This document shows, piece by piece, positions 1 through 64,000 of a stretch of 64,000 nt of DNA (its first letter is position 1; the number at the start of each line of letters is the position of its first letter). Source of the DNA: Lysobacter changpingensis (GTDB lineage: Bacteria; Pseudomonadota; Gammaproteobacteria; Xanthomonadales; Xanthomonadaceae); NCBI RefSeq assembly GCF_017308985.1, contig NZ_JADWPE010000006.1, positions 310,001 through 374,000 of the forward strand. Reading direction: 5' to 3'. A model generated the notes under the pieces. It searched no databases. It was not told the DNA's origin and worked only from the letters and a program-made list of their open reading frames with translations. The translations under genes and the position numbers were made by a program.

Positions 1-2405
1 GTGCGGCCCTCCATGACTGCACCGTCGTCCAGCGTGATCCGGAATCGCCGATCGGGGATGGGCTGCGTTCCATCCGGCGTGACCAGGCCGAATCGGCCGG
101 CGGTGTCCACATGGCCGAACGAGGCGAGCGCCTCTTCCAGCGATGCCGGGCCGGTACGATCGACGTCGGCCTTGACGGTGAACTTGCCCGGGCATCCCAA
201 CTCGATGTTGCCGCCCGACATGGTCAGGTAGGCGCCACCGCACATGAACGTCAGACGCTCGGCGCCGTGGACGACCACGTGCTTCGCGCCCAGCTGCATG
301 TTCTCGGCCGCCTGCGCGCGCAGGTGGCCGTGTTGCGCCTGAAAGTCGATGTCGTCGCGGTGGGCGATCTGGGCGATGCCGCCGTCGTAGGCGAACTGGC
401 TGATGCCGTGACCTGCCGTGATGCGAATGCGCTGACTGGCCGTCGCACTCATGTCGTGCTGAGCGGAGACCTCGATGTTCTCACCGGCGGCAAGCAGCAT
501 GGTTTGCGGAGTGCCCGCGACGATGCCGTCGGGAGCGCCGAGCGCGATGATCGCCTTGGCGCCGGCTTCCCCGGGCCGATCGTTGGCACCTGCACCGAGC
601 TGTCGTATCGCATCCAGTGCCGTTGATCGGGCCGAGTGATCGGCGGCGGGTGCCTGATGTTGTGCGGCCGTATCCAACAGGGCGGCAACGTTTTCGTTGA
701 ACTTGTGCAGGAGGTCCAGCAGCTCGGATACGTCGAGCTGACGGCCTCGGGCGAGTTCACGCGCATAGGCGCTGAACAGCAGCGAGCTGGCGCGCAGCGC
801 TCCGGCCTGATCGCTGCGCAGCTCGAAGCCTTCGCCGCGTGGCTCACCACGCCCGTCGGGTGTTCGCGCGTGGGTGAGATTGCCGATGTTCAACTGCGTC
901 GCGCCGTGGCTGCTGTGCAGTTGTGCCTTCAATTCGCCGCTCGTGTCGTCGATCAGCAGCTCGTTATGACCGCTGCCCTTGTGTTCGCGACTGCGAATCG
1001 TACTGACCGTCTTGAGGCCAGGCAGGGCAAGGGGTGGCCGATTGGCGGCATGAAACGTGCGTCCGGTTACGATCGGCTGATCAGGATCGCCGTTCACAAA
1101 GTCGACGATGACTTCCTGGCCCACCCGGGGCAGGAACAACGTACCAAAGCCGGCCCCCGCCCAGTTCTCCGAGACGCGGATCCAGCACGAGCTGTTCTCC
1201 ATGGGCGCTTGCCGATCCCACGGGAACCAGACTTTCACGCGGCCGTGCTCGTCCGGGTAGATCTCCTCCCCTTTTTCGCCGACAACGTGGGCGATCTGTA
1301 CCCCGTCCATCACCGGGCGCGGCAATGCAGGAGGGCGCCATTCCATGTGGCCGGGGACGGCCTCGGCGGTGTACTCGTAATACGTTCCCTGGTTCGCTTG
1401 CGCGCCGTCCTCTTCCTGCGAGACGTCCTGCCGGCCGGAGTGGCGCATGGCGATGACGCGCCAGTCGCGATTGAGCGCGTCGCCCGGGTGTCCTTCCAGC
1501 AGGAACGCGAGCCCGGGCCAGAGACGCGCATCGTCGCCCGCGAGCGTGGCGATGGTTGCACCGGTGCGAAGCTGTTGCAGCTTCGTCGCGGTAAAGGGTT
1601 TTCCCGATTGATCGCGCTTGTATCTTCCGGGGAAATCGTAGTGTTCGTACCGGCCGATCGCATCGCGCGCGATGCTGGCGTGTTCCAGCGAGTAGTCCGG
1701 ATTCCTGAATGTATTGTCGCGTTGGGTGACCTGCGTCGGCGCAAGTTCCCGACGAAGCGCGAACTGCCACAGCCTTGGTTCGGGCGCATCGCCACCGGCC
1801 TGGGGTTGGTACACCACCTTGCCGATATCGTCCGGATCGGGGAGTCGCGGAGCCGCCAACAGTGAATCGGTCAGCACCAGCTGCGACTGCGCGCAAGCGT
1901 CGAAGAAGAAGACGAAGCCCTCCTCGGCTGCGAGTCGGGCAAAGAACGCGAAGTCCGTCTCGCGGTGTTGAATGCAGTACTCGCGCACTTCGTGCGATCG
2001 CGACGCCACGAAGCGACCCTGTTGGCCGCGGTCCTTCAACCGGATCTTGAGAATGTCCGGAACGGAAAGTTGCTGATGAATGCGGCTGCCATGCCATAGG
2101 CGCAGCCTCGCCAGAGACGGTTCGACGACTACGCGGTAGCGCGTGCGTCTGAATCCGGCCACGCACTGCTCGAACAACGACACGCTTCCGTGAAGCGCCC
2201 GCACGGCCATGTCGTCCCGCTCGATCGTAAAGGTCGCGTCGACATCAAGCAGCGAATCCAGATCAATGTCGGAATCCGCGCTGGACAGCTCCAGTTCCAG
2301 ACGGAATGGTTCGGAAAGCCCTTCTCTCAGTTCGAACCGGACGACGTCAAATACGGGCCCGCCAGGAACTTCGAATCGGAATCGGATTTCGGATTGAGCA
2401 GCCAT
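1..2405 (-). CDS. vgrG: Type VI secretion system tip protein VgrG (C-terminus beyond window)
   Basis: This reading frame is open from an ATG at 2405 through the left edge (801 codons visible), so the protein is incomplete here. Residues 1 to about 400 have the VgrG/gp27-like fold signature (N-terminus MAAQSEIRFRFEV; an HRETDFAFFARLAAEEGF segment). Next comes a gp5-like OB region (SCWIRVSENWAGAGFG, then PRVGQEVIVDFVNGDPDQP). After that is a DUF2345-type beta-rich stretch with repeated short strands ending near CGGAYLTMSGGNIELGCPG. VgrG trimers form the spike of the T6SS and carry effectors into target cells. AAGGA lies about 11 nt before the start. It lies 97 bp downstream of, and on the same strand as, the ECF/kinase pair, suggesting common control. 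A C-terminal effector extension cannot be judged because the end is missing. Confidence 0.93.
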   Translation of the reverse strand, partial: MAAQSEIRFRFEVPGGPVFDVVRFELREGLSEPFRLELELSSADSDIDLDSLLDVDATFTIERDDMAVRALHGSVSLFEQCVAGFRRTRYRVVVEPSLARLRLWHGSRIHQQLSVPDILKIRLKDRGQQGRFVASRSHEVREYCIQHRETDFAFFARLAAEEGFVFFFDACAQSQLVLTDSLLAAPRLPDPDDIGKVVYQPQAGGDAPEPRLWQFALRRELAPTQVTQRDNTFRNPDYSLEHASIARDAIGRYEHYDFPGRYKRDQSGKPFTATKLQQLRTGATIATLAGDDARLWPGLAFLLEGHPGDALNRDWRVIAMRHSGRQDVSQEEDGAQANQGTYYEYTAEAVPGHMEWRPPALPRPVMDGVQIAHVVGEKGEEIYPDEHGRVKVWFPWDRQAPMENSSCWIRVSENWAGAGFGTLFLPRVGQEVIVDFVNGDPDQPIVTGRTFHAANRPPLALPGLKTVSTIRSREHKGSGHNELLIDDTSGELKAQLHSSHGATQLNIGNLTHARTPDGRGEPRGEGFELRSDQAGALRASSLLFSAYARELARGRQLDVSELLDLLHKFNENVAALLDTAAQHQAPAADHSARSTALDAIRQLGAGANDRPGEAGAKAIIALGAPDGIVAGTPQTMLLAAGENIEVSAQHDMSATASQRIRITAGHGISQFAYDGGIAQIAHRDDIDFQAQHGHLRAQAAENMQLGAKHVVVHGAERLTFMCGGAYLTMSGGNIELGCPGKFTVKADVDRTGPASLEEALASFGHVDTAGRFGLVTPDGTQPIPDRRFRITLDDGAVMEGR

Positions 2406-2502
2406 GCACACCCCGTTCCTTGCGATGAAGTCCGCAAGGTCGGCTGCCTTGATTCAATAGTCGAGGCGACATTTTCCCGCGACTCGCGCCGCTCGGACGA
2501 GA

Positions 2503-5331
2503 TCACCCACACCCGCGCACGATCGCCGCCACTTCCCGCGGAATCGCCCCGCCGTCCGGCTGTGCGTCCCGCAGCTGTTCCTGCAAGGTGTCCAGCCGCG
2601 CCATTGCCGGATCGCGATCGGGTCCGTGGCAGCGCAGCTGCGCGGCATAGGCCTGCGCGCGCCACGCGGTGCGGCGCAGGTCGAGGTCGCTGTGCGACAG
2701 GCCGGCGAGTGCGTCGAGCCGCGTCAGCGCGCCATCGTCGCCGTCCAGCGCCTGCGCGCGGGCGAGGGCGAGTTCCGCCTCGCGCGTGTTCGGATGCGTG
2801 CTGCCATAACCGCTGCGGGTGAGCGTGACCGCCTGCGCGAGGTGCGCCATGCCCTGGTCGTGTTGGCCGAGCGACAGTTCGATCTGCCCCAGCAGCCGGT
2901 CGCTGTCGCCGACCAGCGCATGGCGCGGTCCGAACTGCGCGATGCGGAGTTCGCGCGCCTCGCCGATCGAGGTGAGCGCGGCGCGATCGCGCCCGCTCGC
3001 ATGCAGCAGGCGTGCCTGGTCGAACAACGCGTCGGCCAGCCGCATCTCATCGCCTTCGCGGCGCGCGAGCGTCACCGCGCGCTGCATCGACGCCAGCGCC
3101 ATGGCGACGTTGCCGCGTTCCCACGCGACCCGACCGAGTTGCCGCTCCAGTCGTCCCAGTTCGCTGGCGCCGCGTCGCGCCTCGCCCGGATCGCCTTCGA
3201 CTCCCACGCGCCGCTTCTGCATGGCGATCGCCTCGCGCAGTTCGCGCTCGGCCTGCGCGTAGCGGCCCTGTTCGATGTGCAGGCCGGCGAGCTGGCGGCG
3301 CAGCGAAAGGGTGGCCGGATGCTGCGCGCCGTACACCTCCAGTGCCAGCGCGAAGGCGTCCGCGGCGGAGCGTTCGGCGGTGTCGGTCTGGCCCAGGCCC
3401 TGGCGCAGCGACGCCATGCGCGATCCGATCTCCACCATCAGCGCATGCCGCGCGCCGACCTTCTGCTGAAGCTGATCGCGCGCCTGCTCGTAGCCCTGCA
3501 ACGCCGCGCCCGACTGACCGGCGTCGGCCTGCAGGTTCGCAAGATCGATGAGGTTCTCGACGGTGCCCACGTCGTCGCGATCATCGCGCCGCAACGCAAG
3601 CGAGCGTTCGAACAGCTGGCGCGCGCCCTGGCGCTCGCCGTTGTCGCGGCGGCAGCGGCCGAGCTGCGAGTAGAACTCGCTCACCTGCGGCGGCAGTTGC
3701 GCCTGTTCGCGACGCGCCGTCGCCAGCGCGGGCTGCATCAGGCCGATGCACTGCCGCGCCTCGCCGAGCAGGCGCAGCGCCTGTCCGCGTTGCGTCAGCG
3801 ATTCCAGTTGCAGGCTCACCGGCACGTCCGCGGCGGTGTCCAGGATCACCGCCTGGCGGTTCAGCAGCGCCAGCGCTTCGCGGTAATCGCCCAGGCCGAT
3901 GCGCAGCCGCGCGATCACGCCCAGCAGTTCCGCGCGTGCGCGCGGCTGTAGCGCGAGTTCGCGATTGCCGCGTTCGAGCGAGCCGTCGAGCAGCCCGCGC
4001 AGGTCGAGCGCCTGGCCTTCGGGCGTGCCGCGCGCGCTTTCGAACACGCCGACCATGAAGTCCTGCATCGCCTGCGCGCGACCCGCTTCGGCCACCGCCT
4101 GGCGCGCCTGCCAGGCGACGATCGCCAGCGCCGCGCTCAGCACGATCGCCACCAGCGCGCCGGTCGCCAATGACCAGCGATGCCGGCGGAGGTATTTGCC
4201 GAAACGGTAGCCCACGTTCTGCGGACGCGCCTGCACGGGGCGCCCGGCTTCGTAGCGGCTGAGATCGAGCGCGAGCGCCTCCACCGACGGATAGCGTTGT
4301 TCCGGGCGCTTGGACAACGTCTTCAGCACGATGTTGTCGAGGTCGCCGGCGAGCATGCGCGCCTGACGCCGCAGCGCGTGCACGTCGGCGCCGGCGTCCT
4401 CCGCGCTACGCAGCACGGTCTGCGAAGGCCGCTGCGGATCGGCGGCGAGGATCGCCTCCTCCCACTCCGCGTCGGTCTGTCGTTTGAGGCGATACGGCTT
4501 GGTGTCGGTGAGCAGTTCGAACAGCACCACGCCCAGCGCGTACACGTCGGTCATCGTCGTGACCGGCTCGCCGCGCACCTGTTCGGGCGCGGCGTAGTGC
4601 AGGGTGAACGCGCGCACGCCGGTGCGCGTCTGCTCGATCATCGGCGCATCGGAATCGAGCAGCTTGGCGATGCCGAAATCCAGCAGCCGCACGTCGCCGC
4701 TGGGCGTCACCAGGATGTTCGACGGCTTGAGATCGCGATGCACGATGAGGTTCGCGTGCGCGTGGCTCACCGCGTCGCAGATCTGGTGGAACATGCGCAA
4801 CCGGTGCTCGAGCGGCAGCAGGTGGTTGCGGCAGTAATCGGTGATCGGTTCGCCTTCGACGTACTCCAGCGCGAGATAGGGCAGTCCGTCGCTGCTGATG
4901 CCCGCATCGAGCAGGCGCGCGATGTGCGGATGCGCGAGGCGCGCGAGGATCTGCCGTTCGCGCGAGAAGCGCAGGCGCAGGTTGCTGTCGGCCAGGCCCG
5001 GGCGCAGCAGTTTCAGCGCGACGCGGCGCTGGTAAAGACCATCGGCGCGCGCGGCCAGCCACACCTGGCCCATGCCGCCTTCGCCGAGCAGGCGCTCCAG
5101 GCGATACGGTCCGACCTCGCCGCCGGCGCGCAGCGCCGACAGCGGCGGGATCAGCGGTTCGGAAAGGAAATCCTCGTGGCTTTCGTCGAGCGTGATGAGC
5201 GTCTGCAGCTCATCGGCGAGCGCCGGATCCTCATCGCGCAATTGCGCCAGGCGCAGCTCGCGCGCCGGCGGCTCCAGTTCGAAGAGCGCGTCGAGCAGCG
5301 GGGAGATGCGTTGCCAGCGCTCGGGATCCAT
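2503..5331 (-). CDS. Membrane Ser/Thr protein kinase with C-terminal TPR-like repeats (PknS-like)
   Basis: 942 residues. A Hanks-type kinase domain (about 75-360) shows the glycine loop GEGGMG (83-88), the catalytic lysine in VALK (107), the catalytic loop HRDLKPSN (198-205) and DFG (218-220). A single membrane segment follows at about 386-408, then about 500 residues of alpha-helical TPR-like repeats that probably face the periplasm and sense a signal. The gene lies directly downstream (116 bp) of an ECF sigma factor gene and upstream of vgrG, all on the minus strand. In Xanthomonas citri an ECF factor/kinase pair of this architecture (EcfK/PknS) controls the T6SS (from memory of the literature). 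Phosphorylation of the neighbouring sigma factor is therefore the inferred role. Family assignment is firm; the exact partner is inferred. Confidence 0.93.
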   Translation of the reverse strand: MDPERWQRISPLLDALFELEPPARELRLAQLRDEDPALADELQTLITLDESHEDFLSEPLIPPLSALRAGGEVGPYRLERLLGEGGMGQVWLAARADGLYQRRVALKLLRPGLADSNLRLRFSRERQILARLAHPHIARLLDAGISSDGLPYLALEYVEGEPITDYCRNHLLPLEHRLRMFHQICDAVSHAHANLIVHRDLKPSNILVTPSGDVRLLDFGIAKLLDSDAPMIEQTRTGVRAFTLHYAAPEQVRGEPVTTMTDVYALGVVLFELLTDTKPYRLKRQTDAEWEEAILAADPQRPSQTVLRSAEDAGADVHALRRQARMLAGDLDNIVLKTLSKRPEQRYPSVEALALDLSRYEAGRPVQARPQNVGYRFGKYLRRHRWSLATGALVAIVLSAALAIVAWQARQAVAEAGRAQAMQDFMVGVFESARGTPEGQALDLRGLLDGSLERGNRELALQPRARAELLGVIARLRIGLGDYREALALLNRQAVILDTAADVPVSLQLESLTQRGQALRLLGEARQCIGLMQPALATARREQAQLPPQVSEFYSQLGRCRRDNGERQGARQLFERSLALRRDDRDDVGTVENLIDLANLQADAGQSGAALQGYEQARDQLQQKVGARHALMVEIGSRMASLRQGLGQTDTAERSAADAFALALEVYGAQHPATLSLRRQLAGLHIEQGRYAQAERELREAIAMQKRRVGVEGDPGEARRGASELGRLERQLGRVAWERGNVAMALASMQRAVTLARREGDEMRLADALFDQARLLHASGRDRAALTSIGEARELRIAQFGPRHALVGDSDRLLGQIELSLGQHDQGMAHLAQAVTLTRSGYGSTHPNTREAELALARAQALDGDDGALTRLDALAGLSHSDLDLRRTAWRAQAYAAQLRCHGPDRDPAMARLDTLQEQLRDAQPDGGAIPREVAAIVRGCG

Positions 5332-5447
5332 GGGGGCTCAGGAACTAGAAACGAGGAGCGGGAGACGATCGGGGAATCACGAACCGGGGCACTGCCGGCG
5401 CAGGCGCACTTACTCGTTTCACGTTCCTCCGCACTCGTTCCCCGCCG

Positions 5448-6008
5448 TTACTCCTTCAGGGATGCCAGCAGAAACAACCGCGCCTTCTGCCAGTCGCGGC
5501 GGATGCTGCGCTCGGAACGTTCCAGCAGCGCGGCGATTTCCAGTTCCGACAGTCCGGCGAAATAACGAAGTTCCACCACCTGCGCCAGTCGCGGATCGAC
5601 GGCAGCGAGCTTGGTCAGCGCGGTGTCGAGGCCGAGCGTGTCCTCGTCCAGGCGCAGGCCGCCCTCGACGTCGTCGGGAAGCTCCGTCACCCGATGCAGG
5701 TCGCCGCCGCGCTTCTGCGCCAGGCGTTGCCGCGCGTAATCGACCACCACGCTGCGCATGGCGGAGGCGGCATAGGCGAAGAAATGCGCGCGATCGTCGA
5801 ACTGCGCCTCGCGGCGGCCGATCAGCTTGAGGTAGGCCTCGTGCACCAGCGCGGTCGCGTCGAGCGTCTGGCCATGCTGGCCGGCAAGCTGCCGGCGCGC
5901 CATCGTGTGCAGTTCCTGGTAGAGCGTCGCCAGGACGCGATCCAGGGCGCCACGGTCCCCTTCCCGTGCGGCATCCAGCAGCAGCGTGATATCGGCGGTA
6001 TCGGCCAT
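5448..6008 (-). CDS. ECF RNA polymerase sigma factor, kinase-linked type (EcfK-like)
   Basis: 186 residues with sigma region 2 (about 25-95) and region 4 (about 130-183, with an ELEIAALLERSERSIRRDW helix-turn-helix). It matches the ECF group usually encoded beside PknB-type kinases rather than an anti-sigma factor, and no anti-sigma gene is nearby. Region 2.2, which normally has an acidic DAED-type motif for core polymerase binding, reads DATA (50-53) here, with a threonine at 52. In kinase-controlled ECFs a phosphorylated threonine in this segment is reported to replace the missing negative charge. The sigma factor would then be inactive until the kinase encoded next to it acts. ATG start at 6008. 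Confidence 0.92.
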   Translation of the reverse strand: MADTADITLLLDAAREGDRGALDRVLATLYQELHTMARRQLAGQHGQTLDATALVHEAYLKLIGRREAQFDDRAHFFAYAASAMRSVVVDYARQRLAQKRGGDLHRVTELPDDVEGGLRLDEDTLGLDTALTKLAAVDPRLAQVVELRYFAGLSELEIAALLERSERSIRRDWQKARLFLLASLKE

Positions 6009-6106
6009 GGGCAGCCCCGTGCGCAGTGCTCCGGACTATACGCTTTTCCGTGACTGTCACCACGAAATAGTCGCGTCAGGATTTCACTCGAAATACCCTC
6101 AGTTTT

Positions 6107-6128
6107 TTCCGACAGGCTCCTGTCGGAA
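6107..6128. other. Perfect short palindrome between mutM and the ECF gene
   Basis: TTCCGACAGG and its reverse complement CCTGTCGGAA flank a 2-base centre. It sits 30 bp past the mutM stop, upstream of the ECF gene, next to a run of six T on the plus strand. For minus-strand transcription the homopolymer would be A, so it is not a standard intrinsic terminator. A protein-binding site or an RNA hairpin are both possible. Confidence 0.45.
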
Positions 6129-6158
6129 TGCCCGTCCGGAACCGCTGTCGAGTCCGAC

Positions 6159-6986
6159 CTACTTCTGGCAATGGCCGCACCAGACCGTGGTGCGCTGGCC
6201 GATCGACGCCTGTTTCAGCAGCCGTCCGCAACGCGGGCAGGGTTCGCCGCCGCGGCCGTAGGCGGAGAGTTCCTGCTCGAAGTAGCCCGGCGCGCCGTCC
6301 GGGGCCAGGAAGTCCCGCAGCGTGGTTCCGCCGCGTTCGATGGCGTGGCCCAGGACGCGGCGGATCTCGTCGGCGAGTCGCTGGTAGCGCTCGCGCGAGA
6401 CCTTGCCGGCAGCGCGCAGCGGCGAGATTCCCGCGGCGAACAGCGCCTCGGCCGCGTAGATGTTGCCGACGCCGACAACCACCCGCTGGTCCATCAGGAA
6501 AGTCTTCACGGGTGCGTTGCGGCCTCGGCTCAGGGCGAACAGGTAATCGCCGTCGAACTCGTCCGAAAGCGGTTCCGGGCCCAGCCCGGCGAGCAGTTCG
6601 TGGGTTTCGCCCGGCGGCTGCCACAGCAGGCAGCCGAAGCGGCGCGGGTCGTTGAATCGCAGCACGCGCGCGCCTTGTCGACCGGTGGCATCGAGCTCGA
6701 TGTCGACATGGTCGTGCGCGCGCACCGGCGTGTCGGCGGGCAGCACGCGCAGGCTGCCGGACATGCCCAGGTGCAGCAGCGCGCTGCCGGCCGCGGTGTC
6801 CAGCAGCAGGTATTTGGCGCGACGGCGCACCGCCTGCACGCGCTGGCCGGGGAGCAGGCTCACGACCTCGTAGGGAATCGGCCAGCGCAGGTCCGGCCGG
6901 CGCAGGACGACGCCGGTCACGCGACGGCCTTCGACGTGCGGCGCGAGGCCGCGACGGGTGGTTTCGACTTCGGGAAGTTCGGGCAT
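6159..6986 (-). CDS. mutM: Formamidopyrimidine-DNA glycosylase (Fpg/MutM)
   Basis: 275 residues; bifunctional base excision enzyme that removes oxidised purines such as 8-oxoguanine and cleaves the abasic site. The start at 6986 was chosen because the mature family N-terminus is M-P-E-L-P-E-V-E-T: Pro2 is the Schiff-base nucleophile and Glu3 the general acid. The upstream in-frame extension has no family similarity. [10 protein letters not shown] and NIYAAEALF are typical family segments. The C-terminus carries the zinc finger CPRC...CGHC. Length is normal. It diverges from the CHAD gene (start at 7042) with only 55 bp between the starts. Confidence 0.97.
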
Positions 6987-7041
6987 CGGGGCGAGGGTAC
7001 TATCGGTTGCGTGCTGTCCGCCTGCGACCGGAGTCCGATGG

Positions 7042-7908
7042 ATGGGTGCGGCAAGTGCGCTCGACAAGGCGTCCGCGACGCCTCCGGCGGTGCCGGGGCC
7101 GGCGCTGTGCGCTCTCGCGTGCGCCGAACTGGAAAGCGCACGCGAATCGCTGGCCGATCCCGACCTTCACGAAGGCGTCCACCAGGCGCGCAAGGCGATC
7201 CGCCGCGCGCGGGCCATCCTCGCGCTGGGCGACGGCCTGCTCGGGCCCGGCGGGGGGCTGATCGATCGCGAACTGCGCACGCTCAATCGCAGCCTGTCGT
7301 TCCTGCGCGACGCGCACGCGCTGGTCGAGGTGCTCGACCGGCTGCTCGCCCGCGAACGCAAGGACGACACGCGCAAGGTGCTGCAGCGCGCCCGCGAGGC
7401 CGCCATCGCCGCGCGTGCGCGCATCGGCGGAGCGGCCACGCGTTCGGACCCGGGCCTGCACGCGCGGCGCGCGATGCTCGACGTCCTCGGCGCCGCGCTG
7501 CCCGCGCTGGACTGGACGCGATCCACGCCCGCCGGCCTGCGCATGGCGATCGCCGACGGCGACCTGCGTTCGCACGAAGCGCGCCTGCGCGCCTGCGAAA
7601 GCGGGGAGGACGAGGACTGGCACCGCTGGCGTCGCCGGGCCCGCCGTGCCGCGCACCAGCGCCGCGCGCTGGAGGCCGTCGGCATGCCGGTTCCGCCTGA
7701 TTCGGACCGTTTCGACCGGCAGACCACCCATCGCCTCGGGCAGGCGCAGGACCTCGCCCTGCTGCTGGACCATTGCCGCCGCGATTCCCCGTTCAGCAAG
7801 GACGATCGCCACTCGCTGCGCGAGCGCGCGCAACCGGCGTTGCAGCGCGCGCGCCGGCGCATCGCGCGTCACGTGGCTGAACGCCGCGACGCTTGCACGA
7901 CGGACTGA
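7042..7908 (+). CDS. CHAD domain-containing protein
   Basis: 288 residues, rich in Arg, His and Ala, with the CHAD hallmark of conserved histidines and basic residues in helical bundles. Early in the protein comes the [15 protein letters not shown] block, followed by [14 protein letters not shown]; further basic helices continue to the C-terminus. CHAD proteins bind polyphosphate, and some associate with CYTH triphosphatases; no CYTH domain is fused here. ATG at 7042 was preferred over an upstream in-frame GTG that lies inside mutM. No operon partner: the desaturase starts 136 bp further on. Confidence 0.85.
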
Positions 7909-8044
7909 ACGACCCCATCACACAACCACGCCATACCGGCGCGAACGGTGGCGCACGGCTGGCATCATCCTTCCAGGCCGCGCGCAAGCCCGGTCGGAAT
8001 CCTTGCCGGAAAGCGCGCTGCGCCGGCGTTCGCGGAGTCGAAGA

Positions 8045-9232
8045 ATGTCCCTGTCCCTGCTCGATTTCATCGCCGCCGGCCTCCTGCAGGCCAGTTGGGG
8101 TGAACTGCTGATCTACCTGCTGGTGGTCACCCAGCTGACGATCTTTTCCGTCACGCTCTACCTGCACCGGTCGATGGCGCATCGCGCAGTGGATTTCCAT
8201 CCCGTGCTCGCGCATTTCTTCCGTTTCTGGAGCTGGCTCACCACCTCGATGATCACGCGCGAGTGGGCGGCGATCCATCGCAAGCACCACGCCAAGTGCG
8301 AGACCGAGGAAGATCCGCACAGCCCGCAGTTCAAGGGCATCGACACGGTGATGTGGCGCGGCGTGGAGCTGTACCGCGAGGCGCGCGCGCAGCGCGAGGA
8401 CATCGAGAAGTACGGCAAGGGCTGCCCGGACGACTGGATCGAGCGCCACCTGTACACGCCGCACGCGACGATGGGCCCGGTGCTGATGCTGCTGGTCAAC
8501 TTCGTCCTGTTCGGCATGTGGGGCGTCGCGCTGTGGGCCGTGCAGATGCTGTGGATCCCGTTCTGGGCCGCGGGCGTGGTCAACGGCCTGGGCCACTGGT
8601 GGGGCTATCGCAACTTCGAGACCACCGACACCGCGACCAACCTCACGCCGTGGGGCTTCTGGATCGGCGGCGAGGAGCTGCACAACAACCACCACGCATT
8701 CCCGTCGTCGGCGAAGTTCGCGCTGCGCAAGTGGGAATTCGACATCGGCTGGAGCGCGATCAAGCTGCTGGAAAAGGTGCGCCTGGCGAAGGTGCTGCGC
8801 GTCGCGCCGACGCTGGACGTGCGCCCGAACATCGCCATTCCCGACGGCGAAACGCTCAAGGCGCTGCTGGCGATCCGCTTCCAGGCGATGACCGACTACT
8901 ACCGCAACGTCACCCTGCCCGCGCTGCGTGAAGCCAAGCTCAAGCTGCCGCGCCACATGCGCCAGGGCCTCGCCGACGACGGCCGCTGGCTCGACGAGGA
9001 CAAGCGCGCGAAGCTGCAGGCGTGGCTCGCCGAGCGCCCGAAGATGGCCACGCTGGCCGAATTCCGCCAGCGCCTGGCGCAGGTGCTCGACGACCGCTCG
9101 CACGACGCGCAGGCCACGCTCGCCAAGCTGCACGCGTGGTGCACCGAAGCCGAAGCCAGCGGCATCCAGGCGTTGCAGCAGTTCTCCGCGCGCCTGAAGG
9201 GCTACGCGATCGTGCCGGCACGCACGGCCTGA
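8045..9232 (+). CDS. Membrane fatty acid desaturase (delta-9 acyl desaturase type)
   Basis: 395 residues. Membrane helices occur near the N-terminus (about 18-40) and in the middle (about 140-180). The three histidine boxes of the di-iron membrane desaturases are visible: HRSMAH, HRKHH and HNNHH. The enzyme introduces a cis double bond into saturated acyl chains of lipids or acyl-CoA using O2 and an electron donor, adjusting membrane fluidity. The ATG at 8045 begins the MSLSLLDFIAAGLL sequence; the longer upstream frame has no membrane-protein character and overlaps the CHAD gene. A strong hairpin with a T run lies at 9274-9302, just past the stop. Confidence 0.93.
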   Translation: MSLSLLDFIAAGLLQASWGELLIYLLVVTQLTIFSVTLYLHRSMAHRAVDFHPVLAHFFRFWSWLTTSMITREWAAIHRKHHAKCETEEDPHSPQFKGIDTVMWRGVELYREARAQREDIEKYGKGCPDDWIERHLYTPHATMGPVLMLLVNFVLFGMWGVALWAVQMLWIPFWAAGVVNGLGHWWGYRNFETTDTATNLTPWGFWIGGEELHNNHHAFPSSAKFALRKWEFDIGWSAIKLLEKVRLAKVLRVAPTLDVRPNIAIPDGETLKALLAIRFQAMTDYYRNVTLPALREAKLKLPRHMRQGLADDGRWLDEDKRAKLQAWLAERPKMATLAEFRQRLAQVLDDRSHDAQATLAKLHAWCTEAEASGIQALQQFSARLKGYAIVPARTA

Positions 9233-9252
9233 GGTCGTTGCCGGTGATCGCG

Positions 9253-9705
9253 ATGGATCGCATCGCCACACGCAGGCCCGCGCGGAAACGCGCGGGCCTT
9301 TTGCTGTGCCTCGCGCTGGCGTGCGCGTTCGACGCGTCGGCACAATCGATCCCGTTGCGCCTGAATCGCGCGCCGGCGGCGCCAGCGCCTGCGGCTCCGT
9401 CTGAACCGGTCGCGCCGGTGAATGCCGGTCCGGTGGACGCCAGCACCGATTACCTCGCTCGCATGGACGCCGATGGGGACGGACGCGTGTCCCTTGCCGA
9501 ATACCAGGACTGGCTCAGCTACGCCTTCACGCGCATGGATGCGAACGGCGACGGCGTGCTGACACCCGACGAACTGCCCGGCGGACGCGGCCGGCCGGTG
9601 AGCCTCGCCGATCATCGCCGGACGGTGGCGGAGCGGTTCGGGCGGCAGGACGGCAATCGCGATGGCTTCCTCGATACCCGGGAGCTGCTGGCACCTCCGC
9701 AATGA
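9253..9705 (+). CDS. Exported EF-hand calcium-binding protein
   Basis: 150 residues. An arginine-rich start and a hydrophobic stretch (LLLCLALACAFDASA) form a Sec signal peptide that probably ends around residue 27. After a Pro/Ala linker come EF-hand loops of the DxDxDG type: DADGDGRVSLAEY, DANGDGVLTPDEL and the weaker DGNRDGFLDTREL. It is probably a periplasmic or secreted calcium sensor or buffer. The start is ATG 9253; a GTG three codons upstream is possible. Oddly, a terminator-like hairpin (9274-9302) falls inside the signal peptide coding sequence. Confidence 0.85.
   Translation: MDRIATRRPARKRAGLLLCLALACAFDASAQSIPLRLNRAPAAPAPAAPSEPVAPVNAGPVDASTDYLARMDADGDGRVSLAEYQDWLSYAFTRMDANGDGVLTPDELPGGRGRPVSLADHRRTVAERFGRQDGNRDGFLDTRELLAPPQ
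9274..9302 (+). terminator. Strong hairpin with T run, downstream of desaturase, inside the EF-hand gene
   Basis: AGGCCCGCGC (9274-9283) pairs perfectly with GCGCGGGCCT (9290-9299) around a GGAAAC loop, followed by TTTT. This is a textbook intrinsic terminator, 42 bp after the desaturase stop. It overlaps codons 8-17 of the EF-hand protein. Confidence 0.7.
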
Positions 9706-9710
9706 AGCTT

Positions 9711-9790
9711 TTGTAGCCCGGGTAAGCGAAGCGCACCCGGGTTTCCCCGACGTCCCAAGCCCCGGATCGCTCCGCCTATCCGGGCTACAA
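9711..9790. repeat. Interspersed palindromic repeat, family A, short copy
   Basis: Ends are perfect 11-base inverted repeats, TTGTAGCCCGG and CCGGGCTACAA. The left arm continues GTAAGCGAAGCGCACCCGGG. The same sequence recurs at 15196, 24209, 33770 (inverted) and 45817 (inverted). It looks like a REP/MITE-type non-autonomous element and sits between genes. Confidence 0.85.
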
Positions 9791-9891
9791 CGGCGCGACG
9801 ACGGACTGGTTCCTGCCATTCCGCACGAACTGGCCCACGCGCTGCACCGCCCGCTTCCTAGTCTGGCCCCGACATCATCGAGGCCACGACC

Positions 9892-10698
9892 ATGCCCCGC
9901 TTCATCTGCGAAACCTGCGGCACCCAGTTCGCGCAAGGCGCCACGCCGCCGTCGCATTGCCCCATCTGCGAGGACGAACGCCAGTACGTCGGCTGGCATG
10001 GCCAGCGCTGGACCACCCATGAGGAACTCGCGCGTCGCTTCAAGCTGCGCATGGAGGACGACGCGGGCCTGCTCGGCATCGGCATCGCCGGCGACTTCGC
10101 GATCCCGCAACGCGCGCTGCTGCTGCCCACCGGCGCCGGCCACCTGATGTGGGAATGCGTGAGCCTGGTGACCGATGAGGCGGTCGCCGCTTTGAACGCG
10201 CGCGGCGGCGTGGATCGCATCGTCATCTCGCATCCGCATTTCTACAGTGCGATGGTGGAGTGGAGCGAGGCGCTCGGCGGCGTGCCGATCCTGCTGCACG
10301 AAGCCGATCGCGCGTGGGTCCAGCGTCCCTCCGATCGCATCGGGTTCTGGCGCGGCGATGCGCTGCGATTGTCGGACGACGTCACGCTGCTGCGCGTCGG
10401 CGGCCACTTTGACGGCAGTACGGCGCTGCACTGGAACGGCGGCCCGCGCGAAGGCGGCGCGCTCTTCCCGGGCGACGCGTTGCAGGTCGTGCTCGACCGG
10501 CGGCATGTCACCTTCATGTACAGCTATCCGAACTACATCCCGATGAAGACGCGCGACGTGCATGCGATGCGCGCGCTGCTCGATGGCGTCGACTTCGCCG
10601 ACGTATATGGCTTCACGTGGGGTCGCAACATCATCGGGAATGGTCGCGCGGCGGTGGATGCGTCGTTCGAGCGTCATCTGGCGGCGATCGCCGCGTGA
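9892..10698 (+). CDS. Metallo-beta-lactamase fold hydrolase with N-terminal zinc ribbon
   Basis: 268 residues. The N-terminus has two CxxC pairs (CETCGTQF and CPIC) forming a rubredoxin-like zinc ribbon. The remainder has the beta-lactamase fold: the metal motif lies in ISHPHFYSAMVEW, GGHFDGS supplies a further histidine and FPGDAL the bridging aspartate. The canonical HxHxDH is modified to HPHFYS, so the second metal site may be altered. The substrate is unknown. The stop is followed by a family B hairpin repeat and then the convergent mocR-type gene. Confidence 0.8.
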   Translation: MPRFICETCGTQFAQGATPPSHCPICEDERQYVGWHGQRWTTHEELARRFKLRMEDDAGLLGIGIAGDFAIPQRALLLPTGAGHLMWECVSLVTDEAVAALNARGGVDRIVISHPHFYSAMVEWSEALGGVPILLHEADRAWVQRPSDRIGFWRGDALRLSDDVTLLRVGGHFDGSTALHWNGGPREGGALFPGDALQVVLDRRHVTFMYSYPNYIPMKTRDVHAMRALLDGVDFADVYGFTWGRNIIGNGRAAVDASFERHLAAIAA

Positions 10699-10706
10699 CA
10701 CACGCA

Positions 10707-10734
10707 CTCCCTCCCCTGCAGGCAGGGGAGGGGG
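10707..10734. repeat. Family B hairpin repeat (bidirectional terminator candidate)
   Basis: CTCCCTCCCCTGC pairs with GCAGGGGAGGG. It lies between two convergent genes (stops at 10698 and 10752). Similar elements occur at 32949 and 39212. No T run, so a terminator function is inferred from position. Confidence 0.65.
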
Positions 10735-10751
10735 ACAAGCAATGCCGCCTG

Positions 10752-12200
10752 TCATCGCCGCAGCACCCCCGCCAGCACCTCCAACCGCTCCCGGATCATC
10801 GATTCATCCACGCACCCGATCCCGAACGCCACCCCATGCAGTGCATCTTCCCGGCGCGACAACGTCCGTAGCGGCATCGCGCCCACCGCATGCTCACGCA
10901 CGCGCGGCAGCAACGCGTCCGCGGAATCCGCATCGACGAACCGGGCCGCGACGTGGATCCCCGCTTCCGAGGGCACCGCTTCGAACCACCGCGACAACGG
11001 CCCGTCCAGCATCTCGAACAACACCGTCCGCCGGCCCGCATACACGCGCCGCATCCGCCGCACATGCCGCGCGAGATGACCTTCGAGGATGAACTCCGCC
11101 AGCGCGTCCTGCACCTGCACGTTGCCGCAGGTGTCCGCGCGTTCCTTCGCGGCGGCGAACGCGTCGCGCAGCCATTCCGGCGCCACCACGTAGCCCATGC
11201 GCAACGACTGGAACAGGCTCTTGGAGAACGTGCCGACATACACCACGCGACCTTCGCGATCGAGCGTCTGCAACGCATCGAGTGGCCGCGCGCCGTAGCG
11301 GAATTCGCCGTCGTAATCGTCCTCGATCACCAGCGCATCGCGTTCGCGCGCGAAATCCAGCAACGCACGGCGGCGCGCCATCGACATCGCCACGCCCGTC
11401 GGATACTGGTGCGACGGCGTCACGTAGACGATGCGCGCCTCGCGCGGCAGCGCGTCCACGCGCAGGCCTTCGTCGTCGACGGGTACCGGCACGACATCGG
11501 CGCCGGCCGCCGCCATGGTCGCGCCCACGGTCGGATACCCCGGGTCCTCGACCGCGACCACGGTGCGCCCGGGCACCACCAGCAATCGCGCGAGCAGGTC
11601 GAACGCCTGCCGCGCGCCGGACGTCACCACCACGTCCTCGGCGCGGCACGCCACCGCGCGCGCGAACGACACGTGTCCGGCGATCGCCTCGCGCAGGCGC
11701 GGCCGGCCGTGCGGCGGCTGGTATCCGAAGGCGGCGCCGTGACGCGGGTGGAAGGCGCGCGCGAGCAGCCGGCGCCACACGTCGAACGGCACTTCGCGAT
11801 GGTCCGGCACGCCCAGCCGGAAACCGGGCGTCCACGCATCGCCGCTCGACACCGCGCTGCTCCACGCCGGCGGCTGCCAGCGCGCGCGCAGGTGGCCGTC
11901 GGCGAGCCGCGGGGCCCGCGCCGCCGGGCGGGATGCGACCTCCGCGACGACCGTCTTCGCCCCCGCGCGGGTGATCACGTACCCCTCGGCGACCAGCAGG
12001 TCGTACGCGGCGATGACGGTATTTCGGGCGATCCCGTAGGCGTTCGCGACGCGACGCGTGGACGGCAGCCCGGTCCCGGCACGCAGGCGGCGGTCGAGGA
12101 TCGCCGCGCGCAGCGCCTCGTGCAGCGCCCGCGTGCGGCCGGTCGCCGCGATCCCGCCCAGGTCCAGGGGGAACTCGAAAACTGGTTCTGTAGAGGTCAT
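10752..12200 (-). CDS. MocR/PdxR-family transcriptional regulator (GntR wHTH plus aminotransferase fold)
   Basis: 482 residues. Residues 15-85 form a GntR-type winged helix (LPSTRRVANAYGIARNTVIAAYDLL). The rest is a fold-type I aminotransferase domain that binds PLP: SGARQAFDLLARLL, EDPGYP, the aspartate region IEDDYDGEFRYG and the lysine in GTFSKSLFQSLRMGY. Such proteins sense PLP or an amino acid derivative and usually control a divergent gene. Here that gene is the cupin at 12273, whose start is 72 bp away. Direct repeats of AACTGGTYC at the start of the gene and in the gap are candidate operators. Confidence 0.92.
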   Translation of the reverse strand: MTSTEPVFEFPLDLGGIAATGRTRALHEALRAAILDRRLRAGTGLPSTRRVANAYGIARNTVIAAYDLLVAEGYVITRAGAKTVVAEVASRPAARAPRLADGHLRARWQPPAWSSAVSSGDAWTPGFRLGVPDHREVPFDVWRRLLARAFHPRHGAAFGYQPPHGRPRLREAIAGHVSFARAVACRAEDVVVTSGARQAFDLLARLLVVPGRTVVAVEDPGYPTVGATMAAAGADVVPVPVDDEGLRVDALPREARIVYVTPSHQYPTGVAMSMARRRALLDFARERDALVIEDDYDGEFRYGARPLDALQTLDREGRVVYVGTFSKSLFQSLRMGYVVAPEWLRDAFAAAKERADTCGNVQVQDALAEFILEGHLARHVRRMRRVYAGRRTVLFEMLDGPLSRWFEAVPSEAGIHVAARFVDADSADALLPRVREHAVGAMPLRTLSRREDALHGVAFGIGCVDESMIRERLEVLAGVLRR

Positions 12201-12226
12201 CGCAACTGGTCCGCCGATGGGTCCAG
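12180..12226. promoter_or_regulatory. Candidate MocR operator: direct repeats
   Basis: AACTGGTTC at 12180-12188 and AACTGGTCC at 12204-12212 are direct repeats spaced 24 bp start to start. A further GGGTCCAG lies at 12219-12226. MocR-type regulators commonly bind direct repeats in such divergent gaps. The first copy lies within the regulator's own first codons. Function is inferred. Confidence 0.4.
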
Positions 12227-12272
12227 TCGAAGCCTACGGTATCGACATCGACCACCGCATCCGGAGCGCCCC

Positions 12273-12740
12273 ATGACCGCACGCCATCGCCCGCTCGACG
12301 ACTTCCTCCCCGCTCGCGTCGCCGCCGCGGCGGGCACGCCGTGGATCCCGATGTCGCCGCAGAAATCCTGGAAACCGCTGCGCTTCCTCGAAGGCGGTCG
12401 CGGCTTCGTCGAGCTGCTGCGCATGGCGCCCGGCGCGATCATGCCGTTGCACCGCCACACCGGCGAGATCCACGCCTACAACCTCGCCGGCACGCGCACG
12501 CTCTGCACCGGCGAGGTGATCGGCCCGGGCGATTACGTCTACGAGCCGCCCGGCAACACCGACTGGTGGCGCGTGACCGGCGACGAGGAGATGACCGCGC
12601 TGGTGGTCGTGATCGGCGCGGTGGAGTTCCTCGGCCCGGACAACAGCGTGACATCCCGCGCGGACGCGCATTCGCAACGCCGCGCGTACGAGGCCTGGTG
12701 CGCTGAATACGGCCTTCCGGTGCTGGACCTGTCCGAATGA
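12273..12740 (+). CDS. Cupin-domain protein (2,4'-dihydroxyacetophenone dioxygenase-like family)
   Basis: 155 residues. A ChrR/dihydroxyacetophenone dioxygenase-like cupin core runs from about residue 45. The first metal motif is IMPLHRHTGEIHAYNLAG (histidines and glutamate), with a second block GPGDYVYEPPGNTDWW. It is probably a small metal-dependent dioxygenase or a sugar/aromatic binding cupin; the substrate is not evident. ATG at 12273 follows GGAG. The gene is divergent from the MocR regulator, so PLP- or ligand-dependent control by that protein is likely. Confidence 0.82.
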   Translation: MTARHRPLDDFLPARVAAAAGTPWIPMSPQKSWKPLRFLEGGRGFVELLRMAPGAIMPLHRHTGEIHAYNLAGTRTLCTGEVIGPGDYVYEPPGNTDWWRVTGDEEMTALVVVIGAVEFLGPDNSVTSRADAHSQRRAYEAWCAEYGLPVLDLSE

Positions 12741-12834
12741 GGGCGCGCGGCGATGTCAACGGGTACCGCGCCGCGGTGCACATTGCGACAATCGCCCCTC
12801 TCCCGGATTCGCCGGGCTTTGACGATTGGAAGCA

Positions 12835-15186
12835 ATGCAGCACACCAAGCAAGTCGCCGCAAAGATCGCCCGCCTCATCGCCGAGGAAATCAACGCACAA
12901 CCGCAGCAGGCGCAGGCCGCCATCGCGCTGCTCGACGAGGGCGCCACCGTCCCGTTCATCGCGCGCTACCGCAAGGAGGTCACCGGTGGCCTCGACGACA
13001 CGCAGCTTCGCAACCTCGAAACGCGCCTGACCTACCTGCGCGAACTGGAAGACCGCCGCGTCGCGGTGCTCGCCAGCATCGAGGAGCAGGGCAAGATGAC
13101 CGACGAACTGCGCGCGGACATCATCGCTGCCGACAGCAAGGCGCGCCTGGAAGACCTGTACCTGCCGTACAAGCCCAAGCGCCGCACGCGCGCGCAGATC
13201 GCGCGCGAAGCGGGGCTGGAACCGCTCGCCGATGGACTGATGGCCGACCCGGCGCTCGTTCCGGAGGAATTCGCCGCCGGTTTCGTCGATGCCGAAAAGG
13301 GCGTCGCCGACGCGAAGGCCGCGCTCGATGGCGCGCGCGCGATCCTGATGGAGCGCTGGGGCGAAGACGCCGCGCTGGTCGGCGAACTGCGCACCTGGCT
13401 GGGCGAGGTCGGCGTGATCCGCTCGCGCGTGGCCGAAGGCAAGGAAGCGGCCGGGGAGAAGTTCCGCGATTACTTCGATCACGCCGAACCGCTGTCGAAG
13501 ATCCCGTCGCACCGACTGCTCGCGCTGTTCCGCGGTCGTCGCGAGGAATTCCTGTTCATCGACCTCGACCCGGGCACCGATGCCGACGCCGGTCACCTGC
13601 AGGGCGAAGGCCGCGTCGCGCACCACGCCGGGATCAAGGCGCAGGGGCGCGCCGCGGACAAGTGGCTGATGGATTCGTGCCGCCTGACGTGGAAGGCGAA
13701 GCTGCACCTGCACCTCACGCTCGACCTGTTCTCGCAGGCGCGCGAAAAGGCCGAGGCCGAGGCCATCGACGTCTTCGGCGACAACCTGAAGGACCTGCTG
13801 CTCGCCGCGCCCGCCGGGCCGAAGGCCGTGCTCGGCCTCGATCCGGGCCTGCGCACCGGCGTGAAGGTCGCCGTCGTGGATCGCACCGGCAAGCTCGTCG
13901 ATAGCGCGACGATCTATCCGCACGAACCCAAGCGCCAGTGGGACCAGTCGCTGATGATCCTGCGCGCGCTGTGCGCGAAGCATTCGGTGGAGCTGATCGC
14001 CATCGGCAACGGCACCGCGTCGCGCGAAACCGACAAGCTCGCCGGCGACCTCATCAAGCTCGCGCCCGAGCTGAAGATGCAGAAGATCGTCGTGAGCGAA
14101 GCCGGCGCGTCGGTGTATTCGGCGTCGGAGTTCGCGGCGAAGGAGTTCCCAGACCTCGACGTGTCGATCCGCGGCGCGGTGTCGATCGCACGCCGGTTGC
14201 AGGATCCGCTGGCGGAACTGGTGAAGATCGAACCCAAGGCGATCGGCGTCGGCCAGTACCAGCACGACGTGGACCAGTTCAAGCTCGCGCGCGCGCTCGA
14301 TGCGAAGGTCGAGGACTGCGTGAACGCCGTCGGCGTCGACGTGAACACCGCCTCGGCGGCGTTGCTCACACGCGTGTCGGGCCTGTCGTCGACGATCGCG
14401 CAGAACATCGTCGTGTATCGCGATGCGAACGGTGCGTTCAAATCGCGAAAGGAGTTGCTGAAGGTGCCGCGCCTGGGCGACAAGACGTTCGAGCAGTGCG
14501 CCGGCTTCCTGCGCATCGCCGATGGCGACCAGCCGCTGGATGCCTCGTCGGTGCATCCGGAGGCCTATCCGGTGGTCGAGCGCATCCTCAAGCAGTGCGG
14601 CTGCGAGGTGAAGCAGCTGATCGGCGACGCGTCGCTGTTGCGTTCGCTCAAGGCCGAGCAGTTCATCGATGAAACCTTCGGCGTGCCGACGGTGCGCGAC
14701 ATCCTGAAGGAGCTGGAAAAGCCGGGCCGCGATCCGCGTCCGGAGTTCAAGGCCGCGCGCTTCGCCGACGGCGTGGAAGACATCAAGGACCTGCGCGAAG
14801 GCATGATCCTGGAAGGCGTGGTGAGCAACGTCGCCGCGTTCGGCGCGTTCGTCGACATCGGCGTGCACCAGGACGGCCTGATCCACATTTCCGCGCTGTC
14901 GGACAAGTACGTGAAGGACCCGCGCGAAGTCGTCAAGGCCGGCGACATCGTCAAGGTGAAGGTGCTGGAGGTCGACGTCGCGCGCAAGCGGATCGCGCTC
15001 ACGCGTCGGCTCGACGACAGCGCGCCGGCGCCGCGTGGCGATCGCGACGATCGCAATGCACCGCGCGGCGGCGCACCGCGTGGCGGACGCGATGCACGCG
15101 GCGGCTTCAACGCCGCACGCGCGAACACGCCGCCACCGATGAACAACGCGCTGGCAGCCGCGTTCGCCAAGGCAAAGAAAAGCTGA
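12835..15186 (+). CDS. tex: Tex-family transcription accessory protein, S1 RNA-binding
   Basis: 783 residues from ATG 12835 (a TTG three codons upstream is an alternative). Domain order is typical of Tex. An N-terminal helical region contains [20 protein letters not shown] YqgF/RNase H-like domain begins [17 protein letters not shown] helix-hairpin-helix region contains the [10 protein letters not shown] and [16 protein letters not shown] segments. A C-terminal S1 domain has [28 protein letters not shown]. The tail is Arg/Gly-rich, as in several Xanthomonadaceae orthologues. Tex binds RNA polymerase and RNA and affects transcription and virulence gene expression. It is single-gene and followed by a family A repeat. 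Confidence 0.96.
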
Positions 15187-15195
15187 GCCCGCTTC

Positions 15196-15351
15196 TGTAG
15201 CCCGGGTAAGCGAAGCGCACCCGGGTTGCCGTGGCGAGTTCCACAAGGACGCCTGCACGTTGATGGTGCAACGCGCTGCGGCGCGTTCATCACTACCGCA
15301 ACCGAGTTGCACCGAGGCGCGGTTCGCTTCGCTGACCCGGCTGCAAATGCG
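15196..15351. repeat. Interspersed repeat, family A, long copy
   Basis: Begins TGTAGCCCGGGTAAGCGAAG and ends with GCTTCGCTGACCCGGCTGCAA. It encloses a middle segment of about 100 bp (CGAGTTCCACAAGGACGC..., ...GAGTTGCACCGAGGCGCGG). The same middle segment occurs in reverse orientation at 33770-33925. It fills most of the gap between tex and the M20 gene. Confidence 0.85.
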
Positions 15352-15420
15352 TGCGGGCGGCCCATCGCCGCAAACCCCCGCTGGGTTAGGATCGGCGCAT
15401 CACTCCGGGAGTCACCGTCG

Positions 15421-16767
15421 ATGCGCCTGATGCCCGCGCTGCTGAGCAGCGCCCTGCTTGCCACGCCGTTGTTCGTCCACGCGCAGGCTGCCGCGCCGCA
15501 GGAACGGCCGGAAGTCGCCGCCGCCGCGAAGGGCGTGCAGCAGAAGGTCGTCGCGTGGCGACGCGATTTCCACCAGCATCCGGAGCTCTCCAACCGCGAG
15601 CAACGCACCGCGGCGAAGGTCGCCGAACACCTGCGCGCGCTCGGCCTGAAGCCGAGGACCGGCATCGCGCATCACGGCGTGGTGGCGATCATCGAAGGCG
15701 GCAAGCCCGGCCCGAAGGTCGCGCTGCGCGCCGACATGGACGCGCTGCCGGTGACCGAACAGGTCGATGTGCCGTTCGCGTCCAGGGCCACGGCGACGTT
15801 CCGTGGCGAAACCGTCGGCGTCATGCACGCGTGCGGCCACGACGCGCACACCGGCATCCTGCTCGGCATCGCCGATGCGCTGGTGAAGATGAAGGCCGAC
15901 CTGCCGGGCTCGGTGATGCTGGTGTTCCAGCCGTCCGAGGAGGGCGCGCCCGATGGCGAGGAAGGCGGCGCGTCGCTGATGCTGGAAGAAGGCCTGTTCA
16001 AGGACTTCAAGCCCGATGCGATGTTCGGCCTGCACGTGTTCTCGACGTTGCAGGCCGGCCAGATCGGCGTTCGCCAGGGGCCGCTGATGGCGGCGTCGGA
16101 CAAATTCACCATCAAGGTGAAGGGCCGCCAGACGCACGGTTCGCGGCCATGGGGCGGCATCGATCCCATCGTCGCCGCGGCCGACGTGATCGGCACCGCG
16201 CAGACCATCGTCAGCCGCCGCACCGATATCGCCAAGCTCCCGGCAGTGGTGAGTTTCGGCGCGATCAAGGGTGGCATCCGCTACAACATCATTCCCGACG
16301 AGGTCGAGCTGGTCGGTACCATCCGCACGTTCGACGAGGGCATGCGCCAGCGCATCTTCACCGACCTGAAGAACGTCGCCGAACACGTGAGCGTCGCCAA
16401 CGGCGCCACCGCCGAGGCGAGCGTGCCGGACCAGGACGGCAATCCGGTGACGGTGAACGATCCCGCGCTGACCGCGCGCATGATCCCGAGCCTGAAGGCC
16501 GTCGCCGGCGCCGACAACGTCATCGAACCGCCGCTGCAGATGGGCGCGGAGGACTTCTCGTACTACGCGAAGGAAGTGCCGTCGATGTTCTTCTTCGTCG
16601 GCGCGACGGCGAAGGGCATCGATCCGGTGACCGCGCCGAGCAACCATTCGCCGAAGTTCGCGCTGGACGAATCCGCGCTCGACCTCGGCCTGCGCGCGTT
16701 GTTGCAGGTGACGCTGGATTACCTGCATTCACCTACGCAGGGCGCTGCCGTCGCCGACGCGCGCTGA
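15421..16767 (+). CDS. Exported M20-family amidohydrolase (hippurate/N-acyl amino acid hydrolase type)
   Basis: 448 residues. A signal peptide (residues 1 to about 21, ending FVHAQA) implies periplasmic location. The M20D metal motifs are present: LRADMDALP, HACGHDAHTG, QPSEEGAPDGEEGG, the dimerisation-domain QTHGSRPWGGIDP and the late GAEDFSYY segment. These enzymes cleave amide bonds of N-acyl amino acids, including hippurate and IAA conjugates, using two divalent metals. The ATG at 15421 starts the signal peptide; the longer frame upstream runs through the repeat. Confidence 0.93.
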   Translation: MRLMPALLSSALLATPLFVHAQAAAPQERPEVAAAAKGVQQKVVAWRRDFHQHPELSNREQRTAAKVAEHLRALGLKPRTGIAHHGVVAIIEGGKPGPKVALRADMDALPVTEQVDVPFASRATATFRGETVGVMHACGHDAHTGILLGIADALVKMKADLPGSVMLVFQPSEEGAPDGEEGGASLMLEEGLFKDFKPDAMFGLHVFSTLQAGQIGVRQGPLMAASDKFTIKVKGRQTHGSRPWGGIDPIVAAADVIGTAQTIVSRRTDIAKLPAVVSFGAIKGGIRYNIIPDEVELVGTIRTFDEGMRQRIFTDLKNVAEHVSVANGATAEASVPDQDGNPVTVNDPALTARMIPSLKAVAGADNVIEPPLQMGAEDFSYYAKEVPSMFFFVGATAKGIDPVTAPSNHSPKFALDESALDLGLRALLQVTLDYLHSPTQGAAVADAR

Positions 16768-16827
16768 GACGTAGCGCTTCGACGCCCTCCCCTTCAAGGG
16801 AAGGGTTGGACGGGACGGCGTCAGCGC

Positions 16828-17307
16828 CTAGGCGCTGCCTTCGAACCCTCGCTGCCGCCACGCCTCGAACACACACACCGCCACCGCATTGGAAAGATTG
16901 AGGCTGCGGTTGTCCGGCCGCATCGGCAGCCGCAGGCGTTGCGCGGCCGGCACGCTGTCCAGCACGTCCGCCGGCAATCCGCGTGTTTCCGGCCCGAACA
17001 GGAAGGCATCCCCCGCCTGGTAACGCGGCGTATCGAAGCGCACCGTGCCGCGCGTGCTCAGCGCGAACAGCCGCGGCGGCGCGCCGTTGGCGGCGGCGAT
17101 CGACGCCAGCGCCGCGGTCAGGTCCGCATGCACCCGCAGCGTCGCGTACTCGTGGTAATCCAGTCCCGCGCGCTTGAGCTGCTTGTCCTCGAGCGTGAAG
17201 CCCAGAGGTTCGATCAGATGCAGCCGCGCGCCGGTGTTGGCGCACAAGCGGATCACGTTGCCCGTGTTGGGCGGGATTTCCGGCTGGAAGAGGATGACGT
17301 CGAACAT
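16828..17307 (-). CDS. trmL: tRNA (cytidine(34)-2'-O)-methyltransferase TrmL
   Basis: 159 residues, normal for TrmL. The SPOUT fold is recognised from the N-terminus MFDVILFQPEIPPNTGN, the middle LFGPETRGLP and the knot segment PMRPDNRSLNLSNAVAVCVFEAWRQ. It methylates the wobble ribose of tRNA-Leu using S-adenosylmethionine. The start was taken at 17307, where the family N-terminus begins; ten upstream in-frame codons lack similarity. It follows the SDR gene on the same strand with a gap of 31 bp, so the two may be cotranscribed. Confidence 0.95.
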   Translation of the reverse strand: MFDVILFQPEIPPNTGNVIRLCANTGARLHLIEPLGFTLEDKQLKRAGLDYHEYATLRVHADLTAALASIAAANGAPPRLFALSTRGTVRFDTPRYQAGDAFLFGPETRGLPADVLDSVPAAQRLRLPMRPDNRSLNLSNAVAVCVFEAWRQRGFEGSA

Positions 17308-17338
17308 GCGTGCATGATCGCCGCGACGCGCGCCCACG

Positions 17339-18049
17339 TCACCACGGCACGGGCTTTCCGCGGTAATCGAAGAACGCCCCGGCGTCGGCGATGCGCAGGC
17401 CGTCGATGACCTTTAGCAATCCGCGCACGGATTCGGCGGGCGCGATCTGCGCGCCGCTGCCGCCCATGTCGGTCTGCACCCACCCCGGATGCAGCGCGAC
17501 CACCGCGATGCCGCGCTCGCGCATCGCCGAGGCGAGCAGGGCCGTCGCCATGTTCTGCGCGGCCTTCGACATCGCGTAGCTGGGCGTATGAAAGCCCTCC
17601 ACCGACGCCACCGAACCGAGCACCGACGACAGGTTCGCGACCTTCGCGCCATCGACGAGGCGTTCGGCCAGCGCCTGGGTGAGCAGGAACGGGCCGGTCG
17701 CGTTGGTGCGGAGGCTGTCGTCGAGGTTCGCCGCCGGCACATGGCCGAAGCGCTCGCCCGAATGCAGCACGCCGGCGTTATTGATCAGCAGGTCGATGCC
17801 GTCCATCACTAGCGGCAGCTCGCGCGCCAGTTCGGCGTGGGACCGGGGGTCGGCCACGTCCAGCGGCAGGACGTGGAGGCGTCCCGGATGTTCGCCCACC
17901 AGCTGGTTGAGTGCGTTCGCCTTGCCCGGATGTCGGCAGGTCGCGACCACGTGGTCGCCGCGGGCGAGCAGTTGCCGGGCGAACTCCAGTCCCAACCCCC
18001 GATTGGCGCCGGTGACCAGGCTGCGGCGAGGCGGGTGCGCAGGCGTCAT
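17339..18049 (-). CDS. Short-chain dehydrogenase/reductase
   Basis: 236 residues. Classical SDR pattern: TGANRGLG (cofactor loop, near residue 13), NNAG, a serine in ANLSSVLGS and YAMSK as the catalytic Tyr-x-x-x-Lys. The fold is closest to the C-factor/carbonyl-reductase-like SDRs (HPGWVQTDMGG). The substrate cannot be told. ATG 18049. Divergent from the M16 peptidase gene. Confidence 0.88.
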   Translation of the reverse strand: MTPAHPPRRSLVTGANRGLGLEFARQLLARGDHVVATCRHPGKANALNQLVGEHPGRLHVLPLDVADPRSHAELARELPLVMDGIDLLINNAGVLHSGERFGHVPAANLDDSLRTNATGPFLLTQALAERLVDGAKVANLSSVLGSVASVEGFHTPSYAMSKAAQNMATALLASAMRERGIAVVALHPGWVQTDMGGSGAQIAPAESVRGLLKVIDGLRIADAGAFFDYRGKPVPW

Positions 18050-18221
18050 CGCGAAGCTCCGGCGGGAAGGGGCGGCCAGTGTAGGGGCCGGAGCGTGAGC
18101 GTCCGACGACGGCCTCCCACCCCAACGCGAGCCAAATTCCTACGGCCGGTGGGACTTGTGGCCTAGTGCCCCCTCTCATGGGCGGCGGCTAGGATGCCCG
18201 TTCGAACCACAGGAGTCCCCC

Positions 18222-21074
18222 ATGCCCGCTTCGTCCCGCCCGCGCATCGCCGCGCTTGCCTTCGCCCTGGCCGCCGCCTTCGGAGGCGTCGCGCTCGCCC
18301 CGGCGCACGCGTGGGCCGCGCCGAAGGCGACGGTCGACATTCCCTTCGAGGAATTCACCCTGCCCAACGGGCTGCGCGTGGTCGTGCACACCGATCGCAA
18401 GGCGCCGATCGTCGCGGTGAACCTGTGGTACCACGTGGGCAGCAAGGACGAACCGGCCGGACGCACCGGCTTCGCGCACCTGTTCGAACACCTGATGTTC
18501 AACGGTTCGGAGAACCATCGCGGCGAATACTTCGAGCCGTTCGAACTGGTCGGCGCCACCGACATGAACGGCACCACCAATTCCGACCGCACCAACTACT
18601 TCCAGAACGTCCCCAGCACCGCGCTCGACATGGCGCTGTGGATGGAGTCCGACCGCATGGGCCACCTGCTCGGCGCGATCGATCAGAAGACCCTCGACGA
18701 GCAGCGCGGCGTCGTCCAGAACGAGAAGCGCGAGGGCGAGAACCAGCCCTACGGCCAGGTCTGGGACGCGCTGGGCAAGGCGCTGTACCCGAAATCGCAT
18801 CCGTACCACCACAGCACCATCGGCTCGATGGCGGACCTCGACGCCGCCTCGCTCGACGACGTGAAGGGCTGGTTCCGCACCTGGTACGGGCCGAACAACG
18901 CCGTGCTGGTGCTCGCCGGCGACATCGACGTCGCCACCGCGAAGCAGAAGGTGGCGAAGTACTTCGGCGACATCCCGGCCACGCCGACCATGGCGCAGCC
19001 GCAGGTCGATGTCGCGCCGCTCGCGAAATCCACGCGCGCGACCATGACCGACAAGGTGCCGCAGGCGCGCATCCACCGCGTGTGGAACGTCGCCCAGGCC
19101 GGCACGCCGGACCTCGACAAGCTGCAGCTGTTCGCGCAGGTGCTGGGCGGAAGCAAGTCCTCGCGCCTGGACAAGCGCCTGCTGCATGAGGACAAGCTCG
19201 TCGACAACGTCTCCGCCGCCGCGTACGCGATGCAGCTGAGCTCCAATTTCGTGATCACCGCCGACGTGAAGCAGGGCGTCGACCCGGCGAAGGTCGAGGC
19301 GATCATCGACGAGGAACTGGCCCGCCTGCTCAAGGACGGTCCGACGAAGAGCGAGCTGGAACAGGCCCGCACCGTGTTCAAGGCCGGCTTCGTGCGCGGC
19401 ATCGAGCGCATCGGCGGTTTCGGCGGCAAGGCCGACGCCCTGGCCGAATGCACGGTCTACACCGGCGATCCGGGCTGCTTCCGCGACAGCCTCAAGATCA
19501 TCGACACCGCCAGCGCCCGCGACCTCACCGCCGTCGCCGGCAACTGGTTGACCAAGGGCAGCCACACGCTGGTCGTGGTGCCGGGCGATCGCACCATCGT
19601 CGCCGAGGACGCGTCGGTCACGCCGGCGCCGATGCAGCTGCCGGCGGTGGATCCGAAGTACACGACGCTTCCGGCCACCGTCGACCGCAGCGCCGGCGCG
19701 CCGAAGACCAGCCAGTTCCCCGACCTCAAATTCCCGCAGCTGCAGCGCGCGACGCTGAAGAACGGCACCACGGTGATCCTGGCCGAGCGCCACGACATCC
19801 CGGTGGTGCAGATGAGCTACGAATTCGCCGGCGGCTACAGCGCCGACCAGGGCCGCAAGCTGGGCACGTCGAGCTTCGCGATGGGGATGATGGACGAAGG
19901 CGCGGGCGAGCTGGACGCGCTGGCCTTCGGCGATCGCGCCGAGTCGCTGGGCGCCAACCTCGGTGCCGGCGCGTCGCTCGATGGCGGCAAGGCCTACCTG
20001 TCGGCGTTGAAGCAGAACCTCGATCCGTCGGTCGCGCTGTTCGCGAAGATGTTGCGCGATCCGCGCTTCGACCAGAAGGAAATCGACCGCGTGAAGGCGA
20101 GCTGGGTCGCCGGCATCAAGCAGGAGAAGGCGCGCCCGAACGGCGCGGCGATGCGCGTGCTGCCGCCGCTGCTGTACGGGGCGGGCCACGCATATGCGAT
20201 TCCGTTCAGCGGCAGCGGCACCGAGGCTTCGATCGCCGCGCTGACCCGCGACGATCTGGTCGCCTTCCACCGCGACTGGGTGCGCCCGGACGGCGCGACG
20301 CTGATCGTGGTCGGCGACACCACGCTGAAGGAAATCGTGCCGCTGCTCGACAAGCACCTGGGCGACTGGAAGCCCGCGGGCGATGCGCCGGCGCGTCCGC
20401 AGATCGGCGAGGTCGCACGTCCGGCGAAGCCACGCGTGTATCTGATCGACCAGCCCGGCGCGGTGCAGGCGAACATCTTCGCCGGTGAAGTCGTGCCGTC
20501 GACGAAGGACGAGAACTCGGTCCGTTTCGACATCGCCAATTCCGTGCTGGGCGGCGAGTTCTCCTCGCGTCTCAACATGAACCTGCGCGAGGACAAGCAC
20601 TGGGCCTACGGCGCCTACAGCTTCTCGGCCAACGCGCTGGGCCAGCGCCCGTGGATGGCGTTCGCACCGGTGCAGATCGACAGGACCGCCGACTCGCTCA
20701 AGGAACTCAGCCGCGAAATCGCCGATTACGCCAGCGGCAAGGCACCGCCGAAGCCCGAGGAAGTGGCGAAGATCCAGGCGACGGAAATCCGCAGCCTGCC
20801 GGGCGCATTCGAAACGGCCTCGTCGGTGATGGGCGCGATCAGCGGCATCGTCCGCTACGACCGTCCGGACGATTACGTGTTCCAGCGCAAGGCGCAGATC
20901 GAGGCGCTCACGCCGGAGCAGGTGAAGGCCGCTGCGGCGACGCTCGATCCGAACGCGCTGACCTGGGTGGTGGTCGGCGACCTCAAGCAGATCGAAAAGC
21001 CCGTGCGCGCGCTGAGGCTGGGCGAGGTGCAGGTGCTCGACGCCGACGGCAACAAGGTGACGAGCACGCCATGA
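18222..21074 (+). CDS. Exported M16 family zinc metallopeptidase, two-domain
   Basis: 950 residues. A Sec signal peptide (residues 1 to about 33, AHAWAAPKA) directs it to the periplasm. The first M16 half holds the inverted zinc motif H-L-F-E-H (86-90) with the downstream glutamate in NEKREGENQPYG. The second half, from about 480, is the inactive paired domain with the same fold. Together they form a clamshell peptidase of the pitrilysin type that degrades short peptides. ATG 18222 is preceded by AGGAG. A perfect hairpin lies 64 bp after the stop. Confidence 0.94.
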   Translation: MPASSRPRIAALAFALAAAFGGVALAPAHAWAAPKATVDIPFEEFTLPNGLRVVVHTDRKAPIVAVNLWYHVGSKDEPAGRTGFAHLFEHLMFNGSENHRGEYFEPFELVGATDMNGTTNSDRTNYFQNVPSTALDMALWMESDRMGHLLGAIDQKTLDEQRGVVQNEKREGENQPYGQVWDALGKALYPKSHPYHHSTIGSMADLDAASLDDVKGWFRTWYGPNNAVLVLAGDIDVATAKQKVAKYFGDIPATPTMAQPQVDVAPLAKSTRATMTDKVPQARIHRVWNVAQAGTPDLDKLQLFAQVLGGSKSSRLDKRLLHEDKLVDNVSAAAYAMQLSSNFVITADVKQGVDPAKVEAIIDEELARLLKDGPTKSELEQARTVFKAGFVRGIERIGGFGGKADALAECTVYTGDPGCFRDSLKIIDTASARDLTAVAGNWLTKGSHTLVVVPGDRTIVAEDASVTPAPMQLPAVDPKYTTLPATVDRSAGAPKTSQFPDLKFPQLQRATLKNGTTVILAERHDIPVVQMSYEFAGGYSADQGRKLGTSSFAMGMMDEGAGELDALAFGDRAESLGANLGAGASLDGGKAYLSALKQNLDPSVALFAKMLRDPRFDQKEIDRVKASWVAGIKQEKARPNGAAMRVLPPLLYGAGHAYAIPFSGSGTEASIAALTRDDLVAFHRDWVRPDGATLIVVGDTTLKEIVPLLDKHLGDWKPAGDAPARPQIGEVARPAKPRVYLIDQPGAVQANIFAGEVVPSTKDENSVRFDIANSVLGGEFSSRLNMNLREDKHWAYGAYSFSANALGQRPWMAFAPVQIDRTADSLKELSREIADYASGKAPPKPEEVAKIQATEIRSLPGAFETASSVMGAISGIVRYDRPDDYVFQRKAQIEALTPEQVKAAAATLDPNALTWVVVGDLKQIEKPVRALRLGEVQVLDADGNKVTSTP

Positions 21075-21137
21075 CGGGTGGCGTCATCGCCTCGCCGTGA
21101 CGGCGCATCTGGCAGAACGCGACACCTGCAAACAGTC

Positions 21138-21167
21138 GAACCGCGACAAAGGCCTCAGTCGCGGTTC
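21138..21167 (+). terminator. Perfect hairpin after the M16 gene
   Basis: GAACCGCGAC (21138-21147) pairs with GTCGCGGTTC (21158-21167) around a 10-base loop. There is no T run after it, so termination is inferred from its position between the M16 gene and the DUF4156 gene. Confidence 0.5.
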
Positions 21168-21260
21168 ACTGCCTGGCGTTCACAACGGTGGCCGGTGCGG
21201 CGACAATCGCGCCCGTCCATTCAAGCGCGGCGACCGCGTCGCGCGAAACACGGGGTAACG

Positions 21261-21656
21261 ATGCGCAAGTCGATGTTCGGGATGGTTCTGCTCGGGGCGC
21301 TGGTCGCCGGCGGTTGCACGTGGGTCGACATGGCCCCTGGCGCCTCGTCGGTGCGCGTGATCGACGGCAACGGCCCGCCGGCCGGTTGCGAGAAGCGCGG
21401 CGAGGTCGAGGTGACCGTCAAGAACAAGGTCGCCTTCTACGAGCGCAACCAGTTGCGCGTGCGCGAGGAGCTGGAAACCCTGGCCCGCAACGAGGCGCTC
21501 GGCCTGCAAGCCGACACCGTGCAGCCGATGGGTGGCCCGATCAACGGTTCGCAGCGGTTCGCCGCCTGGCGCTGCGGCGCTGCGCGACGCGGCGCGGTCG
21601 TGCCGGCTCCGGCGCAGACCACGGGTAGCGCGCAGACCTATCCGCTGGGTGGTTGA
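21261..21656 (+). CDS. DUF4156 domain lipoprotein
   Basis: 131 residues. The signal peptide ends in a lipobox (LVAGGC, Cys near residue 20), so it should be a lipid-anchored envelope protein. The body matches the DUF4156 pattern: VRVIDGNGPPAGCEKRGEVEV, then LRNEA-type helix ARNEALGLQADTV. One Cys in PAGC and one in AWRCG may pair. Function of the family is not established. ATG 21261 is supported by the signal peptide. Confidence 0.82.
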   Translation: MRKSMFGMVLLGALVAGGCTWVDMAPGASSVRVIDGNGPPAGCEKRGEVEVTVKNKVAFYERNQLRVREELETLARNEALGLQADTVQPMGGPINGSQRFAAWRCGAARRGAVVPAPAQTTGSAQTYPLGG

Positions 21657-21920
21657 CGGCGGGCAAGCCTGGCCGGCGCGGGGGGAGGGCAGCCCCCAGT
21701 GGTTCCTGTCAGGCGGCCCGCGAGCAAGTGGCAGCTCCGCCAGACGACGAGGCATCCAGTGGGTGCCAGCGCCGGCCCCGGGGCCGCAGCCCTCATCACA
21801 CCGCTGAATCCCAGCCGCCGTCCGTCGCCAGGAGCGCACCCACCATACGCAACCGGATGGCGGCGGAGGGAAATTAAGCGTTAACATGGCGTGTTCGTTT
21901 CCGTTTCCGGTCAGCCGCCC

Positions 21921-22943
21921 ATGTTGTTCCAGCACGTCGCCATCGCCGGTCTTGCCCATATCGATGCTCCCCGCCGGCTGACCTCGGACGAAATCCACGC
22001 CCGCCTCAAGCCCACGCTCGATCGCCTGGGCATCAAGTACAACGTGCTTGAAGAAGTCGCCGGCGTGCGCGAACGCCGCCTGTGGGACGGCGAGGTCAAG
22101 GCCTCCGACGCCGCCACGCTTGCGGGCGTCAAGGCGCTGGCCGACGCCGGCATCGACGCCGATCGCGTCGGCCTGCTGGTCAACACCTCGGTCAGCCGCG
22201 ACTACCTGGAGCCGTCCACGGCGTCCATCGTGTCGGGCAACCTGCGCCTGCCCGATACCTGCCAGAACTTCGACGTCGCCAACGCGTGCCTGGCGTTCCT
22301 CAACGGCATGGACATCGCCAGCCGGATGATCGAACGCGGCGAGATCGACTACGCACTGGTCGTCAACGGCGAGACGGCCGAACTGGCCTACGAGAAGACG
22401 CTCGACCGCCTCAGCCGCGACGACGTCACCGAAGAGCAGTTCCGCGACGAGATGGCCACGCTGACGCTGGGCAGCGGCGCCGCCGCGATGGTCCTGGCGC
22501 GCAGCGAACTCGCCCCCGGCGCGCCGCGTTACCGCGGCAGCGTCACGCGTTCGGCGACCGAGTGGAACCAGCTCTGCCGCGGCGACCTCGTGCACGACCG
22601 CATGATCGCCGACGGCCGCATGCTGATGATCGAAGGCCTCAAGCTTGGCCAGAAGACCTTCGCCGCCGCACGCGCCGCGCTCGGCTGGGTGGTGGAAGAG
22701 CTGGACGAATTCGTCATCCACCAGGTCAGCAAGGCGCACACCAAGGCCTTCCTGAAGGCGTTCCGCATCGACCCGAAGAAGGTCCTGACCATCTTCGGCG
22801 AGCACGGCAACATCGGCCCGGCGTCGGTGCCGATCGTGCTGAGCAAGCTGCGCGAGGGCGGTCGCGTGAAGAAGGGCACGCGCATCGCGCTGCTGGGCAT
22901 CGGCTCGGGCCTGAACTGCTCGATGGCCGAAGTGGTCTGGTAA
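21921..22943 (+). CDS. oleA: OleA, thiolase-fold acyl-CoA condensing enzyme of olefin biosynthesis
   Basis: 340 residues, very close in sequence to Xanthomonas campestris OleA as I recall it. It condenses two fatty acyl-CoAs head to head to give a 2-alkyl-3-ketoacid. Active residues are visible: Cys123 in FDVANACLAF, Glu97 in DYLEPST (donated across the dimer), His267 in FVIHQVSKAH and Asn297 in GEHGNIGP. The start was placed at 21921 (MLFQHVAIAGLAHIDAP) because this is the family N-terminus; an upstream GTG frame adds ten unrelated residues. A terminator follows at 22966. First gene of the ole region. Confidence 0.96.
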   Translation: MLFQHVAIAGLAHIDAPRRLTSDEIHARLKPTLDRLGIKYNVLEEVAGVRERRLWDGEVKASDAATLAGVKALADAGIDADRVGLLVNTSVSRDYLEPSTASIVSGNLRLPDTCQNFDVANACLAFLNGMDIASRMIERGEIDYALVVNGETAELAYEKTLDRLSRDDVTEEQFRDEMATLTLGSGAAAMVLARSELAPGAPRYRGSVTRSATEWNQLCRGDLVHDRMIADGRMLMIEGLKLGQKTFAAARAALGWVVEELDEFVIHQVSKAHTKAFLKAFRIDPKKVLTIFGEHGNIGPASVPIVLSKLREGGRVKKGTRIALLGIGSGLNCSMAEVVW

Positions 22944-22965
22944 GCGACGCGCACGCAGTACGAAG

Positions 22966-22989
22966 AACCCGGCCGCGCGCCGGGTTTTT
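22966..22989 (+). terminator. Intrinsic terminator after oleA
   Basis: AACCCGG (22966-22972) pairs with CCGGGTT (22980-22986) and is followed by TTT. It lies 22 bp past the oleA stop and suggests that oleB has its own promoter or depends on readthrough. Confidence 0.75.
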
Positions 22990-23124
22990 CTTGAGCGGCG
23001 CCCGTTGATGCCGCGCACCGCACCATCCACCGAACATCCAGCGTCGTCCCGCGAGGCGGGGCCCAGCGATCCACCGAGGCGCCCGGGAATTCCGCACAAG
23101 CGGAACGACGAGCAGGAAACACCG

Positions 23125-24024
23125 ATGACGATCCATCTGCCGCTTCCCGATTACCCCTTCACGCCGCAGCGTTTCGACGTGCGCCCCGGCATCACGATGA
23201 GCTATCTCGACGAAGGCCCGCGCGACGGCGAAGTGGTGGTGATGCTGCACGGCAATCCGTCGTGGAGCTTCTACTGGCGCAAGCTGGTGCTCGGTCTACG
23301 CGAACGCTACCGCTGCATCGTGCCGGACCATGTCGGCATGGGGCTGTCCGACAAGCCGACCGACGAGCGCTACCGCTACACGCTGCAATCGCGCATCGAT
23401 GACGTGGAAACCCTGCTCGATCACCTCGGCATCAAGGGCGACGTCACGCTGGCCGTGCACGACTGGGGTGGCGGCATCGGCTTCGGCTGGGGTCTCAGGC
23501 ATTCGGACCGTATCCGCCGGCTCATCGTCACCAACACCGGTTCGTTCCCGCTGCCGGCGAGCAAGCCGCTGCCGAAGTCGCTGAAGTTCGGCCGCGACTC
23601 GGGCCTGGGCACGTTGCTGATCCGCGGCTTCAACGCGTTCTCGTCGGTGGCGTCCTTCGTCGGCGTCGAGAAGAAGATGCCCGCGGACGTGCGCCGCGCC
23701 TACGTGGGCCCGTACGACAGCTGGGCGAACCGCATCGCGACCTCGCGCTTCGTGCAGGACATCCCGCTGGGTGAAGGCGACGCCGCGTGGCCGCTGGTGC
23801 AGGCGATGGGCCGCAAACTGCCGGAGTACGCCGATCGGCCGGCCTTCATCGCATGGGGGTTGCGCGATTTCGTGTTCGACAGGCACTTCCTGCAAGGCTT
23901 CACCGATGCGCTGCCCAACGCGCAGGTGCACGCGTTCGAGGACGCCGGGCATTACGTGATGGAAGACAAGGGCGACCTGCTGGTGCCGAAGATGCGGGCG
24001 TTCCTGGATTCGAATCCGCTTTGA
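23125..24024 (+). CDS. oleB: OleB, beta-lactone decarboxylase (haloalkane dehalogenase fold)
   Basis: 299 residues, alpha/beta-hydrolase fold of the haloalkane dehalogenase subfamily. The oxyanion loop HGNPSWSFYWR is at 42-52, the nucleophile Asp113 lies in VHDWGGG and the catalytic His in DAGHYVMED near the C-terminus. In the ole pathway OleB turns the cis-beta-lactone made by OleC into the long-chain olefin with loss of CO2. Its place between oleA and oleC supports OleB over a true dehalogenase. ATG 23125 follows GCAGGAAA; upstream codons show no family similarity. Confidence 0.94.
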   Translation: MTIHLPLPDYPFTPQRFDVRPGITMSYLDEGPRDGEVVVMLHGNPSWSFYWRKLVLGLRERYRCIVPDHVGMGLSDKPTDERYRYTLQSRIDDVETLLDHLGIKGDVTLAVHDWGGGIGFGWGLRHSDRIRRLIVTNTGSFPLPASKPLPKSLKFGRDSGLGTLLIRGFNAFSSVASFVGVEKKMPADVRRAYVGPYDSWANRIATSRFVQDIPLGEGDAAWPLVQAMGRKLPEYADRPAFIAWGLRDFVFDRHFLQGFTDALPNAQVHAFEDAGHYVMEDKGDLLVPKMRAFLDSNPL

Positions 24025-24208
24025 GCGTTGGCTTTGCCTTCCGCCTTTGGCCTTAGGGCTTTTGCGTTGAGCCCCTCTCCCTCCGGGGGTGGAGTAGGGA
24101 CGTGCGTTGCATCGACGATCACCGACACCCGCTTTCGCTGAAACGCCATCAGCCTGGATCCCGGCATTCGCCGGGATGACGATGTTCTCGCGCCGGATGA
24201 CGATGTTC

Positions 24209-24285
24209 TTGTAGCCCGGGTAAGCGAAGCGCACCCGGGGCACCGGCCACCTCCCCGGGCGCGCTTCGCTTGCCCGCGTTGGAAA
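24209..24285. repeat. Interspersed repeat, family A, short copy
   Basis: Starts TTGTAGCCCGGGTAAGCGAA and ends in an imperfect inverted arm (GCGCTTCGCTTGCCCGCG). A separate short hairpin, ATCCCGGCATTCGCCGGGAT, lies just upstream near 24160. Together they occupy most of the gap between oleB and the convergent YkgJ-type gene. Confidence 0.75.
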
Positions 24286-24296
24286 AGCGGCGGCTT

Positions 24297-24680
24297 TCAA
24301 ACCTCCGGCAACGGATTCTTCTCGCCCTCGTCCACGCCCACCCAATCCTCCGGCGTGAGTACCGCCAGCCCGTGCGCCAGCCGCGCCTTGTCGCACTGCG
24401 CGCTCGCCTGCCCGAACTCCCACGACGCCGGCACCAGCGCGCAGACGGACGGACGGCGGTCGTGGATCGTGCAGCGGCTGTAGCGGCCGATGTCCGCGTC
24501 CAATGCGACGCAGCGCGGATTGGATTGCGACGTACCCCGCATCACGCGTTCGTGGGTGCGCAGGCTTTCGGTCAGCTCGGGGGGCACTTGGCCGCCGAGC
24601 TCGGGGTCGGCCTCCGACCAGTGGAAACTCACGCGGAAGAAGGCGCAGCAGGCGCCGCAGGTCAGGCAGGGGTGGCGCAT
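24297..24680 (-). CDS. YkgJ-family cysteine cluster protein
   Basis: 127 residues. Cys pattern of the YkgJ/CxxCxxCC family: CLTCGACC at residues 5-12, then NPRCVAL, RCTIHDRRPSVCAL and a final AQCDKARL. It is expected to bind zinc or an iron-sulfur cluster; the biochemical role is unknown. It sits on the opposite strand inside the ole region, convergent to oleB and divergent from oleC (101 bp). Similar genes are seen near ole loci of related bacteria, but a role in the pathway is not shown. Confidence 0.88.
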   Translation of the reverse strand: MRHPCLTCGACCAFFRVSFHWSEADPELGGQVPPELTESLRTHERVMRGTSQSNPRCVALDADIGRYSRCTIHDRRPSVCALVPASWEFGQASAQCDKARLAHGLAVLTPEDWVGVDEGEKNPLPEV

Positions 24681-24781
24681 GGGTGGACCGTCGCGGGGTC
24701 CGGAGACATGGGGCGGGTGCGGAATTCTGAGGCTTCCAGCGGCAGGCGCAAGCGCGGCGCCGTTCGGGCGAAAATGAATGC

Positions 24782-26434
24782 ATGAACGAGCCGTGCAACA
24801 TCGCCGCGACCCTGCCCGGGCTGGCCGCCCGCTTCCCCGACCGCATCGCCATGCGCTGCCCCGGCACGCGCGGCCCCGACGGCCTGGCCCGCTTCGACCT
24901 GACCCTGACCTACCGCGATCTCGACGCCCGCAGCGACGCCATCGCCGCCGGCCTGGCGCGGCGCGGCATCGTTCGTGGCACCCGCACGGTGGTGATGGTG
25001 CGGCCGTCCCCGGAGTTCTTCCTGCTCATGTTCGCGCTGTTCAAGGCCGGCGCCGTGCCGGTGCTGGTCGATCCGGGCATCGACAAGCGCGCGCTGAAGC
25101 AGTGTCTGGACGAAGCGCAGCCGGAGGCCTTCATCGGCATCCCGCTCGCGCACGTCGCGCGGACCGTGCTGCGCTGGGCGACGTCCGCGCGCATCCGCAT
25201 CACGACCGGTACGCGCGCATGGCTGAGCGATGCGACGCTCGCGCAGATCGAACGCGATGGCGCGAACGCCGGCTCGCAGCTCGCCGCGACGCAACCCGAC
25301 GACGTTGCCGCGATCCTCTTCACCAGCGGCTCCACCGGCATGCCGAAGGGCGTGGTGTACCGGCATCGCCACTTCGTCGCGCAGATCGCCATGCTGCGCG
25401 ACGCGCTGGGCATCCAGGCGGGCGGCGTCGACCTGCCGACGTTCCCGCCGTTCGCGCTGTTCGATCCCGCGCTCGGGCTCACCTCGATCATCCCCGACAT
25501 GGACCCGACCAAGCCCGCGCTTGCCGATCCGCGCAAGTTGCACGACGCCATCGCGCGCTTCGACGTCGACCAGCTGTTCGGCTCGCCCGCGTTGATGGCG
25601 GTATTGGCGAACTTCGGCGCGAAGCTGCCGACGGTGAAACGCGTGACCTCCGCAGGCGCGCCGGTGCCGGCCGACGTCGTGGCGAAGATGCGCGAACTGC
25701 TGCCCGAAGACGCCGGCTTCTGGACGCCCTATGGTGCGACCGAATGCCTGCCCGTCGCGGTGATCGAAAGCCGCGAACTGCAATCCACGCGTGCGGCCAC
25801 CGAGGCCGGCGCCGGCACCTGCGTCGGTCGCGCGGTCGCGCCTAACGAGGTGCGCATCATCGCGATCACCGACAACGCGATCGCGCACTGGCGCGACGCG
25901 CGCATCGTGGAAGTGGGCGTGGTCGGCGAGATCACCGTCGCCGGTCCCACCGCAACCGACACCTACTTCAATCGTCCCGCGCAGACGAAAGCCGCGAAGA
26001 TCCGCGAGCCGGTTGGCGACGGCGGCGAACGCGTCGTGCATCGCATGGGCGACGTCGGTTATCTCGATGCGGAAGGCCGGCTGTGGTTCTGCGGGCGCAA
26101 ATCGCATCGCGTCGAAACCGCGCAGGGCCCGCTGTACACCGAGCAGGTCGAACCGGTGTTCAACACGCACGCCGATGTGCGCCGCACCGCGCTGGTGGGG
26201 GTCGGTCCGATGGGTGCGCAGCGGCCGGTGCTGTGCGTCGAGCTGGCGAACGGCAACGATGATCGCGAATGGCCGCGCATCGAGCGCGAGCTGCGCGACA
26301 TCGGTTCGCGCCACGCGCATACGGCGCGCATCGACACGTTCCTGCGCCATCCGAAATTCCCGGTCGACATCCGCCACAACGCCAAGATCGGGCGCGAGAA
26401 GCTCGCCGTCTGGGCCGCGGGCCGCGTGCGCTGA
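24782..26434 (+). CDS. oleC: OleC, ATP-dependent beta-lactone synthetase (ANL superfamily)
   Basis: 550 residues. Adenylate-forming enzyme motifs: FTSGSTGMPKGVVY (A3, about 179-192), YGATECLPV (A5), GDVGYLDAEGRLWFCGRKSHRV (A7-A8) and the C-terminal lysine in NAKIGREKL. OleC activates the 2-alkyl-3-hydroxy acid and closes it to a beta-lactone. Long FDVDQLFGSPALM and PPFALFDPALG segments fit the OleC branch rather than acyl-CoA synthetases. A regulator gene starts 3 bp after the stop, so the two are probably cotranscribed. Confidence 0.95.
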   Translation: MNEPCNIAATLPGLAARFPDRIAMRCPGTRGPDGLARFDLTLTYRDLDARSDAIAAGLARRGIVRGTRTVVMVRPSPEFFLLMFALFKAGAVPVLVDPGIDKRALKQCLDEAQPEAFIGIPLAHVARTVLRWATSARIRITTGTRAWLSDATLAQIERDGANAGSQLAATQPDDVAAILFTSGSTGMPKGVVYRHRHFVAQIAMLRDALGIQAGGVDLPTFPPFALFDPALGLTSIIPDMDPTKPALADPRKLHDAIARFDVDQLFGSPALMAVLANFGAKLPTVKRVTSAGAPVPADVVAKMRELLPEDAGFWTPYGATECLPVAVIESRELQSTRAATEAGAGTCVGRAVAPNEVRIIAITDNAIAHWRDARIVEVGVVGEITVAGPTATDTYFNRPAQTKAAKIREPVGDGGERVVHRMGDVGYLDAEGRLWFCGRKSHRVETAQGPLYTEQVEPVFNTHADVRRTALVGVGPMGAQRPVLCVELANGNDDREWPRIERELRDIGSRHAHTARIDTFLRHPKFPVDIRHNAKIGREKLAVWAAGRVR

Positions 26435-26437
26435 CGC

Positions 26438-27991
26438 ATGACGACGCGCTACCGGCTCGACGATCTCCTCATCGACGTGCCGCGCCAGCGCGTGGAGCGC
26501 GATGGCGTGCTGCTCGACGTCGGCGGGCTGAGCTTCCGGCTGCTGGAATTCCTGCTGGAGCAGGGCCAGCGCGTGGTCGGCTTCGACGAGCTGATCGAGC
26601 GCGTGTGGGCGCCGGCCGTCGTCAACGAGGAGACCGTCACGCAGCGCGTACGCCTGTTGCGCCAGTCGCTGGGCGATGACGGGCGGAATCCGCGATACCT
26701 GCGCTCGGTGCGCGGGCGTGGCTATCAGCTGTGTGTGCCGCCGCAGCGCATCGATGACACCAGCGGCGACACGACGCTTCGTCGCAGCGCAAAACGCAAC
26801 CCCGTCTACGTCGGCATCGCGGTCGTGCTGCTCGTCGTCGGTGCGGTGGCGTGGTGGCTGCAACGCGGGGACGAGCAACACGCGCAACCGCCTTCGCCGC
26901 TGCTCCAGCGTGCCGCGTACTACGCCGGCATCGGGCAGCGCGACGACAACGAGCGCGCCATCGCGCTCTATCGGCAACGCCTGCAGGAAGCGCCCGACGA
27001 TCGCGACGCACTCGTCGGCCTGAGCCGTGCGTTCAGCGCGCAGGTGTGCCTCTACAACGGCGAGGCCGCGCAGATCGATCGCGCGCAGGCGCTGGCCGAG
27101 CGTGTGATCGCCGTGGATCCGAACCATGCCGCCGCGCATGCCGCGGTCGCGTATTCCTTCGACTGCCGTGGCCGCATCGACGACGCGCTGCGTGGCTACG
27201 AGCGCGCGCTGTCGCTGGATCCATCGAACGACGGTGCGCGTGCCTCGGCGGCGTATCTGTACGAACGACGCGGACGCCTCGCGGACGCGTTGGCCGCCAA
27301 CCTCGCCGTCCGCGATCCGTCGCGCGCGCGGTTCCTGCAGATCCAGATCGCGGCCAATCTCGACCTGCTGGGCTATGCCGCCGAAGCGGAGACGCGCTAT
27401 CGCCGCAGCTTCCAGTTGTATCCCGACAACGTGTTCTCCAACCTCGCGTGGCCGTCGTTCCTGATGCGCCACGGCCGCAACGCCGAAGCGCAGGTCGCGC
27501 TCGACGAGGCGATGAAGCGCGGCACCGATCACGCGGGCCTGCATCTGCTCGCGGCCGAACTCGCGTGGGCGCGGGGCGACCGCGATGCAGCTTGGCGCGA
27601 AGCCTCGCGTGCGGCGGAACTTCGGCCGCAGGGCAGCTTCGCCAGGACCGTGCTGTGGTCTATGTCGCCGGTGCAGCCGCCCGCGCACCTGCTCCGCGCA
27701 CGTGCCGAATCGCTGCGCGCGGGGCTGCGCGCCGGCAGCGATCCGTTCGATGGGCTCGACGCCGCATTGTTGCTGGCGATGATCGACGACCGCGATGCCG
27801 CGATCGTCGCACTCTCCGATGCAGTGGCGATGGGCTATCGCGACGCGGCCTACCTGCGCGCGACGCCGCTGCTCGCGAATGTGCGCAGGTCGCCGCGATT
27901 CGATGCGCTGATCGCGGCCATCGACACGGCCATCGCGCGCGAACGCGAGGCGGTTCGCGCGCGCAAGCTGGACGTCAGCGCAGCGCCTTGA
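26438..27991 (+). CDS. Membrane-anchored winged-helix regulator with TPR-like sensor (CadC-like)
   Basis: 517 residues. Residues 1-100 are an OmpR/PhoB-type DNA-binding winged helix (LSFRLLEFLLEQGQRVVGF, VTQRVRLLRQSLGDDG, RYLRSVRGRGYQL). A single membrane segment at about 127-145 follows, then about 370 residues of TPR-like helical repeats, predicted to be periplasmic. This is a one-component transmembrane regulator in the style of CadC/ToxR. It is 3 bp downstream of oleC and overlaps the convergent serine hydrolase by 17 bp. Control of the ole genes is a reasonable guess but not shown. Confidence 0.87.
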   Translation: MTTRYRLDDLLIDVPRQRVERDGVLLDVGGLSFRLLEFLLEQGQRVVGFDELIERVWAPAVVNEETVTQRVRLLRQSLGDDGRNPRYLRSVRGRGYQLCVPPQRIDDTSGDTTLRRSAKRNPVYVGIAVVLLVVGAVAWWLQRGDEQHAQPPSPLLQRAAYYAGIGQRDDNERAIALYRQRLQEAPDDRDALVGLSRAFSAQVCLYNGEAAQIDRAQALAERVIAVDPNHAAAHAAVAYSFDCRGRIDDALRGYERALSLDPSNDGARASAAYLYERRGRLADALAANLAVRDPSRARFLQIQIAANLDLLGYAAEAETRYRRSFQLYPDNVFSNLAWPSFLMRHGRNAEAQVALDEAMKRGTDHAGLHLLAAELAWARGDRDAAWREASRAAELRPQGSFARTVLWSMSPVQPPAHLLRARAESLRAGLRAGSDPFDGLDAALLLAMIDDRDAAIVALSDAVAMGYRDAAYLRATPLLANVRRSPRFDALIAAIDTAIAREREAVRARKLDVSAAP

Positions 27992-29075
27992 GGATGTACT
28001 CCGACATCAGCCGCTGCGACTGCGCGTGCATGTCGCGCTGGTTGTAGCGCGTGCGCGTGATCACGGCGACCAGGCGTTCGGACGGCACGACGAACACGTA
28101 ATTGCCGCCGTTGCCCGACATCGCCCATGCCGCGTGTTCCGTGCCGCGCGCGTCGAATCGGAATCGCCACAGCAAATAGCCGTAATCCGCGTCGTCGCGT
28201 GCCTGGGCCTGCACCGTCGTCATCGCGCGGATCCAGTCGGCGGAAATCACCTGCTTGCCGTTCCATCGACCGCCATCGAGCAGCAGTTGCCCGAGTTTCG
28301 CCAGGTCGCGACTGCGGTAACGCGTGCCGCCGCCGCCCATGCCGACGCCTTCCGACGAACGTTGCCATTGGCTTTCGGTGATTCCCAGCGGTGTTTCGAG
28401 CACGTCGCGCGCGAATGTCGCCAATGGCCGCCCGCTCACGCGCTCCACGATCGCGCCCAGCAGGAACGAACCGGCGGTGCAGTACGCGAACGCGCGCCCG
28501 TGCGGGCTGTCCTCCGGCCGCTTCGTCCACGGCGCGTAGCCCCTGATCGGGAGATCGAGCGCGAACTGCGTCCAGTCCGCGCTGAGGTACATGCGCTCCT
28601 CGTTGCCGGCGGAGAACTGGTTGTCGCCGTCGCATTCCCATTGCGAACTCATCGTCAGCAGGTCCTCGACGGTGAAGGCGCTCTTGCGCGGGTCGGGATG
28701 GTCCCACTGCCGATCGGCGAAGAATCCGTAGACCGGCGCCTTCGCGCCATCGATCAAGCCGCGGTCGACCGCCGCGCCGACCAGCAGCGCGGTGACGGAC
28801 TTGGTCGCCGAGCGCGTGTCGTTGAGCACGTCCGGTCCGCCCTGGCCGAAATAGCGCTCGTAGACCAGGCGGCCGTCGCGGGCGATCAGGACGCTGGTCG
28901 TGTCGGGCGCCTCGCCGCCTACGACCGCGGTTTCCAGGGCGGCGAGCGTGGCGACGTCGAAGCCCGCGCGGGCGGGATCGGCCACGCGCCAGCCATCGTC
29001 CCGCGCGGTGGGCGGTGCGGCGCTTGCGGTGGCGGCGAGCAGGGCGAGGAACGGCAGGGCGAGCAGGCGACGCAT
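27975..29075 (-). CDS. Exported serine hydrolase, class C beta-lactamase-like
   Basis: 366 residues from ATG 29075, which opens a signal peptide (residues 1-19, ATASAAPP). Class C/esterase VIII fold: the nucleophile motif S-A-T-K in DTRSATKSVTALL, the Tyr motif YCT in GRAFAYCTAGSF (usually YxN) and a late SGNGGNYVFV in place of KTG. The altered motifs favour an esterase or peptidase over an antibiotic-resistance beta-lactamase. It lies on the minus strand between the regulator and oleD. The longer upstream frame is a shadow of oleD. Confidence 0.86.
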   Translation of the reverse strand: MRRLLALPFLALLAATASAAPPTARDDGWRVADPARAGFDVATLAALETAVVGGEAPDTTSVLIARDGRLVYERYFGQGGPDVLNDTRSATKSVTALLVGAAVDRGLIDGAKAPVYGFFADRQWDHPDPRKSAFTVEDLLTMSSQWECDGDNQFSAGNEERMYLSADWTQFALDLPIRGYAPWTKRPEDSPHGRAFAYCTAGSFLLGAIVERVSGRPLATFARDVLETPLGITESQWQRSSEGVGMGGGGTRYRSRDLAKLGQLLLDGGRWNGKQVISADWIRAMTTVQAQARDDADYGYLLWRFRFDARGTEHAAWAMSGNGGNYVFVVPSERLVAVITRTRYNQRDMHAQSQRLMSEYILKALR

Positions 29076-29252
29076 CGGGCGGACTCCGGTGGTGGAGCGG
29101 CCATTGGCGCCGATGCGCGTATGAAGCGCCTGAAATGCGAATGAAGATTCATGAAGGACGGGTTGCGACGGCCCTCGCGCCCACCGGGCCGGGCGTTGGA
29201 ACCTGCCGCCGGCCCCGTTATGGTGTGACCCCTTTGCGAACGGAGACGCCCG

Positions 29253-30248
29253 ATGAAGATCCTGGTGACCGGTGGCGGCGGGTTCCTCGGGCAGGCGCTG
29301 TGCCGCGGCCTGCGCGAACGGGGGCATGAGGTCGTCAGCTTCAACCGGGGCCGATACGACGCGCTCGACCGGCTCGGCGTGGCCCAGGTGCAGGGCGATC
29401 TCGCGCAGCGCGACGCCGTCGCCGCCGCCGCGGCCGGCTGCGAGGCGATCTTCCACAACGCCGCCAAGGCCGGCGCGTGGGGCAGCTACGAGAGCTACCA
29501 CCTGGCCAACGTCGTCGGCACGCGGAACGTCATCGACGCCTGCCGCGCGCACGGCATCGCACGCCTGGTCTACACCTCCACGCCCAGCGTCACGCATCGC
29601 AAGACGCATCCGGTCGAAGGCGGCACCGCCGAGACCGTGCCCTATGGCGAGCACCTCAAGGCGCCGTACGCGGCGACCAAGCAGATCGCCGAGAAGCTCG
29701 TCATCGCCGCCAACGACGCTGCACTCGCCACCGTCGCGCTGCGTCCGCGGCTGATCTGGGGCGTGGGCGACAACCAGCTGCTGCCGCGCCTGGTCGAACG
29801 CGCGAAGGCGGGGCGCCTGCGTTTCGTCGGCGACGGCAACAACCGCATCGACACGACCTACGTCGACAACGCCGCGCAGGCGCATTTCGACGCGTTCGAA
29901 CACCTGCGCCCCGGCGCCGCGTGCGCCGGCCGCGCGTACTTCATCAGCAACGGCGAGCCGCGCACGGTGCGCGAGATCGTCAACGGCCTGCTCGACGCCG
30001 CCGGCGCGCCGCAGGTGTCGAAGACCATTCCGTTCGGCGTCGCGTACGCCGCGGGCGTGGTGTGCGAAGGCTTGTGGCATGCGCTGCCGTTGAAGGGCGA
30101 ACCGCCGATGACGCGTTTCCTCGCCGAGCAGTTGAGCACGACGCACTGGTACGACATGGCGCCTGCGCGACGCGATTTCGGCTACGTGCCATCGGTCAGC
30201 ATTCACGAGGGACTCACCCGACTGAAGGCGGCCTGCATGGGCGCTTGA
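29253..30248 (+). CDS. oleD: OleD, NADPH-dependent 2-alkyl-3-oxoalkanoate reductase
   Basis: 331 residues, extended SDR/epimerase fold. The nucleotide loop [10 protein letters not shown] is at 7-16, the serine/threonine lies in [11 protein letters not shown] and the catalytic Y-x-x-x-K in [12 protein letters not shown]. OleD reduces the beta-keto acid made by OleA to the beta-hydroxy acid used by OleC. Here it is separated from oleC by a regulator and a divergent hydrolase, and has its own 177-bp upstream gap. CGGAG precedes ATG 29253. Confidence 0.93.
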
Positions 30249-30336
30249 GGCGGCGCGGATCGTCACCTTTCGGCGACCGCTCCGTGCCTAGCATCGATTA
30301 CACCCAGTCAGGCGCACCGCGCCACGGAGTGCACCG

Positions 30337-30495
30337 ATGCTCAGCTACGCCGTCATCTTCTTCGTCATCGCGATCATCGCCGCGGTCCTCGGCTTCAGTG
30401 GAATCGCCGGCGCCGCCAGCAACATCGCCTGGATCCTGTTCGTCGTGTTCCTGGTGCTGGCCGTCATCTCGATGCTGCGCGGTCGCCGGGTCTGA
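30337..30495 (+). CDS. DUF1328 small membrane protein (YtjA-like)
   Basis: 52 residues, start [16 protein letters not shown]. Two hydrophobic helices (about 3-20 and 29-46) are linked by [14 protein letters not shown], and a basic tail RGRRV ends the protein, exactly the DUF1328 pattern. It is a small inner-membrane protein of unknown function, often stress-linked. A 13-bp perfect hairpin follows. Confidence 0.9.
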
Positions 30496-30522
30496 CCGCC
30501 TGATCCGACTCACGTAATGCCC

Positions 30523-30558
30523 GCGCCGGACGGCCGGTTCGAGGGGGCCGTCCGGCGC
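30523..30558 (+). terminator. Very stable hairpin between DUF1328 gene and ubiJ
   Basis: GCGCCGGACGGCC (30523-30535) pairs perfectly with GGCCGTCCGGCGC (30546-30558), loop of 10 bases. No T run follows, so the terminator role is inferred from stability and position. Confidence 0.6.
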
Positions 30559-30605
30559 GAAAGGCCAGGGCAGGAGCGGGTGCGGGGCGCGGCTACAATG
30601 GCCGC

Positions 30606-31253
30606 ATGACCGACCCGACTTCCTCGCCATTGGCCGCACTGAAGCCGCTGGCCGGGCGCGCCCTCGAAACCGCCCTCAACCGCGCCCTCGCGCTCGATCC
30701 CGAAACCCGCGACCAGTTGCGCGCCCTCGACGGGCGCCGCGTCGTGCTGCGCGTGCCCGCGCCCGCGCTGGCGCTGCAGGTGCGCGTGGTGGGCGAGCGG
30801 CTCGAGGTCGGCCCGGTCGCCGACGAGGAGCCCGACCTGTCCGTTCGCGCCACGCTGGGCGGGCTGCTGTCGCAGCTGCCGTTCCTTCGCAACGACGACG
30901 CGCCGCCGGTCGGCAAGCTGCGCATCGAGGGCGACGCCGATCTCGCGCGACGCCTGCAACGTCTCGCCGAACGCTTCGATCCGGACTGGCAGCAGCCGTT
31001 CGTGCGCGTGTTCGGCGAGATCGCCGGCGTGCAGATCGCCAACGCGGTCCGCGCCGGCCTGCGTCACGCGCGCGGCGCCGCCGGTGCGTTCGCGACGAAC
31101 GCGGCCGAGTTCGTCACCGAGGAGTCGCGCGACGTCGTGCCGCGCGAGGAGCTCAACGCCTTCCACGACGACGTCGACACCCTGCGCGACGACGTCGAAC
31201 GCCTGGCCGCACGCGTGTCGCGACTGCGCGTCCGTGCCGGAGGCGTGGCATGA
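30606..31253 (+). CDS. ubiJ: Ubiquinone biosynthesis accessory factor UbiJ (SCP2 domain)
   Basis: 215 residues. An N-terminal SCP2 lipid-binding domain (about 20-115; [28 protein letters not shown]) is followed by a helical region and a C-terminal coiled coil ([24 protein letters not shown]). UbiJ holds hydrophobic ubiquinone intermediates in the soluble Ubi complex and is usually encoded with ubiB. Here its stop overlaps the ubiB start by 4 bp (ATGA), showing translational coupling. Confidence 0.92.
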
Positions 31254-32926
31254 AGCCGGTGTTCCGCGCCTGGCGCATCGGCCGGGTGCTCATTCGTTAC
31301 CGCCTCGACGACCTGCTCGACGACACGCCCGTCGAAGGCTGGCTGAAACTCGCGCGCCCGTTCGTGCCGCGCGCGTCCGCCGAAGTCGCCAGCCTTTCGC
31401 GCGGCGCGCGGCTGCGCATGGCCCTGCAGGAACTGGGGCCGATCTTCGTCAAGTTCGGGCAGATCCTCTCCACGCGCCGCGACCTGGTGCCGCCGGACAT
31501 CGCCGAGGAGCTCGCGTTGCTGCAGGATCGCGTGCAGCCGTTCGACGGCGAGACGGCGCGCCTGATCGTCGAGAACGCATTGCAGCGGCCGGTGAGCGAG
31601 GCCTTCGCGCATTTCGACACCACGCCGCTGGCGTCGGCGTCGATCGCACAGGTGCACGCCGCGACGCTTCCGCCCGACGCGAACGGCGTCTCGCGCGAGA
31701 TCGTGGTGAAGGTACTGCGGCCGGACATCGAGAAGCAGATCGCCGGCGACATCGCGCTGCTGAAGGCCGTGGCCGGCGTCGTCAACCGCACGCATCCGGC
31801 CGCCGACAAGATCCGTCCGCACCTGATCGTCGAGGAGGTCGAGAACACCCTTGCCGCCGAACTCGACCTGCAACGCGAAGGCGCCAACGCCAGCGTGCTG
31901 CGCCGTTTCTGGCAGGACAGCGACGACCTGTACGTGCCGGAGGTGATCTGGTCGCACACCGCCGAGCGCGTGCTGACGCTGGAACGCGTGTACGGCATTC
32001 CGTCGGACGACATCGCCGCGCTGGACGACGCCGGCATCGATCGCCACGCGCTCGCCGCCAAGGGCGTGCGCGTGTTCTACACGGAAGTGTTCCGCGACAA
32101 CTTCTTCCACGCCGACGCGCACGCCGGCAACATCTGGGTCGACAGCGATCCGGCGCGCCGTACGAACCCGCGCTTCATCGCGCTGGATTTCGGCATCGTC
32201 GGCCAGCTCTCGGACGAGGACCAGTACTACCTCGCCGAGAACTTCATGGCGATCTTCAACCGCGATTACCGCCGCATCGCCGAACTGCACGTGCGCGCGG
32301 GCTGGATGCCGTCGCACATCCGCATCGACGAACTCGAAGCCGCCGCGCGCGCAGTGTGCGAGCCGTATTTCACGCGGCCGCTGAGCGAGATCTCGCTGGC
32401 CGAGGTGCTGCTCAAGCTGTTCCGCACGGCGCAGCGCTACGAACTCACGCTGCAGCCGCAGCTGATCCTGTTGCAGAAGACGCTGCTGAACATCGAGGGC
32501 GTGGGTCGCCTGCTCGATCCGAAGCTCGACATCTGGGCGGTGGCACGTCCGGTGCTGCAGCGCATCCTCATCGAGCGTTACAGCCCGCAGCGCCTGGCGA
32601 GCGAGTTCCGCAAACGCCTGCCGGAACTGGTCACGCACGCGCCGGAAATGCCGCGCCTGCTGCACGCGTGGCTGACGCAGCAGGTCGAGGGAAAGCACGA
32701 GTTGAACCTGCGTTCGCGCGACCTGGTTGAACTCAACCGCACCATCCGCACCGCGCAGCGCAAGGCGGTAGCCGCGGTGCTCGGCGTCGGCCTGCTGATC
32801 TGCGCGGCGGTGCTGTACGGCCTGGAAGCGGGCGGGCCGCGTTTCTGGTCGGTGCCGGCGTCGGCGTGGATCGCGGGGCTGGGTGGACTGTGGGCGCTGC
32901 TGGCGGCGTGGCCGCGTGGGCGATAG
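31250..32926 (+). CDS. ubiB: UbiB, ABC1/ADCK-type atypical kinase for ubiquinone synthesis
   Basis: 558 residues, normal length. Family hallmarks are the KxGQ region [15 protein letters not shown], the alanine-rich loop [15 protein letters not shown], the catalytic lysine in [18 protein letters not shown] and the DFG-like [10 protein letters not shown]. Two C-terminal membrane helices end the protein (about 505-523 and 530-552). UbiB is a membrane ATPase thought to extract ubiquinone precursors from the membrane. It forms an operon with ubiJ (4-bp overlap). Confidence 0.97.
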
Positions 32927-32948
32927 GAAAAAACCCCACTGTTCTTCG

Positions 32949-33023
32949 CTCCCTCCCCTGCAAGCAGGGGAGGGAGCAGAAGCTGACGCCTCCCCCTGCC
33001 TGCAGGGAGAGGTTGGGAGGGGG
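32949..33023. repeat. Two family B hairpin repeats side by side
   Basis: First copy 32949-32976 (CTCCCTCCCCTGCAAGCAGG plus GGAGGGAG); second, less perfect, near 32990-33023 (CTCCCCCTGCCTGCAGGGAG followed by a G-rich tail). They fill the gap between ubiB and truC and occupy the place where a truC start codon would be expected. Confidence 0.65.
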
Positions 33024-33053
33024 TGCGAGGCGCGTAGCGCCGAGGCTCCTGCG

Positions 33054-33743
33054 CTGGAGGTCATCCACGCCGACGACACGCTCGCCATCGTCAACAAGCC
33101 CGCGGGCCTGATGGTGCATGACAGCGCCCTGGCGCGCGGCGAGACGGACTTCGCGGCCGACCGTCTGCGCGAGCAGTTCGGCCGGCCGATTTTCCTGGTG
33201 CATCGGCTCGATCGCGCGACCAGCGGCTGCCTGTTGTTGGCGTTCGATCGCGAGACGGCTTCCGCACTCGGCAAGGTGCTCATGTCGCGCGAAGTGGAGA
33301 AGGACTACTGGGCCGTGTGTCGCGGTTGGCCGGAGGAGGCGTTCGCCGTCGACCACCCGCTCGATGGCGGCCCCGGCAAGCCGCTGAAGAAGCCGGCGGT
33401 GACGCGCTTCACGCGGCTGGCGACGACCGAGCTGGCGATGCCGTCGGCGGGATTCGAAACCTCGCGTTATGCGCTGCTGTGCGCGCAGCCGGAGACGGGG
33501 CGCTTCCGGCAGATCCGGCGCCATCTCAAGCATCTGTCGCACCACCTGATCGGCGACACCAGCCACGGCGACGGACGCCACAACCGCAATTTCCGCATGC
33601 TCGGCATCCACCGCATGCTGCTGCATGCGCGGCGGTTGGCGTTCGTGCATCCGGCGACGGGCGAGCGGGTCGAGGTGCGGGCGCCGGTCGATGCGGAATT
33701 CGGCAAGGCGTTGGCGTTGTTCGAGGGGTTCGTGGCGGATTAG
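33054..33743 (+). CDS. truC: RluA-family pseudouridine synthase, TruC-like
   Basis: About 230 residues. Motifs are VNKPAGLMVH, the catalytic aspartate in HRLDRATSGCLLLA and QPETGRFRQIRRHLKHLSHHLIGD, with NFRMLGIHRMLLHA near the end. The best family is TruC, which modifies U65 of tRNAs. Start uncertain: E. coli TruC begins with Met directly before the LEI corresponding to LEV here. That place is GCG-CTG, with a GAGG 8 bp before the CTG at 33054. Other in-frame choices are GTG at 32916 or 32883, both inside ubiB and read through the hairpin repeats. The family is firm, the start is not. Confidence 0.85.
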   Translation: MEVIHADDTLAIVNKPAGLMVHDSALARGETDFAADRLREQFGRPIFLVHRLDRATSGCLLLAFDRETASALGKVLMSREVEKDYWAVCRGWPEEAFAVDHPLDGGPGKPLKKPAVTRFTRLATTELAMPSAGFETSRYALLCAQPETGRFRQIRRHLKHLSHHLIGDTSHGDGRHNRNFRMLGIHRMLLHARRLAFVHPATGERVEVRAPVDAEFGKALALFEGFVAD

Positions 33744-33769
33744 GGCGGGGGGCGAGAGGTGTCGCCTCT

Positions 33770-33925
33770 GTGGCCCGGGGAAGGCGAAGCCGCACCGCGC
33801 CTCGGTGCAACTCAGTTGCGGCAGTGATGAACGGGCCGCAGCGCGTTGCACCCTCGACGTGCACGCGTCCTTGTGGAACTCGCCGCGGCAACCCGGGTGG
33901 GACTTCGCCTTACCCGGGCTACAGA
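33770..33925. repeat. Interspersed repeat, family A, long copy (inverted)
   Basis: Reverse-orientation copy of the 15196-15351 element with the same middle segment. It ends in the family arm (TTACCCGGGCTACAGAAG). It fills the gap between truC and arfB. Confidence 0.85.
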
Positions 33926-33969
33926 AGCTCCGCGACTCCCAATCCCGAATCCCGCTAAAGTCCCGCCCC

Positions 33970-34389
33970 ATGCTCCAGATCACGCCCCGCCTGGCGATTC
34001 CCGACGCCGAACTGGTCGAGCGCTTCGTGCGCTCGTCCGGGCCGGGTGGGCAGAACGTCAACAAGGTCGCCACCGCGGTCGAGTTGCGGTTCGACATCGC
34101 CACCTCGCCGTCGCTGCCAGAAGCCCTGCGCGAGCGGCTGCTGGCGAAGCGCGACCGGCGCATCACCGACGATGGCGTGCTGGTGATCAGCGCGCAGCGC
34201 TTCCGCACCCAGGAGCGCAACCGCGAGGATGCGCGCGAGCGGCTGGCGGCGTTCATCGCGGGCGGGCTGCAGGTCGCCGCGCCGCGCATCGCGACCCGTC
34301 CGTCGCGCGCGTCGAAGGAGCGACGGCTCAGCGGAAAGCGCGAACGCGGTACGATCAAGCGCGAGCGGTCCCGGCGCGACTGGGACTGA
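33970..34389 (+). CDS. arfB: Alternative ribosome-rescue factor ArfB (peptidyl-tRNA hydrolase)
   Basis: 139 residues. The release-factor catalytic loop GPGGQNVNK (about 23-31) has the invariant GGQ. The C-terminal tail is strongly basic (SKERRLSGKRERGTIKRERS) and would enter the empty mRNA channel of stalled ribosomes. Length and architecture equal E. coli YaeJ. ATG 33970 was chosen because the conserved ITPRLAIP N-terminus follows directly. Confidence 0.95.
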   Translation: MLQITPRLAIPDAELVERFVRSSGPGGQNVNKVATAVELRFDIATSPSLPEALRERLLAKRDRRITDDGVLVISAQRFRTQERNREDARERLAAFIAGGLQVAAPRIATRPSRASKERRLSGKRERGTIKRERSRRDWD

Positions 34390-34462
34390 TCGAAGCAAGA
34401 GCCTGCGAAGGGCCGACCGCCGCACGAACACCGCACCACCACCGCACGACCCACGAGGGGAC

Positions 34463-35068
34463 ATGTCCGACGCCGCTTCTCCGGTGCTGCCGCTGCCGCC
34501 CAGCGCGCCGCGCATCCATCGCAACGCATTCGTCCGCTGGATCGGCAGGACCGTGCTCCGACTGGGAGGCTGGCGCATGGAAGGCGCGTTCCCCGACCTG
34601 CCGAAAGTGGTGCTGATCGGCGCGCCGCATTCCTCCAACTGGGACGGCGTGTGGGGCTTCGCGGTGTTGATGGCCTTGGGGCTGGACCTGAAGGTGCTCG
34701 GCAAGGACACGCTGCTGAAGGTCCCGGTGATGGGCCCCGTGCTCAAGCGCCTGGGCGTGATCCCGGTGGACCGCAAGGCCGCGCAGGGCGTGGTCGAACA
34801 GGCGGCGCAGATGATCCGCAGCGCCGACCGCTTCTGGTACGGGCTGGCGCCGGAAGGCACGCGCAAGGTTGTGGAGAAGTGGAAGCCCGGCTTCTGGCGC
34901 ATCGCCAAGGCCGCCGGCGTGCCGGTGGTGCCGGCGTATTTCCATTACGGGCGCCGGATCATCGGCATCGGCGCGCCGTTCGAGCTGACCGACCACTACG
35001 AATCCGACGTCGCGCGCATCCGCGAGTGGTATCGCAGCGTGTCCAACGGCAAGAACCACGACGCCTGA
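34463..35068 (+). CDS. 1-acyl-sn-glycerol-3-phosphate acyltransferase-type enzyme
   Basis: 201 residues. PlsC-family motifs are H-x4-D in APHSSNWDG and the glycerophosphate-binding APEGTRK. These enzymes move acyl chains to lysophosphatidic acid or related acceptors at the inner membrane. It is shorter than housekeeping PlsC and belongs to a short acyltransferase branch, so the acceptor may differ. GAGGGG precedes ATG 34463. Confidence 0.87.
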   Translation: MSDAASPVLPLPPSAPRIHRNAFVRWIGRTVLRLGGWRMEGAFPDLPKVVLIGAPHSSNWDGVWGFAVLMALGLDLKVLGKDTLLKVPVMGPVLKRLGVIPVDRKAAQGVVEQAAQMIRSADRFWYGLAPEGTRKVVEKWKPGFWRIAKAAGVPVVPAYFHYGRRIIGIGAPFELTDHYESDVARIREWYRSVSNGKNHDA

Positions 35069-35108
35069 CGATCACGCCTCGCTGAGGTCGCTGATCCCGG
35101 CTTGAACG

Positions 35109-36077
35109 TCAGCGCTCGGACTGGCCGGTCGAGTAATAATCCCCGCGTTCGAACAGCGCGGGTTTTATAAGCTCCACAAATGCCCGCGCTTGCGGCGACA
35201 AATACTTGCCCTTCCGGACCACCACGCCATAGGTGCGGGAGGGGAAATACTCGGCCAGCGAGCGCGCGGAAAGCCGTTCGCGATCGGCTTCGGTCAGGCA
35301 GATCGCCGTGACGATGCTGATCCCCAGACCCATGGCCACATACTGCTTGATCACCTCCCAGCCGCCCACTTCCAGCGCGACCGTGTAGGGCACGCGGTTC
35401 TGCTGGAACACCAGGTCGATCAGGCGATACGTGGTCAGGCGCTGCGGCGGCAGGATCAGGCCGTAGGGCGACAGGTCGTCCAGCGCGATCTTCTCCTTCT
35501 GCGCCAGCGGGTGGTCGCGCGGGGTGATCAGCATCGGCTCGAAGCGGTAGACCGGCTCGTAGCTCAGGTCCGCCGGCACGTCGAGCATCGAGCCGACCGC
35601 CAGGTCCACGGCGTCCGAGCGCAGCAGGTCCAGGCCGCTGGCGCCGGTGACGTTGTGCAGGCTCAGGCGCACTTCGGGATGCGCGGCGCGGAAGGCCTCC
35701 ACGATCGGCGGCAGCAGGTAGAGGATGGTCGAGCTGCCGGCGGCGACGTTCAGTTCGCCCGCATCCAGACCGCGGATGCGCTCGTGGAAGGCGGCATCCA
35801 GGCCGTCGAGCCCTTCGACCAGCGGCCGGGCGAGGTCGTACAGCTCCTGCCCCTCCCGGGTCAGCGCGATGCGGCGGCCACTGCGCTCGAGCAGGCGCAC
35901 GCCCATCTCCCGTTCCAGCGCCTGCAACTGCAGGGTCACCGCCGGTTGGCTGAGGTACAGCGCCTCGGCGGCCCGTGAGACCGACCCCAGCCGCGCCGTC
36001 TGACAGAAGGCGCGAAGCGGCTTCAGGCGGTCGCCCTTGTACGCGAAACGGGGCGTGCTGGACGGGTTGGAGGCCAT
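35109..36077 (-). CDS. LysR-family regulator divergent from aceBA (CysB-like)
   Basis: 322 residues. N-terminal HTH (about 17-76): LRAFCQTARLGSVSRAAEAL then SQPAVTLQLQALE. A C-terminal two-lobed effector domain follows. The C-lobe with LPPQRLTTYRLIDLVF and GLGISIVTAICL resembles the CysB/Cbl branch. Divergent arrangement with aceB and palindromes in the gap mark it as the likely regulator of the glyoxylate shunt here. It is preceded by an N-terminal extension of about 16 residues; ATG 36077. Confidence 0.93.
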   Translation of the reverse strand: MASNPSSTPRFAYKGDRLKPLRAFCQTARLGSVSRAAEALYLSQPAVTLQLQALEREMGVRLLERSGRRIALTREGQELYDLARPLVEGLDGLDAAFHERIRGLDAGELNVAAGSSTILYLLPPIVEAFRAAHPEVRLSLHNVTGASGLDLLRSDAVDLAVGSMLDVPADLSYEPVYRFEPMLITPRDHPLAQKEKIALDDLSPYGLILPPQRLTTYRLIDLVFQQNRVPYTVALEVGGWEVIKQYVAMGLGISIVTAICLTEADRERLSARSLAEYFPSRTYGVVVRKGKYLSPQARAFVELIKPALFERGDYYSTGQSER

Positions 36078-36091
36078 CTTTGGCGATCCGT

Positions 36092-36135
36092 ATTAGCAGA
36101 ACTAATGATATACATTGACAAAGCTTCATTGTCAA
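36092..36135. promoter_or_regulatory. Palindromic operator candidates in the LysR/aceB gap
   Basis: Two perfect palindromes stand in an unusually AT-rich 110-bp gap: ATTAG-N5-CTAAT (36092-36106) and TTGACAA-N7-TTGTCAA (36115-36135). LysR-type proteins bind T-N11-A-like dyads of this size. The second dyad also contains a TTGACA that could serve as a -35 box. Confidence 0.65.
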
Positions 36136-36187
36136 ATAACAAACGCCGGCGCATGGTGGCCCTCCACGGTTACCACGGAGTTACAGC

Positions 36188-37807
36188 ATGTCGGCAGTCA
36201 TGGCGCAGCCCCAGCAGGCGGCACCCGAACAGCCCGGGATCGAAGTCATCGCCCAAGTCGCCGGCCAGGCGGACGTACTGAGCCCGGCCGCGCTGGCCTT
36301 CCTCGCCGATCTCCATGCGCGTTTCGAACCCGCCCGCCAGGCGCGTCTCAAGGCGCGTCGCGAACGCCAGGCTTTCTTCGACGCCGGTGGGCTGCCGGAT
36401 TTCCGCGACGACACGAAGGCCATCCGCGACGGCTCCTGGAAGGTCGCCCCGCTGCCGCAGGCGCTGCTCGACCGTCGCGTCGAGATCACCGGCCCGGTCG
36501 ACCCGAAGATGGTGATCAACGCGCTGAACTCCGGCGCGAAGGTCTACATGGCCGACTTCGAGGACAGCACCGCGCCGACCTGGCCGAACCTCATCGCCGG
36601 CCAGCGCGCACTGATCGATGCCGTGCGCGGCACGCTCGAATTCACCAGCGACGCCGGCAAGCACTACGCGCTGCGTCCGTTCGGGGAGCAGGCCGTGCTG
36701 ATGGTCCGTCCGCGCGGCTGGCACTTGGACGAGAAGCACGTGCGCATCGATGGCATCGCGATGTCGGCGAGCCTGTTCGACCTGGGCCTGTTCGCCTTCC
36801 ACAACGCGCGCGAACTCGCGGCGATCGATCGCGGCCCGTACTTCTACCTGCCCAAGCTGCAGTCGATGGAAGAGGCGCAGCTGTGGAACGACGTGCTCGA
36901 CCACATCGAACGCGCGCTGCGCCTGCCGCCCGGACAGATGAAAGTCACGGTCCTGATCGAGACGCTGCCAGCGGTGTTCGAGATGGACGAGATCCTGCAC
37001 GCGCTGCGCACGCGCATCGCCGGCCTCAACTGCGGCCGGTGGGATTACGTGTTCTCGTACATCAAGACCTTCCGCGCGCACCGCGACAAGGTGCTGCCCG
37101 AGCGCGCCCAGGTGACGATGACGCAGCCGTTCCTCAAGGCGTATTCGGAACTGCTGATCCAGACCTGCCACAAGCGCGGCGCACACGCGATGGGCGGGAT
37201 GGCGGCGCAGATTCCGATCAGCGGCGACGAAGAGGCCAACGAGGCCGCGCTCGCGAAGGTGCGCGCGGACAAGCTGCGCGAAGTCACCGCCGGGCACGAC
37301 GGCACGTGGGTCGCGCATCCGGCGCTGATTCCGCTCGCGCAAGCCATCTTCGACGAACGCATGCCCACGCCGAACCAGCGCCACGTGCTGCGCGAGGACG
37401 TGTGGGTCACGCGCGACGACCTCGTCAAGCCGTCGCTCGGAACGATCACGCGCACCGGCTTCGAGAACAACGTCGAGGTGTGCGTGCGTTATCTCGCCGC
37501 ATGGCTCGACGGCAACGGCTGCGTGCCGATCCACTGGCTGATGGAGGACGCGGCGACCGCGGAAATCGCGCGTACGCAGCTGTGGCAATGGCTGCACAGC
37601 GAAGGACTGCACCTCGACGACGGAACGCCGGTCGACTTCGCGCTGCTCGAACGCGCCTTCCTCAATCTCCCGGCACGCCTGGGCGATCGCTCGCGCATCG
37701 CGGGTGGCAGCCGCATCAACGAGGCGATCGGCGTGCTCGATCGACTGACGCACTCCGACACGCTGGAGGACTTCCTCACGCTGCCCGCGTACGCGCGGCT
37801 GGATTGA
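36188..37807 (+). CDS. aceB: Malate synthase A
   Basis: 539 residues, normal length. Malate synthase A signatures: NALNSGAKVYMADFEDSTAP, VRPRGWHLDEKHV, the active-site Arg/Glu region VTVLIETLPAVFEMDEI, AHAMGGMAAQIP and TRTGFENNVEV near the acetyl-CoA site. It condenses glyoxylate with acetyl-CoA to malate. With aceA 78 bp downstream it forms the glyoxylate bypass for growth on fatty acids or acetate. Probably under the LysR regulator encoded divergently. Confidence 0.97.
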   Translation: MSAVMAQPQQAAPEQPGIEVIAQVAGQADVLSPAALAFLADLHARFEPARQARLKARRERQAFFDAGGLPDFRDDTKAIRDGSWKVAPLPQALLDRRVEITGPVDPKMVINALNSGAKVYMADFEDSTAPTWPNLIAGQRALIDAVRGTLEFTSDAGKHYALRPFGEQAVLMVRPRGWHLDEKHVRIDGIAMSASLFDLGLFAFHNARELAAIDRGPYFYLPKLQSMEEAQLWNDVLDHIERALRLPPGQMKVTVLIETLPAVFEMDEILHALRTRIAGLNCGRWDYVFSYIKTFRAHRDKVLPERAQVTMTQPFLKAYSELLIQTCHKRGAHAMGGMAAQIPISGDEEANEAALAKVRADKLREVTAGHDGTWVAHPALIPLAQAIFDERMPTPNQRHVLREDVWVTRDDLVKPSLGTITRTGFENNVEVCVRYLAAWLDGNGCVPIHWLMEDAATAEIARTQLWQWLHSEGLHLDDGTPVDFALLERAFLNLPARLGDRSRIAGGSRINEAIGVLDRLTHSDTLEDFLTLPAYARLD

Positions 37808-37885
37808 AGCGCCGCGAAACACCATTCCCACCCGACCTTCCCCCTGAAGGGGAGGGCTTCAAAATCGAAAGCAGAGGGCACCGCC

Positions 37886-39187
37886 ATGAACACCTCGCTG
37901 CAAACCGCCGAACAACTCCGCCACGACTGGGCGACGAATCCACGCTGGGCCGGCATCACGCGCCCGTACTGTCCGCAGGACGTCGTGCGCCTGCGCGGCA
38001 CGGTGCAGGTGGAACATTCGCTCGCGAAGCTCGGCGCGCAGAAGCTGTGGAATTCGCTGCACAGCGAGCCGTTCGTCAACGCGCTCGGCGCGCTCACCGG
38101 CAACCAGGCGATGCAGCAGGTGAAGGCCGGTTTGAAGGCGATCTACCTCTCCGGCTGGCAGGTCGCGGCGGATGCGAACATCGCCGGCGAGATGTATCCC
38201 GACCAGTCGCTGTATCCGGCGAACTCCGTGCCGCAGGTCGTGCGTCGCATCAACAACACGCTGCTGCGCGCGGACCAGATCCAGTGCGCGGAAGGCACCG
38301 GTGATGTCGACTTCCTGCAGCCGATCGTCGCCGACGCCGAAGCCGGTTTTGGCGGCGTGCTCAACGCGTTCGAACTGATGAAGGGCATGATCGAGGCCGG
38401 TGCTGCGGGCGTGCATTTCGAAGACCAGCTCGCCAGCGTGAAGAAGTGCGGCCACATGGGCGGCAAGGTGCTGGTGCCGACGCGCGAGGCCATCGAAAAG
38501 CTCGTCGCCGCGCGCCTGGCGGCGGACGTCATGGGCGTGCCGACGCTGATCGTCGCGCGCACCGATGCCGAAGCCGCGGACCTCATCACCTCCGACATCG
38601 ACGATAACGACAAGCCGTTCTGCACCGGCGAACGCACCGTCGAAGGTTTCTACAAGACCAGCAAGGGCCTGGACCAGGCGATCAGTCGTGGCCTCGCCTA
38701 CGCGCCGTATGCGGACCTGGTGTGGTGCGAGACCGGCAAGCCGGATCTGGAGTTCGCGCGCAGGTTCGCCGAGGCGATCCACGCGAAGTTCCCCGGCAAG
38801 CTGCTCGCGTACAACTGCTCGCCGAGCTTCAACTGGAAGAAGAACCTCGACGACGCGACGATCGCGAAGTTCCAATCGGCCCTCGCGTCGTACGGGTACA
38901 AGTTCCAGTTCATCACGCTGGCCGGCTTCCACAGCCTGAACTACGGCATGTTCAACCTGGCGCACGGTTACGCGCGCCAGCAGATGAGCGCGTTCGTCGA
39001 ATTGCAGGAAGCCGAGTTCGCTGCGGCCGAAAAGGGTTTCACTGCGGTGAAGCACCAGCGCGAGGTCGGCACCGGGTACTTCGACGCGGTGACGCAGACG
39101 ATCCAGGGCGGGCAGTCCTCGACCGTCGCGCTGAAGGGGTCGACGGAGGAAGAGCAGTTCCACGAGAAGCGGGCTGCGGCGGCGTAA
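37886..39187 (+). CDS. aceA: Isocitrate lyase
   Basis: 433 residues. The catalytic loop KKCGHMGGK holds the nucleophilic cysteine. Other signatures are [53 protein letters not shown] and [13 protein letters not shown]. It splits isocitrate into succinate and glyoxylate. It lies in one operon with aceB; a short GC-rich C/G tract pair (37836-37856) sits in the gap. Confidence 0.97.
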
Positions 39188-39211
39188 GCCTTCCCGAGAC
39201 CTGCGCCGCTA

Positions 39212-39240
39212 CTCCCTCCCCTGCAAATGCAGGGGAGGGG
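39212..39240. repeat. Family B hairpin repeat after aceA
   Basis: CTCCCTCCCCTGCA, AAT, then TGCAGGGGAGGGG, a near-perfect hairpin 25 bp past the aceA stop. It is the likely 3' boundary of the aceBA transcript. The remaining 240 bp to 39479 hold no gene that I can see. Confidence 0.65.
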
Positions 39241-39479
39241 TGAAATAGGCACCGCAGCGCGACAGAACCGCGACGTGCGGGCCACGCATCACATCGCACG
39301 CCCGACCCTTGCCCAAACCCCTAGCCGAGGGGAGAGCGGCTCAAAAGCCCCCAAACCCGCAGCGGAAACCGCCACGCGCGCCCATTCAGCACCGCTTGTC
39401 CGCCCTCGCCCGTGTCCTCCGTTAGACATCCAATTCAGGTGCTATTCTCCAGCCTCCCCAGGGTCTGGGCCCTCGTTGG

Positions 39480-40532
39480 ATGACTCGTGACAGCGTGGCG
39501 TCCCTCCGGACGCGCGATTCCATCAACTCCGGTAGCTCCAGCACGGCGCCTGCGGATGTGGCGACGGCGGTGCTCACCGAAGCGGAATACGAGCTGTTCG
39601 CCGAACTGGGCCGTCCGCGTCGCGTCGAAGCAGGCCAGCTGCTGTTCCGTCGCGGCGAGCTGGGCACGACGATGTTCGTCATCGCACGCGGTGTCGTCGA
39701 CCTGGATTTCGGCGACGACCTCGTCGGCAAGCGCCTGGGCCCCAGCGAATTCTTCGGCGAACTCGGCCTGCTCATCGGCGACCACGTCCGCAGCGCGGAT
39801 GCGGTGGCTGCCAGCGACGGCCTGCTGATCGAACTGCGCCACGAGGAATTCCAGCGCCTGGTCGATCGCGATCCGGGCCTGGTGTCGTATTTCCTGCGCC
39901 GCGCCATCCTGCGCGTCGTGCTGAACGAGCAGAGCCTGATTCGCCGCCTGCGTCGTCGCAACGAAGAACTGCAGTCGGCGCTCGACAGCCTGTACGCGGC
40001 GACGCACCAGCTCAACCAGACTGAAGAGCTCGTCCGCACGGACGAACTCACCCGCCTGTACAACCGCCGCGGACTCACCCTGCACCTGCAGGAATGCCGC
40101 GACCTGGGCACGCCGCGCAGCATGGGGCTGCTGCTGGTCGACTGCGACCGCTTCAAGCAGGTCAACGACGACCACGGCCACCTCATCGGCGACCGCGTGC
40201 TGCAGGGCGTGGCGAACATCCTGCGTTCGGTCGCGGGGCCGGACGATTTCGCCTGCCGCCTCGGCGGCGACGAATTCTGCCTGTTGGTGCAGACCGACCA
40301 GCGCGGCGAAGTGATGCGCTTCGCCGACTTCATCGTGACCACCGCGCAGGGCCTGATGCAGATGTCGCACGGCACGCCGCTGATGTGTCCTTTGAGCGTC
40401 GGCGCCTGCCTGATCGACCCCGCGCGCGACTGGAACGACGCATACGCACACGCCGACGCGGCGCTGTACCAGGCCAAGCGCCTGGGCGGCAACCGCGTGC
40501 ATTGGCACGACATGGAACTGACTTCGGCCTGA
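39480..40532 (+). CDS. Diguanylate cyclase with N-terminal cyclic-nucleotide-binding domain
   Basis: 350 residues. Residues 30-140 are a cNMP-binding (CRP-like) beta-roll (LFRRGELGTTMFVIARGVVDL, SEFFGELGLLIGD). A helical linker (about 145-185) leads to a GGDEF domain (185-345), with the active motif GGDEF at 262-266 and DELTRLYNRRGL at its start. The inhibitory I-site position reads GPDD, not RxxD, so product inhibition may be lost. It makes c-di-GMP, perhaps under control of cAMP/cGMP. It is 22 bp upstream of the cyclase-like gene, so the two are probably cotranscribed. Confidence 0.92.
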   Translation: MTRDSVASLRTRDSINSGSSSTAPADVATAVLTEAEYELFAELGRPRRVEAGQLLFRRGELGTTMFVIARGVVDLDFGDDLVGKRLGPSEFFGELGLLIGDHVRSADAVAASDGLLIELRHEEFQRLVDRDPGLVSYFLRRAILRVVLNEQSLIRRLRRRNEELQSALDSLYAATHQLNQTEELVRTDELTRLYNRRGLTLHLQECRDLGTPRSMGLLLVDCDRFKQVNDDHGHLIGDRVLQGVANILRSVAGPDDFACRLGGDEFCLLVQTDQRGEVMRFADFIVTTAQGLMQMSHGTPLMCPLSVGACLIDPARDWNDAYAHADAALYQAKRLGGNRVHWHDMELTSA

Positions 40533-40554
40533 GCCGACGGAGCGGAAGGACGCG

Positions 40555-43179
40555 ATGAACGAGATGACCCATCGCCCCTCGATCGAAGCGCCACAGCTGC
40601 GCACGCTGCTGCTCACCGATCTTTGCGATTCGACCACGCTGGTCGAGCGCATCGGCGACGTGCAGGCGGCCACGCTGTTCCGCGACCACGATCGACTGGT
40701 GCTGGATCTGCAACAGCGCTGGCGCGGCCGGTTGATCGACCGTTCCGACGGTCTGCTGCTGCTGTTCGAACGCCCCATCGACGGCCTGGGCTTCGCGCTC
40801 GACTACGTGCGCGAACTGCGCGAGATGGGCGACGCGCGCCGGCTCGAGCTGCGCGCGCGCGCTGGCCTGCACGTCGGCGAAGTGCTCACCTGGCGCAACA
40901 GCGACGAAGCGGTGCAGGTCGGCGCCAAGCCGCTCGAAGTCGAAGGCCTCGCCAAGCCCATGGCCGCGCGCCTGATGGCGATGGCGCGCCCGGGGCAGAT
41001 CCTGCTGTCGGCCGTCGCCGAACCGCTGGCGCATCGCGCCGCGCGCGAACTGGGCGAACGCGGCCAGCACCTGTTGTGGAAATCGCACGGCCGCTGGCGC
41101 TTCAAGGGCGTGCCCGACGGGCAGCAGATCTACGAAGTCGGCGAGCCCGGCATCGCGCCGCTGCGCATGCCGCCGAACACGCCCAAGGCCTGGCGCGATC
41201 TTCCGTTGTGGCGTCGCCCCGCCGCGCTCGCCGCGGAGGCCGCGATCATCGCCGGCATCGGCGTGGGTGTCTGGTTCGCTACGCGCCCCGCGCCGGCGAT
41301 CGCCTTTAACCAGCGCGACTGGGTGGTGGTTGCGGACCTTCGCAACCTCACCGGCCAGAGCGTGCTCGACGACTCGCTCGAACAGGCATTCCGCATCAGC
41401 CTGGAGCAGTCGCGCTACGTCAACGTGCTGAGCGACTTGAAGGCGCGCGACACGCTCACGCGCATGCAGCTAAAGCCCGACACCATCCTCGACCGCGCCA
41501 TCGCGTCAGAAATTGCCCTGCGTGATGGAGCGCGTGCGGTGATCCTACCGACGGTCGCCGAAGTCGGTGGCAAGGTGCGAGTCAGCGCCGAGATTATCGA
41601 CCCGCATACGCAGACGACGATTTATGCCAAGTCGGCGGATGGCATCGGTGCCGACTCGACCCTCACCTCGATAGATGCGGTGACGGCAACGCTTCGGGAA
41701 ACTCTGGGTGAAGAGCTGCCGTCAATTCAAAACGACTCGATACCACTTCCGAAGGTGACCACTAGCAGCCTGGATGCCCTCAGGGCCTATGCCCTAGGTC
41801 AACAGGCCATGGCGCGTGCCAACTATGCCGAAGCGCAGCAGTTCTATTCGCGGGCTACGTCATTGGATCCGAAGTTCGCCTTGGCTTGGCTGGGGCAGGT
41901 TCGTGTCACGTTCGGAACCGAGAATCTGCAGACGGCGCTTGAACCGCTGACGAAGGCGGAGCAGCTGAAGGATCACCTCTCCCCTAGGGAGCGCATGTAC
42001 TTGGACGCCTGGACCGCGAGGATCAAGGATCCGGCGCAGGCAGTGAAGAAGTGGGAGGAGCTGGCGAAGTTCTATCCAGACTACTTCCCGGCACAGGGCA
42101 ACCTTGCGATCGCGCATTATCGGGACGCCCGTTACGCACAGGCGATACGATTCGCCAAGGCGGCCACGTCCGACCAGTACGAATATGCGCCGATGAACCT
42201 GGACATCCTCGGCAGGCTGCAACTTGCGACCGCTGACTACGAGAATGCGCGCGCATCGTTCCAGCGTGCCGTGGCTCGGGGGCGTAACGGCAGTTTCCGT
42301 CGCCTCGCGGCGCTGGAAGCCACCCAGCGAAAGTATCCGAGCGCCGAGCAGATGCTCGCGAAAGTGCCCGGCGACGACCTCCACGGCTGGATCGAGAAGA
42401 CCACGATCGCGCTTGACCAGGCACGCTGGAAGCAGGCCCAGGAGGCCTCCAGGACCGCGCTGGCGATGATCGATGATCCGGATAGCTTCGATGCGCGCGC
42501 GTTCCTGCTCCCCGCCGCGACTTCGAGTTGGCTGGCGGGCGACAAGCCCGCAGCGATGCGCTCTGCGCGCGAGGCGTCCCGGCGCGCGGTCGCGGCGCTT
42601 GAATCGACGACGAATGTTTATGCAGACGAGGACGTCGCCGTAGCAGTGGGAGGTGCTCTGCTCGCGCTTCGCATGGGTGAACCATCAGTCGCCGGAGACG
42701 TGGACCGCGCCCTGGTGACGCGGCCCGATCTGATGAAGGTGAGGAGCCTGGCGGAACTCCGCGATGTAATGCGCGCGGAGGTGCTGCGACTCCAGAAACG
42801 TCCAGGCGAGGCCGTGGCGCTCCTGACGCCATATCTGGACGATGGTGAGCGCTACCAGACGCGCGTCGTGCTTATGCGCGCCCAATTCGATGCGGGGAAC
42901 CTGCCTCAGGCGCTCGACCACGCCCGATGGCTGCAGCGCAAGCGGGGTGTGGCATTCATGGAGCTTCGTTGTGGTCAGTGCCTGCAGAGTCTGAACATTG
43001 CAGACAGCAACATCGCAGCCTTGGTCGAAGCCCAGATCCTAAAGAAGCAGGGGAACACCAAGGAGTTCGAACAGAAAATGCAGAGCTTCGATCAGTTCTG
43101 GCCAACCGAAGCTCTACCGGATTACTTGCGAACCCAGCGCACGTCCGCAGTTGCGACGTCCAGGTTGGGGACTGTTTGA
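40555..43179 (+). CDS. Class III nucleotidyl-cyclase-like TPR membrane protein (peptide modification system cyclase)
   Basis: 874 residues. Residues 12-160 form a class III cyclase homology domain: metal aspartates D22 (TDLCDST) and D65 (RSDG), and arginine R139 in MAARL. The transition-state Asn position holds Pro135, so activity is doubtful. A membrane segment at about 222-242 precedes a beta/alpha domain (about 250-400) and a long TPR-like region to the C-terminus. This layout and the SagB-like and leader-like neighbours fit the NCBI family called putative peptide modification system cyclase. Its 3' end overlaps the convergent peptide gene by 58 bp. From about 41,500 codon use is less GC-rich. 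Confidence 0.85.
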   Translation: MNEMTHRPSIEAPQLRTLLLTDLCDSTTLVERIGDVQAATLFRDHDRLVLDLQQRWRGRLIDRSDGLLLLFERPIDGLGFALDYVRELREMGDARRLELRARAGLHVGEVLTWRNSDEAVQVGAKPLEVEGLAKPMAARLMAMARPGQILLSAVAEPLAHRAARELGERGQHLLWKSHGRWRFKGVPDGQQIYEVGEPGIAPLRMPPNTPKAWRDLPLWRRPAALAAEAAIIAGIGVGVWFATRPAPAIAFNQRDWVVVADLRNLTGQSVLDDSLEQAFRISLEQSRYVNVLSDLKARDTLTRMQLKPDTILDRAIASEIALRDGARAVILPTVAEVGGKVRVSAEIIDPHTQTTIYAKSADGIGADSTLTSIDAVTATLRETLGEELPSIQNDSIPLPKVTTSSLDALRAYALGQQAMARANYAEAQQFYSRATSLDPKFALAWLGQVRVTFGTENLQTALEPLTKAEQLKDHLSPRERMYLDAWTARIKDPAQAVKKWEELAKFYPDYFPAQGNLAIAHYRDARYAQAIRFAKAATSDQYEYAPMNLDILGRLQLATADYENARASFQRAVARGRNGSFRRLAALEATQRKYPSAEQMLAKVPGDDLHGWIEKTTIALDQARWKQAQEASRTALAMIDDPDSFDARAFLLPAATSSWLAGDKPAAMRSAREASRRAVAALESTTNVYADEDVAVAVGGALLALRMGEPSVAGDVDRALVTRPDLMKVRSLAELRDVMRAEVLRLQKRPGEAVALLTPYLDDGERYQTRVVLMRAQFDAGNLPQALDHARWLQRKRGVAFMELRCGQCLQSLNIADSNIAALVEAQILKKQGNTKEFEQKMQSFDQFWPTEALPDYLRTQRTSAVATSRLGTV

Positions 43180-43469
43180 TCGAGGCCACGCATCAGCATG
43201 GCGCGAATCTCGTCCCGCGCCGCCTTGATGACGTCCTTTGACACCAGATTCTTGACCTTGCACTCGCGGAACGGCTCCAGTTCAGTGGCCGGAGCCACTT
43301 CACCACAAGCCGTCATTTGTCCCGGCGACGGCGATTCATAGCCGAGGGTGCGCAGCGCGGCGAGATGATCGCGCTGGAAGCGCTCGCGAAACAGGTCGTC
43401 GGTGCTCAAAAGGTCCAGGAGCCGGTCGGCCAAAGCCGGGTCCAGCGGTGCGGTCAGCGGCTTGTTCAT
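43122..43469 (-). CDS. RiPP precursor-like peptide 1 (NHLP-related leader family)
   Basis: 115 residues from ATG 43469 (GGGGAAG upstream; a TTG two codons earlier is possible). An N-terminal helical leader-like part (ADRLLDLLSTDDLFRERF) is followed by CG at 55 and C at 70 (FRECKVKNL). The C-terminal helix ends in RGLDQTVPNLD and a basic tail. It aligns without gaps to the two peptides further right around Cys70 and the D-Q-T-V-P-x-L-D end. Proposed substrate of the flanking modification enzymes. Its 3' end overlaps the cyclase gene on the other strand. It is more diverged than the other two and the only one with a second cysteine. Confidence 0.8.
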   Translation of the reverse strand: MNKPLTAPLDPALADRLLDLLSTDDLFRERFQRDHLAALRTLGYESPSPGQMTACGEVAPATELEPFRECKVKNLVSKDVIKAARDEIRAMLMRGLDQTVPNLDVATADVRWVRK

Positions 43470-43610
43470 CCCCAATCTTCCCCGTCAAAGAGCCCGTTGC
43501 GGGCCAATCCGGCAAAATCTAACCGGTTTGTGCTTGCTGTCACAACCGCGTGTCGGATGCTTGGTTGGCCCCCGCCGCTTTCGCGGCGGGGGCGAGAGCA
43601 GAGAGACCGA

Positions 43611-43964
43611 CTACTGCTTCAGGCGGCGGCTGCTTTCGAGACCGCTGTCCAGCTGCGGCACAGTCTGGCCGAGGCCCGCCAGCAACATGGAGAGGATTTC
43701 CTCTTGAGCAGCGCGGATGACCTCCTTGGGCGCCAGTTGCGTGATGCCCATCTTGCAATCCCACCAGAACCAATCGATCGTGTCCTGATCAAACTGCCAG
43801 GTCTCCAGCGCCATGCGCGCATCGCGCATGAAGACGTCGCGGAACTCGTCGTTGGTCGCGAGCAGATCCACCAGCTTGATCGCCGCCGGCCGGTTCATCG
43901 GCACGGTGCGGGTCTTGCCGGACGTTTCCGTCCGCACTTCCTGTTCGGTCGATATCGCTTGCAT
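43611..43964 (-). CDS. RiPP precursor-like peptide 2
   Basis: 117 residues. Start ATG 43964 with AAAGGA just upstream. The first 17 residues are identical to those of peptide 3. Nitrile-hydratase-leader-like helix AIKLVDLLATNDEFRDVFMRD, then WFWWDCKMG with Cys70, then AAQEEILSMLLAGL and QTVPQLD. It has a single cysteine. The gene is separated by 135 bp from peptide 1 and 105 bp from peptide 3, all minus strand, and the upstream leader DNA is duplicated (see 44070). Confidence 0.85.
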   Translation of the reverse strand: MQAISTEQEVRTETSGKTRTVPMNRPAAIKLVDLLATNDEFRDVFMRDARMALETWQFDQDTIDWFWWDCKMGITQLAPKEVIRAAQEEILSMLLAGLGQTVPQLDSGLESSRRLKQ

Positions 43965-44069
43965 GTCCTTTCTTCCGTTGAGTGACTTGCGTTGATGGGC
44001 AGCATTTCCCGGCGCGCGGTGGCGCTGGAGCGGCACCGCGCTCACAGCGATCTCCGGCGCGCCATGACG

Positions 44070-44423
44070 TTACTGATGCAGGCGGTGTTGACTTGAGTAG
44101 TCCGCATCAAGCTTCGGGGCAACCTGCGACAGGCCTGCCGTCAGCATCGAAAGGATTTCATTCCGCGCAGCGCCGATCACTTCTTTCGACGCCAGTTGCC
44201 GGATGCCCATCCTGCAATCCCACCAGAAGAAGTCCTGGGTCTGCTGGTCGAACTGCCAGGTTTCCAGCGCCGTGCGCGTATCGCGCATGAAGATTTCGCG
44301 GAACTCATCGCTGGTCGCGAGCAGGTCCACCAGCTTGATGGCAGCCGCGTGGGTCATCGGCACAGTGCGGGGCTTGCCGGACGTCTCCGTCCGTACTTCC
44401 TGTTCGGTCGATATCGCTTGCAT
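44070..44423 (-). CDS. RiPP precursor-like peptide 3
   Basis: 117 residues, a recent-looking duplicate of peptide 2: same length, same first 17 residues, same FWWDCRMG with Cys70 and a related C-terminus. Differences gather in the middle and the last dozen residues. The start ATG 44423 and the upstream GTCACTCAACGGAAG-type leader are nearly the same as for peptide 2. It is divergent from the dehydrogenase gene (132 bp between starts), which should contain promoters for both directions. Confidence 0.85.
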   Translation of the reverse strand: MQAISTEQEVRTETSGKPRTVPMTHAAAIKLVDLLATSDEFREIFMRDTRTALETWQFDQQTQDFFWWDCRMGIRQLASKEVIGAARNEILSMLTAGLSQVAPKLDADYSSQHRLHQ

Positions 44424-44555
44424 GTCCTTTCCTTCCGTTGAGTGACTGCTTGGCATTGGCCGGCGACCCGGGCGATCCCGCGCCGGCACGCCAACCTACT
44501 TCCCAACTGGCCCGGCCGCAAGCAAAGTAGCCGCTTCGCCAACAGGGACCCGGGC

Positions 44556-45725
44556 ATGCGTATCCGTCGTTGTGGAGTGGTGTATTTCGAGCCGCGCGAA
44601 CAGGTGGAATTCGACCTTTCCCTCCTATTGACCGGCGGCGACGGTCTCAATCGCGAGCGGCGCTGGCTCGCGCTCGCGCCGCATCTGGGCCAGGAAGTCG
44701 AGGTCGATGGCGACGAGCGCGAACTGCTCGGTGTGCTTAGCCCCGGTCAATGGATCGACGCGGATTCGATAGAGGCCGACGCGGGTACGCTCGCGCGCCT
44801 GCTGCGCGAAGGGCTGGTGGTCAGCGACGCGCCCGAACACGCCGACATGCGCGAACGCGACGAATCGCTGCGTCGCACGTACTGGCATCCGCTCGCGGCA
44901 ACGCTGCACGCGTTCACGCGATGGAGCGGCGTGGATACCGTGCAGAACCAGAAGGACAGCGGCACCGAAACCGCCGTCGCGATGCGGCAGGTGCTCGGTG
45001 CGCCGCCGGTGGAAGCCGCGCGCCGCGTCGACGACGATGCGCGCGTGCGGCTTCCGCGCATCGCGCCGACCTCGTTCGACGACCTGCTTGCCCGTCGCGC
45101 GACCTGCCGGAATTTCGATGCGTCGCGTACGTTGCCGTTCGACACGTTCGCGCAGGTGTTGCAGCGCGTGTTCGCCGCGCAGGCGGAAGTGCGCGTCACC
45201 GACGACACGGTGTTCCTGAAGAAGAACGTGCCCTCCGGCGGCGGCCTGCACCCGATGGAGTGCTACCTGATCGTGCAGCACGTCGACGGCGTCGCGCCCG
45301 GCCTGTATCACTACCAGTCGCAGGAGCACGCACTCGAACCGTTGCCGGCGCCGGCCAAGCCGCTGCGCGAGTTCGTGATGGACATGGTCGCGCAACAGCA
45401 CTGGTTCGCCGATGCGCACGTCGTCGTCCTGCTGTCGCCGCGCTTCGATCGGACCTTCTGGAAATACCGGAACCACGCGAAGGGCTATCGCGTGATCGCG
45501 CTGGAAGGGGGCCATCTGTCGCAGACGCTCTACCTGGCCGCGACCGACGCCGGGCTGGGCGCGTTCATCACCGGCGCGATCAATGAGGTCGAGCTGGAGC
45601 AAGCCTTCGGCCTGGACCCGATCCACCAGGGCGCGCTGGCGATCTGCGGCTTTGGCTGGCGCGGGCCGGTGATGGAGACGGCGGAGCTCGATCCGGCCGA
45701 AAGGGTGTGGCAGCGGGCGGAGTGA
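44556..45725 (+). CDS. SagB-like FMN-dependent dehydrogenase (putative peptide maturation dehydrogenase)
   Basis: 389 residues. The N-terminal 170 residues are a family-specific domain (start MRIRRCGVVYFEPREQVEF). The C-terminal nitroreductase/SagB domain has RRATCRNFD, the PSGGGLHPMECYLIVQ block for FMN and a late EGGHLSQTLYLAATDAGLGAF. SagB-type enzymes oxidise azolines to azoles, but no YcaO cyclodehydratase is visible here, so the reaction may be different. It lies next to three leader-like peptides and the cyclase-like protein, as in the NCBI peptide maturation dehydrogenase family. ATG 44556 is supported by the start of the conserved region. Confidence 0.87.
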   Translation: MRIRRCGVVYFEPREQVEFDLSLLLTGGDGLNRERRWLALAPHLGQEVEVDGDERELLGVLSPGQWIDADSIEADAGTLARLLREGLVVSDAPEHADMRERDESLRRTYWHPLAATLHAFTRWSGVDTVQNQKDSGTETAVAMRQVLGAPPVEAARRVDDDARVRLPRIAPTSFDDLLARRATCRNFDASRTLPFDTFAQVLQRVFAAQAEVRVTDDTVFLKKNVPSGGGLHPMECYLIVQHVDGVAPGLYHYQSQEHALEPLPAPAKPLREFVMDMVAQQHWFADAHVVVLLSPRFDRTFWKYRNHAKGYRVIALEGGHLSQTLYLAATDAGLGAFITGAINEVELEQAFGLDPIHQGALAICGFGWRGPVMETAELDPAERVWQRAE

Positions 45726-45816
45726 GCAGGGCGGGCGGCGCCGGCGGGCCCGTAGTGCCAGGCGAGGGGCCAGCAGGGAGGGTTGGGGAGAGGGAAGTGG
45801 CGCGCGAAGGCACGCG

Positions 45817-45850
45817 CTCCCCGGGTGCGCTGCGCTTACCCGGGCTACAA
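45817..45850. repeat. Interspersed repeat, family A, partial copy (inverted)
   Basis: CTCCCCGGGTGCGCTGCGCT followed by TACCCGGGCTACAA, the family arm in reverse orientation. No middle segment is present. Confidence 0.7.
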
Positions 45851-45949
45851 AACGGGGGGTGGCTGAACGAGGTTATTTGCCGCCCAAGGCAGTCGACATT
45901 GCCGAATCTGGCGCGATATCGTTGGAGACTCGTCACAAGGACTGTCGAA

Positions 45950-46420
45950 ATGCGCGCCCTCCGCTTCGTTTCCGCCGTTGTCCTGGGCCTGGCCTTGGCC
46001 GCCCCGGCGTTCGCGTCCGTCGACAGCCGCGTGCTGATGCTCGACGACATCCGCACCCAGCAGTACGAGATCCGCGACGGCGTGGAAGCGCGCACGGGTC
46101 GCTACAAGGACCTGTCCGCCTCGCAGCGCAGCGAACTGTTGAACAAGCAGGCGCGCATGCTGCAGACGATCGACGGCAAGCGCTCCACCGAGGAGCTCAA
46201 CGACCAGCAGAAGACGGAAGTCTTCAACACGCTGGAATGGATCGAGGCCGTGGTGAACAACCAGGACGACGAGCGCATGATCTGCGAGCGCCGCCCGGTG
46301 CTGGGCAGCACGCGCAAGGAGCGCATCTGCAAGACCGCCGCGCAATGGCGCGAGGAGCGCGAAGCCGCGCGCAACATGATGGATTCGCGCGGCGCCTGCA
46401 TGGATTGCAAGAGCGATTGA
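45950..46420 (+). CDS. Exported protein of unknown function, paralogue 1
   Basis: 156 residues. Signal peptide (residues 1-22, AAPAFASV), then a charged helical protein (DDIRTQQYEIRDGVEARTGRY; SELLNKQARMLQTIDGKRST). The C-terminal third holds four cysteines (MICERR, RICKTA, GACMDC). The same overall plan is found in the next gene, so the two arose by duplication. Not assigned to a family. AAGGA precedes ATG 45950. Confidence 0.75.
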   Translation: MRALRFVSAVVLGLALAAPAFASVDSRVLMLDDIRTQQYEIRDGVEARTGRYKDLSASQRSELLNKQARMLQTIDGKRSTEELNDQQKTEVFNTLEWIEAVVNNQDDERMICERRPVLGSTRKERICKTAAQWREEREAARNMMDSRGACMDCKSD

Positions 46421-46474
46421 TCGCGGCATCCCAGGCCGCTGCATGGCGGCATTCCCCGATTGGAGCGCAGTGGC

Positions 46475-46951
46475 ATGAAGACGCATTCGTTGATGGCGCT
46501 GCTGCTCGCCCTGGCGATGGTCCTGCCGTTCGACGCATTCGCGCAGGATGAGGCCGCGCCGCCCGAGAAACTCGACCGCATCCTCGCGCAGCAGAATGAA
46601 CTCAAGCGCGACCTCGACGCCGGCAAGACCGAGGGCATGACGACCCGGCAGGTCAATGCCATCCGCAAGTCGCAGGCGGAAGTGTTCGCGGTGACGGAGG
46701 GCAAAACCTCGCTCGACGAGCTTTCGATGGACGACAAGGTGCGACTCGAGAACGCGCTGGAGCGCATCAACGCGGAAGTGAAGAACACCCGCGCCGGTCG
46801 CGACGACAAGCAGGTGTGCTGGCGCGAGCGCATGTCCGGCACCAACACGAAGGTCACGCGCTGCGGCACGGAAGCCGAGATGCGCGAAGCGCGTGAAGGT
46901 GCACGCGATTTCCTCGAACGACCGAAGGTTTGCGGCGACCGCTGCGGTTGA
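46475..46951 (+). CDS. Exported protein of unknown function, paralogue 2
   Basis: 158 residues. Signal peptide (1-24, PFDAFAQDE), then the same helical layout (ILAQQNELKRDL; SMDDKVRLENALERINAEV) and a four-Cys C-terminus (QVCWRER, TRCGTEA, KVCGDRCG). It is 54 bp downstream of paralogue 1 and probably in the same operon. ATG 46475 begins the signal peptide; a TTG five codons earlier is possible. No function recognised. Confidence 0.75.
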   Translation: MKTHSLMALLLALAMVLPFDAFAQDEAAPPEKLDRILAQQNELKRDLDAGKTEGMTTRQVNAIRKSQAEVFAVTEGKTSLDELSMDDKVRLENALERINAEVKNTRAGRDDKQVCWRERMSGTNTKVTRCGTEAEMREAREGARDFLERPKVCGDRCG

Positions 46952-47088
46952 TCGCTTGCACGCGCTGGCGGAAACGCAGGAGCGATACGCTGGCGGGATC
47001 GCGTGTGGCGATCCATCAGCGCCCGTTCCTCGTCGTCGCGTTCGTGGCGACGCGCTTATCTGTATGCGATTCCTCTGTCGCGCTGCAC

Positions 47089-47700
47089 TCAAGCCGCCGC
47101 GGCTTCGATCCCGCGCGTCGCCCGTCGCAGCGATATTGCTTCGGTGAGATGCGCGGTGCCGATGGCATCGGCGCCTTCCAGGTCGGCGATCGTGCGCGCC
47201 ACGCGCAGGATGCGGTGCATCGACCGTGCCGACAGCTGCAGCGCTTCCACCGCGCGTTCGAGCAGCAGCCGGTCGGCGTCGGCGAGGCGACACGCGGAGG
47301 CGGTCTCGGGCTGATCCAGCACCGCGTTCGTCTTCCCCGCGCGCGCGTACTGGCGTTCCCGGGCTTCGACGACGCGGGCGCGTACCGTTGCGGTCGATTC
47401 GCCCGCGGGCGCGTCGGGCCGCAGCTCGGCCGGCGGCAGTCGCGCGACTTCGACGTGCAGGTCGATGCGATCGAGCAGCGGTCCGGACACCCGCCCGCGA
47501 TAACGCCGTACCGCATCCGGGCTGCAGCGGCAGCGGCCGGACGGGTCGCCCGCCCAGCCGCAGGGACAAGGATTCATCGCCGCGACCAGCTGGAAACGCG
47601 CCGGGAACTCCGCACTGCGCGCCGCACGCGAAACGGTGATGACGCCGGACTCCAGCGGTTCGCGAAGGACTTCCAGCGCGCGGCGATCCCATTCGGGCAT
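47089..47700 (-). pseudogene. comM: comM (yifB) 3' fragment, interrupted by a mobile element
   Basis: About 200 C-terminal residues of the AAA+ Mg-chelatase-like helicase ComM remain: PEWDRRALEVLREPLESG, FQLVAAMNPCPCGW and SGPLLDRIDLHVEV. The intact protein is about 500 residues. The reading is normal from the Walker B segment onward (family: FLDELPEWDRR). Upstream of PEWDRR it turns into unrelated sequence at about 47,700. ComM promotes branch migration during natural transformation, so the strain should be affected in that step. The missing 5' part is not seen up to 64,000. Confidence 0.92.
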
Positions 47701-47742
47701 TAGGTTATGGTTTGTCAGTGTCACCCTGTTTGGGAGAATTCC

Positions 47743-48912
47743 ATGCGCTTGCTTTGGTCTTCACCCGCTGGATCGAAGGCTGAGCTCCTATTGGCCGCGG
47801 AACGAATACTCCGCGTCACCGTGCCTGCGTGTCCGGATTCATACCTCCTGGACACAAAGTTCCCGTTCCTGATCTACGAGGACGGAAGCCTCCAGCGCGA
47901 AAGCTTCGCCTACCTCTTAGAAATTCATCGACGAAATGGAGCCAGCGCTCCCTCGACATTGCGGACCTACGCGGAATCGCTTCTTAGCTGGTTTCTATAC
48001 CTTGAGCGGAGTGGGCAGTCTTGGTACGCACCGGCGAGGGACGCGCTGCCGAAATACCGAACGCAAATACTCGAAGGCGCACTGAACAGAGGTCGAAGGA
48101 GGAATGCCCGAACCACTGCAAACCTGCGCTTACAAGTCGTCTTGAGCTTCTACGGATACTTAGGGGCGATCGAAGCCGCACCATTCATACAAACAGTCCT
48201 CGGCTGCAATCCAGCAGCTGCAACGCCAAAGAATCTTATCGACGCAAGACGGTTCCAAGCTCGGCGTCTTCAGCTCAGAGCGCGATCACGACGTCCCCGC
48301 GCCCTCACGCCTACGGAGTCGGAAGCGATCCTCACGGCGCTAAACGGGGTGCACAAGCTGGTCTTCTTTTGGTCGCTCGCAACGGGTCTCCGACGATCAA
48401 GCCTCATTAGCTTAAAAAAGGAGGACGTCCCAGCTCCCCAACACCCAATCGAATACGTCTCGGTGAATGTAAAGGGAGGTGGCATTATCGATGTTCCGGT
48501 GACCAAGTCGCTTGCCGCCCGAACTCTGGATTACATAGACACAGATCGGAGAGTGGCCCAGGCGAGGGCGCTGAAAGCCGGCTTGGCAGCGCAGCCCTGC
48601 CTCTTCCTCGCTCGAGACGGGCGACCGCTTACCGCATCAGCCTACTATCAAGCATTCAAGAGAGCGTGCCAGCGAGTAGGAATCAAAGCGCATCCGCATA
48701 TGACGCGGCACACGTTTGCAACCAGAGCACATGCCGGGCTAACGGCATGCCTTGAGCCCGGGTCGAACATAAACGTCACTAAGGTGATCCAGCATTGGCT
48801 GGGCCATCGGAACGTGGCGAGCACAGAGCTCTATCTAGAGCAGATCGTGGCGCCATCATCAGACGTGCTCGGTGTTCTCAGTAGTCTCCAAGGGGGCGGC
48901 GATGATGAGTAG
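47743..48912 (+). CDS. Tyrosine recombinase 1 of the trio
   Basis: 389 residues. An N-terminal SAM-like core-binding domain (about 60-150; TLRTYAESLLSWFLYLERSG) is followed by a catalytic domain with all residues in place: Arg in TGLRRSSLISL, His-x-x-Arg in HMTRHTF, the second His in QHWLGHRNVAS and Tyr in TELYLEQ. It should be an active site-specific integrase/transposase. Start ATG 47743 follows GGGAGA and lies only 43 bp inside the element. The stop overlaps the next start by 11 bp. Confidence 0.92.
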   Translation: MRLLWSSPAGSKAELLLAAERILRVTVPACPDSYLLDTKFPFLIYEDGSLQRESFAYLLEIHRRNGASAPSTLRTYAESLLSWFLYLERSGQSWYAPARDALPKYRTQILEGALNRGRRRNARTTANLRLQVVLSFYGYLGAIEAAPFIQTVLGCNPAAATPKNLIDARRFQARRLQLRARSRRPRALTPTESEAILTALNGVHKLVFFWSLATGLRRSSLISLKKEDVPAPQHPIEYVSVNVKGGGIIDVPVTKSLAARTLDYIDTDRRVAQARALKAGLAAQPCLFLARDGRPLTASAYYQAFKRACQRVGIKAHPHMTRHTFATRAHAGLTACLEPGSNINVTKVIQHWLGHRNVASTELYLEQIVAPSSDVLGVLSSLQGGGDDE

Positions 48913-50521
48913 AGGCCGCTCACTCCTCCTGGAGTTCAGCTCCGACGCCACCCCTGGGCTCGTCGACACATACGACTTCGCAATGCTCGGTGTGCCAAAG
49001 GAGTGCGCAGAGCACTTAGCCGAAGCCTTCAGAGGCGTTACTGAGCACTACAAGATCGTCAGTCGGCGACAGGCGTGGAGATCCGTGAGGAAGTTCTGCG
49101 CCTTCTTGGCGGGCCTCGAGAACCCTTCGTCTGCGATTCATGCCGCCGATATCTTGGAGCGATTCGGAAGGTACCTTGCGTCAGGCCTCATGGAGAAGAC
49201 GGCAGGCTCACACTTCAACCTCATATCAGCACTATACAAATGGCTCGGGGCATATGGGGCGTCGCCTGTCAGGTGGCTAAATGTCCGCCTCGTGAGACAG
49301 AGATTCAGGCGCGAGGAGCTTCGTGTTCGCTCAAATGAGCTCAATGAATCAACGCTTCGGAAAATTGCTGCAGCGTGTAAAGGCGAGATCGTAATTAGCA
49401 GGCGCCAAATTCTCCTCGGTCGCGACATCAAGAGTGCACAAGCGGAGCTAGGTCATACCCAAGCTGCGCTCCTTGCCGAGATGATCTCCCTAGGTCGACA
49501 GGGCATCCACACGAAGGAGGAGCTGAGGAGGCGCGGTGTAAAACTTCGGGGAAAGAGAATCCGAGCGCTCCAACGCTACAAGGAGCCCACCACTAGGACG
49601 CTACTTCCATACCTCCTGCTCATCCTCATCGGAACCGCCGCAAATCCATGGTCCATCATGAACCTGGAGTCCGGATGCTTGGAGCAACATCCTACAGATC
49701 CGCTCATGGCTCGGTTCTACTGGACAAAAGGGCGTGCATCCCGCGAGCAGTTCTCTGACGTGCTGAGGGCGGGCACGTACGCGTTGCCGACTCTACTTAG
49801 CGACCTTGAACGCGGCACGATGGCTCTACGGTGCGTCGCTATCGAGCGATACGCGCGCCACGTGTTCATTGCTAGGGTCAACAAGTCGTCACGAACTCCA
49901 TCGATCCAGGGTTGGCATAACGCTCTAACCGAGTTCAGGGCGGCGCACCGTTTGCCATACTTCACGTTCACGGACATTCGCCGAGGAATTGCAGCTGCCA
50001 TCACTTCAAGGGGCGAAGGTATTGAGGCCGTTCGAAGGACATTGCAGCACAACTCAGTGCGTACAACAGAAAGGTACCTCGATAGTCCAGGAGTGCTCGG
50101 GAAGGTTAAAGCTCGAACGCTCGATTATCAGGGCCAGATAGTGGCGGCCGCCGAAAGAGCGCACAGAGCCGCGCGATACGAGACCGCCTACGGTTTCATC
50201 TGTGCGGACCCAGTTAAGGGCACCGCGATCGGCTCAAGAAAGGGTGAGCCGTGCTTGGAGTTCGCCCAATGTGCCACCTGCGAGAACGCCATATTTGTAA
50301 TCGATGATGCAACTTACGTCGCGCGAATTATCGTGGCAAGGGACGCGATTGAAGCGTTTCGCGAGCGGTGCGCACGGGGGGCTGCTCCCATGGAGAGGTT
50401 CAACTACGCGTTCGCGCCAACGTTGGCAGTAGCTGATGCAATTCTGAAGAAGGTGAAAGCTCCGGTTCTGAGCCGCGCGAGGAAGATCGCGCGATCGCTT
50501 CCAGCTTTCCCTGTCGAATAG
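48902..50521 (+). CDS. Tyrosine recombinase-like protein 2 of the trio (incomplete catalytic set)
   Basis: 539 residues from ATG 48902 (ATG 48905 equally possible). Tyrosine recombinase fold, but the box I arginine position reads N in IGTAANPWSIMNL, and the box II histidine is replaced in FTFTDIRRGIA. The box II Arg, the last His (LQHNSVR) and the Tyr (TTERYLD) remain. A C-terminal CLEFAQCATCENA cluster may bind zinc. It likely acts as a partner subunit, as in Tn554-type systems where two recombinases cooperate. It overlaps gene 1 by 11 bp and is 8 bp from gene 3. Confidence 0.85.
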   Translation: MMSRGRSLLLEFSSDATPGLVDTYDFAMLGVPKECAEHLAEAFRGVTEHYKIVSRRQAWRSVRKFCAFLAGLENPSSAIHAADILERFGRYLASGLMEKTAGSHFNLISALYKWLGAYGASPVRWLNVRLVRQRFRREELRVRSNELNESTLRKIAAACKGEIVISRRQILLGRDIKSAQAELGHTQAALLAEMISLGRQGIHTKEELRRRGVKLRGKRIRALQRYKEPTTRTLLPYLLLILIGTAANPWSIMNLESGCLEQHPTDPLMARFYWTKGRASREQFSDVLRAGTYALPTLLSDLERGTMALRCVAIERYARHVFIARVNKSSRTPSIQGWHNALTEFRAAHRLPYFTFTDIRRGIAAAITSRGEGIEAVRRTLQHNSVRTTERYLDSPGVLGKVKARTLDYQGQIVAAAERAHRAARYETAYGFICADPVKGTAIGSRKGEPCLEFAQCATCENAIFVIDDATYVARIIVARDAIEAFRERCARGAAPMERFNYAFAPTLAVADAILKKVKAPVLSRARKIARSLPAFPVE

Positions 50522-50529
50522 GAAGGTAC

Positions 50530-52389
50530 ATGCAGCGGAACCGCGTACGCGAATCGCAGGTCGACTGCGAAGATTGGTGGCCTTTCGCGTCAGCGCTTGG
50601 CCTGGATCCGAAGGGATTGACCTGGTCTCTCCGTCGCCCTCACATCGATGGGAGGTGGGAGGAATGGCGACTGCATTTTGCTCCTCTGGCCGAAGTCCGC
50701 TTGGGTGCCGGATCTCAGTGGATATCAGCGTTGAAGAGAGCGGTTGTTTCCTTGCTAAATGGCACGGACGAAGTCTGTGCGCGCGACGTACACTCTGTGT
50801 ATGAGTTCGTCAGCAAAGTTAGAAGATTCGCGGCGTGGGCGATCGACGAAGGACTGCTAACGCCTGCCCATGTTTCGCCCCGCGACATTGAAAGGTATCT
50901 GAGAGAATTAATTGAGTCGAGCACAGCAAGGCGTAGCATCAAGCCGAGCGCAGCGTACATAGAGGGCGTGGCAAAGCACATATGCATCACGCTGGCGCTT
51001 CAGCCCAACGGATGCAGCATGATCGAACCGCAAGTGAAACGGCTCGTCTCCAGCTTGGCGATCGATCGGTCAGGTAGAAGAATAGGGAGAACGCCTCCCG
51101 AGCCATTGATTCTGGAGCTCTTACACGAGGCCATTCGTTGGACAGGAGCGCCTGCGGATGACCTCATTCGGCTGAGGGACAAGTATCGGCACGGAGTAAT
51201 GTCCGTTAAGCACCTAGGGCACACGGCAAGAAGGGCTTACGGAAGGAAGGAGCTGGTCGGCGAGAAGTTCTCGATAGACGAGGTGACCGGGCGGCCGTGG
51301 ACCGACGTTGACCCAACGAATGCACCCGAAGTAGCAAGGCTGCTCAGAGTCTTGCAAGGAGCATGCATATACATAATTGCGTTTGCCTGCGCCCCGCGCA
51401 CTTCGGAGATTCGCGCTATTCAGTCATCCAGCCTGGTTTCTCGAGAAGAGGAGGACGGCGTTACCTATAGCTACATCGTAGGGCGGCTTGCGAAATCAGG
51501 CAGGGCACACGAGTGGGTGGCCTGCGAGCCAGTGGTGAAGGCTATACGGGTGCTTGAGCGTATTTCGGCTCCGCTCGCAGAGATCAGTGGCCGAAAGGCA
51601 GTGTTGCAAGGGGGGCTTGGCTCAATGCTTTGGTCGGCACGGTGGACCGCCGATCGAATCCAACTCGTCACGGCCTCGGCCGTCAGTAACAAGCTGACGC
51701 TTTTCACAGAGCATGTCTCGAGGGAAAATCAGAAGCAACTGAGCAAGTCCATCACCGCCAGACATGGGCGACGGGCATTCGCTCGCTTTGTGACGATGAG
51801 AAACAAGGCCGCATTGGGAGACCTAGCCCATCACTTTGGCCATATGTCGCGAGCGGTCACGGACCGATACTACGGAAGCGGTGACGGCGAGTACGCAAGG
51901 CTGATTAGTGACTTCTCGCACGACGATGCCATGGCCGTACTTAACGAGATTGCTCATGGGACGAGCGTATACACGAACCTAGGGTCAACCGTTGAAGCGC
52001 AGCTGCGCGGAAAATGCTCGCTTATCACATCCAGATCCAGGAAGAGCCTTGAGATTCGGCGCATGCTCGGCGCGGGCGCAAATTTAGCCCCTTGTGACTG
52101 GGGCGTCTGTATGTACAAGCAGGATACTAGTGCTTGCAAGGGATCCTCACTTGGGCCCAGTGATGCTCGTCGGTCTCCCGACGTCTGTGTTGATTGCTTG
52201 AATTTTGTCGTTCCACCTAGCTGGCTGCCATGGTGGGAGCACCGTGTCGAGGACCTTAAGCGATTCTCTCGTCTGAGGGGTATGTCCGAGCAACAAAGGC
52301 TTGTGGTCGAGTCTCGACTAGCCAAAGCTCTCCAAGTAGTCGCCAGAGCAGGAGGAGGAACAGATGACGGCTCGACGAACGGCAACTAG
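50530..52389 (+). CDS. Tyrosine recombinase 3 of the trio, long form
   Basis: 619 residues. The catalytic domain is intact: Arg in CAPRTSEIRAI, HGRR in ITARHGRRAFARF, His in LAHHFGHMSRAV and Tyr in TDRYYGS. The N-terminal 250 residues include a core-binding domain (VYEFVSKVRRFAAWAIDEG). The C-terminus has a Cys cluster (APCDWGVCM, ACKGS, CVDCLNF) suggestive of zinc. GGAAGG precedes ATG 50530. The stop overlaps the next gene by 26 bp. Confidence 0.9.
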   Translation: MQRNRVRESQVDCEDWWPFASALGLDPKGLTWSLRRPHIDGRWEEWRLHFAPLAEVRLGAGSQWISALKRAVVSLLNGTDEVCARDVHSVYEFVSKVRRFAAWAIDEGLLTPAHVSPRDIERYLRELIESSTARRSIKPSAAYIEGVAKHICITLALQPNGCSMIEPQVKRLVSSLAIDRSGRRIGRTPPEPLILELLHEAIRWTGAPADDLIRLRDKYRHGVMSVKHLGHTARRAYGRKELVGEKFSIDEVTGRPWTDVDPTNAPEVARLLRVLQGACIYIIAFACAPRTSEIRAIQSSSLVSREEEDGVTYSYIVGRLAKSGRAHEWVACEPVVKAIRVLERISAPLAEISGRKAVLQGGLGSMLWSARWTADRIQLVTASAVSNKLTLFTEHVSRENQKQLSKSITARHGRRAFARFVTMRNKAALGDLAHHFGHMSRAVTDRYYGSGDGEYARLISDFSHDDAMAVLNEIAHGTSVYTNLGSTVEAQLRGKCSLITSRSRKSLEIRRMLGAGANLAPCDWGVCMYKQDTSACKGSSLGPSDARRSPDVCVDCLNFVVPPSWLPWWEHRVEDLKRFSRLRGMSEQQRLVVESRLAKALQVVARAGGGTDDGSTNGN

Positions 52390-52783
52390 ACTCGAAAGCA
52401 TTCTTGCGATTCTTGAGGTTCAGGCGGCCCGTGCTTCGAGAGGAGGCGAACGCATTTCAGTTGCAAGTGTCGCTAGGGAGGCGCGCGTTTCTCGCCAAGC
52501 CCTTTATGAGACGTATCCTTCTGTAGTTGAGCGAGTTCGTGAGCTCCGCCAGAAGCGCAGTCGCACGGCCACGGATAACGCTGCGTCGGTGCTTGGGCTA
52601 AGGCGGCGACTGGCGTCAGAGTCGGAGAAGGTCCGCGTCCTTGCCACGTTGGTCGCGGAGCTTATGGCTGAGTTGTCGAGCAATCAGCTCCAGGCGCAGG
52701 ATAAGATTGATCGCTTAACGCGTCAGCTAGAGGCGGGCGCTCAAACGAGAGTGAGGGCAGCCCATCATGAGCGAGATCGGTGA
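52364..52783 (+). CDS. TnpC-like helix-turn-helix/coiled-coil accessory protein
   Basis: 139 residues. An N-terminal HTH (VASVAREARVSRQALYETYPSV) is followed by a long coiled coil (RRRLASESEKVRVLATLVAELMAEL, continued to LTRQLEAG, broken here for length). Size, order in the operon and architecture match the small third protein of Tn554-type transposons and DUF6262-like proteins. It probably binds element ends or steers the recombinases. GGAGGAGGAA precedes ATG 52364; it overlaps recombinase 3 by 26 bp and the next gene by 17 bp. Confidence 0.8.
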   Translation: MTARRTATRLESILAILEVQAARASRGGERISVASVAREARVSRQALYETYPSVVERVRELRQKRSRTATDNAASVLGLRRRLASESEKVRVLATLVAELMAELSSNQLQAQDKIDRLTRQLEAGAQTRVRAAHHERDR

Positions 52784-53015
52784 TGTTTGGGACGCGCTGT
52801 ACTCGGGTCCTACCTCAGTTGATCTACGAGCCAGATCCGATCTGATGATTCTGATACAAGAGCGGCTTACCTCGCGCGCCATCTCCGTCGAGCAAGCTGC
52901 GCGCCTGGTCAAGGTCGATCCGGCGGCCGTGTCCGACTTGCTTAGCGGAAAAATCGATCTTTTTACTGCGGAAGAGCTGAGGTCGATCCTCGGTAAGCTG
53001 CTGGATGACCAATAG
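52767..53015 (+). CDS. Small XRE-family HTH protein, HigA-like
   Basis: 82 residues. ARSDLMILIQERLTSRAISV followed by EQAARLVKVDPAAVSDLLSG and KIDLFTAEEL is the HTH pattern of HigA2-type antitoxins. No toxin gene adjoins it, so it may be an orphan used as repressor of the recombinase operon, or its toxin was lost. It overlaps the TnpC-like gene by 17 bp and ends the operon, converging on the Cys-rich gene pair. Confidence 0.82.
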   Translation: MSEIGDVWDALYSGPTSVDLRARSDLMILIQERLTSRAISVEQAARLVKVDPAAVSDLLSGKIDLFTAEELRSILGKLLDDQ

Positions 53016-53037
53016 ACGGGCATCCGAGAGCTCATGC

Positions 53038-53535
53038 TCAGAGCTGTGCTTCGCTGGAAGCCTTCGAATCATTCGCAGATGGAGCAGCATTCTCACTGCA
53101 ACTGTTGGCCTCCGCGACGGGCCAGGAGGCCGGCGTCACTGAAGATGGGGGGCCAAGCAACTCGCGTATCGCGATATCGCGCTCGCCGATAACTTGAAGC
53201 AGGCACTGCTGCTGTGCTTCGTCACACCAGTCTAAGTTCGGAGTTTCGGCTGCGATCTGGCGTGCGCGAAGTCGGCCCTCCGAAATCTGCTGGGCGAGCT
53301 CGCTGGCCGAGATTCGAAACACCGTCGCCATGGCTTCCTCGGTACGCTTCGATAGAACTAGGGCGTGGCGCCGAACTTCCTCGGCCATTGGGCACATCGA
53401 TAGGCGTTCGCGAAATGCTCCTTCTGACCGCGCAAGGGTGAGCGTGTCATTGATTGGAGATGTTGAGACAGGTGCAGAAGGAGCGCTCTGCGCCACGCTC
53501 AGCAGCACACTAGTAATGAGACCCGCGCTGTTCAT
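53038..53535 (-). CDS. Small exported protein, second gene of Cys-rich pair
   Basis: 165 residues from ATG 53535, which overlaps the stop of the large gene upstream as ATGA. Signal peptide (about 1-19, LLSVAQSAPS). Then a helical, charged region (ALVLSKRTEEAMATVF; ELAQQISEGRLRARQIAAE) with cysteines in SMCPMA, DWCDEAQQQCLL and near the C-terminus (NSCSEN). No family recognised. Translational coupling to the 781-residue protein suggests they act together. Confidence 0.75.
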   Translation of the reverse strand: MNSAGLITSVLLSVAQSAPSAPVSTSPINDTLTLARSEGAFRERLSMCPMAEEVRRHALVLSKRTEEAMATVFRISASELAQQISEGRLRARQIAAETPNLDWCDEAQQQCLLQVIGERDIAIRELLGPPSSVTPASWPVAEANSCSENAAPSANDSKASSEAQL

Positions 53536-55877
53536 AGCTTTCGAAACGTTTCCTTCCATACCTTCTTCGGAGCGCTCGCGATAGCACCGCCAGCCTTCGA
53601 TATAGCCTCATCCATGCTGTCGCCAATATCCTTGATGCCTTTACCGAAGCCCTCGAGGATATCGCCAGCCCCTTCCAACAGGTCTCCAGAGAACTCAAAT
53701 GCGTCTTCGGCAAAGCGAACCTGGAACTTGAGAACGTCGAGGTGCTTGTCGGCAATGTCGGCGACGACAGAGTTTGGTCCAATGTCAGGCAAGCCTAACG
53801 CCCGTACAAAGCGACGAATCTCGTTGTTTCTGCCGAAGCAATTCCCGTCAGCAAATCTAACGTTCTTACATTGGATGAACTCCTGGAGCGCAAGGCGTCC
53901 GCCGGAGCAAGTAGCAAATGTAATTGGCTCGCCGCCGGATGCGACCGCGCACTGTAGCAGTATCTGCTGACTCGGATTGAGGCCCGGACTCGCTACGCAA
54001 ACACCAGTTCCCAAAGGATCTCCTTGCGCTTGGATCGCGCATGCCGCTAGCCGGCCAAGGTCGCCACCAAGGCCCAGCGACACCTCTTTCAATGCAGAGC
54101 ATGTTGCGAACGACTCCATCGAATCAGAGTTGGTTTGGGCGCACTCGGCAGCCCCGCGCAGATTCTCTGGAATGCTCGGGCCTGCCATGCAGAGCGCCAT
54201 CTGCGCATTACTGGCCTTGTGCTTGGTTGTGCACTCTAGGACCTCTGCGGCCCTTTGTGCGTCGCCGCCAAGAGCGCGCAATGCACAGGACTGAAGGCCC
54301 CCGGCAGTCTTGCTGACTCTATACCCTTCAATGCAAGCGACAAGATCGGGTGGTACTTCAGACCTCGCTGCGCACCATGCCGTGGCTTTCAGGTCGCTCG
54401 CGTTCTCTTGATAGCAGACTAGCCCTGGCGCGTTTCCAGCGACGCATTCTGAGAGAAGCGAGTTTCTATCCGACGCGTTTCGCGTAATGCACTCCAGAGT
54501 CTTCGAGCTTTCGGAGTTGAGCACCTTCTTGAGAGTGCATTGCATGGCGAGCTGCTGATAGCGTTCATCTGAATTCGCTCCCTGCGAATCCAACGCGCAT
54601 TGCTTGGCAACCAGTTCATACGTATCAAAGTCGACGTCGCTGACGCGAGGAAGACGTGTGTTGCTCGCGAGCTTCTTAACGTCAAAGCTTTCCGTGATCT
54701 GAAGTACGTTGGCCATGGCGCCAGTGGCAATCGCTGGCATGCAACGGTCGCCTGTCAGACATTTCCCAATGTCAGCATCAGTCACGACGTATCCAGAACA
54801 TGAGGCGATCTTTCCTAGGCTAAGACCATCGAGTCGCTTCAGGCGAACGCACTCCACTATCCGCGTTCGAGCCACTTCGTCGGAGATCGAGAGCAGTGCT
54901 TGATTGCCCCGTGGGAGGGTTGAAGCTGCGTACATGGGTGATTGGATAAGATCGATAACGCGGGCTGCGCTTTCCTGGGTTAGACCAATGGTCGTTGGCA
55001 CGCTGGACGATATGGAAACCGCAAGGCCGTTGCCCTTGGATTCCTTGCGCTTCCTGAGAATCTGGACCAGTGCTTCGAACTGCCGAAGTCGTGAGGCTTC
55101 ATCGATTTTGGGCCAGTCAGCTGCGCCGGGAGCGGTTGATGTCTGTGCAGGTACGACGTCTCCCGGCTCCGCGGCGCCGACATGCCACCATTCGTCATGC
55201 GGTCGAGCGCCGCGGCTTTGGCTCCATGCATACAACTGTGTGTACCCGTATTCACGGACCTTTATCCGGCCGCTACCTTCAAGCCCCTTCATGTTGCAGG
55301 GGTGCCGATCTTCTCGCGGCGTGGGCACGGGGCATCGGCGGAGTGAGATCAGAAGCCGCGCCTGCTTGCGAATGGCTTCAGGGACGATCACGTTTCCGCA
55401 GTGGATATGAAGTCTGTTCCTAACTGCATCTGGCTGGCTGCGGAGCCATGAATCCACTAGACCGATACGACGCTTGGTCTCTTTAGTGACTGCCGCAGCG
55501 CTCAGCTCATGTGAGGTAGGTTCAGCGGCGTACTCCCGAGCAAGATCGATCGCCACGGTGTCTGCGCGGGGGATCGAACCTGAATCGTAAGGAAGGTCGT
55601 TCTGCGGGTCTGCGAGGATGTCGGTTAGCCGACTGCCCCATGTGCCGAGGGCATAGCGGGTGCAATTCTCTAGCCCGGTCTTCGCCTGCTGCGACAGGGA
55701 GGCGGGCTCGGGAAGAGCAAGTCCAGCTACTACCAGCTCGTAGACTGGGCTCTTGCTGACTGGGTCGAACCCAGCTTCCACGGCGGCGATGGGATACTGC
55801 GCCATCAAACGGTCTGCGTTTGCGGGGTGGGCCGCAATCAGCAGAAGCAAGAACACTCCTAGGCTACTCCTCGACAT
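53532..55877 (-). CDS. Large exported Cys-rich repeat protein
   Basis: 781 residues from ATG 55877 (AAGG upstream; a GTG eight codons earlier is possible). A signal peptide ends at about residue 21 (AAHPANA). The N-terminal 380 residues are mixed. From about 460 to 680 the protein has helical repeats with paired cysteines spaced 14 apart (488/502, 549/563, 579/593, 613/627, 643/657). The C-terminus is an amphipathic Gly-rich segment (EFSGDLLEGAGDILEG, FGKGIKDIGDSMDEA). No family recognised; could be an exported effector or structural surface protein. Not GC-rich like the chromosome; part of the island. Confidence 0.78.
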   Translation of the reverse strand: MSRSSLGVFLLLLIAAHPANADRLMAQYPIAAVEAGFDPVSKSPVYELVVAGLALPEPASLSQQAKTGLENCTRYALGTWGSRLTDILADPQNDLPYDSGSIPRADTVAIDLAREYAAEPTSHELSAAAVTKETKRRIGLVDSWLRSQPDAVRNRLHIHCGNVIVPEAIRKQARLLISLRRCPVPTPREDRHPCNMKGLEGSGRIKVREYGYTQLYAWSQSRGARPHDEWWHVGAAEPGDVVPAQTSTAPGAADWPKIDEASRLRQFEALVQILRKRKESKGNGLAVSISSSVPTTIGLTQESAARVIDLIQSPMYAASTLPRGNQALLSISDEVARTRIVECVRLKRLDGLSLGKIASCSGYVVTDADIGKCLTGDRCMPAIATGAMANVLQITESFDVKKLASNTRLPRVSDVDFDTYELVAKQCALDSQGANSDERYQQLAMQCTLKKVLNSESSKTLECITRNASDRNSLLSECVAGNAPGLVCYQENASDLKATAWCAARSEVPPDLVACIEGYRVSKTAGGLQSCALRALGGDAQRAAEVLECTTKHKASNAQMALCMAGPSIPENLRGAAECAQTNSDSMESFATCSALKEVSLGLGGDLGRLAACAIQAQGDPLGTGVCVASPGLNPSQQILLQCAVASGGEPITFATCSGGRLALQEFIQCKNVRFADGNCFGRNNEIRRFVRALGLPDIGPNSVVADIADKHLDVLKFQVRFAEDAFEFSGDLLEGAGDILEGFGKGIKDIGDSMDEAISKAGGAIASAPKKVWKETFRKL

Positions 55878-56182
55878 TGCCAGGGCCTTGAGATTTGCCA
55901 CCGAAGTTCAAGTGGCTCCGAAGGATGGGAAGCGCTTTCTCGTGACTCGATGTAACTAGGTCCGTGTAGTTGGCAACGAGCGAACCTTGCGAGCGCGGCC
56001 ACCCTCTGCCAGGTTCCGATGGTCGCAAGGTGTACTGTTAATGGCTCGAAACTTGACGGGCTTGTCATGTCGCTCCAAGGGGCCGATTCAAGAGGCCCAT
56101 TTCCGACGAACGGTCGGTCCCGTGCTGCGCGCACCACGTTATGAACGATCGTGCATTTGCGCACAGTCCTGAGAGGTTGCGT

Positions 56183-56458
56183 ATGAAGACCGTGATGGCA
56201 CTATTGATACTGCTAGTTGCGCTCCCTTCGATAGCGGCCTCAGAAGGGGCTACGGCTATCTCAACCGGCAAGAGTAAGCTGGAAGCGTGCAGTAACGCGA
56301 AGGCGCAGGCCGCTCAGCAATGTACAAGCGGAAAGGCGAAGTCATATGGCGAATGTAGCTGCGAGGAGGGCACATTCGCTGGAGGTGACAAGCATCAGTG
56401 CTCCGTGGATGTTGCCTGTGCCGATAACGCAGAGAAGAAGGATAAGAACGGTAGGTAG
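56183..56458 (+). CDS. Small secreted Cys-rich protein
   Basis: 91 residues. Signal peptide (1-19, LPSIAASEG), mature part with six cysteines (EACSNA, QQCTSG, GECSCEEG, HQCSVDVAC) and a charged tail (EKKDKNGR). The cysteine number suggests three disulfides. No family recognised. GAGAGG precedes ATG 56183. It is divergent from the Cys-rich operon at 55877. Confidence 0.7.
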   Translation: MKTVMALLILLVALPSIAASEGATAISTGKSKLEACSNAKAQAAQQCTSGKAKSYGECSCEEGTFAGGDKHQCSVDVACADNAEKKDKNGR

Positions 56459-58359
56459 GCTCAACCGACCTCTACCACCTGTCTTGGTCGCGAGTGCTCG
56501 GTCCGGGCGCTCGTATCGTCTATGCGCTTGCTGGAAGCGCCCCGGACCGAGCCCACGAGGCGGCGCTCCGCGCAAAGAGCTCGCATCATTCCCCAGACCG
56601 TACGTCGCCGTCTGCGCTTGGACGCAGTTGGCTGAGGGCGACCTCATTCCGGAAAGTGGTCGCTAGCCGAAGCGAGACCGGCGTACGCGCGTGGGGTGTC
56701 GAGATCGCCTTACCCTGCGCCATCAGGTCGGCGAATGGGTCAACGATGCTCAGGCCCACCTCGCCGACTCATACCTCCAAATTCGTCGCCCGAGCCGTCA
56801 TGTAGCGCACAGCCTGCTCCGCGCGTCACGTCACTTCGTAGTGGGCCAGCCCAGGTGCATGCAGGTGAGCCGCGGCCTCTCGCCTGCTAGGGCGAGACGC
56901 CATCACGCACTGGTCGATGCAGAAGCGCTGCGTTGGGCATTCGACGGGGCAATAAATACGAAAGCCAAAGGCATTTGAGGCGACGTCAATGCTTCGGAGG
57001 CACCCGTACTAGCGCTTGCTGGGCGATGGAAGGTATCCGTCTAGTTCCTTCAGCCCCTCATCGCCCTCTTCCCCGCGATTGCTAGGGGATTTGGTCGTCT
57101 CCCGCATCTCCTCAGCACCCAAGCGAAAAAAGGGCGCCGATAACGGCGCATCAGCGTTCCAGTCACGAAGCGACGAACCGCCTGCAATCGAGCTACGACT
57201 GGGTTGAGGCATTCGCCGGTCGAGTCACCTTCGGACAGTTCGCGCTGCTCACCTATCTGCGGCCATTCCTCGAAACGGTGACGAAGGTGGATGAACACCT
57301 TGAGCCTGAGCCTGATGGTCATCGGCGTGACCGGTTTCATCGGCATAGCGGCGATAGGTGTGGTGCTCAAGTTTTATCTCAACCCGGCCCTCATCGCGAT
57401 TCCACTGCTGATGGCCGTGATTGCGATTGCATTCGGTGCATAGGGTATGCGTATTGCCTGCGCGTCCCGGGCGTGCTGGGCGGCGAATACGGCGGAAGTA
57501 ATCTGGTGTATGGCTTGGCTGGCGGCAAGGAGCCCTCACGGTGACTGCCCCGTTTGCCGGGATCTCCGAGACCGTAGCAGTGAACACGTCATAGCCTGCT
57601 CCGACGTTGACCCACACCGCCGGCCGGCGCGACCGCTCGCATTAGCAATGACAATCTCGATAGGCCCCAAGCTTCCACAAAACCCTTGTCGACATCGCCC
57701 GGCGATGCCCGAGCCACGGTACCGCCCGAGACGGGAAGTGACGGCCGGGCTAATCCGATCTACTGCCGACACCTCGCCACACCGGACGGGATTTCCTCGC
57801 GCTCCGCCCGGCTCAACGTTTGCTGCGAGCGTCGGTGTTCCGCATGCGGGGCCTCGACTTTGAAGAGGGGTCGTGGATTACGGATGAGGAGGGGAGGATC
57901 TGTCGGCAAGCGATATGCAACCTGGCTCAGCGCGTCCCTGACGAATCGGATCGTAATATCTCTCTGTGACGAGTGCCCCAGATCGGGGCTTGGCTATCGA
58001 AATGGCTCTTGACAAACCTGCTTTGTGTTCGAATGCTTCGCGCAGGGTCTCACCTAGACGGCTAAAGTCGGGTCGAAATTTTGAAGAGTCGGAAGACGTA
58101 AGCTCAGTCTTCGCGAATCAACCAAGATGGGATGGACGCGTATGGAAACGCATGCCCGAGTGTCAGTATTGCTCAGCTGTAAACCTGCTGAGTCATGCGC
58201 CCACTGTGCGCGTGATTGGGAAGTTCATGCTTCCGCATCCTCGTGATTGAACGGCTCGCCGGAGCAGCTTGAAGATTGCTGCCACTGACACAATGGTTGC
58301 GGGCGGCAGAGGACTCTCGCGGCGCCCTCGACTATGCGGCATCGGACTAAGGAAGATGT
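56459..58359. other. 1.9-kb region with little coding evidence
   Basis: I find no long coding frame on either strand. Short candidates are a two-helix peptide at 57291-57443 (listed separately) and a 41-codon frame at 57844-57969 (MRGLDFEEGSWITDEEGRI start, no ribosome site). A plausible coding remnant lies near 57150-57290 in the frame reading SSYDWVEAFAGRVTFGQFAL. The stretch looks like decayed genes between the island's cargo and the RHS gene. Confidence 0.5.
57291..57443 (+). CDS. Possible small two-helix membrane protein
   Basis: 50 residues, starting MNTLSLSLMVIGVTGFIGIA and ending in AVIAIAFGA. Two hydrophobic helices are separated by LKFYLNPAL. AAGGTGG lies directly upstream of ATG 57291. 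Composition fits a real inner-membrane peptide, but no family is recognised and the surrounding DNA is decayed, so it may be a remnant. Confidence 0.45.
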   Translation: MNTLSLSLMVIGVTGFIGIAAIGVVLKFYLNPALIAIPLLMAVIAIAFGA

Positions 58360-61300
58360 ATGTCAAGGATTAGCGCAAGGACTCGTCAGCAGCTTTCGAA
58401 CTCGGCAAGTAGCATCCTGTGCGCCCTCTTTCGTTGGCCGCGGTTGGCAGCGCATCTTCTCGCTGCAACAGGCCTATCTCTGGTGCCCGCTACTGCATCC
58501 GCGGAGTACATCGAGCAGAAGAATTTCTGTTATGAGTCGCAGTGTTTTGAATCGCTATCTCAAGCCGAGCGTGCAATGCGAACGTCGCTCGCAAGTCAGA
58601 ACGGGGCTCGGTTGAGGCGAATCAAATCCCAAGGTTCGCCAGACGGAAGTGTCGTCTCCTTTAGCTATGCCATGCCTAATGTCGCTCCAAGCTCATATGA
58701 TCCGCCCGCATACAATATCGGAGGATGGAGCGCGGCAAGGGTGGGCTGTACGGCATCTGCTTGGGATTCAAATTCTTGTGCCGACGAGCTGGAAGGGGCT
58801 CAGAAGTTCTTTCAGATGGTGGTTGATGGAAACGCAGGGTGGTGCGATACCTATGATTTCAGGATCATAGGTCAGCACGCGACGCCAGTGTTTGAGGTTT
58901 ATCGCACAAACAACGACGCTATCGGATCCATGGCATTTGGGTTGACCGGAGAGAATGCCCGATCCGGAGAGTACAAAGTCTATTGCTCCGGGTGGGGCAG
59001 TTTGCCGCCAAGGACCGATACTTTTGGGATCTTCAAAGGGCAAAGATTCTATTGTCCCGTTGGCTACGCCGTGATCGCCGGAAGAGAGAGGAAGTACAAG
59101 GACATCGAACCAGTCGCTAGCCCATCGAGAACCATTGACTGGCCGTATGTCTGCGGTAGCGGAGTTCGAGCTACTATCATCGGTATTACAAAGCAGGTGA
59201 AGTCCTGCTCGGCCAATCAGAATCCCTGTCATCCGAGTACCGGAGATAAATCCAGAGCGGAGCATGATTTTGACGCTTTAGGTCTCTCTTTCATCCGCTA
59301 CTACCATTCGTTGCAACAGTTTGACGACCCTTCGCTGGCCCCAGGTTGGAGCCACACATTCAGTGAACGAATCGATGTGCCATCGTTGTACGCTGTCAGT
59401 GCGGAGGGGCACTACGAATCTATCGTCTCAATAGGGAGCGGGCGATATCGTCTGAAAGGAAGCGATGGGCGATACCTGGTTACTGTCAACGCAGGTGGCG
59501 TAGCTCATCGAATGCATGAGCCCGGCGGCATCATCAAAGAGTTCGACTCAAACGGGAGGCTGATTCGGGTTGTCAACACGGCAAGGCCAGGCGTGGACGT
59601 CCGGCTTGAGTACAATGGCGCGTTCCTTTCCAAGGCTATAGGCGCAGATGGAAGAATCCTGGCCTTCCGCTACGAGAATGCGCGGCTCGTGCAAATTGTT
59701 CTTCCCGACGGAGCTGCTGTCGGTTATGGACGTGACAGCGACGAGAACCTTGTTTCGGTACAGATCGCTGGTCGTACAAAGCTTTACAGTTACCACGAGC
59801 CCGGGCTGGCTGAAGAAGTGTTCCGCCACCACCTGACCGGAATCACGTACGAAGACGGTCAAAGGCATGCTTCCTTTGGCTACGACGGATTCGGGAGAGT
59901 CACATCAAGTCGCCTTCATGTAGGGGTAGGGTTTGCCTCGGAGACATCGCTCGCCTACGACGCCGCGAATAAAGTAACTGTCACTTCACCGGCAGGGGTA
60001 CGTACGTACACCATGGGTGCAGGTCCATTCCGTCCTGTGGTAGGCATTGCGAGTGAGGTTGGCTCGATTACGCGCGTTTACAACAGCGATGGAACTCTGC
60101 AGCAGCAGACTGATCGGACGGGCCGCATCACGAATCTCGGGTACGTCGAGGGATACGAGACCTCAAGGCACGAAGCCGCCGGAACCGCTCAGGAGCGAGT
60201 TGTCTCAATTGAACGCAACACAAGCAAGAAGATAACCAAACGTACGGTGCAGGGCCGTATTGCGGGTGTGTTGGTTGAGCAGCTCATGGAGACGTCTAGT
60301 TACGACGGCGCGGGCCGAGTAGTCGCAAGGTGTCTTATTGATCCCGCCGTCCAGGGCGCGATCCACTACTCCTGCGGATCTAGCGCTAGCCCGCCAATTG
60401 GCGTGAGGCAATCTCGGACGACCTATTGTGAGCAATCTGGCGTCGATTCCGGAGCGTGTCCGGTTCTTGGTCTCGTGCTCTCCGTTGACGGAGCGCGTAA
60501 CGGCGCTGACGACGTCACAGCTTACGAGTACTTCGCCGCTGACCATGCCAATTGTGCGGCCTCGCTGATGGCATGCGATTGGCGCAAAGGCGACCTCTGG
60601 AAAGTTACCAATTCCCTCGGCCAGACTACTGAAACCCTGCGCTACGACGGAGCAGGCCGCGCGCTGTCGGTCAAAGATCCTAATGGCGTTATCACAGACT
60701 TCGAGTATCACCCACGTGGATGGCTCGCCGCACGTAAGGTGCGCGGTGCGGACAACGGCACCGAGTCGGATGACCAGATCATGCGCATCGACTACTACCC
60801 TACGGGGCTGGTCAGCAGCACGACTCTGCCAGACGGCAGCTTCACTTCCTACGTGTACGACGCGGCGCATCGGTTGACAAACGTCGTGGATGCCGACGGC
60901 AACGCGATCCACTACACGCTGGACAATGCCGGGAACCGGATCAAGGAAGAGGTGAAGGACAGTGATGGCAGCCTTAAGCGCACGCTTTCGCGGGTGTACA
61001 ACCAGCTGGGCCAATTGCAGATGTCCAAGGATGCCGCCAACCAACCAACAGGCTTCACCTATGACCCGAATGGCAACTTGGACACCGCCTCCGATGCGCT
61101 GGGCCGCGTGTCGGACAGGGACTACGATCCGCTGAACCGGCTGAGCCGGACCCTTCAAGACGTCGCCGGCATCGCCGCCGAGACCAGGTTCAAGTACGAC
61201 GCATTGGACAACCTGACCGAGATTGTCGACCCGAAGGGCCTGAGCACCAAGTACCAGTACAACGCCTTTGGCGACTTGATCCGTCTGGAAAGCCCCGACA

Positions 61301-63252
61301 CGGGTGTGACCACCTATGGCTACGACGCGGCTGGCAACCGTATCAGCGCGCTGGACGCCCGCGGCGAGCAGAGCACCTACAGCTACGATGCGCTCAACCG
61401 GCTCACCGGGATCGCCTACAGCGATGCCGCGCTGAACGTGAGCTACACCTACGATGCAGTGCAGGCGGTATGCGACCCCAACGAGACGTTCGCGATCGGT
61501 CGCCTGACACGGATGGACGACGGCAGCGGCTCCACCCAGTACTGCTACGACCGATTCGGCAATCTGACCCGCAAGGTGCAGGTGACCAACGGCCAGTCCT
61601 TCACGCTGCGATATGCCTACACCAAGGCAGGCCAAGTGGCGGCCATCCAGTATCCGGACGGGATGCTGGTGGACTATGTCCGCGACGGTCTGGGCCGCGC
61701 CACGGAGGTGGGCGTCACGCTGAGCGGCGGAATCCGCCAGGTCCTGCTGACCGGTGCCACCTATCACCCGTTCGGCCCAGTCGCCGGTTGGACGTTCGGT
61801 AACGGACGCACCATGTCCCGTACGCTGGACCTGGACTACAGGCCCAAGACGATCCTGAGCACGGGCACCGGGGCTGGCGGGTTGAACCTTGGCTTCGGCT
61901 GGGACGCGGTTGGCAACCTGGCCAGCCTGCACACCAGCGGACTGGAGCAGCCGCCGCGGATCACCTTCGGCTATGACGCCTTGGGCCGTCTGACGACGTT
62001 CCAGGACGGACCTACCGGAGCGGTCATCGAGCAGTACGCCTACGACGCGACGGGCAACCGCACCAGCTTCACGAACGCCGGCGGCACGCAGCTGTACGAC
62101 TATCCAACCGACAGCCATCGGCTGAGCGCTGTGAACGACGTGGCCCGCAGCTACGACGCGATAGGCAACACCACGTCAATTGGCGGTACGCAGCGTGAAT
62201 TCGCGTACAACGCGGCCGGACGGATGAGTCTAGCGGAGCGCGACAACGCGGTGGTGATGCAATACGGTTACAACGCGAAGGGCGAGCAGGTGCGCAGGTA
62301 CCTGAGCACGAGCAATACCTACGCGGTTCACGACGAGTCAGGGCTAAGGATGGGCGAGTACCACAGTGCCTCCGCGCCTACCCAGCAGATCGTCTGGCTT
62401 GACAGCCTTCCGGTGGGTGTCATTGCCAATGGCCGGATGAACTACGTGGAAGCTGACCATCTGGGCACTCCGCGTACGGTAATCGACGCACAGCTAGATG
62501 TGGCAGTTTGGGAGTTAGCTTTGTCGAGCGAAGCGTTCGGAAATAGTAGTCCCGCCGAAGACCCCGATTTCGATGGAGGCGCATTTCAATTGAATATGCG
62601 CTTCCCGGGGCAGATTTTCGATCCAGCGAGCGGCCTCAACTATAACTACTTCAGAGATTACGATGCTGCTTCTGGTAGGTATATTGAGAGTGATCCGATC
62701 GGTTTGGGGGCATCAATCTCGACCTACTCATATGTCGGCGCTAGCCCCCTCCAGTGGCGAGATCCCAGTGGCCTCGTGCGTTGGGATGGCAGGGCTTTGC
62801 CGTCGAGTGCTGGGGGCCTCGTCGCAGGCGGTTTGTTCGTGTTTGATTTAACTTCTCAATGTGTGAAGGGCAAAAGGGCGCGAGTGCTGGTGCGTGCTTG
62901 GGGCGCTGGCGTCGGTTGGGGGATTAAGTACCTGCCTCCAATCAACATGACAGCGGATAACGTGACGCTTGAAGATCACTTGCCAGAGATATTACCCGCT
63001 AACTTCAACGGCCTCTTCCATACGTTGGGTGTGAGCTTGAATGCACTTAATTGGGGCGCCGGATGTACTGGATATCAGTTAGGCAGTCACTGGACCCCAG
63101 CAGTAACTCGGGGCGTTGTCCCGTGCACCACAGGCGGTGCGGGTCTGGATCTGGGCGCAAATTATCTGGTAGGACAATCGACTCTGGTTCGAGTCAAATG
63201 GAGCCAGTGCGATGAATGTGAGCCAATTGACACGCCATTCGACAGCCTTTGA
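58360..63252 (+). CDS. Sec-exported RHS-repeat protein with variable C-terminal tip
   Basis: 1630 residues. A signal peptide ends near residue 48 (VPATASAEY). The N-terminal domain is Cys-containing, then YD/RHS repeats (many YDxxGN / YDALNRL units, about 500-1400). The RHS core motif (NYFRDYDAASGRYIESDPIG) ends in RDPSGL at about 1468-1472. The last 158 residues after DPSGL are the variable tip, hydrophobic and Gly-rich with four or five cysteines; it matches no toxin that I know. No PAAR or VgrG-like part, so not an obvious T6SS effector. Repeats at about 60,550-62,480 are GC-rich; both ends are AT-richer. AAGGAAG precedes ATG 58360. Confidence 0.9.
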   Translation: MSRISARTRQQLSNSASSILCALFRWPRLAAHLLAATGLSLVPATASAEYIEQKNFCYESQCFESLSQAERAMRTSLASQNGARLRRIKSQGSPDGSVVSFSYAMPNVAPSSYDPPAYNIGGWSAARVGCTASAWDSNSCADELEGAQKFFQMVVDGNAGWCDTYDFRIIGQHATPVFEVYRTNNDAIGSMAFGLTGENARSGEYKVYCSGWGSLPPRTDTFGIFKGQRFYCPVGYAVIAGRERKYKDIEPVASPSRTIDWPYVCGSGVRATIIGITKQVKSCSANQNPCHPSTGDKSRAEHDFDALGLSFIRYYHSLQQFDDPSLAPGWSHTFSERIDVPSLYAVSAEGHYESIVSIGSGRYRLKGSDGRYLVTVNAGGVAHRMHEPGGIIKEFDSNGRLIRVVNTARPGVDVRLEYNGAFLSKAIGADGRILAFRYENARLVQIVLPDGAAVGYGRDSDENLVSVQIAGRTKLYSYHEPGLAEEVFRHHLTGITYEDGQRHASFGYDGFGRVTSSRLHVGVGFASETSLAYDAANKVTVTSPAGVRTYTMGAGPFRPVVGIASEVGSITRVYNSDGTLQQQTDRTGRITNLGYVEGYETSRHEAAGTAQERVVSIERNTSKKITKRTVQGRIAGVLVEQLMETSSYDGAGRVVARCLIDPAVQGAIHYSCGSSASPPIGVRQSRTTYCEQSGVDSGACPVLGLVLSVDGARNGADDVTAYEYFAADHANCAASLMACDWRKGDLWKVTNSLGQTTETLRYDGAGRALSVKDPNGVITDFEYHPRGWLAARKVRGADNGTESDDQIMRIDYYPTGLVSSTTLPDGSFTSYVYDAAHRLTNVVDADGNAIHYTLDNAGNRIKEEVKDSDGSLKRTLSRVYNQLGQLQMSKDAANQPTGFTYDPNGNLDTASDALGRVSDRDYDPLNRLSRTLQDVAGIAAETRFKYDALDNLTEIVDPKGLSTKYQYNAFGDLIRLESPDTGVTTYGYDAAGNRISALDARGEQSTYSYDALNRLTGIAYSDAALNVSYTYDAVQAVCDPNETFAIGRLTRMDDGSGSTQYCYDRFGNLTRKVQVTNGQSFTLRYAYTKAGQVAAIQYPDGMLVDYVRDGLGRATEVGVTLSGGIRQVLLTGATYHPFGPVAGWTFGNGRTMSRTLDLDYRPKTILSTGTGAGGLNLGFGWDAVGNLASLHTSGLEQPPRITFGYDALGRLTTFQDGPTGAVIEQYAYDATGNRTSFTNAGGTQLYDYPTDSHRLSAVNDVARSYDAIGNTTSIGGTQREFAYNAAGRMSLAERDNAVVMQYGYNAKGEQVRRYLSTSNTYAVHDESGLRMGEYHSASAPTQQIVWLDSLPVGVIANGRMNYVEADHLGTPRTVIDAQLDVAVWELALSSEAFGNSSPAEDPDFDGGAFQLNMRFPGQIFDPASGLNYNYFRDYDAASGRYIESDPIGLGASISTYSYVGASPLQWRDPSGLVRWDGRALPSSAGGLVAGGLFVFDLTSQCVKGKRARVLVRAWGAGVGWGIKYLPPINMTADNVTLEDHLPEILPANFNGLFHTLGVSLNALNWGAGCTGYQLGSHWTPAVTRGVVPCTTGGAGLDLGANYLVGQSTLVRVKWSQCDECEPIDTPFDSL

Positions 63253-63269
63253 GCTGCCCCGTAGCAGCT

Positions 63270-63551
63270 CTAAGGCGATCGCAAGAATAGGCGCGTCCTG
63301 CAGCTTACGCACCAACCACCCAAGGGCCAGATCGTAAAGGCTGGACCGATGGATATGTAGCCGACCTTTCTGCCGCAATACGGACATGGCATGTAGGCGG
63401 ATGCGATTGAAGTGATAGCGAAGCCGATGCCGAAGAGGAATATGAGTGTAGTTGCGTCGTAGGCGAGTGAGCCGACAAAGAGAGCGAGGCTGCCCCAAGA
63501 CACCATTCGCATGAATCGATAGTTGCGCAAGCGTTGTAAGTTGAGTGGCAT
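63270..63551 (-). CDS. Small zinc-ribbon membrane protein, convergent to the RHS gene
   Basis: 93 residues. Two hydrophobic helices (about 17-30 and 33-52) are followed by CPYCGRKVG and, 20-odd residues on, GGWCVSCRTRLF, a CxxC...CxxC zinc ribbon. Its stop is 17 bp from the RHS stop on the opposite strand. Immunity partners of RHS tips normally follow on the same strand, so this is only a candidate. No family name can be given. Confidence 0.65.
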   Translation of the reverse strand: MPLNLQRLRNYRFMRMVSWGSLALFVGSLAYDATTLIFLFGIGFAITSIASAYMPCPYCGRKVGYISIGPAFTIWPLGGWCVSCRTRLFLRSP

Positions 63552-64000
63552 GCTGAGCCTCAGAACTGAGTAGACTTACGTTCGAGCATAGTTGCATAGA
63601 GACGCATTGGCACGTCTCTTGAGATCACCTATGCTGACGAACGGAGTGATCCTCGCCGGTGAATCAACATACTTATGTATGGAGTATGCTGATCGCACTA
63701 ATCGGCCCCCGGGGCTCCCCCCTCCCCCCCGTAAAAGACCAATAGCCTTTGGTGATCTGCTGCGGCGATCAGCGTCGCAGCAACTTGCCGCGACAAGGCT
63801 CGATGCAGCGCCCGCTTACGGGCCTGGGACGACGTGCCCGATCCCAGGCGGTCTAGTCGACCTGATTAGCGCGATAAGCGTCGTACAGCTCACCGCCGGT
63901 GCTGCTCGTGTAAAGCGCGGAATGCACCCCGATACCTAGAGAATTCTTAACAGTGAGTAGGCACGTCTCCACTCCAGGTAGAGTACTAGTGGCCGCCCCG
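63552..64000. other. Right-edge stretch without a convincing gene
   Basis: A 115-codon frame (63592-63939, TTG start) exists but has low complexity Pro/Arg stretches and no ribosome site. I see no tRNA or repeat here. Composition remains that of the island. Confidence 0.4.

Follow-up and report, generated by a model that had tools for sequence, protein, structure and literature searches.

What is the function of a locus whose genes bear the database name "putative peptide modification system" and whose largest product is called a cyclase? We addressed this question in a window, that is, the whole stretch of 64,000 nt of Lysobacter changpingensis DNA analysed here. Between positions 40555 and 45725 the preliminary description had recognized a TIGR04510 cyclase, three leader-like TIGR04509 peptides and a TIGR04511 SagB-like dehydrogenase, and had read them as a peptide-modification locus. 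Profile searches placed all of these genes in the named families, with scores of 1155 bits for TIGR04510, 76, 59.5 and 65.9 bits for the TIGR04509 peptides and 570 bits for TIGR04511 (NCBIfam cut-offs of 400, 34 and 240 bits, respectively), and the model numbers given in the preliminary description were right. All three models of the NCBI set are therefore matched well over cut-off in the window; nevertheless, that set lacks a cNMP-GGDEF partner found here, and its "cyclase" is in this case a guanylate cyclase. These genes appear to form the input end of an already known pathway of cyclic GMP signalling, and the locus is probably a system composed of a peptide signal and a receptor guanylate cyclase that drives synthesis of cGMP and then of c-di-GMP.

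The cyclase gene (40555–43179, forward strand) codes for a product of 874 aa. It is followed on the reverse strand by the genes for peptide 1 (43122–43469, 115 aa, 76 bits), peptide 2 (43611–43964, 117 aa, 59.5 bits) and peptide 3 (44070–44423, 117 aa, 65.9 bits; 0.74 identical to peptide 2), which are the only three TIGR04509 matches in the genome; the 3′ end of the gene for peptide 1 runs into the cyclase gene. The likely starts of the peptides, judged by eye, are at 43469, 43964 and 44423. The gene for the SagB-like FMN dehydrogenase (44556–45725, forward strand, 389 aa) likely starts at the ATG at 44556, as judged in the same way, with a GTG-started ORF from 44442, which gave the score of 570 bits for 44442–45725, being less favoured. 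Additionally, a gene situated 22 bp upstream of the cyclase gene (39480–40532, forward strand) codes for a 350-aa protein with cNMP-binding and GGDEF domains (Pfam PF00027 and PF00990). This gene is the fourth member of the locus, and the extent 40555–45725 initially assigned to it is therefore incomplete.

The conservation of the peptides beside both enzymes, on which the preliminary description had staked its reading, was found in a survey of 121 loci (120 fetched plus that of the window, selected for carrying the families): the order cyclase (+), peptide (−) and SagB (+) was exact, strands included, in 85 of them, which far exceeds chance. Most loci contain one peptide gene; the cyclase and peptide genes also occur duplicated as a pair, in two loci without a second SagB gene. 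The cNMP-GGDEF gene lies upstream of the cyclase gene, on the same strand and within 1.5 kb, in 109/121 loci, and 10 of the genomes with the other 12 loci have it elsewhere or on another contig. Among 398 genomes of the order, the cNMP-GGDEF protein was present in 116 of the 118 with all three families over cut-off (the exceptions being G091 and G371) versus 9 of the other 280; five genomes (G030, G106, G111, G233 and G256) have this protein while lacking any over-cut-off match to the three families. Wider sampling gave matches at E 1e-40 in 2/151 genomes of a class-wide sample, both from the window's own family, and matches over cut-off in 5/160 of a phylum-wide sample, all in the order, plus weaker, sub-cut-off matches in four further genomes outside it. 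CRP-like sites with at most two mismatches occur in the region between the peptide and SagB genes in 9 of 80 cases versus 2.8 expected, from a simple shuffle and with loci that are related.

In the available text of the 2013 paper (PMC3770947), XC_0250 of Xanthomonas campestris is an 886-aa protein with a class III cyclase domain and a TPR region that makes cGMP, its activity being lost on changes at D41, D71, L73, A150, L157 and A161, and XC_0249 is a cGMP-activated diguanylate cyclase whose contacts with cGMP include F73, E90, H98, N145 and E146. The same text states no regulator of cGMP synthesis by XC_0250 and terms its TPR domain uncharacterised, as does a 2019 review in the portion available, and the main text names neither XC_0251 nor XC_0252. 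When compared with these published residue numbers and lengths, the window cyclase has the same layout and the equivalent residues D35, D65, L67, A144, L151 and A155 (offset 6), and the window GGDEF protein has F77, E94, H102, N149 and E150 (offset 4). D41, D71, L73, A150 and A161 occur at exactly those numbers in all 11 Xanthomonas-group cyclases, five of which are exactly 886 aa long; position 157 is L in four and I in seven. Across the family (window numbering), D65 and A144 were found in 124/124 sequences, D35 in 121, A155 in 118, L151 in 88 and L67 in 71. The GG[DE]EF motif is intact in 101/101 relatives of the partner protein, which maintain F73 (97), E90 (97), H98 (98) and E146 (98), with N in 66 and Ser in 24 at the position of N145 (XC_0249 numbering); the closest solved relative of the window protein is 5h5o_A (E 4e-45). 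Judging from these correspondences, the window cNMP-GGDEF protein is the counterpart of XC_0249.

Since the cyclase and the GGDEF protein match XC_0250 and XC_0249 at the published key residues, "cyclase" means guanylate cyclase, and by homology the TIGR04510 protein is a counterpart of XC_0250 and a member of its family of membrane guanylate cyclases, cGMP synthesis having been demonstrated for XC_0250 alone. A peptide cyclase was ruled out by XC_0250 and by the PDB relatives of the window cyclase, which are the nucleotide cyclases Ma1120 and LipJ. We also discarded a merely degenerate domain: the alignment, read by eye, shows neither the canonical purine-site Lys nor the transition-state Asn, yet their substitutes are nearly invariant and XC_0250 is active. 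The cyclase domain (residues 14–205; 40594–41169) is followed by a predicted transmembrane helix with its N side inside (residues 223–242; 41221–41280) and by the ectodomain (41284–43176), where Pfam TPR_2 and TPR_19 are over cut-off and FlgO is below cut-off. The helix reaches a Kyte-Doolittle value of at least 1.6 in 160/162 aligned cyclases and its N side is the more positively charged in 157/162; a second segment of at least 1.6 exists elsewhere in six of the 162. The predicted topology is thus a single transmembrane helix with the cyclase domain inside and the FlgO/TPR part in the periplasm.

Variation among close relatives was not distributed evenly along the locus. We compared 96 close pairs, with GGDEF proteins at least 0.9 identical, among 89 loci from distinct species: the TPR part, SagB and the peptide were all different in 64, all the same in 29 and mixed in three. 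The correlation between TPR and peptide was r = 0.98 and that between TPR and SagB 0.94, as opposed to 0.42 between the cyclase domain and TPR, and in the 64 pairs with different cassette types the cyclase domain, the conserved output half of the protein, was 0.86 identical versus 0.27 for the TPR part. At the DNA level, loci L092 and L107 are 97.2% identical over 6.65 kb and 98.9% over 5.4 kb, flanking ca. 3.6 kb without any match longer than 150 bases, which corresponds to the rest of the cyclase gene, the peptide gene and the SagB gene. Left breakpoints fall mostly past the transmembrane helix (median at window residue 290), and right breakpoints frequently fall within SagB rather than after it. 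The close pairs derive mainly from three backbone groups, with five other two-genome groups showing one type each, and parsimony on the GGDEF and cyclase-domain tree requires 35 changes for 31 types, so that types recur little. What is new here is that SagB, the peptide and the periplasmic TPR domain are replaced jointly beside a maintained GGDEF protein and cyclase domain, a pattern that, by analogy, characterises pherotype loci like comQXP. The co-polymorphism with constant output was observed across species rather than among strains of a single species. In the window's genus, the TPR part of four relatives is 0.38–0.46 identical to that of the window, whereas SagB is 0.72–0.88 identical and the best peptide matches, in two of the four, reach 0.71–0.76, indicating that change in the ectodomain need not involve the peptide and SagB.

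The peptides are, by leader homology, RiPP-type precursors of the NHLP clan, with a putative modification of the core. At a threshold of E 0.01, NF038399 was matched by 101/110 members and TIGR03793 by 22/110, in agreement with their first classification as leader-like, and the leader also matched nitrile hydratase alpha (E 0.0013). The Cys described as invariant at position 70 is indeed at residue 70 in the three window peptides, given the judged starts, but in the family it is kept in only 106 of 138 non-redundant peptides. Moreover, 18/138 have no Cys at all and the tail is free of Cys, Ser and Thr in 20/138, so no such residue is common to all. The SagB relatives include the Lys-Tyr pair in 122/122 cases (K303/Y304 in the window), which we take to be catalytic, and the solved relatives of the window protein are 3eo7, CyaGox, BmdC and McbC. 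The fold family and the Lys-Tyr pair are shared with the maturation of azol(in)e RiPPs, such as streptolysin S and microcin B17 (SagB/McbC). However, YcaO, already reported as missing from the locus, was absent from 13 of the 14 such genomes searched, including that of the window, and azole formation was rejected as the chemistry on this account and because of the tails lacking Cys, Ser and Thr.

Covariation resolved by domains suggests how the parts of the peptide are related to its neighbours. The leader covaries with SagB (0.40) more than with TPR (0.09), and the tail with TPR (0.23) more than with SagB (0.09), although all coefficients are small and the median tail length is just 17 aa; values were about unchanged without the overlapping 3′ ends. 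Covariation of the tail peaks with TPR residues 401–550. Less in keeping with this pattern, it is nil with the FlgO-like part (−0.15), and covariation of the leader extends to the FlgO-like part (0.20) and to TPR residues 551–700 (0.13). Small partner proteins exist for some nitroreductase-family oxidases, and the small protein could accordingly assist the SagB oxidase as a subunit or regulator instead of serving as its substrate, with the ectodomain sensing a small molecule produced by SagB. The covariation of leader and SagB would suit a subunit equally well, as would the lack of a Cys, Ser or Thr common to all peptides. We nevertheless consider this unlikely, because the leader belongs to the NHLP RiPP clan, conservation is lowest in the tail, which follows the TPR domain more than SagB, and two loci have the cyclase and peptide genes, but not SagB, in duplicate.

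The exchange of peptide, maturase and partner as a unit is also reminiscent of toxin-immunity pairs, and NHLP leaders are known from natural-product clusters. The peptide might then be a RiPP antimicrobial, toxic to relatives, and the ectodomain protein would sense or neutralise it in immunity or self-recognition, with an arms race driving the exchange. This is a rather improbable explanation, since most loci contain a single peptide and the partner protein is a guanylate cyclase that goes together with a cGMP-responsive GGDEF protein. Besides, the 14 annotated neighbour families (beside five smaller recurrent ones) include no recurrent exporter gene; a gene of the prolyl oligopeptidase family recurs at 21/121 loci, on the other strand. 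A C39 exporter was discarded as a fixed partner, the C39 peptidase domain being found in just 10 of 14 genomes, and unlinked. Lastly, intracellular control, in which a cytosolic peptide acts on the cyclase domain or membrane-proximal parts, SagB oxidation is a redox switch and the divergence of the ectodomain has another cause, would fit the lack of a hydrophobic signal sequence in the family peptides and of a linked exporter, as well as the non-zero covariation of peptide and cyclase domain (0.23), but is very unlikely given that the cyclase domain is constant while peptides swap and that the tail covaries most strongly with TPR residues 401–550.

Comparative genetics points away from a modification cluster with a stand-alone product and towards a signal with its receptor, and the initial view of a locus devoted to peptide modification only is not supported in view of an XC_0250-family cyclase, its linked cNMP-GGDEF partner and an exchange pattern like that of signals and receptors. 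In the proposed system, the SagB-like FMN oxidase would bind the NHLP-type leader and oxidise the peptide without YcaO. In the periplasm, where it would be released or presented, the C-terminal tail would serve as ligand of the FlgO/TPR ectodomain, and its binding would set the activity of the cytosolic guanylate cyclase domain. The resulting cGMP would bind the adjoining cNMP-GGDEF protein, leading to more c-di-GMP and thereby to control of biofilm and related behaviour. Peptide, SagB and ectodomain would form an exchangeable specificity cassette (pherotype), and the cyclase domain and GGDEF protein a constant output. The four-gene linkage, the residue-level correspondence and the exchange of the ectodomain together with peptide and SagB were observed here; we infer the role of the peptide as SagB substrate and as ligand, and its export to the periplasm. 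Against such export stand the absence of a hydrophobic signal sequence from the peptides, of a recurrent exporter from the 14 annotated neighbour families and of a linked C39 peptidase domain from the 14 genomes searched. According to the available text of PMC3770947, both the synthesis of cGMP, though not its control, and the steps from cGMP onwards have been demonstrated in Xanthomonas. With that XC_0250/XC_0249 pathway the locus shares the cyclase domain plus TPR region, the active-site numbering, the length of 886 aa in five of the Xanthomonas-group cyclases, the linked cNMP-GGDEF gene and the cGMP contacts; the peptide, SagB and the cassette exchange are added by the present analysis.

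For an XC_0250-type cyclase, the evidence nominates a candidate for the signal, the enzyme that would mature it and the receptor part expected to read it. If this reading is right, SagB-family chemistry would include a new type without a requirement for YcaO, with the peptide as putative substrate. Animal peptide-hormone receptor guanylate cyclases are single-pass proteins with the sensing part outside and the guanylate cyclase inside, and the locus follows the same plan with a proposed peptide ligand, no homology being claimed for the outside parts. We regard as evenly balanced the full proposal of a bacterial counterpart of these receptors, in which an oxidised, NHLP-led peptide matured by a YcaO-free SagB is a pheromone that acts through cGMP on c-di-GMP, and many mutually exclusive pherotypes are exchanged among close Xanthomonas and Stenotrophomonas relatives. 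Pherotype systems are best known in Gram-positives, and in ComQXPA of Bacillus the output part stays constant. There, as far as the available text of PMC4408185 and PMC4008528 describes, the modifier, peptide and receptor are linked and strain-polymorphic; however, the receptor is a histidine kinase and the modifier an isoprenyl transferase, in place of a guanylate cyclase and an FMN dehydrogenase, and the precursor here differs in its NHLP leader and in the gene being on the opposite strand. The locus would therefore represent, if correctly interpreted, a pherotype system in Gram-negatives and a bacterial receptor guanylate cyclase gated by a peptide, and a misleading database name would be corrected, the "peptide modification cyclase" being a nucleotide cyclase.

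The TIGR04510, TIGR04511 and TIGR04509 families named in the preliminary description were recovered with the NCBIfam profiles: the cyclase protein (40555–43179, plus strand) matched TIGR04510 with 1155 bits (cut-off, 400), the SagB-like FMN dehydrogenase (SagB; 44556–45725, plus strand) matched TIGR04511 with 570 bits (cut-off, 240), and the three minus-strand peptides matched TIGR04509 with 76, 59.5 and 65.9 bits (cut-off, 34), being the only matches to this family in the 4.06 Mb genome. A gene for a protein with cNMP-binding and GGDEF domains (39480–40532) is situated 22 bp upstream of the cyclase gene, on the same strand. Among 398 genomes of the order, whose relatedness means that counts carry no p-value, TIGR04511, TIGR04510 and TIGR04509 exceeded their cut-offs in 120, 121 and 121 genomes, respectively, and the full trio occurred in 118; the peptides are conserved beside both enzymes, confirming the observation of a RiPP-like locus. 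Close relatives of the GGDEF protein (E of 1e-45 or better) occurred in 125 genomes, comprising 116 of the 118 with the full trio vs. 9 of the 280 others. Of these nine, three (G261, G277 and G384) miss one trio member or carry it below cut-off, the cyclase alone is present in G278, and in G030, G106, G111, G233 and G256 no family passes its cut-off. The GGDEF protein is absent from two genomes with the full trio, G091 and G371. In 109 of the 121 loci compared (120 fetched, plus the window), the GGDEF gene lies on the same strand and at most 1.5 kb upstream of the cyclase gene, and for the other 12 it is elsewhere in the genome or on another contig in 10 of the 12 genomes.

According to the available passages of PMC3770947, XC_0250 from Xanthomonas campestris is an 886-aa guanylate cyclase, with a cyclase domain at residues 32–191 and TPRs, that is inactivated by changes at D41, D71, L73, A150, L157 and A161; cGMP raises the diguanylate cyclase activity of the linked cNMP-GGDEF protein XC_0249, through contacts including F73, E90, H98, N145 and E146. 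All 11 TIGR04510 proteins of the Xanthomonas group have D41, D71, L73, A150 and A161 at the XC_0250 numbers, with L (4/11) or I (7/11) at position 157; the Met start agrees with this numbering in 10 of them, five are exactly 886 aa long, and the window cyclase is offset by 6. The cGMP contacts are also largely kept in 101 GGDEF relatives (F73 in 97, E90 in 97, H98 in 98, E146 in 98, N145 in 66), and Xanthomonas GGDEF proteins of the survey reach as much as 96.8% identity with the solved cNMP domain 5h5o. By these residue and length matches, the output half is predicted to be the known XC_0250/XC_0249 pathway. In our reading of the alignment, neither the canonical purine-site Lys nor the canonical transition-state Asn is present in the cyclase domain; unusual residues in the XC_0250 domain are likewise reported in the passages available (PMC3770947). 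The earlier observation holds, but as an interpretation a peptide-modification locus is better replaced by one that supplies the input of a pathway from cGMP to c-di-GMP.

We examined exchange in 89 loci from distinct species with a single copy of each gene, taking as close pairs those with GGDEF identity of at least 0.9. In the 96 close pairs, TPR, SagB and peptide were all different in 64, all the same in 29 and mixed in 3. Mean identities in the 64 pairs with TPR identity below 0.5 were 0.94 for the GGDEF protein and 0.86 for the cyclase domain, vs. 0.49 for the FlgO-like part, 0.27 for the TPR, 0.43 for SagB and 0.30 for the peptide. Three backbone groups, comprising 11, 9 and 7 genomes, supplied most of the close pairs and had four cassette types apiece (g6 and g9 are probably Xanthomonas, g3 probably Stenotrophomonas); seven further two-genome groups had two types (2 groups) or one (5 groups). 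Genome G151 shares its cassette type with G040 (backbone 0.60, TPR 0.58) and not with G165, to which it is closely related (backbone 0.96, TPR 0.34). This joint cassette exchange is a new result of our analysis.

Six pairs were compared at the DNA level. Loci L092 and L107, with SagB on opposite strands, were 97.2% identical over 6.65 kb, had no match longer than 150 bases for ca. 3.6 kb, and were then 98.9% identical over 5.4 kb. In four of the five other pairs similarity breaks within the cyclase gene, downstream of the transmembrane part; within SagB, three of these retain 200–300 bases of 65–70% similarity, whereas between L085 and L080, the fourth pair, similarity of 86% restarts there. 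Loci L236 and L238, both from Lysobacter antibioticus, were 75–86% similar over nearly the entire stretch. The median left breakpoint, located in 58 of the 64 pairs, was window residue 290 (interquartile range 263–345; two values of 0), vs. residues 223–242 for the transmembrane helix, and right breakpoints, likewise located in 58 of the 64, fell 200–350 bp past SagB in g6, within SagB in g3, and from within SagB to 2.1 kb past it in g9. Within the window's genus, TPR identity to the window is 0.38–0.46, SagB identity is 0.72–0.88 and the best peptide match reaches 0.71–0.76 in two of four relatives; this low TPR with higher peptide and SagB identities speaks against our preferred reading.

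Covariation, computed with GGDEF distance and other partners held constant, paired the peptide leader with SagB (0.40, vs. 0.09 with the TPR) and the tail with the TPR (0.23, vs. 0.09 with SagB). In 48 of 89 loci the 3′ ends of the cyclase gene and the peptide gene run into each other, an overlap that might fake the tail-TPR link. With TPR residues beyond 790 left out for this reason, the value was unchanged (0.23), with a maximum at residues 401–550 (0.26). The FlgO-like part (leader 0.20, tail -0.15) and the leader with TPR residues 551–700 (0.13) fit less well, and the non-zero value for peptide and cyclase domain (0.23) counts against our preferred reading; the effects are small. Cyclase and peptide are also doubled jointly, with two full sets in four loci, and two loci are ordered cyclase-peptide-cyclase-peptide-SagB.

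A hydrophobic segment scoring at least 1.6 was found in 160 of 162 aligned cyclase proteins, with more positive charge on its cyclase side in 157 and a second such segment in only 6; the single segment and charge bias predict a periplasmic TPR part. The peptide leader belongs to the NHLP/nitrile hydratase clan, and the tail has a median of 17 residues, with Cys in 42 of 138 and none of Cys, Ser or Thr in 20 of 138. SagB keeps in 122 of 122 the Lys-Tyr pair, which has a catalytic role in azoline dehydrogenases. A YcaO search that was positive for 5 of 14 controls found no such protein in 13 of 14 genomes with the locus. SagB is probably an active FMN oxidase; side-chain desaturation is one guess at its chemistry. 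The RiPP-like peptide is a probable ligand; against this speak the lack of a signal sequence in the peptides, a C39 domain that is not universal among genomes carrying the locus, and the absence of a peptide exporter from the annotated recurrent neighbour families of the 121 loci.

The most frequent order was LysR (76/121 loci), malate synthase (89/121), isocitrate lyase (86/121), GGDEF, cyclase, peptide and SagB; the genes that recur past SagB are of ordinary kinds, including an S9-family peptidase (21/121 loci), a ComM-like Mg chelatase, P-II, and acyl-CoA and carboxylase genes, among others. In the window, SagB adjoins two small genes (45779–46951) without Pfam or NCBIfam match and, in our reading, with secreted-like translation starts. 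A phage-integrase-family gene (47707–48912; PF00589), where GC drops from ca. 66% to 57% (ca. 48000), is followed by a 539-aa ORF without Pfam match (within 47707–50521), and a 1630-aa RHS-repeat protein (58360–63252) lies in the low-GC part; the integrase gene and GC drop look like a mobile island edge.

Several loci depart from this organization. In L079 and L098 (G096, G203), SagB is followed by another TIGR04510 match that spans only profile positions ca. 206–810 and lacks the cyclase domain; this copy, consisting of the ectodomain alone, may be left over from a previous cassette. L104 (G237 C2:337500–357499) is expanded, with several SagB matches and nine or more peptide matches spread over both strands, and has its GGDEF partner at another genomic site; in the Xanthomonas-group L137 (G327 C6) ca. 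13.5 kb of other DNA interrupts the TIGR04511 match. A divergent class of eight loci (L084, L092, L096, L110, L158, L160, L168, L172) has SagB inverted and peptides of 78–101 aa; 7/8 lack Cys at the column where it usually stands, and several have a hydrophobic C-terminal end (e.g. VVFCR or VVVFTI). Record JAHREJ010000008.1 (L269), titled Bacillus subtilis, also carries the locus, being probably mislabelled or a contaminated assembly.

In the open-licence literature we found, by titles and passages, no paper on this system under its TIGR04509/04510/04511 names, none linking its peptide or SagB to cGMP, and none joining guanylate cyclase, SagB/RiPP, Xanthomonas and cyclic GMP; XC_0251 and XC_0252 were absent from papers among the matches listed. 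For comQXP, the passages available describe a modifier, a peptide and a receptor that are linked and polymorphic together (PMC4408185). Overall, the locus is better interpreted as supplying the input of a pathway from cGMP to c-di-GMP, with a RiPP-like peptide as probable ligand and pherotype-like exchange.
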